Source: a virus. From it: 33,103 bases of DNA. Shown piece after piece: positions 1 to 33,103 of the stretch. The stretch spans positions 1 to 33,103 of the IMG/VR virus record IMGVR_UViG_3300029309_000158. One strand, written 5' to 3'. The position numbers and the translations under genes were made by a program. The notes beneath the pieces were generated by a model. That model had not been told where the DNA came from. It saw only the letters and a program-made list of their open reading frames with translations, and ran no database searches. The stretch's first letter is position 1. Each line of letters opens with the position of its first letter.

Positions 1-77
1 ACACTGGGGCAGGAGGTGTTTTATCAAATTTTACAGGTAATTTTATTTTTGAAAATCGTGCCGATGATAGTGATATT
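1..77 (+). repeat. 77-bp exact repeat, copy 1 (contig edge)
   Basis: Bases 1-77 are identical to 32517-32593 by direct comparison and the match stops abruptly at base 78 (G here, A in the other copy). Both copies lie in the same codon phase of the fibre gene. Beyond the match the two sequences are only as similar as other fibre modules. The other copy is 510 bases from the right-hand edge, so this is not a simple terminal repeat. Confidence 0.95.
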
Positions 78-3000
78 GTTTTTCAATGTGATGATGGATC
101 TGGTGGAGTTACTGAATACTTTAGACTAGATGGTGGTACTGTAAAATCAATTTTTAGTAAACCTGTTCAATTTATTGATAGTACAAAACTTTTTATAGGT
201 TCTTCAAATGACTTAGAAATATTTCACGATGGTTCAAATACTTATTTAGAAAATTATACAGGAGATTTTATTTTTACTCAAGCACTTGATGATGGTGATA
301 TGATATTTAAATGTGATAATGGAAGTGGGGGTACTACACCTTATTTAACATTAGATGGAAGTGATGTAAGAATAAACGTAAACGCAACTAATGGTATGCA
401 GTTTATGGATAATATACAAGCTAAATTTGGTACTAGTGGTGATTTTAAAATTAGCCACGATGGAAGCGATACTTATATACAAAATGTAACAAGTCATCTT
501 GTCATAGAAAACCAAGCAGATGATAAAGATATTATGTTTAGAAGTGATGACGGTAGTGGTGGAATAGCAGAATATTTTAGATTAGATGGTAGTGCTACAA
601 ATGTTGTATTTAGTAAAGATTTACTTGTAAACACGACAGGTGGTTATTTTGAAGTAGATGTTTCTGATAATTCTCTAAAACACGCTGACAATACGAAAGC
701 AAAGTATGGCACAGGTAATGATTTAGAAATATACCACGATGGCAGTAATAGTTTTATAAGAAATCTTAACACTAATTTAATTATAAAAAATGATTTTGAC
801 GATGGTGATATAATATTTGAATCAGATGACGGCTCAGGTAATATTGCTGAATACTTTAGGTTAGATGGTGGTAATGTAAATATGATTACAAGCGTTAATA
901 ACGTATTTGTTGATAACAAAAGAGTTGCCTTTGGTGATAGTGCTGATTTAGCTATTTATCATAACGGAACAACAAATAATATTGAATCTATAAACGGTAA
1001 GTTAAGATTAATACAAACAGAAGATGATGGTGATATTTCGTTTGAATCGGATGATGGCAGTGGTGGTATTACACCTTATTTAACATTAGATGGTAATAAT
1101 GTGCTAAATAAATTCCATCAAAACCTATACTTATTAGATAATGTTGGTTTAAAAATAGGTAACAGCTTTGATTTAGATATAAAACACGATGGTAGCGATA
1201 GTTATATACAAAATGCTACTGGCCATTTATATATAAAAAATAGTACTGATGATAAAGATATTATCTTCCAATGTGATGATGGAAGTGGAGGTACAACTAC
1301 ATATTTTTTCTTAGATGGTAGTATTCAAGCAAACAGATTTCAACAAAATGTTCTATTTGACGATAACATAAAAGCCTTATTTGGTGGTGGCTCTGGTGAT
1401 TTACAAATATATCACGATGGTAGTAATTCTTTTATAGCAAACACAACTGGAGTTTTAACGGTATCTAATACAGGTGGTGCTGTTACTGTTGACGCAGGTG
1501 GAGATGTTAATTTAGATGCAGGTGGAAATGACATAGTTTTAAAAGGTTCTGGTAGTGAATTTGGTAGATTAACTAATAGTTCTCAAAATTTTATTATCAA
1601 AAATACAAATGCCGATAAAGATATTATTTTACAAGCTGATAATGGTAGTGGTGGCGTAGCTGAATATTTTAGAGTTGATGGTGGTAATGAACACGTTGTA
1701 TATAGTAAACCAGTAATAATTTCAGACAATCTTTCTTTAAAATTTGGAGACGGTACCGATTTAGTAATTCAACATAATCAAAGTGCTTCATTAAATCAAA
1801 TTGACAATAATAATTTTGACCTTTATATTCAACAAAACGCTGCTGATAAAGATATTATATTTAGAGCTGATGATGGATCTGGTGGATTAGCAGAATATTT
1901 TAAGTTAGATGGCTCTGCTGTATTTACTAGATTTAGTAAAGATGCTAGATTTTCTGACAATGTAAGAGCTGAGTTTGGTGATTCAGGAGATTTAGATATT
2001 TATCACGATGCAACAGATTCTTTTATTGAAAGTAATACAGGTAATTTAAATATTGTAAATTATAATGATGATAAAGATATAATCTTTAAGTCTGATGATG
2101 GGAGTGGTGGTGTTACTGAATATTTTAGATTAGATGGAAGTTTAGCAGATGGTAACTATACATATACTACACGAAATGATGGAGGCGTTATTACTTTTGG
2201 TAATAGTTTAGATTTAAGGATTTGGAGAGATCCAATAGTAAATGATAGTTATATTAGAAATTATACTGATGATTTAATTATAGAAACTGTAGCTGATGAT
2301 AAAGATATAATATTTAATTGTGATGATGGCTCTGGTGGAGTAACTGAATACTTAAGATTAGATGGTAGCGAAAAACAAATTAAGTTTTCTGAAGATGCTG
2401 TTTTTGCAGATAGCAAAAGGCTTATGTTTGGTGCAGGTGGAGATTTACAAATACTGCATAACGCAACTGATAGCTCAATAACAAATACTACAGGAGATTT
2501 AGAAATAATACAAAACGCTGATAATAAAGATATTATTTTAAAATGCGATAATGGAAGTGGAGGTAATACACCTTATTTAACATTAGATGGTAGTAATGAA
2601 AGATTACAAGTAGATGCGCCTAACGGTATGCTATTTTCTGATAATATTCAAGCTAAATTTGGAACAAGTGGCGATTTAAAAATACATCACGATGGTAGTA
2701 ATTCTTTTATATCTGATACAGGTACAGGTGATTTGAGAATACTTGGTAGTGTAGTTAGGTTAAAATCAGCAGGAGATGAAAATATGATTGTTGCAGTTGA
2801 AAATGCAGGTGTAACATTATATCACAATGCATTGGCTAAACTTGTAACTACAAGTAGTGGAGTAGAAGTAACAGGCTTTACTGATGGTTCACTTGCTGAT
2901 ACAGGAGCTGGTTATAATGATGGTGTTGCAAGGTTTGTAAATTCAACAACGGCAACAAGTGGTGGTGCAGCAGTAATGAACGTAAGGAACAATTATGGTG

Positions 3001-3371
3001 CTGGTTTTGGTGGTTTAATAAAATTTTGGCGTACAAGCACAAGTTCTAGTGTAGGTAACATTTCATTTAATTCAGATGGTTCAGCAGTAAATTACAATAC
3101 AACATCTGATTATAGATTAAAAGAAGACTTACAAGATTTTGTTGGAATTGATTTAATTCAGCAAATAAAAGTATATGATTACAAATGGATTGATTATGAA
3201 TCAAGAAGTTATGGAGTATTGGCTCACGAGTTGCAAGAAGTTTTACCTGGTGCAGTAAGTGGTGAAAAAGATGATGAAGAAATGCAAGGTGTTGACTATT
3301 CAAAAGTTGTGCCTGTTTTAATAAAAGCAATACAAGAATTAAAAGCTGAAATAGAATTACTAAAAAAGTAG
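1..3371 (+). CDS. Giant tail fibre, C-terminal part with S74 intramolecular chaperone (5' truncated)
   Basis: The reading frame is open from base 3 at the window edge to the stop at 3369-3371, so the start lies outside the fragment; the first ATG at 300 is internal. About 1,120 residues are present. Eleven copies of a module are visible, mostly about 75 residues apart, each carrying an FG..GDL.IYHDGS segment, a DDKDIIF segment and a DDGSGG..EYFRLDG segment. Such beta-rich repeats are typical of phage fibre shafts. The last ~90 residues match the Peptidase_S74 chaperone (SDYRLKEDL, YGVLAHELQEVLP, GVDYSKVVPVLIKAIQEL). The Ser of SDYRLK (codon 3105-3107) and the Lys five residues later (3120-3122) match the self-cleavage dyad known from endosialidase chaperones. 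The domain should drive trimerisation and then be cut off, releasing about 88 residues. The N-terminal part of the same gene is probably at 32033-33103. Confidence 0.9.
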   Translation, partial: TGAGGVLSNFTGNFIFENRADDSDIVFQCDDGSGGVTEYFRLDGGTVKSIFSKPVQFIDSTKLFIGSSNDLEIFHDGSNTYLENYTGDFIFTQALDDGDMIFKCDNGSGGTTPYLTLDGSDVRINVNATNGMQFMDNIQAKFGTSGDFKISHDGSDTYIQNVTSHLVIENQADDKDIMFRSDDGSGGIAEYFRLDGSATNVVFSKDLLVNTTGGYFEVDVSDNSLKHADNTKAKYGTGNDLEIYHDGSNSFIRNLNTNLIIKNDFDDGDIIFESDDGSGNIAEYFRLDGGNVNMITSVNNVFVDNKRVAFGDSADLAIYHNGTTNNIESINGKLRLIQTEDDGDISFESDDGSGGITPYLTLDGNNVLNKFHQNLYLLDNVGLKIGNSFDLDIKHDGSDSYIQNATGHLYIKNSTDDKDIIFQCDDGSGGTTTYFFLDGSIQANRFQQNVLFDDNIKALFGGGSGDLQIYHDGSNSFIANTTGVLTVSNTGGAVTVDAGGDVNLDAGGNDIVLKGSGSEFGRLTNSSQNFIIKNTNADKDIILQADNGSGGVAEYFRVDGGNEHVVYSKPVIISDNLSLKFGDGTDLVIQHNQSASLNQIDNNNFDLYIQQNAADKDIIFRADDGSGGLAEYFKLDGSAVFTRFSKDARFSDNVRAEFGDSGDLDIYHDATDSFIESNTGNLNIVNYNDDKDIIFKSDDGSGGVTEYFRLDGSLADGNYTYTTRNDGGVITFGNSLDLRIWRDPIVNDSYIRNYTDDLIIETVADDKDIIFNCDDGSGGVTEYLRLDGSEKQIKFSEDAVFADSKRLMFGAGGDLQILHNATDSSITNTTGDLEIIQNADNKDIILKCDNGSGGNTPYLTLDGSNERLQVDAPNGMLFSDNIQAKFGTSGDLKIHHDGSNSFISDTGTGDLRILGSVVRLKSAGDENMIVAVENAGVTLYHNALAKLVTTSSGVEVTGFTDGSLADTGAGYNDGVARFVNSTTATSGGAAVMNVRNNYGAGFGGLIKFWRTSTSSSVGNISFNSDGSAVNYNTTSDYRLKEDLQDFVGIDLIQQIKVYDYKWIDYESRSYGVLAHELQEVLPGAVSGEKDDEEMQGVDYSKVVPVLIKAIQELKAEIELLKK

Positions 3372-3393
3372 TATATTTAAAATAAAAAAAATT

Positions 3394-3648
3394 ATGAAAA
3401 AAATTAGTAAAGAAGAATTAAACTACATCAAAGAAATTTTATCAAGTATTGCATACAACGACCAAAAGATAGGTTTCAAGAATAGAAAAATACAAGTTTT
3501 GGATGCTGAAATAAAACAATTATATCAAGACACATTTCAGTTAGAAGCAGATCAAAAAAAACATATTGAGAAGCTTGAAGAAAAATATGGTAAGGTAATT
3601 ATTAATTTAGAAGATGGAAGTATAACAAAAGATGAAAAACAAGATTAG
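3394..3648 (+). CDS. Small coiled-coil phage protein
   Basis: An 84-residue protein, starting with MKKISKEELN, in an A-rich context 22 bases after the fibre stop. Residues ~28-65 form a charged heptad-like helix (QVLDAEIKQLYQDTFQLEAD, then KKHIEKLEEKYGK), followed by a short beta-like tail (VIINLEDGSITKDE). The pattern of helical coiled coil plus 'YGKVxINLEDG' resembles small proteins I associate with phages of Bacteroidota, but I know no assigned function. It overlaps the next gene by 17 bases, which suggests co-translation with the membrane protein that follows. A structural or lysis-accessory role is possible but unsupported. Confidence 0.7.
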   Translation: MKKISKEELNYIKEILSSIAYNDQKIGFKNRKIQVLDAEIKQLYQDTFQLEADQKKHIEKLEEKYGKVIINLEDGSITKDEKQD

Positions 3649-3949
3649 CGAAGATACAAACGTAACATTAGATTTAAAAACTATTGGTATTATTATTGGT
3701 GGGGTAGTAGCCATTGCAACAACATACTTAACTTTGCAAAGTAGCGTAGCATCAAACACAAATGATATTGAAAATTTAAAAACTGATGGCGTTTCTAGTG
3801 TTGAGTTTCAATACAAAGACGAATTAGTGCGATCTACAATAAAGCGTATTGAAGAAAAGCAAGAAACAATGAGTGATGATGTCAAAGAAGTAAAACAACA
3901 ACTTGACAAAATTGACGAAAGGTTGTATCAAATAAGTAAAAACAGATGA
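3632..3949 (+). CDS. Single-pass membrane protein with coiled-coil tail
   Basis: The protein has 105 residues. A short polar N-terminus is followed by one hydrophobic segment at about residues 17-37 (TIGIIIGGVVAIATTYLTLQ), and then a long charged helix with heptad character (EFQYKDELVRSTIKRIEEKQ through VKEVKQQLDKIDERLYQISK). The architecture is N-in membrane anchor plus coiled coil. Comparable small proteins near lysis genes are sometimes spanin- or holin-like accessory factors, but there is no motif to prove this. The stop overlaps the next start in an ATGA junction, so the two are probably translated together. Confidence 0.7.
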   Translation: MKNKISEDTNVTLDLKTIGIIIGGVVAIATTYLTLQSSVASNTNDIENLKTDGVSSVEFQYKDELVRSTIKRIEEKQETMSDDVKEVKQQLDKIDERLYQISKNR

Positions 3950-4275
3950 GATTATGTGTAATTACGATTGCCCTTTTTGTATCGGTTGCGACTTTGGCAC
4001 AAACTGAATCAATTTCGATTGTTCAGTACACTGCTAGTTTTGCACAAGAAATATCTTTAGATGACTACAAAGATTATAATGTAGAAACTTTCTATATGTC
4101 AAAATCACAAAAAATATTTGACAAAAACAAAATTCAGTACTTGCCAACTGTTATATTATATAATGATGGTGTTGAGGAATTAAGAATAGAGGGAAATATA
4201 ACTTTGAAGTTACCAGAAGATTGGAGGCAATTAATAAACAAACATATCGACTTATTATTGGAGCAGCGCTTCTAA
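3946..4275 (+). CDS. Exported thioredoxin-like protein lacking CxxC
   Basis: The protein has 109 residues with a signal peptide (MRLCVITIALFVSVATLAQ) likely cleaved near residue 19. The mature part has a thioredoxin-fold rhythm: a first strand (ISIVQYTASFAQE) where a CxxC would normally follow, then a helix, then IQYLPTVILYNDGVEELRIE, which resembles the cis-Pro 'PT..~F..G' strand pair of thioredoxins. The redox cysteines are absent, so enzymatic disulfide exchange is unlikely; a binding or chaperone role in the periplasm is more plausible. It sits in a group of envelope-directed genes and overlaps the next gene by 55 bases. The fold call is by eye and moderately sure. Confidence 0.6.
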   Translation: MRLCVITIALFVSVATLAQTESISIVQYTASFAQEISLDDYKDYNVETFYMSKSQKIFDKNKIQYLPTVILYNDGVEELRIEGNITLKLPEDWRQLINKHIDLLLEQRF

Positions 4276-4640
4276 GTACGTTTACATTTGCACAAATTGA
4301 AAAAGATAAACAATTACATTTTGCAGCAGGAATAGCAACTGGGTATGTTGGTGAAAAATTATTTGACACACCACAAGCTCCTATTATTAGTGCCTTTGCT
4401 GTTGGTTTAGGTAAAGAAATATACGATGAAATAAGTTATGGTGGTTTTGATGACTTTGATTTATTTGCAACTACTCTGGGTGGTATTGTTATATATTTAA
4501 CAAACAAACCAAAAAAAAATAAAATAAATAATAAAATATTATATGCAAAAACTGATTACACTTTTTATGATACTTATTACGAGCTTGACTTATACACAAG
4601 TTATAACACAAGACAAGCTAAAGAAAGTAAGAAAAAATAA
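4221..4640 (+). CDS. YfiM/VanZ-like exported or membrane protein
   Basis: The protein has 139 residues from a TTG start, the only plausible start codon before the hydrophobic N-terminus (LIIGAALLSTFTFA), which looks like a signal peptide. The conserved core reads DKQLHFAAGIATGYVGE, GLGKEIYDE and DDFDLFATTLGGIVIYL. This DKxxHF...GKExxD...DxxDxxAtxxG pattern is shared with the YfiM putative lipoprotein family and VanZ-like proteins. No molecular function is known for such phage proteins. Both ends overlap neighbours: 55 bases with the thioredoxin-like gene and 98 bases with the barrel-like gene. The last ~33 residues (AKTDYTFYDTYYELDLYTSY onward) look unconserved and lie entirely over the next gene's signal peptide. 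Confidence 0.65.
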   Translation: MEAINKQTYRLIIGAALLSTFTFAQIEKDKQLHFAAGIATGYVGEKLFDTPQAPIISAFAVGLGKEIYDEISYGGFDDFDLFATTLGGIVIYLTNKPKKNKINNKILYAKTDYTFYDTYYELDLYTSYNTRQAKESKKK

Positions 4641-5658
4641 CATATTTAAAAAAGTATTTAAGTACTCTACATTTTATGGTGCATATAGTCAAACAAATTC
4701 AATACAAGCACCACAAACATTTATTGTAACACAAGACAATGAGCTTATAGAAACTACTAGGCGTTATCCGTCAGATATGATGATGACTTACGGATGGCGT
4801 AAATTAGCACATTTTCAGTACGAAGATCGTGATAAATTTTATGATGGTGATGAAAAAAATGCAAGTGTTAAATCAAGTATTGGTGCTTACAAAGGTTTAG
4901 AATATCTCGTGGAATATTCACGTGGTAGGCAACAAGGCCGTGAGTTTAAGAATCAAGAAATATTTTTACGCTATCTTGCAAACTATTGGTTAATAAAAGG
5001 TGAGTATCAAAAAAATGAGCTAGTCGATATAGATTACAAAAGTGCTGAAATAAGGTTGCGTTTACCGATCGGCAAAAAATTTAGTTTTAGTGCTGGTGCA
5101 ATATATCGTACATACGAAAAAGCATATGGGCATAACCCTGTACAAAAATATTTAGAGGACAATCCTTGGTGGGTTTTAGCATATGATTATGCTGGGCATA
5201 CTGATAGTTTATATGAAATGGTTGACGTGTTTACTGGTGAAAGTATGGGATATGATTACCAGTGGTTTAATCAACAGGGGCAGCTAATCGCAGCTAGTGA
5301 TACTGATTATCGTACAGGGGTTTTTCAAAATGTTGTTAACAGATATAATCGTGAACAACTTTCAATGATTGGTGGTTTTGCAGATCTTGCGCCAGTTGTT
5401 GGTGTAGATTTTTATCACTATAAAAGAAATTTTTGGTTACATTTGTACGGAAGTGCAATGAGCAAACATCAACTAATAAGTGGTGATAATAAATATTCTT
5501 ATGGTAATTATGTAGATGGTGAATGGATAGATTACTCGGCTGGTGGTGTGTTTGGTTTTAAATTTGGAAAGTTTGGTGTTTTTAGCGAACTTACGTTGCA
5601 AAGATACTGGGATAGAAACATTAAAGAAATGAAAGTAGGTATAAATTTTAAAATATAA
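4543..5658 (+). CDS. Putative secreted outer-membrane beta-barrel protein
   Basis: The protein has 371 residues. The ATG start gives a clean signal peptide (MQKLITLFMILITSLTYTQ), which decides the start despite a 98-base overlap with the preceding gene. The mature protein is rich in Tyr, Trp and Phe in alternating strands (e.g. SSIGAYKGLEYLVEYSRGR, SAEIRLRLPIGKKFSFSAGA) and ends in MKVGINFKI, an alternating terminal strand of the kind seen in outer-membrane barrels, although the last residue is Ile rather than Phe. The expected location is the host outer membrane or periplasm. A plausible role is masking a receptor or modifying the cell surface during infection; no known family was recognised. 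Its position just before the lysis genes suggests late expression. Confidence 0.55.
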   Translation: MQKLITLFMILITSLTYTQVITQDKLKKVRKNNIFKKVFKYSTFYGAYSQTNSIQAPQTFIVTQDNELIETTRRYPSDMMMTYGWRKLAHFQYEDRDKFYDGDEKNASVKSSIGAYKGLEYLVEYSRGRQQGREFKNQEIFLRYLANYWLIKGEYQKNELVDIDYKSAEIRLRLPIGKKFSFSAGAIYRTYEKAYGHNPVQKYLEDNPWWVLAYDYAGHTDSLYEMVDVFTGESMGYDYQWFNQQGQLIAASDTDYRTGVFQNVVNRYNREQLSMIGGFADLAPVVGVDFYHYKRNFWLHLYGSAMSKHQLISGDNKYSYGNYVDGEWIDYSAGGVFGFKFGKFGVFSELTLQRYWDRNIKEMKVGINFKI

Positions 5659-5660
5659 TT

Positions 5661-5900
5661 ATGTGGAAACTAACAAAAAAATATTTTTATGACTTGTGGG
5701 TTTTTATGTGGGGTCTAACAACAATAGATGAAAGAGCAAAAAAAACAAGTAAAGAAATAAAACGTAGAGCAAAAAATGTAAAAAAAGAACTTCAAGATGT
5801 TGGAAAAGCAGTTAAAGAGGTTGGTAATCAAATGGGTGATATAGATGATGCAATAAGAGGTAAAAAAAGAAAGGGTAGAAAAAATGGAAAAAATAAGTAA
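5661..5900 (+). CDS. Small basic protein with hydrophobic N-terminal helix
   Basis: A protein of 79 residues. The first ~20 residues are aromatic and hydrophobic (YFYDLWVFMWGLTTI) and could sit at a membrane interface. The remainder is a strongly basic amphipathic helix (KKTSKEIKRRAKNVKKELQD ...) that ends in a Lys/Arg cluster (RGKKRKGRKNGKNK). It follows the barrel-like gene by 2 bases and overlaps the endolysin gene by 17 bases, so it belongs to the lysis transcription unit. A membrane-active accessory role is possible. I recognise no family. Confidence 0.55.
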   Translation: MWKLTKKYFYDLWVFMWGLTTIDERAKKTSKEIKRRAKNVKKELQDVGKAVKEVGNQMGDIDDAIRGKKRKGRKNGKNK

Positions 5901-6348
5901 AAATATTTCATATAACGAAGCAGTATATAGTGCAACTGCAAAGCGCAAGGGCATAGACAACAAACCAACAAAAAAACAAGTTGAAAATATGCAGATTATA
6001 GCTGAAAAAGTTTTTGAACCATTAAGAGAATGGGTTGGTGGGCCGATTAAAATAAATAGTTTTTTTAGAAATAAAGATACAAATCAAGCCGTTGGTGGTA
6101 GCAGTACCTCTATGCACTGCAAAGGTTTGGCCATTGATCTTGATGACATATATGGTTATAAAACAAACGCTGAAATGTTTTATTATATATGCGAAAACCT
6201 TGAGTTTGATGTTGCTATATGGGAATTTGGCGATGATGAAAACCCTAGCTGGATACACGTAAGCTATCGACCAGATGCAAACAGGGGTAAAATTTTAAAG
6301 GCAGTAAAAGAAAAAGGCAAAACTAAATACTTATATTTTAAAATATGA
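5884..6348 (+). CDS. Endolysin, peptidase M15-type (D-Ala-D-Ala carboxypeptidase fold)
   Basis: The protein has 154 residues, a usual length for single-domain M15_3 phage lysins. The zinc-binding pattern is clear: SSTSMHCKGLAIDLD gives His78 and Asp85, and SWIHVSY gives His125, with Glu114 (AIWEF) as candidate catalytic acid. The upstream INSFFRNKDTNQAVGG matches the conserved entry to the active site ('itSgyRs...vNkavGG'). The enzyme should cleave peptide bonds in peptidoglycan stem peptides or cross-bridges. There is no signal peptide, so release depends on the holin gene that follows with an ATGA overlap. M15 lysins are common in phages of Bacteroidota. Confidence 0.88.
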   Translation: MEKISKNISYNEAVYSATAKRKGIDNKPTKKQVENMQIIAEKVFEPLREWVGGPIKINSFFRNKDTNQAVGGSSTSMHCKGLAIDLDDIYGYKTNAEMFYYICENLEFDVAIWEFGDDENPSWIHVSYRPDANRGKILKAVKEKGKTKYLYFKI

Positions 6349-6767
6349 GCAAAAAAAAGTTTTCACAAACTAAAGTTGGCAAATTTTTATTAGACAAGGG
6401 CAGTAATTTATTTAATGTTGTGGGTGATGTACTGCCAGACAATGGTGTTTTAGGCGTTGTAAAGAATTTAATTGACAAAGACAATACAATGCCCCAACAA
6501 GACAAGGAAAAGGCCTTAGAGCTAATAAAACAAGATCAAATTGAAATGCAAGAGATTACTAAAAGATGGGTGGCTGATGCTTCTGCTGGTTGGTTACAAG
6601 CAAATGTAAGGCCATTAACACTTATTTTTTTTAGTGTTGCTTATGTTGTAGGTTGGTATTTAGATTATCCACTTGAAAGTATTACAGGTTTATTAAGTTT
6701 AATTGTTGGTGCTTACTTTGGATCTCGTGGTGTAGAAAAAGTAATGGGAAATAACAAACACAAATAA
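6345..6767 (+). CDS. Holin, 3-TM family
   Basis: The protein has 140 residues. The N-terminal half is soluble and helical (VVKNLIDKDNTMPQQDKEKA, then LELIKQDQIEMQEITKRWV). The C-terminal half carries NVRPLTLIFFSVAYVVGWYL and SITGLLSLIVGAYFGSRGVEK. The 'W...NVRPLT' entry and 'GAYFGSRGVEKV' exit are signatures of the Holin_3TMs family, also found in gene transfer agents. It would form the inner-membrane lesions that let the adjacent M15 endolysin reach the cell wall. It overlaps the endolysin stop by 4 bases, and its own TAA overlaps the next ATG by one base. Confidence 0.85.
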   Translation: MSKKKFSQTKVGKFLLDKGSNLFNVVGDVLPDNGVLGVVKNLIDKDNTMPQQDKEKALELIKQDQIEMQEITKRWVADASAGWLQANVRPLTLIFFSVAYVVGWYLDYPLESITGLLSLIVGAYFGSRGVEKVMGNNKHK

Positions 6768-6901
6768 TGCCTCGCAAAGCAATAGTAAACATATATAAAA
6801 GTAAATCAAGAAAACGTAAAGGCATTCATTCCAAAACAAAAAGCAGTAAATTAAAAGGCAGTAAAAATTATTTTAAAAGATATAATTCACAAGGTAGATA
6901 A
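6767..6901 (+). CDS. Tiny basic conserved-type phage protein (44 aa)
   Basis: A short gene of 44 codons beginning at the ATG that overlaps the holin stop (TAATG). The product is very rich in Lys, Arg and Ser: MPRKAIVNIYKSKSRKRKG, then IHSKTKSSKLKGSKNYFKRY and NSQGR. The ending 'K.KSSK...SKNY.K.Y..QGR' resembles a short basic protein I have seen repeatedly in phages of flavobacteria, so I regard it as a real gene. The composition suggests binding to nucleic acid, or to an acidic partner in the capsid. No function is known. It is the last gene of the lysis unit before the AT-rich leader. Confidence 0.65.
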   Translation: MPRKAIVNIYKSKSRKRKGIHSKTKSSKLKGSKNYFKRYNSQGR

Positions 6902-6978
6902 TATATCTTATAAGTATTATATATATATAAGTAATTTATATAGTAGTACTTATATATTAATATAATAAAATTTTTTGA
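6902..6978 (+). promoter_or_regulatory. AT-rich leader with three copies of an 8-mer (operator-like)
   Basis: The 77 bases between the lysis unit and the NinG-like gene are nearly pure A/T. They contain TATAAGTA at 6909-6916 and 6926-6933 as direct copies, and its reverse complement TACTTATA at 6947-6954. Three copies of an 8-mer in 46 bases, with 17- and 21-base spacing, look like a regulator binding site or a promoter region for the early genes. Low-complexity sequence makes chance similarity possible. Confidence 0.4.
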
Positions 6979-7356
6979 ATGGCCAAAAGAAAACAATTAA
7001 TAAAAAAATTAGATGCTGTTTTTTCAGAATATATAAGAAGAAGATATGCTAAAAATAATATAGCAGAATGCTTTACTTGTGGAAAAAAAGATCACTGGAA
7101 GAGATTACAATGTGGGCACTTTCAAAGTCGCAAACACTACGCAACAAGATGGAATGAAGATAACTGCCAGGTACAATGTGTTGGCTGTAATGTTTTTAAA
7201 AGTGGTGAGCAGTATAAGTTTGGCATAAATTTAGGTGAAAAAAAAGCAAAAAAACTTTTTAAGTTGGCACGTGAAACAAAAAAAATTGCTAACTTTGAAC
7301 TGCTTGAAATGATTGAGCATTATAAGAATTTAAACGCATCCCTCACTTCTTCATAG
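6979..7356 (+). CDS. ninG: NinG-like recombination protein / HNH-type zinc protein
   Basis: The protein has 125 residues. A basic helical N-terminus (MAKRKQLIKKLDAVFSEYIR) precedes a cysteine/histidine core: CFTCGKKDHWKRLQCGHFQS, then RKHYATRWNEDNCQVQCVGC. The arrangement CxxC...CGHF.sR......W...N...QC..CN is the signature of lambda NinG (Rap), a zinc-bearing junction-specific endonuclease related to HNH nucleases, which resolves recombination intermediates. The C-terminal half is helical. The gene opens the early region after an AT-rich leader and is followed by a strong terminator, so it may be a separate short transcript or an attenuated first gene. Confidence 0.8.
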   Translation: MAKRKQLIKKLDAVFSEYIRRRYAKNNIAECFTCGKKDHWKRLQCGHFQSRKHYATRWNEDNCQVQCVGCNVFKSGEQYKFGINLGEKKAKKLFKLARETKKIANFELLEMIEHYKNLNASLTSS

Positions 7357-7382
7357 AGGGGTTTATTTATGTTTTATTTAGG

Positions 7383-7412
7383 AAAGGGGGCAGTTGATCT
7401 GCCCTTTTTTTT
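7383..7412 (+). terminator. Rho-independent terminator
   Basis: A perfect 6-bp stem GGGCAG / CTGCCC encloses the loop TTGAT, can be extended by G-T and A-T pairs, and is followed by eight T. It lies in the gap after the NinG-like gene. Confidence 0.85.
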
Positions 7413-7425
7413 GTGAAATTCAAAT

Positions 7426-7471
7426 ATTTTTATTATTTTAGCTATATAAATAAATAAATAACATAAATAAA
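7426..7471 (+). promoter_or_regulatory. Promoter-like leader element, copy 1
   Basis: ATTTTTATTATTTTAG followed by CTATATAAATAAATAAA leads directly into the ATG at 7472. The same 16-mer recurs exactly before the gene at 16157, and variants precede 16388 and 29310. Position directly after a terminator supports a promoter for the early operon. Confidence 0.45.
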
Positions 7472-7669
7472 ATGCCAAAATTAATAGAATTAAAATCAGT
7501 TGGTTGCCATATTGATATTACAGGTACGATTTATCCTACCTTTAAAAATGGTAAACCAGATTTTAAAAACCCAACCCCTTTAAAAGAATGTAGTCAAGAA
7601 TGGTTTGACCAGTTAGAGGGCGCTGATAAATGGTGTGTTAGATTTTTGACACCTAACTTTTATGAATAA
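7472..7669 (+). CDS. Small hypothetical phage protein (65 aa)
   Basis: The first gene after the terminator and promoter-like leader. The product (MPKLIELKSVGCHIDITGTI) continues with YPTFKNGKPDF and EWFDQLEGADKWCVRF. The pattern 'G.iYP....G.pD......eW...L...D' recurs in small unannotated phage proteins and looks like a compact domain of strands plus one helix. Function is unknown. It overlaps the next tiny gene by 8 bases. Its first position in the early operon suggests strong, early expression, which in phages is often linked to host takeover, but this is inference from position only. Confidence 0.6.
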   Translation: MPKLIELKSVGCHIDITGTIYPTFKNGKPDFKNPTPLKECSQEWFDQLEGADKWCVRFLTPNFYE

Positions 7670-7757
7670 ACGTAAATATAAACAAAAAATGAAAGCATTA
7701 GCAATATCCTATTTAGGTTTAATATTAATAATTGCTTATATAATACTTACAAAATGA
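7662..7757 (+). CDS. 31-residue single-TM micro-protein
   Basis: The ATG overlaps the end of the previous gene and the frame ends at a TGA that overlaps the next ATG (ATGA). The product is a basic head (MNKRKYKQKMKAL) followed by one hydrophobic helix (AISYLGLILIIAYIILTK). That is the classic layout of a phage membrane micro-protein. Tight coupling on both sides supports a real gene, although its size means chance cannot be excluded. Function unknown. Confidence 0.45.
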   Translation: MNKRKYKQKMKALAISYLGLILIIAYIILTK

Positions 7758-7933
7758 AACAACCACTTACATATGAAGTAGAATATTGGTTTTTGAATAT
7801 GCACCCAATAGAAAGCTACGATTTTAGGATACAAAAAGTAATAGCAACAACACCTGAAGAGGCATTGAAAGCTATAAAAAAATCTGCACCAAAAGGATCA
7901 AAGGGTTTTAAAATAGTGAACTATGACAGGTAG
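7754..7933 (+). CDS. Small hypothetical protein (59 aa)
   Basis: Starts at the ATG in the ATGA overlap with the micro-protein. The product begins MKQPLTYEVEYWFLNMHPIE and continues SYDFRIQKVIATTPEEALKA, ending in FKIVNYDR. It alternates strands and one helix (TPEEALKAIKKSAPKG), consistent with a small ferredoxin-like alpha/beta fold seen in many phage hypotheticals that carry a 'xxTPEEAlkxik' segment. No function is known. It overlaps the following coiled-coil gene by 11 bases. Confidence 0.5.
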   Translation: MKQPLTYEVEYWFLNMHPIESYDFRIQKVIATTPEEALKAIKKSAPKGSKGFKIVNYDR

Positions 7934-8069
7934 TGCAGATCTTTTAAGACTAAGAGATGCTGAAATTGAAGCCCTTAGAAAAAGAAATAAACAATTAGAA
8001 GAAAATAATAAAAAATTAAAAAAAATAATTTATGATTTACAAAGCAATATTAAAAAGCATAGAGGCTAA
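7923..8069 (+). CDS. 48-residue coiled-coil protein
   Basis: The product begins MTGSADLLRLRDAEIEALRK and continues as an uninterrupted charged helix (RNKQLEENNKKLKKIIYDLQ) with leucine heptads, ending SNIKKHRG. It overlaps the preceding gene by 11 bases and the following one by 38 bases, in different frames. A leucine-zipper-like dimer is likely; it could be an adaptor for the replication proteins that follow. Its short length keeps the confidence moderate. Confidence 0.45.
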   Translation: MTGSADLLRLRDAEIEALRKRNKQLEENNKKLKKIIYDLQSNIKKHRG

Positions 8070-8433
8070 AGAAAGCTGGGATAATAATGGTGATAAATGG
8101 ACTAAATATGTATTTACATTTGACAACGGCCACGCACCTTTTGTTTTTAGAACTGATGAGTTGAACTATAAAAAAGGATCTGAATTAGAATATGATCTAG
8201 ACAAAAATAACAACAAAGCAAGAATATTAACAAAAAACCCTAAACAAAATCAAACAGAGGTTTCATATACAACTACTAAAGATGATGTACAAAAATATAT
8301 TATTAGACAAAGTAGTATGAATCGTGCAACAGATCTTTATCAAGGGCAGTTGTTTGACTGGGAAAAAGAAGAAAATAGAAATAAATTAATTACATTAGCA
8401 AGAGAAATAGAAAAATACGTACACAATGGTTAA
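8032..8433 (+). CDS. Putative OB-fold single-strand DNA-binding protein
   Basis: A protein of 133 residues. The N-terminal ~70 residues are strand-rich (MIYKAILKSIEAKESWDNNG, then WTKYVFTFDNGHAPFVFRTD, then KKGSELEYDLDK), with the spacing of an OB-fold. After a polar linker comes a helical C-terminus with DDVQKYIIRQSSMNRATDLY and IEKYVHNG. The 'IxRQSsxxxA...' helix is a feature I associate with phage ssDNA-binding or recombination accessory proteins. It is followed by a DUF8033-type gene and a protein with an SSB-like tip, supporting a replication role. The assignment is tentative. Confidence 0.45.
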   Translation: MIYKAILKSIEAKESWDNNGDKWTKYVFTFDNGHAPFVFRTDELNYKKGSELEYDLDKNNNKARILTKNPKQNQTEVSYTTTKDDVQKYIIRQSSMNRATDLYQGQLFDWEKEENRNKLITLAREIEKYVHNG

Positions 8434-8704
8434 AATACACGTACAAAATATGACAAGTGAAAGTGGTAACCCTATTGCAAACCAATTTGAAATAAGAACA
8501 AAGAAGGGTGTTTATTTTCAAAGTTATGATTCTATAATTGTATTTATTAATAATAAAAGGCAAGTGTTTTTAGACACCTATTGTTGGGACTATTCAAATA
8601 CAACAGGTAAATATAGAAACCAATTTTTAGGCGAAAACATAAAAGAAACACGTAAAAAAATAAAAAGTAAAGAATATAAATTAAAAGATTTAAACAATGG
8701 ATAA
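8426..8704 (+). CDS. DUF8033-like phage protein
   Basis: A protein of 92 residues. Conserved segments are SGNPIANQFEIRTKKGVYFQ, SYDSIIVFI, DTYCWDYSNTTGKYRNQFLG and EYKLKDLNNG. The combination 'aNQFxI....g.yFQSYdSiI......w.YS.TTgkYrnqFLGe' is highly characteristic of a short phage family (DUF8033) found across phages of many hosts. Its function has not been established to my knowledge. It overlaps both neighbours by 8 bases in the replication operon. Confidence 0.7.
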   Translation: MVKIHVQNMTSESGNPIANQFEIRTKKGVYFQSYDSIIVFINNKRQVFLDTYCWDYSNTTGKYRNQFLGENIKETRKKIKSKEYKLKDLNNG

Positions 8705-8957
8705 TAAAATAAAATTTATAAGTGGCTTGTACCCAAAGCCTGCAAAAGTTGAATGGGTAAAAAGTGATGTTTCAGTAAACATAGAATTATTAATTGAAGA
8801 ACTTAATAAGCTAAAACCAAAAGCAATAAAAGGCTTTATTAATCTTTCTTTGTGTGAGAGCAAAGCTGGTAAGCAATATTTTAAATTAAACGATTATAAG
8901 CCAAAAGAAGTAACAGCTTCAGAACATAGCCCAGATCGTGATGATTTGCCATTTTAA
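8697..8957 (+). CDS. Small replication-associated protein with SSB-like acidic C-terminal tip
   Basis: A protein of 86 residues: MDNKIKFISGLYPKPAKVEW, then a helix (VNIELLIEELNKLKPKAIKG), then strands (FINLSLCESKAGKQYFKLND), then a flexible acidic tail ending SPDRDDLPF. The last residues mimic the DDxPF tip of bacterial SSB, the docking peptide for helicases, primase and recombination proteins. The body resembles short phage proteins with 'wlNi....SK.GK.Ya.ldt'. It may be a minimal ssDNA-binding protein or a decoy that recruits host SSB partners. It lies two genes before small factors and the helicase. Confidence 0.6.
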   Translation: MDNKIKFISGLYPKPAKVEWVKSDVSVNIELLIEELNKLKPKAIKGFINLSLCESKAGKQYFKLNDYKPKEVTASEHSPDRDDLPF

Positions 8958-8979
8958 AATAATTTTTTAAATTAGTGAT

Positions 8980-9162
8980 ATGCCAATAAGCAACGAGATC
9001 TTTGAAACTTATCGAATGCAAGAGAGGTTACGAAAACAAACTGATGCAATTAAATATTTAGCTAATCAAGGTTTTACAATATTAGATACGAAAGGTAACA
9101 TAATAAATAAACATAACATAAATGAGCAAAATAAACCAAAATGGAACTACCAAAAAAAATAG
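8980..9162 (+). CDS. Small hypothetical protein (60 aa)
   Basis: The product is mostly helical at the N-terminus (MPISNEIFETYRMQERLRKQ, TDAIKYLANQGF) and has a short strand turn (TILDTKGNIINKHN). The 'I.yL...Gy.i.D..GniI.k.n' pattern is typical of small phage DNA-associated hypotheticals, but I know no function. The start is the first ATG after a 22-base A/T-rich gap. The C-terminal 13 codons overlap the next gene, which begins with its own ATG in another frame. Confidence 0.55.
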   Translation: MPISNEIFETYRMQERLRKQTDAIKYLANQGFTILDTKGNIINKHNINEQNKPKWNYQKK

Positions 9163-9307
9163 GCCATCAATAAAGCAAAAATTAAAATACATTCAAAATA
9201 GATTACAGTGGTACGATTTATTTACTGACTATATATATAATTATAACAGAACTGTATGGAACAATGCTACTGAATTTGCAGATGAAATGATGGAAGATGC
9301 TGATTAA
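9122..9307 (+). CDS. Small hypothetical protein preceding the helicase (61 aa)
   Basis: The product starts MSKINQNGTTKKNRPSIKQK with a basic N-terminus and continues with an aromatic helix (LKYIQNRLQWYDLFTDYIYN), ending in an acidic patch (EFADEMMEDAD). It overlaps the preceding gene by 41 bases and the helicase by 11 bases. The position suggests a helicase-loading or helicase-associated factor, but there is no motif support. I do not recognise the family. Confidence 0.5.
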   Translation: MSKINQNGTTKKNRPSIKQKLKYIQNRLQWYDLFTDYIYNYNRTVWNNATEFADEMMEDAD

Positions 9308-10211
9308 TTATGATGATCAAATTGACAAATTAATAAAAGTCCGAAAGGGTGAAACACAAGAGGGCTTTAAATTAGATATACCACAGATTGATGAGTATTT
9401 TAGATTTAAAAAAGCAAACTTTAATTTAATATTAGGCCACGCCAACGCAGGTAAAACAACTATAACTTTGTATTTAATGTTGTTATATACTGTTGCACAT
9501 AAATTTAGATGGTTAGTGTTTTCAAGTGAGAACGATCCTCACACAATGATAAAAAAGTTAATTGAGTTTATGGAAGCAAAACCCATAAATTTAATTACGG
9601 AAAAAAAATTTAACGAACACGCAAAATTTATTTATAAGCATTTTAAATTTGTTGAGGCACAAGAATTATATACATACAAAGAATTAATTAAATTAGGTAC
9701 GGCAGTAAAAAAGGCTTGGTCGTATGAAGGCTTTTTGATTGATCCCTATAATTCACTAGCAATAGATCGTGATACGCTAAGAGGTATTAACAAACACGAC
9801 TACGATTATCAAGCAACAACAGAAATGCGTAATTTTTGTAAAAAGCAAAATGTATCTATATGGCTAACAACCCACGCAGCTACAAATGCCCTTAGAATAA
9901 AACACCCAAACGGACACGAATACCAAGGCCACCCAATACCACCATTGGCAGCAGATGTTGAGGGTGGTGGAAAGTTTGTAAATCGTGCTGATGATTTTAT
10001 TGTTATTCATCGCTATACGCAACACCCCACTGAATGGATGAATTTACAGATACATATACGCAAAGTAAAAGACAATGATACAGGGGGCAGACCCACACCA
10101 ATTGACACCCCTATTATACTTAAAAGCATAAAAAACAACGTTGGTTTTGAAATTAATGGAAAAAAAACAGTACTTTTATCTTTATTGGAAAGAATTAAAG
10201 CACCGTTTTGA
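9297..10211 (+). CDS. DnaB-type replicative helicase (RecA-like ATPase core)
   Basis: The protein has 304 residues, the length of a helicase core without the DnaB N-terminal domain. Walker A is GHANAGKTT (residues 47-55). A strand with SSEND follows, Walker B is GFLIDPYNSL with Asp149, and the sensor-like WLTTHAAT includes His193. The later VEGGGKFVNRADDFIVIHR matches the DnaB/Twinkle motif-4 region, with the basic finger near IRKVKDNDTGGR. It should unwind DNA at the phage fork as a hexamer. No primase domain or separate primase was recognised, so host primase is probably recruited. The start ATG lies within the previous gene. Confidence 0.82.
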   Translation: MLINYDDQIDKLIKVRKGETQEGFKLDIPQIDEYFRFKKANFNLILGHANAGKTTITLYLMLLYTVAHKFRWLVFSSENDPHTMIKKLIEFMEAKPINLITEKKFNEHAKFIYKHFKFVEAQELYTYKELIKLGTAVKKAWSYEGFLIDPYNSLAIDRDTLRGINKHDYDYQATTEMRNFCKKQNVSIWLTTHAATNALRIKHPNGHEYQGHPIPPLAADVEGGGKFVNRADDFIVIHRYTQHPTEWMNLQIHIRKVKDNDTGGRPTPIDTPIILKSIKNNVGFEINGKKTVLLSLLERIKAPF

Positions 10212-10687
10212 ATGTCTTACAGAAACTAACCGACAAACATAAAGACTGGATAGCTATTGTTAAATCATTTGGAGTTGATGATTACGCAGAGGATCTTGTG
10301 CAAGAAATGTACTTGCGAGTTATTAAATATTTACGCAATGGTAAAGACTTGTCTTATGGTGACGACATTAATTACTATTATATTTATATGATGCTTAGAC
10401 ATATGACAACAAATCTGCAGATAAAAAAGTCAAAATTTAATGTTATAAGTATAGAAAATTATATAAATAGGATCGGTAAACAAACGCCAATTGATTATAA
10501 TATAGAAGAAAAATATAAATTAGTAATAAAAAAATTAAATGAGTTACACTGGTACGACAAGCAAGTGTATGAAATTATTGAGGGAGGCACAAGCATAAAA
10601 GAGCTATCAGAAAAAAGCCACATAAGTTATTATAGTTTATATAGAACATACAATAAAGTAAAAAAAATATTAAAACAAATATTATGA
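10208..10687 (+). CDS. Sigma-70-like RNA polymerase factor
   Basis: The protein has 159 residues from a TTG start overlapping the helicase TGA. The N-terminal part has the region-2-like helix AEDLVQEMYLRVIKYLRNG (about residues 27-45), resembling the 'aeDlvQevflk' helix that binds the beta-prime coiled coil. The C-terminus has a helix-turn-helix, TSIKELSEKSHISYYSLYRT then YNKVKKILK, like region 4. The middle is short and contains the aromatic run DDINYYYIYMMLRH. It would redirect host RNA polymerase to phage promoters, possibly the shared intergenic elements of this genome. It could instead be a small HTH regulator with sigma-like ancestry. Confidence 0.7.
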   Translation: MNVLQKLTDKHKDWIAIVKSFGVDDYAEDLVQEMYLRVIKYLRNGKDLSYGDDINYYYIYMMLRHMTTNLQIKKSKFNVISIENYINRIGKQTPIDYNIEEKYKLVIKKLNELHWYDKQVYEIIEGGTSIKELSEKSHISYYSLYRTYNKVKKILKQIL

Positions 10688-10809
10688 GGTTAGGTGATTT
10701 AGTATATTATATAACAAAGTACACAGGCATTAGGTATGTATGGAAAAAAATATATCCAGATTGCAACTGTGATAAACGCAGAGAAAAATGGAACAAGATA
10801 AAGCTTTAG
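10684..10809 (+). CDS. Tiny conserved-type CxC protein (41 aa)
   Basis: Begins with the ATG overlapping the sigma-like gene's stop (ATGA). The product is MRLGDLVYYITKYTGIRYVW, then KKIYPDCNCDKRREKWNKIK, then L. The combination of an N-terminal 'GDlv..iT..TGI' and a 'DCxCdkRre.lNk' box resembles short proteins that recur in flavobacterial phages, which makes it a credible gene despite its size. The CxC pair and basic helix could bind metal or nucleic acid. Function unknown. Confidence 0.6.
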   Translation: MRLGDLVYYITKYTGIRYVWKKIYPDCNCDKRREKWNKIKL

Positions 10810-10994
10810 ATAAAAAAACCTGGCAAGAGGTACACGCAAGAATTAACAGCGAAATAACGCTAGAAGATTTTAAAATAATGTGTGAGCTACACGCTAAATA
10901 TTTGAATCACAAATATACCGAGCCAAATTTTTGTAGCTGCAACAACAAAGAGATTAAAAGATGGATACAACAAGTGAATAATTGTCTGAGATAA
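10788..10994 (+). CDS. Small Cys-bearing phage protein (68 aa)
   Basis: The product begins MEQDKALDKKTWQEVHARIN and continues with ITLEDFKIMCELHAKYLNHK, then EPNFCSCNNKEIKRWIQQVN. The 'mCeLHakY.nHky..PC.Cn.k.i..WI..lN' pattern is one I associate with short hypothetical proteins of Bacteroidota phages. Cys, His and CxC residues suggest a small zinc-binding unit. It overlaps the tiny CxC protein by 22 bases and the next nuclease-like gene by 13 bases, forming a tightly coupled set. Function unknown. Confidence 0.6.
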   Translation: MEQDKALDKKTWQEVHARINSEITLEDFKIMCELHAKYLNHKYTEPNFCSCNNKEIKRWIQQVNNCLR

Positions 10995-11398
10995 AAAATA
11001 TACATAAATTTGAGAAAGCCGTATGTGCTATTTTAAATCTTGATGGCTGGAATGTGCAGTGGTCTGGTGCAAAATATGAACATTATGACGCAAAAGGTTT
11101 TACACCAAAGGGCTACCCGTGTGTTATTGAAATGAAATTCAGAAAAGATTATTATAAAAATAAATTATTAGAAAAATATAAGTACGACAAGCTAATGGAA
11201 ATGGACAAAGATATAGTAAAGCTTTATTTTGTAAACGATCCTAACGGAAACTATTTTTTTTGGCTGAATAATTTAGAATTAAAAGAAACAAAAGATTTCT
11301 GGTGCCCAGAAACTTCCTTTTGGAATAGCAAAAAAGTTAAAAAGAAATGCTATTTATTAAAAGAAAATCAAGCAGTAATTAAAAACATAAATAAATGA
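10982..11398 (+). CDS. PD-(D/E)XK nuclease-like protein
   Basis: A protein of 138 residues. An in-frame stop lies immediately before the TTG at 10982, so no earlier start is possible. The core reads HKFEKAVCAILNLDGWNVQW, then YDAKGFTPKGYPCVIEMKFR. A leading Glu helix, an Asp (YDAKG) and an ExK (IEMKFR) are spaced as in PD-(D/E)XK nucleases such as Holliday-junction resolvases and VRR-type nucleases. A 'kLlEkyKyd.Lm' helix and a final strand region follow. Role: trimming or resolving replication/recombination intermediates. It lacks a specific subfamily mark, so the substrate is unknown. Confidence 0.6.
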   Translation: MSEIKNIHKFEKAVCAILNLDGWNVQWSGAKYEHYDAKGFTPKGYPCVIEMKFRKDYYKNKLLEKYKYDKLMEMDKDIVKLYFVNDPNGNYFFWLNNLELKETKDFWCPETSFWNSKKVKKKCYLLKENQAVIKNINK

Positions 11399-11718
11399 AC
11401 ATAGATCAAAGAGTATATTATGAATCACAATTTAATTTAATTGGCCACACTTTATGCAAATATTTTGAAAAATTAAATGCAGATGATCCTAGAAGAAAAC
11501 AGCTAGGCTCAATGATGAGGTGTCTTACAAATATGTACACTTTCACCAATACGCTGATGATAGATGATATGTATAAAACAAAAAAACTACAAAAATTAAT
11601 TAATGATTATAATAAAGACACACAACAATTAAATAATAAAATTAATGAACTCAATACAATTATTAGATTCCACAACCTGGAACAAAGCAGATTTGCTGAA
11701 AGAAATGATGAGCGATGA
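11395..11718 (+). CDS. Helical hypothetical protein (107 aa)
   Basis: Starts at an ATGA overlap with the nuclease-like gene. The product (MNIDQRVYYESQFNLIGHTL ...) is nearly all helix: an aromatic N-terminal bundle (CKYFEKLNADDPRRKQLGSM) and a C-terminal coiled coil (KKLQKLINDYNKDTQQLNNK, INELNTII). It overlaps the start of the exonuclease-like gene by 74 bases if that gene starts at its first ATG. I do not recognise the family; an accessory subunit of the downstream nuclease is possible by position. Confidence 0.55.
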   Translation: MNIDQRVYYESQFNLIGHTLCKYFEKLNADDPRRKQLGSMMRCLTNMYTFTNTLMIDDMYKTKKLQKLINDYNKDTQQLNNKINELNTIIRFHNLEQSRFAERNDER

Positions 11719-12451
11719 TTTTTACTACAACTATTTAGGCAAAGCAGCACTAAGCAGCTCTATTGTCAAGAAATTATTGAAAAGCCCTAAAAGTTATTAT
11801 TACACTATGAAGTACGGCAACCCTATGACATCGGCATTAAGAATGGGTAGGCTTTTGCATCAATCAATATTAGAGCCACACCTATTTGAAAAATACACTT
11901 TTGTAGAATGCAAATCAAGAACGGCTAAAGTATTTAGAGATACCATAAAAGAAAACGAAGGCAAAGAACACACAATATTTACTGCCAAAGAAAAATCAGA
12001 AACTGAAAGACTGCAAGATGCGTTGCTAAAAAACGAATCAGCACTAAGATTGATGGGTGATTCAGAGTTTGAAGTTCCAGCAATTGATATGATTAAGGGC
12101 ATTCCTTTTCGTGGTAAGGCTGATATAATAGCTGAAAATAAAATGGTAGATATAAAAACCACTTCTTCGATCGATAACTTTGTGAATAAAAGATCACAGT
12201 TTAGCGCATATGCTTTTGATTACGACATACAAGTTTACATTTATTGTGAGCTTTTTGGCAGACCATATAATCAGTTTAAATTTCTTGTGATAGACAAACA
12301 AACACTTGACATCGGTATATTTGGAGTAAGCGAAGAATTTTATTTAAGTGGAATGCAAAAAACATTTCAAGCAATAGAAAGGTACAAACAATTTTTTAAC
12401 ACTGATAACGAAATAGATTTAAATAGTTACACAATAAACGGAATATTATGA
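11645..12451 (+). CDS. RecE/Exo VIII-like PD-(D/E)XK exonuclease (DUF3799-type)
   Basis: A protein of 268 residues. Recognisable segments are YLGKAALSSSIVKKLLKSPK (the 'alSsS.ik.ll.sP..y' entry of PDDEXK_1/DUF3799 proteins), ALRMGRLLHQSILEP (the His/Gly helix), IPFRGKADIIAENKMVDIKT (catalytic Asp and DxK), and SQFSAYAFDYDIQVYIYCEL. These match phage exonucleases of the RecE/RecB-nuclease group, which resect double-strand ends for single-strand annealing. An annealing partner was not recognised, though the possible OB-fold protein at 8032 is a candidate. The start may alternatively be the ATG at 11705, which would cut the overlap with the previous gene to 14 bases. Confidence 0.78.
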   Translation: MNSIQLLDSTTWNKADLLKEMMSDDFYYNYLGKAALSSSIVKKLLKSPKSYYYTMKYGNPMTSALRMGRLLHQSILEPHLFEKYTFVECKSRTAKVFRDTIKENEGKEHTIFTAKEKSETERLQDALLKNESALRLMGDSEFEVPAIDMIKGIPFRGKADIIAENKMVDIKTTSSIDNFVNKRSQFSAYAFDYDIQVYIYCELFGRPYNQFKFLVIDKQTLDIGIFGVSEEFYLSGMQKTFQAIERYKQFFNTDNEIDLNSYTINGIL

Positions 12452-13020
12452 TAGTAGATATTAGCAAAGTAAAATACAACTCAAAAAACCCTAGAATAAT
12501 TAAAGATTATAAGTTTAAAAAGCTGGTAAAAAGCCTGAAAGATTTTCCTGAAATGCTAGAAAAAAGACCAATTGTAGTAGATGAGGATATGATTGTGCTT
12601 GGTGGTAATATGAGATTAAAGGCTTGCCACGCAGCAGGTTTTTCAACAGTTCATATTTTAGTAGCAGAGGGCTGGACTGATGAACAAAAAGATGAATTTA
12701 TAATTAAAGATAATAGCAGCTTTGGTGAATGGGACTGGGATATTTTAGCAAACGAATGGAACCCAAGCCAAATAAACGACTGGGGCTTAGATCTGCCAAA
12801 GGTATATTTTGAAGATGAGGAAGAGCCACAGCTTGACAAAGATATATTTGATCACGAGTTGGATACATATATCAACGCAAAAATAAAGCAGATTACTTTA
12901 TATTTTAATTCTGATGAATATGAAAAGGCTATAGAAGATTTAGAAAAAATCAGAGATAAAGAAAATCTGACTGACAACACGCAAGTATTTAAATTTTTGA
13001 TAAAGAAATATGGACTATAA
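12448..13020 (+). CDS. ParB/Srx-like domain protein
   Basis: A protein of 190 residues. The N-terminal ~95 residues form a ParB-like domain: DISKVKYNSKNPRIIKDYKF, then KKLVKSLKDFPEMLEKRPIV, then the key GGNMRLKA box at residues 52-59, then TDEQKDEFIIKDNSSFGEWD. This N-domain is found in phage proteins fused or adjacent to DNA methylases and base-modification enzymes, and related domains bind or hydrolyse nucleotides. The C-terminal half is a separate helical region with no recognised enzyme. Neighbouring a TET-associated glycosyltransferase and a TET/JBP dioxygenase, it is probably the DNA-recruiting or regulatory component of the hypermodification cassette. ATGA overlap links it to the exonuclease. 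Confidence 0.78.
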   Translation: MIVDISKVKYNSKNPRIIKDYKFKKLVKSLKDFPEMLEKRPIVVDEDMIVLGGNMRLKACHAAGFSTVHILVAEGWTDEQKDEFIIKDNSSFGEWDWDILANEWNPSQINDWGLDLPKVYFEDEEEPQLDKDIFDHELDTYINAKIKQITLYFNSDEYEKAIEDLEKIRDKENLTDNTQVFKFLIKKYGL

Positions 13021-13753
13021 AATTGCCATACCCTCTTATAAAAGATCTGAAACAATTAAAAACAAAACTTTAAAATTGTTAAATGATTATGGCATAGACA
13101 AAAAACGCATTACAATATTTGTGGCAAATAAAGAAGAAGAAACAATTTATAAAAACAGTTTACAAGATGAATATAAAATAGTAGTAGGCGTGCCAACAAT
13201 TGGAAAGCAAAGGAACTATATAGAAAAATATTATGAGGAAGATGTGTTATTAATGATGTTTGATGATGACTTAGATGGTATTTATAGAAAAAATAAAAAA
13301 AAATTAGATGCTGTAGATGATTTAGAAGAAGAATTTATTTTTAAGGGTTTTAATTATTGTTTAAAATATAATGTAAATATTTTTGGTTTATATGCAGCAG
13401 CAAACCCTTTTTTTATGAAAAGAAAAATCTATACAAAACTATGTTATATACCTGGAGGTGTTTTTGGAATTAAAGTAAAGCACGATCCTTTTTTAGAAAG
13501 GGTTACAAATCACGGTGAAGATTATGAATACAGCATTAGACAATACATAAAAAACAAAGCATTAATACGATTTGATTATTTAACAATAAAGTCAAAATTT
13601 TTTAAAGAACAGGGTGGCTTACAAACAATAAGAACAAAAAAATACATATATGATTCAATTTATCAAATACAAAGTATGTTTCCACAATTTTGTAAAATGT
13701 ATATTAGAAAATCAACAGGCAACGCAGAATTAAGGTTAAAAGATATGAGATGA
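13010..13753 (+). CDS. TET-associated-type glycosyltransferase (GT-A fold)
   Basis: A protein of 247 residues. The N-terminus reads MDYKIAIPSYKRSETIKNKT, the 'IaIPSykR...i..kTL' nucleotide-sugar-binding start of this family. Next come ITIFVANKEEETIYK, the basic GKQRNYIEKY (65-74), and a DDD metal motif in MFDDDLDGIY (residues 85-87). A later GGVFGIKV and NHGEDYEYSIRQ ('E/D-D..~' acceptor-site region) complete the GT-A layout. Family members, called TAGTs, are found beside TET/JBP oxygenases in phages and add sugars to hydroxymethylated bases in DNA. Immediate coupling to a dioxygenase here (4-base overlap) supports that role. Sugar donor and target base are not determinable from sequence. Confidence 0.75.
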   Translation: MDYKIAIPSYKRSETIKNKTLKLLNDYGIDKKRITIFVANKEEETIYKNSLQDEYKIVVGVPTIGKQRNYIEKYYEEDVLLMMFDDDLDGIYRKNKKKLDAVDDLEEEFIFKGFNYCLKYNVNIFGLYAAANPFFMKRKIYTKLCYIPGGVFGIKVKHDPFLERVTNHGEDYEYSIRQYIKNKALIRFDYLTIKSKFFKEQGGLQTIRTKKYIYDSIYQIQSMFPQFCKMYIRKSTGNAELRLKDMR

Positions 13754-14631
13754 AAAGAATAGACGTAGAAAGAAAAGAAATAAATAAAAAAGATTATATT
13801 AGAAGAACTGCTAGATTAAGTGATGTGTCAAGGCATATTAAAGAGGATGCAATTGTATATCATAATGGAAAGCCGATATTATTATACAAAGTATTATCAA
13901 CACCACCAAAAGATGTTAGATGGGCAGTAAAAAATATTAAGTATTCAACAGGCAAAAGAACACACGGACTAGTAAACACAAGTGCGGTTTTTGGATATAG
14001 CCCAAGACAAGAAAACAAACACGACTATTGCACCTCATCAGCTATGGGATATAATACACCAAAGCAACACTACATAATTAGCAACTTTGCCAAACAAATA
14101 CAAAAATATTATAAAGACTACTTTCACGAAACATATAAACAACATAAAGAAAAAGTAAAAGAAAAAGTAAAAGATCAATGGGTAATAAAAGATACAGTAT
14201 TCACAAGTGGCATAGTAAATAAAAACAATCAACTTAAATACCATTTTGATAGTGGTAATTTTAAAAACGTATATAGCAATATGCTTGTATTTAAAAGTGA
14301 TGTAATGGGTGGGCATTTAGTTATACCAGAAATAGATATATCATTAGAGGTTGCCGACAACAGCGTTACTATATTTGATGGTCAAGATTTATTGCACGGA
14401 GTTAGCCCAATTGATTATAACAACTCAAAGGCATATAGATATAGTATTGTTTATTATTCTTTAGAACGTATGTGGCAGTGTATGACAATTGAAGAAGAAG
14501 TAGATAGAATCAGAGAAAAGAAAATGATACGAGAACAAAACAGATTGAAGCCAGAACACCTTGATACTCTGCGACAAAGAAAAAAAGAAGCCAAAGATTA
14601 TAAAGATAAAATAGAAGATGAACAAAAGTGA
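13750..14631 (+). CDS. TET/JBP-like 2-oxoglutarate, Fe(II)-dependent DNA base dioxygenase
   Basis: A protein of 293 residues. The double-stranded beta-helix ligands are visible: HxD at His165/Asp167 in LKYHFDSGN, the distal His216 in DGQDLLHGVSPI, and Arg230 in AYRYSIVYYSLE for 2-oxoglutarate. Family-typical supporting segments are THGLVNTSAVFGYSPR (68-86), FTSGIVN, and GGHLVIPEIDISLEVADNSV. These match phage TET/JBP enzymes, which hydroxylate the 5-methyl group of 5-methylcytosine or thymine. The C-terminal ~45 residues are a charged helix (EEEVDRIREKKMIREQNRLK ...), possibly a docking tail. No cytosine-C5 methyltransferase is visible in the window, so whether it acts on thymine or on 5-methylcytosine made elsewhere is open. 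Confidence 0.82.
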   Translation: MKRIDVERKEINKKDYIRRTARLSDVSRHIKEDAIVYHNGKPILLYKVLSTPPKDVRWAVKNIKYSTGKRTHGLVNTSAVFGYSPRQENKHDYCTSSAMGYNTPKQHYIISNFAKQIQKYYKDYFHETYKQHKEKVKEKVKDQWVIKDTVFTSGIVNKNNQLKYHFDSGNFKNVYSNMLVFKSDVMGGHLVIPEIDISLEVADNSVTIFDGQDLLHGVSPIDYNNSKAYRYSIVYYSLERMWQCMTIEEEVDRIREKKMIREQNRLKPEHLDTLRQRKKEAKDYKDKIEDEQK

Positions 14632-14977
14632 ACATATAAAAAAGGCACTAATTGAAGCATTAGAAAAATCATTAGGCATTGTAACTACTGCGTGTAAACA
14701 AGTGGGCATTGGTAGAACTACCTTTTATAATTATTACAATGATGATTTGGAATTTAAAGCACAAGTAGATGATATAGCTAATATGAGTTTGGACTTTGCC
14801 GAAAGCAAACTACTAGAGCAAATTAAAGACAACTCAACAGCAGCCACTATATTTTATTTAAAAACAAAAGGCAAGAAAAGAGGCTATGTGGAAAGACAAG
14901 AGATTACTGGTGCTGATGGTGTGCCAACAAATGTAAAAATAGAAATAATTAAAAATGCAGATAAGCCTAAAAACTAA
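14618..14977 (+). CDS. terS: Terminase small subunit (HTH)
   Basis: A protein of 119 residues. The N-terminus has a helix-turn-helix of the terminase/TetR-like type: IKKALIEALEKSLGIVTTAC then KQVGIGRTTFYNYYNDDLEF. The following helix (DIANMSLDFAESKLLEQIKD) and AATIFYLKTKGKKRGYVERQ are hallmarks of small terminase subunits in Bacteroidota phages ('aai.flKt.gK.RGY.ErqEi'). It recognises the packaging site on concatemeric DNA and hands it to the large subunit, whose gene overlaps by 23 bases. It also overlaps the dioxygenase by 14 bases, so DNA modification and packaging genes are in one unit. Confidence 0.82.
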   Translation: MNKSEHIKKALIEALEKSLGIVTTACKQVGIGRTTFYNYYNDDLEFKAQVDDIANMSLDFAESKLLEQIKDNSTAATIFYLKTKGKKRGYVERQEITGADGVPTNVKIEIIKNADKPKN

Positions 14978-16112
14978 TATTGTATTTGAACATTTAGTAA
15001 ACAGCAAAAAAAAAATAATAGTCAATCAAGGTGGAACCAGATCAGGAAAAACATTTAATATTATTTTATATATTATTTTTTATTATTGTCTTAATAACTC
15101 TGGTAAGACTATCACAATTTGTCGTAAGACTTACCCAGCATTAAGAGCAACGGTACTTAGAGATTTTATAAACATATTGCGTGAGCATAATTTATACAAC
15201 GAAGATAACCACAACAAATCAAGCAGCGAGTATAATCTTTTTGGAAACCTAATTGAATTTATATCATTAGATCAGCCTGTAAAAGTACGAGGAAGAAAGC
15301 GTGATTTATTATTTATAAACGAAGCTAACGAATTATACTGGGAAGATTGGCAGCAATTGTTATTTAGAACAAGCGAAAAGATAATACTTGATTATAACCC
15401 AAGTGAAGAATATCACTGGATATACGACAAAATAATACCACGAGAAGATACAGACTTTTTAAAAACCACATACAAAGACAACCCCTTTTTAGAACAATCA
15501 TTAGTTGAAGAAATAGAAAGGCTACAATACACCGATGAACAATACTGGCAAATATATGGGCTGGGTGAAAAGGGAATAAGCAAAGCCACAATATTTAATT
15601 ACGTGGAATGTAATCTGATACCAGAAGATGCCGAGTTTGTTTCTATGGGTATGGACTTTGGCTTTACAAACGATCCCACGGCATTAGTATCGGTATGGAA
15701 GAAAGAATCAAACCTATATATAAAAGAATTATTATACAGAACAATGATGACAACAGGCGACATACATAGTTATTTTAAACAAACAATAACAAAAGAATTA
15801 ATATATGCCGATAGTAGTGAGCCACGAATAATTGAAGAATTAAGGCGTATGGGCTGGAAGATCCGTGCTAGTTTAAAAGGCAGAGATAGCGTAAACGCAG
15901 GTATTGATTTATTGAAAAGGTTTAAAATTCATATACACAAAGATAGTACCAATGCGATTCAGGAGTTCAGGAACTATAAATGGAAAGAGGATAAAACAGG
16001 TAAGCTAACCAACACGCCAGAAGATAAAAACAATCACATAACAGATGCAGTACGATATGCAACCTACTCAATATTAAGCAAACCAAACTTTGGAAAATAT
16101 GCTATTAGGTAA
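14955..16112 (+). CDS. terL: Terminase large subunit
   Basis: A protein of 385 residues, slightly shorter than many PBSX/Terminase_3 homologues. The ATPase has Walker A GGTRSGKT (residues 26-33) and Walker B LLFINEAN (118-125, with Glu123). The RNase-H-like nuclease has Asp234 in MGMDFGFTNDPTALV, Asp286 in ELIYADSSEP and Asp364 in HITDAVRYATYSI. All expected catalytic positions are present. The protein pumps DNA into the procapsid through the portal and cuts it. The portal gene is unusually far downstream, at 29686. A promoter-like leader begins right after the stop. Confidence 0.95.
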   Translation: MQISLKTNIVFEHLVNSKKKIIVNQGGTRSGKTFNIILYIIFYYCLNNSGKTITICRKTYPALRATVLRDFINILREHNLYNEDNHNKSSSEYNLFGNLIEFISLDQPVKVRGRKRDLLFINEANELYWEDWQQLLFRTSEKIILDYNPSEEYHWIYDKIIPREDTDFLKTTYKDNPFLEQSLVEEIERLQYTDEQYWQIYGLGEKGISKATIFNYVECNLIPEDAEFVSMGMDFGFTNDPTALVSVWKKESNLYIKELLYRTMMTTGDIHSYFKQTITKELIYADSSEPRIIEELRRMGWKIRASLKGRDSVNAGIDLLKRFKIHIHKDSTNAIQEFRNYKWKEDKTGKLTNTPEDKNNHITDAVRYATYSILSKPNFGKYAIR

Positions 16113-16120
16113 TTTGCTTT

Positions 16121-16156
16121 ATTTTTATTATTTTAGTGTTAATAAATAAACATAAT
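16121..16156 (+). promoter_or_regulatory. Promoter-like leader element, copy 2
   Basis: ATTTTTATTATTTTAG (16121-16136) is identical to the 16-mer at 7426-7441, followed by TGTTAATAAATAAACATAAT and then the ATG at 16157. Confidence 0.45.
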
Positions 16157-16330
16157 ATGAAATTATCTAACAGACAAATACAAATAGTAGAGGATGAGTT
16201 TGCCCTTAAAAGAGTGTTCGAACCATCGTTTAGACAATATAGCAGAAGATTATCAAACCATTATAAAATTGATTTATGGATTACATTTCAAGATGGTGAA
16301 TTTATTAAGGCTGATCAAAATGGCTGGTAA
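16157..16330 (+). CDS. Small hypothetical protein (57 aa)
   Basis: Begins at the ATG after the promoter-like leader; an upstream in-frame GTG at 16136 falls inside the leader element and is therefore less likely. The product is MKLSNRQIQIVEDEFALKRV, then FEPSFRQYSRRLSNHYKIDL, then WITFQDGEFIKADQNGW. It is basic and amphipathic with a short strand pair at the end. I recognise no family. It is monocistronic by layout, with its own leader and the next gene's leader behind it, suggesting independent expression. Confidence 0.5.
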   Translation: MKLSNRQIQIVEDEFALKRVFEPSFRQYSRRLSNHYKIDLWITFQDGEFIKADQNGW

Positions 16331-16350
16331 AATTTGGAAGATCCAAAAAT

Positions 16351-16387
16351 ATTTATTATTTTTATGTTATAAATAAATATAAATAAA
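16351..16387 (+). promoter_or_regulatory. Promoter-like leader element, copy 3
   Basis: ATTTATTATTTTTATGTTAT followed by AAATAAATATAAATAAA runs directly to the ATG at 16388. It is a close variant of the elements at 7426 and 16121, and contains the GTTATAAA core found before later genes. Confidence 0.45.
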
Positions 16388-16666
16388 ATGGAAAATAAAT
16401 TTGAAATTGTCGGCTATCATCTTGATTTTTATTGTGGTCATAAATTTATGGGATCGATAAAAACCGAAAAACCAGAAGATGATTTATATGGTTATTACAG
16501 CAGAAAAAAATATGTTTGTGATAAAGATATAAAGCTTGGTAAAAAAACTATTAGAAAAGGTATTGAATATTACACTGAGGTTATACCATTGATGGGTAAG
16601 TTCCAAGGAACGCAAGAAGAAAAAATACAGCATATGCTTCAATCAAAAGTTAGCTATGGCATTTAA
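16388..16666 (+). CDS. Hypothetical protein (92 aa)
   Basis: The product begins MENKFEIVGYHLDFYCGHKF and continues with a Lys-rich strand region (SRKKYVCDKDIKLGKKTIRK, GIEYYTEVIPLMGKF) and a C-terminal helix (QEEKIQHMLQSKVSYGI). Two isolated Cys residues do not make a clear metal site. It overlaps the next gene by 11 bases. No family recognised; the context between terminase and tail genes gives no functional clue beyond probable middle or late expression from its own leader. Confidence 0.55.
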   Translation: MENKFEIVGYHLDFYCGHKFMGSIKTEKPEDDLYGYYSRKKYVCDKDIKLGKKTIRKGIEYYTEVIPLMGKFQGTQEEKIQHMLQSKVSYGI

Positions 16667-17000
16667 TAAATATCAATTCATAGAAGAACTACGAGAGCAT
16701 CTTGCTGATGAGTTTGGCTGCCCACATTGTGCTGAAGAAAAAGGCGAGAAATATCAAGAGCCAGATCAAGAAAAAGTTTACGAATATATAAACGAATACT
16801 GCGCTAATTATACAATATATTATTACAAGTGTTGGGATATATGTAAAGAATTATCTGCACATAATTTTTATATAGATGAGATTGGCATAAATGCAAAAGA
16901 TATTACCGAACTAGCCTTTTGGTCATTGAGATTTTTTATTGATGAACAAATGGGCGTGTATAACCCAAAACCTAAAGAATGCCAAAAAGAAACAAAATAA
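16656..17000 (+). CDS. Hypothetical protein resembling DUF7222-type phage proteins
   Basis: A protein of 114 residues. It has a GCPHCAEEK box (CxxC), then QEKVYEYINEYCANYTIYYY, then KCWDICKELSAHNFYIDEIG, then ITELAFWSLRFFIDEQM. The sequence 'i.eyidn.c.yy..cw.i...L....f.....g....i..lAf.al.~' is like the DUF7222 phage family as I remember it. It is all-helical with buried aromatic residues. No function is established. Its last 22 bases overlap a tiny Lys/Gln-rich frame. Confidence 0.5.
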   Translation: MAFNKYQFIEELREHLADEFGCPHCAEEKGEKYQEPDQEKVYEYINEYCANYTIYYYKCWDICKELSAHNFYIDEIGINAKDITELAFWSLRFFIDEQMGVYNPKPKECQKETK

Positions 17001-17086
17001 TACACCCAGCTTTAAAAGACGGTTGGGACAAGTTGTCGAGAGAACAACAAGTACAAGAAATGCTTTACTGGAAACAAAAAAGGTAA
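16979..17086 (+). CDS. Micro-protein (35 aa)
   Basis: An ATG overlapping the previous gene by 22 bases opens a 35-codon frame, MPKRNKIIHPALKDGWDKLS then REQQVQEMLYWKQKR, which ends 34 bases before a strong terminator. It is a plausible last gene of the small operon since the gap would otherwise be uncommonly long for this genome. Chance cannot be excluded at this size. Confidence 0.4.
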   Translation: MPKRNKIIHPALKDGWDKLSREQQVQEMLYWKQKR

Positions 17087-17120
17087 AGTAGTTTTTTCAT
17101 TATATGTTTAGTTTAATTAA

Positions 17121-17149
17121 GGGTGGTTGTGAGACTGCCCTTTTTTTTT
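17121..17149 (+). terminator. Rho-independent terminator
   Basis: Stem GGGTGG / CTGCCC (two G-T wobble pairs) around an 8-base loop, followed by nine T. It separates the small-gene operon from the tail operon. Confidence 0.8.
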
Positions 17150-17167
17150 ATAAATTAGTAAATAAAA

Positions 17168-17180
17168 TTGTTATATAATT
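17168..17180 (+). promoter_or_regulatory. TTGTTATATAATT leader element
   Basis: TTGTTATATAATT abuts the ATG at 17181. The same element abuts the ATGs at 24769 and 29310, and a one-base variant lies at 26705. Its position directly after a terminator supports a role in late-operon initiation, either as promoter or as translation start context. Confidence 0.4.
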
Positions 17181-17834
17181 ATGAGAATTAAAATCAATAT
17201 ACCAGACAGCTTACACGATATAACGCTTGGTCAGTATCAAGATTATTTAGAGGCACAAGAAAAAATTGATGATGATTATCAGCTAGGATCAAGAATGATA
17301 GAAATATTTTGTAAGATTCCTGTGCAAGATGTTTTTCAATTTCGTATGAGCCATATTACTAATATTCAAAAAACACTTATAAAAATATTTGAGCATAAAA
17401 CTGAGACCTTAATAAACAGATTTAAAGTGCACGATATTGAGTTTGGTTTTATTCCCAGCCTTGATGAAATGACTTTTGGTGAGTATGTTGATATAGATAC
17501 CTATATTAAAGATTGGAAGCAAATGCATAAAGCAATGGCCGTTTTATACAGACCAATAGAAACAAAGTATGAAGATAGATATAACATAGTGGTTTACGAT
17601 GGTAAGGAAACTAATATAATGAAAGATATGCCTTTGTCAGTTTGCTTTTCTTCAATTGTTTTTTTTTACAATTTAGGAATCGAGTTATCACAAATTATGA
17701 TGGGCTATATGGATCAAATGAGTCCGACACAAAAACAGCAGTTGGAGGCTTTGGAGCTAAATGGGGGTGGTATCAGTCAATTTTCGCACTCGCTAAAGGT
17801 GATGTTAGAAGATTTGAAAATATCACTAGATTAA
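17181..17834 (+). CDS. Tail assembly chaperone candidate (G-type frame)
   Basis: A protein of 217 residues. It begins MRIKINIPDSLHDITLGQYQ ('i.ip.sl.diTlgqyq.y'), has IPSLDEMTFGEYVDIDTYIK in the middle and ends NGGGISQFSHSLKVMLEDLK plus ISLD. I recognise this type from the start of tail operons in Bacteroidota phages. Function is inferred: an overlapping -1 frame carries a C-terminal WGWYQSIFALAKGD segment typical of the T extension of tail chaperones, so this would be the shorter G product. These proteins coat the tape measure during tail assembly. The gene is first after a terminator and leader element. Confidence 0.6.
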   Translation: MRIKINIPDSLHDITLGQYQDYLEAQEKIDDDYQLGSRMIEIFCKIPVQDVFQFRMSHITNIQKTLIKIFEHKTETLINRFKVHDIEFGFIPSLDEMTFGEYVDIDTYIKDWKQMHKAMAVLYRPIETKYEDRYNIVVYDGKETNIMKDMPLSVCFSSIVFFYNLGIELSQIMMGYMDQMSPTQKQQLEALELNGGGISQFSHSLKVMLEDLKISLD

Positions 17835-17917
17835 ATATGCATCAATGTTTGATGGCTTTAGAATTTATAAAAGAAAAAAACGATTTGGAAATGAAACAAA
17901 TAAAAAATAAAAGATGA
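17759..17917 (+). CDS. Probable -1 frameshift extension of the tail chaperone (GT product)
   Basis: Within the 3' end of the 217-residue gene the -1 frame encodes KWGWYQSIFALAKGDVRRFE then NITRLNMHQCLMALEFIKEK, running 83 bases past the zero-frame stop and ending in TGA that overlaps the next ATG. The amphipathic helical, charged tail (EKNDLEMKQIKNKR) and the 'WgWyqsi..la.GDv..f' start look like real coding sequence and like T-type extensions. No good independent start precedes it. Candidate slip sites are AAATGGGGGT (17759-17768), CAAAAAC (17730-17736) and the U-run near 17660. The coordinates given mark the recognisable extension, not a start codon. Confidence 0.55.
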   Translation, partial: KWGWYQSIFALAKGDVRRFENITRLNMHQCLMALEFIKEKNDLEMKQIKNKR

Positions 17918-18378
17918 GTGGGGCAAGAGGTTTTTACTTATTAACAGAAACAATCAAAACAAACTTGTTGGCTGATGAAAATGTAAACACAGTTACAACA
18001 GGTGATATTACTAAAATAGATTTATCAAAACAAACTATATACCCATTGAGCCATATAATAATAAACAACGTTACACAGGAAGATCAATTGTTAAGATTTA
18101 ACATCAGTGTTTTTTGTATGGATATTGTTGACATAAGCAAAGAAGAAACCACCGATATATTTAGAGGCAATACAAATGAACACGATGTTTTAAATACTCA
18201 ACTTGCAGTGGCTAATAAATTAATTGAAACGCTGAGGGGTGGTGATTTATACACAACAAAATATCAGCTTGATGGAACAGTTTCTTGTGAGCCTTTTTAT
18301 GATAGGTTTGAAAATGAGGTTGCTGGTTGGGTGGCTACAATGGATATACTAATACCAAATGATATAAATATTTGTTGA
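17914..18378 (+). CDS. Tail terminator / tail completion-like protein
   Basis: A protein of 154 residues. Segments: MSGARGFYLLTETIKTNLLA (helix), VNTVTTGDITKIDLSKQTIY and PLSHIIINNVTQEDQLLRFN (strand pairs), HDVLNTQLAVANKLIETLRG (helix), then EVAGWVATMDILIPND (final strand). The alpha-beta-alpha-beta layout with 'yp..hi.i......~~f.~si...d' resembles phage tail terminator proteins, which cap the tail tube, and its position after the tail chaperone gene fits. The start overlaps the frameshift product's stop (ATGA), and its own stop overlaps the next ATG (TGATG). Confidence 0.55.
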   Translation: MSGARGFYLLTETIKTNLLADENVNTVTTGDITKIDLSKQTIYPLSHIIINNVTQEDQLLRFNISVFCMDIVDISKEETTDIFRGNTNEHDVLNTQLAVANKLIETLRGGDLYTTKYQLDGTVSCEPFYDRFENEVAGWVATMDILIPNDINIC

Positions 18379-18923
18379 TGGAATTAAATAAATTAAATGA
18401 TATAATGCGTCAGTTTGTTCGACAAGTAGTTGTTGAAGCAATGTCTAATGTGCCTTTTAAAAAAACAAGTGGAAAATTGAAAAACAGCATAAATGGTGAT
18501 TATATTCCAGAAACACAAACTGCTTTTTTTACAATGCTTGAATATGGCAAATATCAAGATCTTGGTGTTAAAGGAACACAGAGTGGTAAAAGTGTAGGTA
18601 AAAAGTTTTATGGCTCACAAGCAAGGGAATACAAATACACAAACAATATGCCCCCACCAAGTGCATTAGATTCTTTTGTAGTGCGTAAAGGTTTTGCCCC
18701 AAGAGATTCAAGGGGTAGATTTTTGCCAAGAGCAGTAAACAAAGTGGGCTTTCAAAAATCAATAGCATTTTTAATTGCTAGGTCAATATTCGGCAAAGGT
18801 ATAAAGCCATCTTTATTTTTTACAAAGCCATTTATTAAGTACTACAAAGATCTACCAAATAAAGTGCTACAAGCATTCGGAGATGATTTTGAAATTGAAT
18901 TAATTAAAACACTAAACCCATAA
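18378..18923 (+). CDS. HK97-gp10-like head-tail / tail completion protein
   Basis: A protein of 181 residues from the ATG in the TGATG overlap; two in-frame TTG codons just upstream are possible but less likely starts. A helix, MELNKLNDIMRQFVRQVVVE, is followed by FKKTSGKLKNSINGDYIPET and FFTMLEYGKYQDLGVKGTQS. The 'tGkLk.Si........~~~~~~YgkyvD.GvkG' string is typical of gp10-type tail completion proteins. A basic loop region (PRDSRGRFLPRAVNKVGFQK) and C-terminal helices follow. It would contribute to the neck or tail tip. Its next neighbours are long structural genes. Confidence 0.6.
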   Translation: MELNKLNDIMRQFVRQVVVEAMSNVPFKKTSGKLKNSINGDYIPETQTAFFTMLEYGKYQDLGVKGTQSGKSVGKKFYGSQAREYKYTNNMPPPSALDSFVVRKGFAPRDSRGRFLPRAVNKVGFQKSIAFLIARSIFGKGIKPSLFFTKPFIKYYKDLPNKVLQAFGDDFEIELIKTLNP

Positions 18924-20068
18924 TGGCTATACAAAAAGTAAATATAAACACACCTATATATATAAAACTAGCAAATTCAAGCCTGGCTTCTTGTCAATTG
19001 ACAATAGCAATATATACTGGTGCATTTCAAACATCACCCACAACCACATATACATTAAGAAAAAATGAGGTGGCAAATAATAACTTTGTAATATTTGAAA
19101 TAGGTGAGTTAATTAAAGATTTCATTGACTACGATTTTAGTGGTACCTTTGGAAACAACGGAATTAATTTATGGGTGCAAACAACTGCAACACCATTTGA
19201 TAGCAACAATACAGCCCTTGATGCAGTAACAACAATAATGATGGCTTTTGATGGGTATGGATATTTTGAAGATGGCTTTACAACTGTATCAACAACCAAT
19301 AGTGCAACAACACAAACATTAAATGCTTTTAAGGGTGCTGGGTTTTTGTTAATGTCAAACTCAAAAATTATTAGAAAAACAAGTGAGCCTTTAAAAATAC
19401 CAGTGGTTGCTAATTTAAGTGTAAATTCTGGCTCAGACACCTACACAGGTGCAACAACCGTAACATTTAAAAATGGCTCATCAACAGTATCAAGTGTTAC
19501 AATTTCTACTGGTGTTACAAATACTTCTGGTATGATTGAATATGCAACAAGCACAACGGCAACAATAACTTCTGTCGAGGTGGCAAGTTCATTAAAAACA
19601 ACAACACTAGAAGTAATAGAAGATACTTGTAAAAAGTTTGATAATGTAGAGGTTTATTTTATAAACAAACAAGGTGCTATCCAAAGAGCAAACTTCTTTT
19701 TAAAATCAACACAAACGCTAAACGTAACCAAAGAAACTTTTAAAAGCAACACATTAACAACAGCAGCAAACTATTCAAAAAACAATCATCAGTACAAAAC
19801 AAGAAATATAAACAGCAGACAATCATTGACAATTAATAGTGGCTATGTGCCTGATGACTTTAATAAGCTAATAGAAGAAATATACGTATCATCAAGGGTT
19901 TGGATAAATGGTACAGCTATTGGTGGTGATTCTAACACAAGGCCACAATATTATCCTGTTATTGTAGAAAGTAAAAGCGTTACCTTTCAAACAAGTTTAA
20001 ACAATAGGCTTGCAAATTATGAACTACAACTAATATATGCTTACGATAGAATCAATACAATTAGATAA
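18923..20068 (+). CDS. Large beta-rich tail/virion protein (381 aa)
   Basis: The protein is rich in Thr, Ser and Asn and in alternating strands: INTPIYIKLANSSLASCQLT, IYTGAFQTSPTTTYTLRKNE, FVIFEIGELIKDFIDYDFSG. A middle part (TYTGATTVTFKNGSSTVSSV) looks like a small Ig-like or beta-sandwich insert. The C-terminal part (NRLANYELQLIYAYDRINTI) is another strand pair. It starts at the TAATG overlap with the previous gene and abuts the next large protein in the same way. I recognise the type as a structural protein of Bacteroidota siphophages but not its exact place; a distal-tail or baseplate hub role is suggested by its position before the 861-residue protein. Confidence 0.6.
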   Translation: MAIQKVNINTPIYIKLANSSLASCQLTIAIYTGAFQTSPTTTYTLRKNEVANNNFVIFEIGELIKDFIDYDFSGTFGNNGINLWVQTTATPFDSNNTALDAVTTIMMAFDGYGYFEDGFTTVSTTNSATTQTLNAFKGAGFLLMSNSKIIRKTSEPLKIPVVANLSVNSGSDTYTGATTVTFKNGSSTVSSVTISTGVTNTSGMIEYATSTTATITSVEVASSLKTTTLEVIEDTCKKFDNVEVYFINKQGAIQRANFFLKSTQTLNVTKETFKSNTLTTAANYSKNNHQYKTRNINSRQSLTINSGYVPDDFNKLIEEIYVSSRVWINGTAIGGDSNTRPQYYPVIVESKSVTFQTSLNNRLANYELQLIYAYDRINTIR

Positions 20069-22653
20069 TGAACAAAGTAGGTTTAGCTATACCAGATATT
20101 ATTTTAGACGCACCCCAGCCAGATCCTGATTTATGGCAGAATGAAAACACTTTATGGCAAAATGCTACAAGGCTTTGGAATGTAAATAATTTAATTACCG
20201 ACATAGACTATCAAAGATTAGATTTGTTTGAAGATGAGCAAATAAAACTTACACAAACAATACAAGATATAAAAGACATTGAAAAAGTATTTACCGATTT
20301 TAGTCAAAGCTTTAATTTACCAGCCTCAAAAATAAACAACAGACTATTTAGGCATTATTACAGAACTGATATACAATTAACAACTTTTAGTGATGAGGTA
20401 TTTAATGCCAACACTAAATTAACTGCAAGGCTAGAATTAAATTATCGACCATTTAGACAAGGCTATATTGTATTAAACGAAGTAAAACTAAAAAACAATC
20501 AGCCAAGTTCATATAACATTACTTTTTTTGGTGAAACAATTACACTAAAAGATAGATTAAAAGATAGAAAATTAAGTAGTTTAAACTTTAGCCAATACAA
20601 TCATAACTACAATGTAGCAACAGTAAAAGAGGGTTTAGAAACTTTTGTAACAACATTAAATGGCACAAGCACCTCAACAGCGCATATTATTTACCCTTTA
20701 ATTTCACATACACAAAGATTTATATATGATAGTACAGCACAAGGTGTATTGACAACACAAGCACGATCTGATACAACAAGAAACCTTTTTGCACCGTCAA
20801 GTGGTGCAAGTCAAAGCACAAGTGGTAGTGGTGATACAGAAAGATTAGGAACAACCAAAGGCCTACAATTTAATGATTTAAAACCAGCCATTAGAGTAAT
20901 AGATATTTTAGATGCGATTGAAAATGATGCTGATATTGATTTGCAGTTCACAACAGATTTCTTCACAACAAGTGGATATTTTGGTGATTTGTATATGTGG
21001 TTGCATAGAAACAAAGGTGATATAGGGGTAACACCAACTGGCTCAACTGATGTAAATACTATATTGGTTGATACAATACAAAGTTTTACTGGTGATACTA
21101 CAACATTTTTTGATGATAATGGTGTATCAAACTTTATACCTACTTTTGTGGGTGGTGTATTTACTTTTAGAGTTGCTCAATCAGGTGTTGGTGACAATGT
21201 AGATACGGAAGAAATGAGCATAAATTGGACTATAACTTCAAGTGATACAAGTAAAAACTTTACTGCAAGAATAAAAGACTTTACAACTGGTGAGCCAATA
21301 GTAAGCCAAGAATATGGTAACACAAACCCTCTATCAATAAGTGCAGGTTTTTTAGCACCTGACATTGATGGATCATTAGTGGAGAACAAAGTTGTATTTG
21401 AGATCGAAACAACTGAAACTTCTTTGCCTTTGACATTTACAATGACATTCACAAAAACATTAACAAGTACTGATACTACAGGGCAACCTGATATATTTAA
21501 TTTTGCAGTTTCACCAGGTGTAATAACCCCCTCATCTTTAGTCGATACAATAATAGTATCAGAACAAATACCGGACATAACTATTGTTAATTTTTTAACA
21601 GGTTTATTTAAAATGTTTAATCTAACTGCCTTCATTGAAAGTGATGTTAGTAGTGCTGATTATGGTAAAGTAAGGGTGAGAACTCTTGATAGTTTTTATG
21701 CAAGTGGCACAAGTAGAAATATAACAGAATTTGTTGATACAAGTCAAGGTGAAAGTGGTTTTAGTGTACCATTTAATGACATTGAATTTAAGTTTGAAGA
21801 TCCAAAAACATTTGCAGCATTTTTCTTTGATAAAATAAATGGTAGAGAATATGCAAGTGCAAAAGCATCAACTACACAAAACAGTGGGCGTGATCCAAGA
21901 CTAAATAGAGGACAAGATTATAGGATCAAACTGCCTTTTGAAAAAGTTTTTTATGAAAGATTAATAAATGTAAATAATAATGCTAACACAGGTATTGGCT
22001 TTGGTTATTTTGTAGACAACGATCAAAACCCAACAATAGCAAAACCTTTATTATTTTTACGTGAAACAACCTCTTCAGAAAAAATACAAATATTTGATGG
22101 TGGTGGTGCAGGAACACCAGCAAGCATTGAATCTTATAATAGACCAACTAATTTTAGGCCAGGCACAGAAACTAAAGTTATCTCAGTAAGTGCTTCAGAA
22201 TCAAGTAATTACACATTTAAATTTATTAATAGCACAACTTTTGAAACCACAACAGGATCGGTTGCCCCAGGTGCTGGTACTACAATTACCCCAGTCGTTA
22301 CAGGTAGTTTTGTTGAAACTTCAACCCCATCAAGTGCTTCAAATATTACAATAAATACTACGACACTAACCACAGGTCAAACTATTAATTTTAGCACAGA
22401 GAACAACACTTTTAATAATTCAATTGATGATAACACTTTGTTTAATACATTTTATAAAACGTATATCGCTGATGTTTTTAGTAGCAGTAGAAGACTTGTA
22501 AAAGTTAATGCTATTTTACCACAAAGTTTCTTAATGAATTATAAATTGTCCGATACGATTGTTATAAATGATGTAGAGTATTTAATTAATAAAATATCTA
22601 CAAATTTACAAACAGGAAAAAGCACTTTAGAATTATTAAATAAAGTAAGTTAA
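20068..22653 (+). CDS. Large tail/baseplate protein (861 aa)
   Basis: The N-terminal region (to ~200) holds FEDEQIKLTQTIQDIKDIEK and FSQSFNLPASKINNRLFRHY, then YRPFRQGYIVLNEVKLKNNQ and ITFFGETITLKDRLKDRKLS, a pattern shared by baseplate hub or tail-tip proteins of Bacteroidota phages ('sFslPas..N..if......~~~~~......a.l......~~~G~i.l'). The centre (~300-480) is a Thr-rich beta region. A later segment, NFLTGLFKMFNLTAFIESDV, and a C-terminal QSFLMNYKLSDTIVINDVEY finish the protein. It probably forms the hub below the tail tube, carrying the fibre. No enzymatic motif was seen. Confidence 0.6.
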   Translation: MNKVGLAIPDIILDAPQPDPDLWQNENTLWQNATRLWNVNNLITDIDYQRLDLFEDEQIKLTQTIQDIKDIEKVFTDFSQSFNLPASKINNRLFRHYYRTDIQLTTFSDEVFNANTKLTARLELNYRPFRQGYIVLNEVKLKNNQPSSYNITFFGETITLKDRLKDRKLSSLNFSQYNHNYNVATVKEGLETFVTTLNGTSTSTAHIIYPLISHTQRFIYDSTAQGVLTTQARSDTTRNLFAPSSGASQSTSGSGDTERLGTTKGLQFNDLKPAIRVIDILDAIENDADIDLQFTTDFFTTSGYFGDLYMWLHRNKGDIGVTPTGSTDVNTILVDTIQSFTGDTTTFFDDNGVSNFIPTFVGGVFTFRVAQSGVGDNVDTEEMSINWTITSSDTSKNFTARIKDFTTGEPIVSQEYGNTNPLSISAGFLAPDIDGSLVENKVVFEIETTETSLPLTFTMTFTKTLTSTDTTGQPDIFNFAVSPGVITPSSLVDTIIVSEQIPDITIVNFLTGLFKMFNLTAFIESDVSSADYGKVRVRTLDSFYASGTSRNITEFVDTSQGESGFSVPFNDIEFKFEDPKTFAAFFFDKINGREYASAKASTTQNSGRDPRLNRGQDYRIKLPFEKVFYERLINVNNNANTGIGFGYFVDNDQNPTIAKPLLFLRETTSSEKIQIFDGGGAGTPASIESYNRPTNFRPGTETKVISVSASESSNYTFKFINSTTFETTTGSVAPGAGTTITPVVTGSFVETSTPSSASNITINTTTLTTGQTINFSTENNTFNNSIDDNTLFNTFYKTYIADVFSSSRRLVKVNAILPQSFLMNYKLSDTIVINDVEYLINKISTNLQTGKSTLELLNKVS

Positions 22654-22654
22654 A

Positions 22655-22798
22655 ATGATAAATGATATATTACAACTATTGGAATACGCAAGGGGGGAAA
22701 CGGAAAACATTAAAATTGCACAAGGTAAATACAGGCTACCAAATAATCTTAAAGAGGGTTATACTCAATTAAAAAAAGAAGTTAGATGGAAAAAGTAA
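22655..22798 (+). CDS. Small protein before the tape measure (47 aa)
   Basis: Starts one base after the stop of the 861-residue gene and overlaps the tape measure start by 13 bases. The product is MINDILQLLEYARGETENIK, then IAQGKYRLPNNLKEGYTQLK, then KEVRWKK. It is helical with a central loop. Placement and coupling are good evidence for a gene; the family is unknown. Confidence 0.5.
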   Translation: MINDILQLLEYARGETENIKIAQGKYRLPNNLKEGYTQLKKEVRWKK

Positions 22799-24735
22799 TT
22801 GATGTAAAAGTAAATATAGACCAAGCTAAAAAAAACTTTGATGATGTAAATGAAAGTATTAAGCTACAAGAGAAGTTTGTTTCTGATTTAAGGTTAAAAA
22901 TAGCTGAGCTTGAATTTGAGATGTCAAATATGAATGGTACTCAAAAGATGATGGCTGAGCAAACTCTAACAAAATTTAACGCAGAGTTAAAGGTAGAAGC
23001 AGCTTCATTAAGAGCATTAAAGGTAGAAGCCCAACAATACAACAAAGTATTAAAATCACAAAATAAAACAACAGGCGTTGGTAGGGTAAAAGCACTAGAA
23101 TTTAATGAAACACTTTTAAAAAATAGAGACATACAGGCTGGTTTGAATACCCTCACTGGTGGTCTATCTGGCCAAATAGTTAAGTTTGGAAAGCTATTTA
23201 TTTCAGCATCAAAAGGAATCAAGGCAAGTTCAATAGCACTTAGTGGTTTTAAAAAAGCACTTATAGCGACTGGTATAGGTGCGTTGGTGGTTTTGGTCGG
23301 TACACTAGCAGCAAATTGGGATAAGGTTGTAGCTGCATTAAATGGCGTAACAGGAGAGCAAAAAAAACAGCTAGAAGATTTAACAGATTTAGTTGCATTA
23401 GAAAAAGAACGTTTTCAAGACATTACCTCAACTGAAGAATCATTAAAAAGATCTGGCAAAACAGAAAGAGAGATTTTAAATTTAAAAATCAAGCAAACAA
23501 ATGAAACAATTACTGCATTAGAAGCACAGCTAGAAACCCAAAAAGAAGTTAAAAAATCACAAGTAGAAACAGCAGAAAGAAATAAACTTATTTTACAAGG
23601 TATTATTGCTTTAATTAATGCACCTATATCTATTCTTTTAGTTGCGATAGATGGCATTACGGCAGGATTAGCAAAACTTGGTGTATTGGATGAGGGAACA
23701 AGTTTGTTGGCAGATTTTACCTCTTTTGGCGCTTCTTTTATATTTGATCCAGAAGAAGTAGCAGCAGAGGGTGAAAAAACAATTCAAGAAACAGAAAAGC
23801 AACTGCAAAAATTAAAAAACAGGCGTGATGGCTTTTTAAATAAAATTGATGAAGAAGATAAAGCAAAAGCTGATAAAAAAAAGGCAGAAAAAGATGCAGC
23901 AAATCAAGAGGCATTAGATGACGAGGAAAAAAGGTTACAAGCCATAGCAGACTTACAAGAAAGATATAGAAAATTAAATCAAGATGCAGAGGACATTAGC
24001 TTTCAAGAAAAAGCACAAAGACAAAAAGAAAGAGCATTAGCAGAATTAGAGCAATTGAATGCAACAGAGCAACAAAAGGCCGAGGCTATCTTGTTTTTTG
24101 ATAATTTAATTAAAGAAGCTAAAATAAAAGACGCACAAGCGATAACTAATGCAATCGAGGAACAAGAAGCCACAAGAACAGCATTAAAATTACAGGCATT
24201 AGATAGTGCAATATCAATAGCAAACGAGGAAACGGCAGTTGGCAGGGCGTTGATTGTAGCTAAACAAATATTACTTGCAAAAGAAGCCATAATTAATTTT
24301 AAAAAGAATTTAATAAATGCGACAAGTGCGTTGACTGGTGTAACATTAACTGCAAGTGAAGCAAGTGTTCAAACTACAGCATCTATTGCAAAGGCTGCAA
24401 ACGTTGCGCCACCACCATTAAATTTACCATTTATAGCAACAGCACTGGCAACAGCAGCAAGTGTAATTTCGGCAGTAAAAGGAGCTGTTGATGCAACAAA
24501 GGGTGCGGCGAGTAAAGCAGGTGCAGGTGGGGGTGCAAGTGCTAGATTAGGTACACCCCAAATCTCAACACAGGCACCAGCATTTAACATTGTAGGTGCG
24601 TCGCCAGAAAATCAATTAGCACAAACAATAGCAGATCAAACACAACAACCAATACAGGCATTTGTAGTGGCTAATGATGTAACAACTGCACAAGGTCTTG
24701 AAAGAAATATAATACAAGAAAGTAGCTTAGGATAA
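22786..24735 (+). CDS. Tail tape measure protein
   Basis: The protein has 649 residues, fairly short. The N-terminal ~100 residues are coiled coil with the typical opening VKVNIDQAKKNFDDVNESIK. Then a hydrophobic block ALIATGIGALVVLVGTLAAN (~161-180), a long charged coiled coil, a second hydrophobic block (LILQGIIALINAPISILLVA), another coiled coil (EDKAKADKKKAEKDAANQEA ...), and a Gly/Ala-rich C-terminus with possible hydrophobic helices (FIATALATAASVISAVKGAV). This alternation is characteristic of tape measures, which set tail length and enter the host membrane. With ~0.15 nm per helical residue the tail would be around 95-100 nm, a rule-of-thumb estimate only. No lytic domain was recognised. 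Confidence 0.85.
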   Translation: MEKVIDVKVNIDQAKKNFDDVNESIKLQEKFVSDLRLKIAELEFEMSNMNGTQKMMAEQTLTKFNAELKVEAASLRALKVEAQQYNKVLKSQNKTTGVGRVKALEFNETLLKNRDIQAGLNTLTGGLSGQIVKFGKLFISASKGIKASSIALSGFKKALIATGIGALVVLVGTLAANWDKVVAALNGVTGEQKKQLEDLTDLVALEKERFQDITSTEESLKRSGKTEREILNLKIKQTNETITALEAQLETQKEVKKSQVETAERNKLILQGIIALINAPISILLVAIDGITAGLAKLGVLDEGTSLLADFTSFGASFIFDPEEVAAEGEKTIQETEKQLQKLKNRRDGFLNKIDEEDKAKADKKKAEKDAANQEALDDEEKRLQAIADLQERYRKLNQDAEDISFQEKAQRQKERALAELEQLNATEQQKAEAILFFDNLIKEAKIKDAQAITNAIEEQEATRTALKLQALDSAISIANEETAVGRALIVAKQILLAKEAIINFKKNLINATSALTGVTLTASEASVQTTASIAKAANVAPPPLNLPFIATALATAASVISAVKGAVDATKGAASKAGAGGGASARLGTPQISTQAPAFNIVGASPENQLAQTIADQTQQPIQAFVVANDVTTAQGLERNIIQESSLG

Positions 24736-24755
24736 AGCAAAACAAATCAATAAAA

Positions 24756-24768
24756 ATGTTATATAATT
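24756..24768 (+). promoter_or_regulatory. ATGTTATATAATT leader element
   Basis: Directly abuts the ATG at 24769 in the 33-base gap after the tape measure; same core (GTTATATAATT) as before 17181 and 29310. Confidence 0.4.
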
Positions 24769-26529
24769 ATGAAAATAGTAGAACTAATACTTGACGAAAA
24801 CGAAGAATTATCTGGTGTTGATGCAATATCAGTAGTTGAAAATCCAGCAATTGAAGAAGATTTTGTGGCACTTAAATCACAAGAACTAAAACTTGCAGAG
24901 GTTGACAAAGATAAAAAAATATTGTTAGGTGCTTTGCTTATACCAAACAAGCCAATATTCAGAAAAGGTGCAGAGGAAGATTACTATATATATTTTTCAA
25001 AAGATACTGTAAAAAAAATTAGCGAAAACTTTCTGCAAAAAGGCAACCAAAACAAAACAACATTAGAACACCAACAATCTTTGAAAGGATTGACGCTTGT
25101 TGAAAGCTGGATAGTTGAAGATGAAAAATATGATAAATCAAGAAAGTACAATATGAATGTGCCTGTTGGAACGTGGATGGGTGCTGTTAAAGTAAACAAC
25201 AATCAGGTATGGCAGGAATTTGTTAAAACAGGTAAAGTAAAAGGCTTTAGTGTTGAGGGTTATTTTGCTGACAAAATGGATAGACCAAAAGACGCAAGTG
25301 CAAAAGATTTATCAAAACAAGAAAGTGATGATATAGTTGATGCTATAAAAGAATTATTTACACACCACGTACAATTAAAAACATTTAACGACTACCCACA
25401 AAGTGTGGTTAACAACGCAAAAAGAGGTATTGAGCTGAATGCAAAAGTAGATAATAAGTGTGCCACTTTAGTAGGTAAAAATCGTGCAAGACAATTGGCA
25501 GCAAAAGAAAAGCTATCTGTATCTACAATTAAAAGGCTATATAGTTATTTAAGTAGAGCAGAAACTTATTACGATCCAAAAGACAATGAAGCGTGTGGTA
25601 CAATATCCTTTTTATTATGGGGTGGTAAATCTGCAAAGAGTTGGGCAGAAAGCAAACTAAAAAGTTTAGGTGAATTAAAATTATATAGTCAAGAAATAAA
25701 TAAAGATTTTGCTATTATTATGGACAGACTTGCTTACAGCTCAAAAGAAATGGCTGAAAAGATTGCAAAAGATATGGGCTGCAACGGCATTCACGAACAC
25801 GAATATATGAATAGAACTTGGTATATGCCTTGCGAAAAACACGCACTTAGTGTAAGCCTATATAGTGAAAAAGTGAATGATGATTTTGCTATTATAAATG
25901 ATAGGCTAGGTTATGCAACAAAGCAAATGGCTGAAAAAATAGCACTTGACATTGGTTGTGATGGAATACACACACACGACTATATGGATCAAATATGGTA
26001 TATGCCTTGTGAGAAACACGAAATGAGTGAACAAGAATTTAGAAAGTATAAGTGTCCTGAGGGTTATGTAAAAGATTACAAAAAACACAAGTGCGTAAAA
26101 AAAGATAAATATGCAAAAGTAGGCAAAAGGGGTGGTATAGTAAAAAGCCCAAAAGCCCCAGGATCTGGTAGAAAAAACCCAAACCCAAAAGGCAAAGGCA
26201 CAGCAAGGGGTACTGCAAAAGGTAAAACTGGTGCTAAACCAACTGCAAAAGATAGAGCAACGCTACAAAAAAAGGCAAATGATTTTAACAAACGATACAA
26301 AGAAAAGTTAGGCTATGGAGTTACTGTTGGTGTTTTATCAAGTGTATTTCAAAGAGGGCTAGGTGCTTTTAATGTTTCTCACAGCCCAAGAGTAACCAAC
26401 CCAAGTCAATGGGCATTTGCAAGAGTTAACGCCTATTTATACCTAGTAAAAAACGGAAGACCACAAAACGCAAAATACAAACAAGATAATGACTTACTAC
26501 CGAAGAAACACCCGAAAAGCACAAAGTAG
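24769..26529 (+). CDS. XkdF-like capsid maturation protease, multi-domain fusion
   Basis: A protein of 586 residues. Residues ~50-170 match Phage_XkdF (putative serine protease): ILLGALLIPNKPIFRK, NKTTLEHQQSL (His101), LTLVESWIVED, GTWMGAVKV and KGFSVEGYF (Ser161). Residues ~211-300 hold a helical domain with YPQSVVNNAKRGIELNAKVD and ACGTISFLLWGGKSAKSWAE. Two tandem 46-residue Cys/His modules follow (313-358 and 372-417), then a KCPEGYVKDYKKHKCVKKDK segment and a Gly/Lys/Pro-rich linker. The C-terminus (ITS core SHSPRVTNPSQWAFARVNAY and KQDNDLLPKKHP) resembles DUF5824. The protease should cleave scaffold and capsid proteins; the C-terminal parts may be scaffold-like or packaged. It lies directly upstream of scaffold and capsid genes. 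Confidence 0.75.
   Translation: MKIVELILDENEELSGVDAISVVENPAIEEDFVALKSQELKLAEVDKDKKILLGALLIPNKPIFRKGAEEDYYIYFSKDTVKKISENFLQKGNQNKTTLEHQQSLKGLTLVESWIVEDEKYDKSRKYNMNVPVGTWMGAVKVNNNQVWQEFVKTGKVKGFSVEGYFADKMDRPKDASAKDLSKQESDDIVDAIKELFTHHVQLKTFNDYPQSVVNNAKRGIELNAKVDNKCATLVGKNRARQLAAKEKLSVSTIKRLYSYLSRAETYYDPKDNEACGTISFLLWGGKSAKSWAESKLKSLGELKLYSQEINKDFAIIMDRLAYSSKEMAEKIAKDMGCNGIHEHEYMNRTWYMPCEKHALSVSLYSEKVNDDFAIINDRLGYATKQMAEKIALDIGCDGIHTHDYMDQIWYMPCEKHEMSEQEFRKYKCPEGYVKDYKKHKCVKKDKYAKVGKRGGIVKSPKAPGSGRKNPNPKGKGTARGTAKGKTGAKPTAKDRATLQKKANDFNKRYKEKLGYGVTVGVLSSVFQRGLGAFNVSHSPRVTNPSQWAFARVNAYLYLVKNGRPQNAKYKQDNDLLPKKHPKSTK
25705..26019 (+). repeat. Tandem 46-residue Cys/His module (two copies) in the protease gene
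   Basis: Copy 1 is 25705-25842 and copy 2 is 25882-26019, separated by 13 codons. By hand, 33 of 46 residues are identical. Both keep DFAII.DRL.Y, MAEKIA and the pattern GCxGIHxHxYM then WYMPCEKH, so each has C, H, H, C and H at equal spacing, a candidate zinc site. Confidence 0.85.
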
Positions 26530-26683
26530 GCGTAGAAGATCTGTATATATAGGATATAGAAATACTTCAAGCCCTAGGCCTGGAAGTAATCGTGCCTGTT
26601 TGTGTTGGGAAGAAGAAACTTACCACATTGACTGCTGTGATGGTTCATTACACGCACAGGGAATAGGTAAAACAACAGCTTAA
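26489..26683 (+). CDS. Small Cys-rich phage protein (64 aa)
   Basis: The ATG lies inside the end of the protease gene (41-base overlap). The product is MTYYRRNTRKAQSRRRRSVY, then IGYRNTSSPRPGSNRACLCW, then EEETYHIDCCDGSLHAQGIG and KTTA. The 'raCLC....Ty...CCdGslhaQGIG' ending resembles a short protein recurrent in Bacteroidota phages near capsid genes, supporting a genuine gene. Four Cys residues could bind metal or form disulfides; the Arg-rich head could contact DNA. Function unknown. Confidence 0.65.
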   Translation: MTYYRRNTRKAQSRRRRSVYIGYRNTSSPRPGSNRACLCWEEETYHIDCCDGSLHAQGIGKTTA

Positions 26684-26704
26684 ACGCAAATTATAAACCA
26701 ATTA

Positions 26705-26717
26705 ATGTTATAAAATT
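26705..26717 (+). promoter_or_regulatory. ATGTTATAAAATT leader element
   Basis: Directly abuts the ATG at 26718; one base different from the element at 24756 (A for T in the core). Confidence 0.35.
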
Positions 26718-27299
26718 ATGAAATCACAAGAATTAATTTATCAAATTAAAAATTTATTAGGTATGGAAGAAAACATACAATTAGCACAATTAAAGCTAGA
26801 AAATGGAACTGTTTTAGAAGCAGATTCTTTTGAGCAAAATATGGAAGTTTTTATTTTATCTGATGATGAGAGAATTTCTTTACCAGTTGGTGAGTACCAA
26901 TTAGAAGATGGTAGAACACTAACAGTAGAAGATGAGGGCGTAATATCACAAATCGCAATGGAAGAAGAAAAGGAAAAGGAAGAAAAAGAAGATAAAGATA
27001 TGGAAGATAAAGATAAAATGGAGTATGTAACTAAAGAAGAATTTAGAAAAGAAATGGACGATCTTCGCAAATTAATGGAAGAAATGATGGTGGAAAAGGA
27101 CAAAGAAAAAGAAAAAGAAAAGGAAGAAATGGCTTCTCAAGTGGCTACTGAAATTGCAGTTGAAATGAGCAAACAACCAGCTACAAAACCAATTAAACAC
27201 AGCCCAGAAAATAAAGAAGATAAAAAGAAGTTTGTTTTTGCTGATAACAGAACACAAACAACTTTAGATAGAATAATGAGTAAATTAGCAAACAAGTAA
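26718..27299 (+). CDS. Putative scaffolding protein
   Basis: A protein of 193 residues. The N-terminus has a short strand-rich part (QLKLENGTVLEADSFEQNME, SLPVGEYQLEDGRTLTVEDE), and the middle (~80-140) is a long highly charged Glu/Lys coiled coil (MEEEKEKEEKEDKDMEDKDK ...). The C-terminus KKFVFADNRTQTTLDRIMSK is compact and may bind the capsid protein. Small size, extreme charge, coiled coil and position between protease and capsid genes are typical of scaffolds, which guide shell assembly and are then removed. Family assignment is by character, not by sequence signature. Confidence 0.6.
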   Translation: MKSQELIYQIKNLLGMEENIQLAQLKLENGTVLEADSFEQNMEVFILSDDERISLPVGEYQLEDGRTLTVEDEGVISQIAMEEEKEKEEKEDKDMEDKDKMEYVTKEEFRKEMDDLRKLMEEMMVEKDKEKEKEKEEMASQVATEIAVEMSKQPATKPIKHSPENKEDKKKFVFADNRTQTTLDRIMSKLANK

Positions 27300-27312
27300 A
27301 AATTAAATAATT

Positions 27313-27732
27313 ATGGCAGTTTTAACACACGTAGTAAACCCTGCAAGAAGAGAAAGAAACGAAGTCGATCAAGTTACGGCAGCAGTTACTCTTACAGCAG
27401 CAGATAGTGGAAAATGGTATGAACTTGCAGCATCGGCAGGTGTTACAGTAACATTACCAGCAGTAAGTTCTGGCTTAAATTTTAGATTTGTTGTAGCAAA
27501 TGCGTTTGATACTTCAAATTATATTATTGATAGTGCAGAGGGAGATAATATAGATGGAAATTTAGTAGTAAACGGAGCAGCAGTTGCAGCTTCTGGCGAA
27601 GATCAAATCAATTTTGTAGCATCAGCAGAATCAGTCGGTGATTTTATCGACATTTGGAGTGATGGAAACAAGTGGTATGTTTGGGGAATCGGAAACTCAG
27701 CAGGTGCTATTACAGCAACAGATCCAAGTTAA
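27313..27732 (+). CDS. Putative capsid decoration protein
   Basis: A protein of 139 residues. It begins MAVLTHVVNPARRERNEVDQ and continues with strands TAAVTLTAADSGKWYELAAS, GVTVTLPAVSSGLNFRFVVA, YIIDSAEGDNIDGNLVVNGA and WSDGNKWYVWGIGNSAGAIT. An all-beta domain of this kind ('lTaadsGk...l......vtLPa...G..f.fv') is common in phage decoration and fibre head proteins. Location between scaffold candidate and major capsid gene favours a capsid decoration or stabilising role. I am unsure of the exact family. Confidence 0.55.
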   Translation: MAVLTHVVNPARRERNEVDQVTAAVTLTAADSGKWYELAASAGVTVTLPAVSSGLNFRFVVANAFDTSNYIIDSAEGDNIDGNLVVNGAAVAASGEDQINFVASAESVGDFIDIWSDGNKWYVWGIGNSAGAITATDPS

Positions 27733-27758
27733 TAATTAAATAAAAAAAGAAAATAGAT

Positions 27759-28655
27759 ATGGCAACAACAACTTCAATAACAACAACCTATGCTGGTGAA
27801 TTCGCTGGAGATTATATAGCAGCAGCGTTGTTATCAGGTGTAACTTTATCTGGTGGTGGAGTTACTATTAAACCGAACATTAAGTTCAAAGAAGTATTAA
27901 AGAAATTAGCACTTGATAGTATTTTAAAAGACGCTACTTGTGATTTTGATTCTACTTCAAATGTAACTTTAACAGAAAGAATCTTACAACCAGAGGAGTT
28001 TCAAGTAAACTTACAGCTTTGTAAAAAAGATTTCAGACAAGATTGGGAGGCTGCAAGTATGGGCTTTAGCCAGTACGATAACCTACCTAAAAATTTCTCT
28101 GATTTCTTGTTAGCACAAGTAGCTGCAAAGGTTGCAGAAAAAGTAGAGCAGAATATTTGGCAAGGTGCTACTGCAAACGCAGGTGAGTTTAATGGCTTTC
28201 AAGCATTATTAGCAGCTGATGGTGATGTAGTAGACGTTACTGGTACAACTCTTTCAGCTTCAAATATTATTGCAGAAATGAACAAGGTAGTAGATGCAAT
28301 TCCTGGAGCAGTTTATGGCAAGGAAGATCTTAAAATTTATATTCCAACAAGTGCAGCTAAATTTTATGTACAAGCACAAGCAGCTTTAGGGTATAGAGAT
28401 TTATATAATGTCGGTAAAACAGATATGAACTTCCAAGGCATTCCACTTTATACAGCACCAGGTTTAGGAGCAGACAAAATGGTAGCAGCACAATCAAGCA
28501 ATTTATTCTTTGGCACTGGTCTTTTAAATGACTGGCAAGAAGTTAAGCTGATTGATATGGCTGATATTGACGGCTCACAAAACGTGAGAGTAATTTTAAG
28601 AGGATCTGCTGGAGTACAACACGGAATTGGTAGTGATATTGTACTTTATTCATAA
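27759..28655 (+). CDS. Major capsid protein (HK97 fold)
   Basis: A protein of 298 residues with the segment order of HK97-type capsids in Bacteroidota phages: a flexible N-terminus (TSITTTYAGEFAGDYIAAAL), VTIKPNIKFKEVLKKLALDS, EFQVNLQLCKKDFRQDWEAA, the spine helix FSDFLLAQVAAKVAEKVEQN, the A-domain with YIPTSAAKFYVQAQAALGYR and NFQGIPLYTAPGLGADKMVA, then NLFFGTGLLNDWQEVKLIDM and the final strand VRVILRGSAGVQHGIGSDIV. It builds the icosahedral shell with scaffold and protease from upstream genes. A G/C-rich hairpin follows the stop, possibly limiting read-through. Confidence 0.82.
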   Translation: MATTTSITTTYAGEFAGDYIAAALLSGVTLSGGGVTIKPNIKFKEVLKKLALDSILKDATCDFDSTSNVTLTERILQPEEFQVNLQLCKKDFRQDWEAASMGFSQYDNLPKNFSDFLLAQVAAKVAEKVEQNIWQGATANAGEFNGFQALLAADGDVVDVTGTTLSASNIIAEMNKVVDAIPGAVYGKEDLKIYIPTSAAKFYVQAQAALGYRDLYNVGKTDMNFQGIPLYTAPGLGADKMVAAQSSNLFFGTGLLNDWQEVKLIDMADIDGSQNVRVILRGSAGVQHGIGSDIVLYS

Positions 28656-28666
28656 TTAAATTAATC

Positions 28667-28688
28667 AAGGGGGTGTCAAACCCCCCTT
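28667..28688 (+). terminator. GC hairpin after the major capsid gene (partial terminator?)
   Basis: AAGGGGG / CCCCCTT forms a strong stem around a short loop 12 bases after the capsid stop. Only a weak T tract follows (TTAT then A-rich), so it may attenuate or protect the mRNA 3' end rather than fully terminate. Confidence 0.55.
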
Positions 28689-28703
28689 ATAAAAATAAAT
28701 GAT

Positions 28704-29225
28704 ATGGCGTGTAATATAACAAACGGAAGAAGTTTAGCTTGTAAGTCAGGTGTAGGTGGCTTAAAATTTGTTTTCTTCTCAAACTACAATAATACAACTA
28801 GAGATTTAGCTATCTCTGGTGATGGTTCTGTTACACTAGATGGGTCAGTCGATTTTTTTAGATATGATTTAAAAGGCAACTCTTCGTTAGAAACTGCAAT
28901 AAATTCATCAAGAGAAAATGGCACTACCTTTTATGAAAGCACTTTAAATGTAACTTTGCAGTTTTTAGACAAAGCTACCCAAGAGCAGATTAAATTGTTA
29001 GCACACGGCAGACCACAAGTAGTAGTAGTAGATTATAATGACAATGCATTTTTATTAGGTAAAGAACACGGATGCGAAGTAACAGGAGGCACAATGGCCA
29101 CTGGAGCAGCTATGGGTGATTTAAGTGGTTTTACACTTACAATCGTAGCACAAGAAACTTCACCACCATTCTTCTGCGCAGCAGCACCGAGTGATGATGC
29201 AACTTCACCAATTGCACCAAATTAA
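28704..29225 (+). CDS. Major tail tube protein candidate
   Basis: A protein of 173 residues opening MACNITNGRSLACKSGVGGL KF-type, a start I associate with a structural protein of Bacteroidota phages ('MACNiT.g....C.d.vGGik.v'). Strands then follow: FFRYDLKGNSSLETAINSSR ('f..yel.k...s......s.engt.fye'), TFYESTLNVTLQFLDKATQE, QIKLLAHGRPQVVVVDYNDN and GDLSGFTLTIVAQETSPPFF. The last three match the tail-tube pattern of a large twisted sheet with 'gl.lT.....g....d..G..ltf...E..pp'. It would stack as hexamers around the tape measure. It is followed by a terminator, fitting a highly expressed gene. Confidence 0.65.
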   Translation: MACNITNGRSLACKSGVGGLKFVFFSNYNNTTRDLAISGDGSVTLDGSVDFFRYDLKGNSSLETAINSSRENGTTFYESTLNVTLQFLDKATQEQIKLLAHGRPQVVVVDYNDNAFLLGKEHGCEVTGGTMATGAAMGDLSGFTLTIVAQETSPPFFCAAAPSDDATSPIAPN

Positions 29226-29247
29226 AAAGGGGTGTGTATATACGAAT

Positions 29248-29277
29248 AAAGGGGGGCTATATGCCCTCTTTTTTTTT
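29248..29277 (+). terminator. Rho-independent terminator
   Basis: The stem GGGC / GCCC around TATAT is extended by G-T, G-C and A-T pairs and followed by a run of nine T. It ends the capsid/tail-tube unit. Confidence 0.8.
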
Positions 29278-29284
29278 ACAAAAA

Positions 29285-29309
29285 ATATTATTTTCTTTGT
29301 TATATAATT
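29285..29309 (+). promoter_or_regulatory. Promoter-like leader element (TATTATTTT + GTTATATAATT)
   Basis: ATATTATTTTCTTTGTTATA then TAATT abuts the ATG at 29310. It combines the TATTATTTT part of the 7426/16121 elements with the GTTATATAATT core of the 17168/24756 elements, directly after a terminator. Confidence 0.5.
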
Positions 29310-29681
29310 ATGAAGATTCTCACGACAAGTGCTAGTTCACAAACAATTAAAGTAATACCAAGAAGTTATGATACCACAGGTACACTTGAAGTAACTGATG
29401 AATCAACAAACAAAACATATACATATAGTTCAAGTAGTTGGTCGGTAGATAAAAACTATTTACAAATACCAAACGCTTATACTGATTCTGGTTCTTCTAT
29501 TTTAAAAGAAGGTAGATTTTATAATATTGTTGTAAAAAATGGTAGTAGTTCTATAATCTATCGTGATAAAATATTTGTAACAGATCAAACAATTGGCAAT
29601 GGTGACTTTACAATAAATAGTGGTGAATATGTAACAAGTGGCGCAGCAGCTATGAACGATGATGAGTATGTAATAATATAA
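29310..29681 (+). CDS. Small beta-rich virion protein (123 aa)
   Basis: The product begins MKILTTSASSQTIKVIPRSY and continues with GTLEVTDESTNKTYTYSSSS, LKEGRFYNIVVKNGSSSIIY, RDKIFVTDQT and a C-terminal MNDDEYVII. The '..l..g.~Y.~~v......iYrdkifvTdq........y........~n~yi' pattern is one I associate with a structural protein in Bacteroidota phages, usually next to the portal or capsid genes. The fold is a small beta sandwich. It probably decorates the head or neck. The gap to the portal gene is 4 bases. Confidence 0.6.
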   Translation: MKILTTSASSQTIKVIPRSYDTTGTLEVTDESTNKTYTYSSSSWSVDKNYLQIPNAYTDSGSSILKEGRFYNIVVKNGSSSIIYRDKIFVTDQTIGNGDFTINSGEYVTSGAAAMNDDEYVII

Positions 29682-29685
29682 AAAT

Positions 29686-31458
29686 ATGAGTGATTTAAGA
29701 GTAATTAATTTAAGTACATATACAAGCCCAGAAATAAAAGAGGTACGAAACAAAGAATACATTTTATATGGCGAGGACAATATGTATTTTCAGTATTTAA
29801 TTGATCGATATAATGGAAGCCCAACAAACAACGCCATAATAAATGGTATTAGTGAAATGATTTTTGGAAAAGGCTTAGATGCTACTGATAGCAACAGAAA
29901 GCCAAATGAATATGCACAAATGAAAGTTTTATTTACTGATGATTGTGTTAGAAAACTATGCTATGATTTAAAATTAATGGGTCAGTGTGCTGTTCAAGTT
30001 ATTTACTCACAAGATAGATCTCGTATTGCAGACTTAGAACATTTGCCTGTTGAAACATTAAGGGCTGAAAAAAGCGAAGATGGTGAGGTCAAAGCATATT
30101 ATTACGCAAGTGATTGGACGCAAGTAAAACAAAATACAGAATTAAAAAGAATACCAGCTTTCGGAAAAAGTAGTGAAAGTTTAGAAATAATGTATATTAA
30201 ACCATACAGGGCAGGCTTTTTTTATTACTCACCTGTTGATTATCAAGGTGGACTGCAATATAGTGAACTAGAAGAAGAAGTTTCTAATTATCATTTAAAC
30301 AACATACTTAATGGACTAGCACCATCAATGCTTATAAATTTTAACAACGGAGTGCCAAATGAAGAAGAAAGAGAATTAATTGAGCAAAGAATATATCAAA
30401 AATTTTCAGGCAGCAGTAACGCAGGTAAATTTATTTTAGCATTCAATGATAACCCAGAAAGCCAAGCAAGTATGGATCCTGTGCAATTAAGTGACGCACA
30501 CAATCAATACGAATTTTTATCGAGCGAAAGTACAAGAAAAATAATGGTCAGCCATAGAGTTGTAAGCCCAATGCTTTTAGGTATCAAAGATCAAACAGGT
30601 TTAGGTAATAATGCTGACGAATTAAAAACAGCATCTATATTAATGGATAATACAGTTATTAGGCCGTTCCAAACGCTTTTAATAAATCACTTTGATCAAA
30701 TATTAGCTTATAACAAAATTAGCCTCAATTTATACTTTAAAACGCTTCAGCCATTGGAGTTTACAGACTTAGATAATGTAGAAGATGAAGAAACAAAAGA
30801 AGAAGAAACAGGCGTAAAACAAAATCTTGCTAGTGATGTTTATTTAGATAACGATAGTATGTGTGAGTTAGCTGATGATTTAATTTCAAAAGGGGAAGAA
30901 ATGGGGGATGATTGGGAGTTGATTGATGAAAGACCAGCAATGGAAGATGAAAGCCAAATAAAAAGTTATTTTGAGTTTGCTAGTGTAATGACTGGCGATG
31001 CAAGAAAAAAAAGCATACAAGATACAAGTTTGTTCAGAGTGCGTTACGCATATTCTGGTGAATTGACAAGAGATAAAGATGGCAACGTAATCACAAGAGA
31101 ATTTTGCAGAAAAATGCTAAAAGCTAACAGAGTTTATCGTGTCGAAGATTTAGATAAAAATAGTTTAGCAAACAAAGAATTAAGCCCAGCAGGTACAAAT
31201 CTAGGTGGCTATAACATATGGAAATACAAGGGGGGTGCAAATTGCCATCACGTTTGGCTTCGTAGAATATATTTGAAAAAAGGCAACAAAAAAATATCAG
31301 TAGGTAGAGCAAGAAAAATAATTAGTGCGCTACCAATTGATGACAGAAAAGGTGCTAGATTTGAAGGTCCAGCAGCACCAAAGAAAAACCAAAACCCAAA
31401 GGAAGTGGCTATGCGACCAATTGATATGCCTAACCGTGGATATTTAAACCCTAGATAA
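29686..31458 (+). CDS. Portal protein with C-terminal extra domain
   Basis: A protein of 590 residues. The portal body spans ~1-365: KEYILYGEDNMYFQYLIDRY, NGSPTNNAIINGISEMIFGK, DLKLMGQCAVQVIYSQDRSR, the stem/wing part NLLNGLAPSMLI-type HLNNILNGLAPSMLINFNNG, SHRVVSPMLLGIKDQTGLGN and DNTVIRPFQTLLINHFDQIL. These are standard portal features in this group of phages. An acidic linker (DNVEDEETKEEETG) leads to an additional ~200-residue part with FRVRYAYSG (from 450), EFCRKMLKANRVYRVEDLD (Cys474) and YNIWKYKGGANCHHVWLRRI (C520, H521, H522). That region resembles a domain of phage minor head proteins. The portal is the DNA entry ring; the extension may line the head interior. Confidence 0.82.
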   Translation: MSDLRVINLSTYTSPEIKEVRNKEYILYGEDNMYFQYLIDRYNGSPTNNAIINGISEMIFGKGLDATDSNRKPNEYAQMKVLFTDDCVRKLCYDLKLMGQCAVQVIYSQDRSRIADLEHLPVETLRAEKSEDGEVKAYYYASDWTQVKQNTELKRIPAFGKSSESLEIMYIKPYRAGFFYYSPVDYQGGLQYSELEEEVSNYHLNNILNGLAPSMLINFNNGVPNEEERELIEQRIYQKFSGSSNAGKFILAFNDNPESQASMDPVQLSDAHNQYEFLSSESTRKIMVSHRVVSPMLLGIKDQTGLGNNADELKTASILMDNTVIRPFQTLLINHFDQILAYNKISLNLYFKTLQPLEFTDLDNVEDEETKEEETGVKQNLASDVYLDNDSMCELADDLISKGEEMGDDWELIDERPAMEDESQIKSYFEFASVMTGDARKKSIQDTSLFRVRYAYSGELTRDKDGNVITREFCRKMLKANRVYRVEDLDKNSLANKELSPAGTNLGGYNIWKYKGGANCHHVWLRRIYLKKGNKKISVGRARKIISALPIDDRKGARFEGPAAPKKNQNPKEVAMRPIDMPNRGYLNPR

Positions 31459-31462
31459 TATT

Positions 31463-31963
31463 ATGGCAACTACTTTATTCATAACACGAAAACAACTAGT
31501 ACAAAACACGATCCTTGATGGAAACGTTGACACTGACAAGTTTATACATTTTATAAAAATTGCACAGGAGATTCACATAAGAAACTTTCTAGGCACAGAT
31601 TTGTACAATGCTATTGTTACAAAAATAAATGCTGGTAATTTAACAGGGGCATACTTAACACTAACAACCACATATGTACAACCTATGCTAATACATTATG
31701 CTATGGCAGACTATTTGCCCTTTGCAGCTTATCAGATCAAAAATGGTGGTGTATTTAAGCACACAAGCGAAAACGCAGAAAGTGTTAGCAAAAACGAAAT
31801 AGATTATTTAGTAAAAAAAGAAAGGGATATAGCTGAATATTATACAAGAAGATTAATTGACTTTTTAGATTTTAATAATAGCAGTTTTCCAGAATATTCA
31901 ACAAATAGTAATGATGATATTTTCCCTGACAAAGATAGTTTATTTAATGGGTGGGTTTTATGA
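31463..31963 (+). CDS. Head-tail connector protein (adaptor)
   Basis: A protein of 166 residues, mostly helical: MATTLFITRKQLVQNTILDG, then VDTDKFIHFIKIAQEIHIRN, then FLGTDLYNAIVTKINAGNLT, then YVQPMLIHYAMADYLPFAAY and a helix AEYYTRRLIDFLDF. The 'd.~kl...I..AQe.~i...LGt.ly..i' opening is typical of the DUF6712-type connectors that dock onto the portal. It follows the portal by 4 bases, as expected. The C-terminal FNGWVL tail is a short hydrophobic end. Confidence 0.72.
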   Translation: MATTLFITRKQLVQNTILDGNVDTDKFIHFIKIAQEIHIRNFLGTDLYNAIVTKINAGNLTGAYLTLTTTYVQPMLIHYAMADYLPFAAYQIKNGGVFKHTSENAESVSKNEIDYLVKKERDIAEYYTRRLIDFLDFNNSSFPEYSTNSNDDIFPDKDSLFNGWVL

Positions 31964-32049
31964 AAAAAAGAAAAAGCAAACCTAAACAAAATAATGTAAA
32001 AAAATTATTAGTTTATTTAAAAAAAATAGTAAATGGCAACACTAACTAA
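31960..32049 (+). CDS. Lys-rich micro-protein (29 aa)
   Basis: The ATG overlaps the connector stop (ATGA) and the frame ends inside the fibre gene start, a 17-base overlap. The product is MKKRKSKPKQNNVKKLLVYL then KKIVNGNTN. The coupling on both sides is like the other tiny genes, but 29 codons in A-rich sequence could arise by chance. Confidence 0.35.
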   Translation: MKKRKSKPKQNNVKKLLVYLKKIVNGNTN

Positions 32050-33103
32050 TACACAAATTTCGGTTACTTATGTAGGGCTACTAAAAACTTCTGGTAACAC
32101 TATATTAGATTCAACACCTCAACAAATTACAGATGGTAGTGGCAACAACTCACAACTATTTCTATCTACTACAAAGGTTGGTATTGGTGCAACGCCGAGT
32201 GGGTCTGATACTTTACAAATTACAGGATCTGCGAGTTTATCAAGCCACTTAACTTTAGCTGATAATGCAGAGTTAAGAATAGGAACAAGTACTGATTTAA
32301 AACTATTTCACGATGGTTTTGATACTTATTTACAAAATGAAACAGGTAATTTAACTATCAGAAATAAAGCAGATGATAAAGACATAATCTTCCAATCAGA
32401 CGATGGTTCTGGTGGTCTTGAAACATATTTCTTTTTAGATGGCTCAGTTGGTGTTGTAAATTTTCCAGATGATAAGAGATTGACGTTTGGTACTGACCGA
32501 GATTTATTTTTATATCACACTGGGGCAGGAGGTGTTTTATCAAATTTTACAGGTAATTTTATTTTTGAAAATCGTGCCGATGATAGTGATATTATATTCC
32601 AATCAGACGATGGTTCTGGAGGTGTAACAGAATATTTTAGATTAGATGGTGGTAGTGAAAATGTTTTGTTTAGTAAATCTGCAAGGTTTACTGATAGCGT
32701 TTTATTAGAATTAGGAACTTCAGGTGATTTACAAATCTTCCACAATAGCACTGATTCATTTATTGATAATCACACAGGTAATATAACAATTAGAAATAGA
32801 GCAAATGACGCAGATATTGTATTTACTTGTGATGATGGAAGTGGTGGCTTAGTTGAATACTTTAGGGTTGATGGTGGTGCAGAAGATGTTGTGTTTAGTA
32901 AAGATATTCACTTACAGGATAATACAAATTTAAGAGTTGGCACTGGTATGGATTTAAACCTTTTCCATAATGGTACTGATAGTAAAATGCAAAACGACAA
33001 TGGTGATTTATATATAATAAATAGATCTGATGATAGAGACATTATTTTTCAAAGTGATGACGGCTCTGGTGGTTTAGCTACATATTTCTTTGTAGATGGT
33101 AGT
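32033..33103 (+). CDS. Giant tail fibre, N-terminal part (3' truncated by window end)
   Basis: From the ATG at 32033 the frame is open for exactly 357 codons to the last base. The N-terminus (MATLTNTQISVTYVGLLKTS, then ILDSTPQQITDGSGNNSQLF) has the '..i..TY.gLlkt........~~itDG.Gn.S.l.l' attachment motif I associate with fibres of marine and Bacteroidota phages. Four modules of the same type as at 1-3371 follow (e.g. LKLFHDGFDTYLQNETGNLT, DDKDIIFQSDDGSGGLETYF). No stop occurs before the edge, and the left edge starts inside the same kind of module, so both pieces are best read as one gene of at least ~1,400 residues unless repeats were collapsed. Confidence 0.85.
   Translation, partial: MATLTNTQISVTYVGLLKTSGNTILDSTPQQITDGSGNNSQLFLSTTKVGIGATPSGSDTLQITGSASLSSHLTLADNAELRIGTSTDLKLFHDGFDTYLQNETGNLTIRNKADDKDIIFQSDDGSGGLETYFFLDGSVGVVNFPDDKRLTFGTDRDLFLYHTGAGGVLSNFTGNFIFENRADDSDIIFQSDDGSGGVTEYFRLDGGSENVLFSKSARFTDSVLLELGTSGDLQIFHNSTDSFIDNHTGNITIRNRANDADIVFTCDDGSGGLVEYFRVDGGAEDVVFSKDIHLQDNTNLRVGTGMDLNLFHNGTDSKMQNDNGDLYIINRSDDRDIIFQSDDGSGGLATYFFVDGS
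32517..32593 (+). repeat. 77-bp exact repeat, copy 2
   Basis: Identical to bases 1-77, in the same reading phase of the fibre gene; sequences diverge at the next base. Confidence 0.95.

Follow-up and report, generated by a model that had tools for sequence, protein, structure and literature searches.

A ParB–TET–terminase operon with an exchangeable glycosyltransferase slot and predicted glycosylation of thymine in phages that probably infect Bacteroidota

Base J is a chromatin mark of eukaryotes, present at ~1% of T, and the JBP enzymes of trypanosomes hydroxylate thymine in DNA to 5-hydroxymethyluracil (5hmU). Gene neighbourhoods such as the one described here, which combine a TET dioxygenase with a TET-associated glycosyltransferase (TAGT), were reportedly predicted by Iyer et al. 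in 2013 to have roles in DNA modification. According to later papers that cite the original work, the phage TETs published with a methyltransferase partner use 5-methylcytosine (5mC) as substrate (Burke et al., 2021, cited in PMC12730594), and genes for an amino-acid:DNA transferase (ADDT) together with a kinase belong to the hypermodification of thymidine (Lee et al., 2018, 2022, as cited in PMC11955845); the relevant passage of PMC11955845 describes actinophage operons with TET, ADDT and Ploopntkinase3 as thymine hypermodification. Operons that join ParB-like, TET and terminase genes, with or without a TAGT gene, already occur in named actinophages. The order is ParB-TET-TAGT-PIG-L deacetylase-Ploopntkinase3-terminase in Indlovu, matched in Rich, ParB-TET-terminase in KayaCho, and ParB-TET-ADDT-kinase-terminase in Wooper, in whose record TAGT was not found. 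In cluster B actinophages, the TET protein is often annotated as a queuine tRNA-ribosyltransferase. The association itself is not new; what is new is the phage group considered here and its unusual pattern of gene exchange.

The three linked genes of this group very likely place a sugar on a base of the phage’s own DNA, and that base is most likely thymine. In the preferred reading (probability about 0.64), the operon encodes a two-step DNA writer that follows the thymine route, accompanied by a ParB-like helper; its steps and chemistry are predictions. The genes lie in a window of 33,103 nucleotides, the whole stretch of DNA analysed, which belongs to an IMG/VR virus record of 33,747 bases (IMGVR_UViG_3300029309_000158; Table 1). 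The open reading frames bear out an earlier note on this DNA, which had described three consecutive overlapping genes that overlap the terminase genes in turn: ParB and TAGT overlap at 13010-13020, TAGT and TET at 13750-13753 (ATGA), TET and the small terminase subunit (TerS) at 14618-14631 (14 nt), and TerS and the large subunit (TerL) at 14955-14977. The motifs listed in that note were also found, namely GGNMRLKA in the ParB-like protein, IPSYKR, GKQRNY and DDD (85-87) in TAGT, and H165, D167, H216 and R230 in TET. The minimal set and its coupling to terminase, both pointed out there, are not special to this phage: dozens of actinophages have this gene order beside the terminase genes, some with TAGT and some lacking it. 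A DUF3799 gene, which overlaps the ParB gene by 4 nt, is the usual upstream neighbour and is kept in many relatives; it stands outside the modification chemistry.

Table 1. Coordinates of the modification locus and its flanking genes within the window.
Feature	Position	Strand	Evidence
DUF3799 PD-(D/E)XK exonuclease-like protein	11645..12451	+	PF12684 E 9.8e-20
ParB-like protein, 190 aa	12448..13020	+	PHROGs ParB-like ~1e-23
TAGT glycosyltransferase, 247 aa, GT-A fold; exchangeable slot	13010..13753	+	PF20691
TAGT gene, diverged core	13100..13700	+	sliding DNA identity vs relatives L006, L010
DDD motif of TAGT, residues 85-87	13262..13270	+	invariant in TAGT alignment A2
TET/JBP 2-oxoglutarate dioxygenase, 293 aa	13750..14631	+	PF12851
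TET HxD iron ligands H165 + D167	14242..14250	+	invariant in TET alignment A1
TET third iron ligand H216	14395..14397	+	invariant in TET alignment A1
TET 2-oxoglutarate-binding R230	14437..14439	+	invariant in TET alignment A1
Terminase small subunit (TerS)	14618..14977	+	phrog_4102 E 5.2e-6; HTH_8
Terminase large subunit (TerL)	14955..16112	+	Terminase_3 E 3.3e-21; Terminase_3C E 2.7e-21

Two further records, G001 and G002, are circular permutations that carry all of the window’s open reading frames except two small ones, and the TET of G001 is 99.7% identical to that of the window. Both ends of the window’s record fall within a repetitive tail-fibre gene. Since each is a circular permutation of the other two, all three records (~33.5 kb) are treated as gene-complete. 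For the portal protein the only matches were to Nonlabens phages P12024S/L (39%), and the best TerL matches include phages of Bacteroides, Parabacteroides and Flavobacterium (36-37%). These matches make a Bacteroidota host likely, as the earlier note had proposed, and the virus is probably a small marine-type phage of that phylum.

Assignment of the third gene to the TET/JBP family rests on both profile and structure. The protein matched PF12851 (Tet_JBP) at 43.4 bits (E 2.8e-11; Pfam cut-off 34.9), and its H165, D167, H216 and R230 are invariant across 21 aligned TET relatives. An AlphaFold2 model of moderate quality (pLDDT 73.6, pTM 0.67) showed the TET-type double-stranded beta-helix fold, and its Foldseek matches at E<=0.001 were CcTET, NgTET1, CMD1 and TET2 only. 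The identification made in the earlier note thus stands, and a prolyl-hydroxylase-type oxygenase is ruled out because all structural matches at that threshold are TET/JBP proteins. A profile search of solved structures returned just CMD1 (E 0.21) and no structure of a close homologue, and an NCBIfam search gave no match. Identity to actinophage TETs is 28-32%, with the motifs W/FTSGxxN...YHxDxxNF...GGHLxxP...HGVxPI in common. The name queuine tRNA-ribosyltransferase, carried by phrog_6059 and by RefSeq matches, was rejected because the proteins so named align with TET and keep its ligands. Prediction of the substrate from the residue five positions after the first iron ligand, which is N170 in the window and D in the P12024L clade, was set aside because known 5mC enzymes have either N or D there.

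The choice between thymine and cytosine instead draws on gene content. In the window’s record, G001 and G002, no C5 methyltransferase (PF00145), no thymidylate-synthase-type enzyme and no match to the ADDT and 5hmU kinase profiles (PF18724, PF18751) was found; enzymes of the thymidylate synthase type are required where 5hmU is made at the nucleotide level. A methyltransferase of relative L034, used as query in a search run without a positive control, likewise gave no match in these three records. Operons of relatives do contain thymidine genes. L075, L078 and L079 have the order ParB-ADDT-FAD oxidoreductase-P-loop kinase-TET-TerS, with a TET 57% identical to that of the window, and L153 has ParB-TET-GATase-GNAT-ADDT (74.9 bits)-kinase-TerS-TerL, with a TET 53% identical. 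ADDT was confirmed by profile in L078, L079 and L153 (34-75 bits; cut-off 26.2), and the P-loop kinases of L075 and L153 are related to the 5hmU kinase family at scores under the Pfam cut-off for Ploopntkinase3. In L102, which belongs to a more distant, flavophage-type TET clade, an ADDT scored 84.5 bits, although the same protein matched no family in another search; the L102 kinase is homologous to that of L075. Actinophage operons whose TETs can be aligned with the window’s also carry ADDT and Ploopntkinase3. The lack of C5 methyltransferase, ADDT and thymidylate synthase genes here, together with the thymidine genes in relatives’ operons, makes thymine the likeliest substrate, converted to 5hmU and then to glycosyl-5hmU as in base J. 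This choice is based on neighbours in relatives rather than on the window’s own enzyme.

An alternative, judged unlikely, starts from 5mC: a C5 methyltransferase of the host or the phage would make this base, TET would oxidise it to 5-hydroxymethylcytosine (5hmC), and TAGT would glycosylate the product. The published phage TETs with methyltransferase partners follow such a route, as cited in PMC12730594 (Burke et al., 2021), and a few relatives have a candidate for the methyltransferase: L032-L034 have a C5-methyltransferase-like gene adjoining TET, between it and terminase (PF00145, 38.6 bits for L034), and L111 has such a gene near a distant TET. However, PF00145 matched only 2 of the 42 records searched, one of them under the cut-off, and none of the three gene-complete ones. 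A host methyltransferase could supply 5mC to the phage, but would mark its own sites only, and the ADDT and kinase genes of relatives fit 5hmU rather than 5hmC. Less probable again is a TET that takes both 5-methylpyrimidines, with thymine as the bulk substrate and a sporadic methyltransferase adding cytosine sites. The L032 and L033 TETs are 97-98% identical to TETs without a neighbouring methyltransferase, and TETs of this group may therefore accept 5mC as well; the thymidine genes in related operons agree with such dual use, which would nevertheless require broad specificity.

Under the preferred thymine route, the sugar would be added by the product of the second gene, which matched PF20691 (TAGT) at 55.0 bits (E 1.4e-14; Pfam cut-off 27.5) and also phrog_842, a beta-glucosyl-HMC-alpha-glucosyltransferase. 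Its predicted model (pLDDT 81.1, pTM 0.82) has a GT-A fold, and model and alignment together place a DxD-type motif in it; the DDD motif is expected to form the metal and nucleotide-sugar site. Structural matches of the model were to the generic GT-A fold, and a profile search against solved structures returned no match. The TAGT-type GT-A glycosyltransferase named in the earlier note is upheld, and its sequence family speaks against a cell-surface glycosyltransferase, though fold matches alone are generic. TAGT would transfer sugar to a 5-hydroxymethylpyrimidine in phage DNA. That it instead decorates a virion protein or the cell surface, leaving TET alone to act on DNA, is very improbable: GT-A folds are general and the nearest structural matches have other acceptors, but the best sequence family is the TET-associated one, phrog_842 was matched too, and the gene sits between ParB and TET, where DNA-modifying ADDT genes replace it in a relative. 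Glycosylation as proposed earlier is thus supported, and the base, which the note had left open, is more probably thymine than 5mC.

The ParB-like character of the first gene product, also proposed in the note, agrees with its PHROGs match (phrog_620, E 1.4e-23); in Pfam, ParB_N (PF02195) scored 14.6 bits, under the cut-off of 26.3. The family was compared over 102 loci. Where 2.8 kb or more of upstream sequence was available, a ParB gene preceded TET in every case (68/68), and where 2 kb or more of downstream sequence was available, TerL followed in the same orientation in 62/64, an arrangement kept far beyond chance. A scan of bacterial genomes found two loci only, both in MAGs, one of which is ParB-TAGT-TET in an Ignavibacteria MAG. 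ParB, TET and terminase form a fixed frame, and what varies is the gene that separates ParB from TET, which is replaced between relatives. As a partner of phage TETs kept in every relative checked, the ParB-like protein would be a clear target for study.

Typing of the slot between ParB and TET at a 38% identity threshold gave eight types. One is TAGT as in the window, and five others are glycosyltransferase-like: one near TAGT by profile comparison (98.5% probability), one matched by the window’s TAGT itself at 26% identity, and three with weaker profile support. A seventh type has no Pfam family match and is possibly GT-B, and the eighth is the ADDT-FAD oxidoreductase-kinase cassette. At least 17 slot changes were counted on the TET tree, where the minimum is seven; some forks are unresolved, and the count could be somewhat lower. 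Some changes separate relatives whose TETs are 97-100% identical. In L039-L041 the TETs are 100% and the ParB proteins 93% identical, while the slot proteins are unrelated, and the slot also differs at 98% TET identity in L054-L057 and L026-L032. Between the window and L007, flanking DNA is ~96% identical and the slot gene just 37-54%. Even where TAGT is shared its core is diverged, with ~69-89% DNA identity to L006 and L010, compared to 93-98.5% for their ParB and TET genes. Divergence from L006 is confined to ~13100-13700 in TAGT, with 96-98.5% DNA identity in ParB and TET, and against G001 the TAGT protein (76.9%) is the least conserved of the common genes apart from tail-fibre genes. The slot gene has been exchanged repeatedly between close relatives.

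These observations can be joined in a mechanism. TET, judging from its family and neighbours, would hydroxylate thymine already in phage DNA to 5hmU, and the gene set can be small because this step would need neither a methyltransferase nor a nucleotide-level enzyme. TAGT would then use a host nucleotide sugar to glycosylate the 5-hydroxymethyl group, yielding a base-J-like glycosyl-5hmU. The ParB-like protein may bind phage DNA and load or confine TET there, a guess prompted by its remaining paired with TET no matter which decorating gene occurs. Expressed just before terminase, the set would complete modification by the time the DNA is packaged. The modification would protect against host nucleases and, as the earlier note supposed, may be present in virion DNA and block host restriction. 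Exchange of the slot gene would change the sugar on the DNA and may be driven by bacterial defences that attack DNA; in the simplest account, a defence that recognises one sugar would favour phages that carry a different one. More tentatively, at a little under even odds, this would be a Bacteroidota-type phage family with base-J-like DNA written from the ParB-TET frame, in which the slot gives relatives different sugars or amino-acid-derived groups, in the manner of serotypes, under modification-dependent defences. If so, glycosyl-5hmU DNA would occur outside eukaryotes and come from a minimal two-enzyme set. Nearly identical phages that differ solely in the base-decorating enzyme would form a natural series, in which the sugar recognised by a given host defence could be tested directly, and a panel of DNA glycosyltransferases with differing specificity.

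Known systems share parts of this scheme. The trypanosome base J pathway (JBP1/2 and JGT) resembles the chemistry proposed for the window, thymine hydroxylation followed by glycosylation, a likeness drawn at the level of chemistry. The phage 5mC pathway (Burke et al., 2021) has the pair of TET and glycosyltransferase in common with the window phage, from which its C5 methyltransferase is absent. The Nonlabens phages P12024S/L are the nearest named relatives by portal (39%), and P12024L has TET followed by TAGT, but their TET belongs to another clade (29% identity), no ParB is annotated adjoining it, and an N6/N4 methyltransferase lies downstream. Mycobacterium phages Indlovu, Rich and Acadian (cluster B) carry a ParB-like gene, TET and TAGT directly before terminase, as the window does, with proteins 33-34% (TAGT) and ~31% (TET) identical to its own. 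Their TAGT follows TET, whereas that of the window precedes it, and cluster B phages additionally have a PIG-L deacetylase and Ploopntkinase3 in genomes of 70 kb. Gordonia phage Wooper and Rhodococcus phage Tonitrus, like the window, have a ParB-like gene and TET in the leading operon, with 5hmU as the expected intermediate; in their thymidine hypermodification, as cited in PMC11955845 (Lee et al., 2018, 2022), ADDT and a 5hmU kinase carry out the decoration for which a sugar is proposed here.

Additional sugar-related genes in several relatives, which by eye appear to encode GT-B and GT-A-like glycosyltransferases and a SAM methyltransferase, suggest longer or methylated glycans. The operon at locus L153, which combines TET with ADDT (amino-acid:DNA transferase), possibly produces a thymidine decoration made using the amidotransferase and acetyltransferase, perhaps a new one. 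The C5-methyltransferase-like gene inserted beside TET in three loci has PPCQ and ENV motifs.

Features of the window record and of the compared TET-family loci
Feature	Coordinates	Placement
Single repetitive tail-fibre gene	1-3371 and 32033-33747	Spans both ends of window record
Short C5-methyltransferase-like gene (~199 aa)	e.g. L034:6863-7462	Between TET and TerS (L032, L033, L034)
Homologue of the preceding gene	L111:1883-2536	Upstream of distant TET
Additional sugar-related genes	e.g. L039:1692-3992	Between DUF3799 gene and ParB, several relatives among L039-L060
Gly_transf_sug gene (PF04488)	L065:4002-4730	Other relatives
ParB-TET-glutamine amidotransferase domain-GNAT-ADDT-kinase-TerS-TerL operon	L153:1705-6991	
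ParB-TAGT-TET set	L117:1843-4224	Ignavibacteria metagenome-assembled genome contig
ParB-TET-glycosyltransferase order	L085:5355-7717	Relative

The tail-fibre gene, whose 3' end encodes an S74 chaperone domain, shares 35-59% amino acid identity among relatives and is far more diverged than the remaining genes; the record contains Ns past 33103.

Many RefSeq phage records, e.g., NC_022061.1 (gp2) and other cluster B mycobacteriophages, label TET/JBP dioxygenases "queuine tRNA-ribosyltransferase," as does phrog_6059, and one record uses "DpdA-like." The queuine tRNA-ribosyltransferase naming looks like an annotation error passed on between records.

The TET protein of the Ignavibacteria contig shows 46-47% identity, and no large terminase of this phage family was found within 6 kb downstream of its ParB-TAGT-TET set. 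The relative L085 shares its gene order with actinophages, in which the glycosyltransferase follows TET rather than preceding it.
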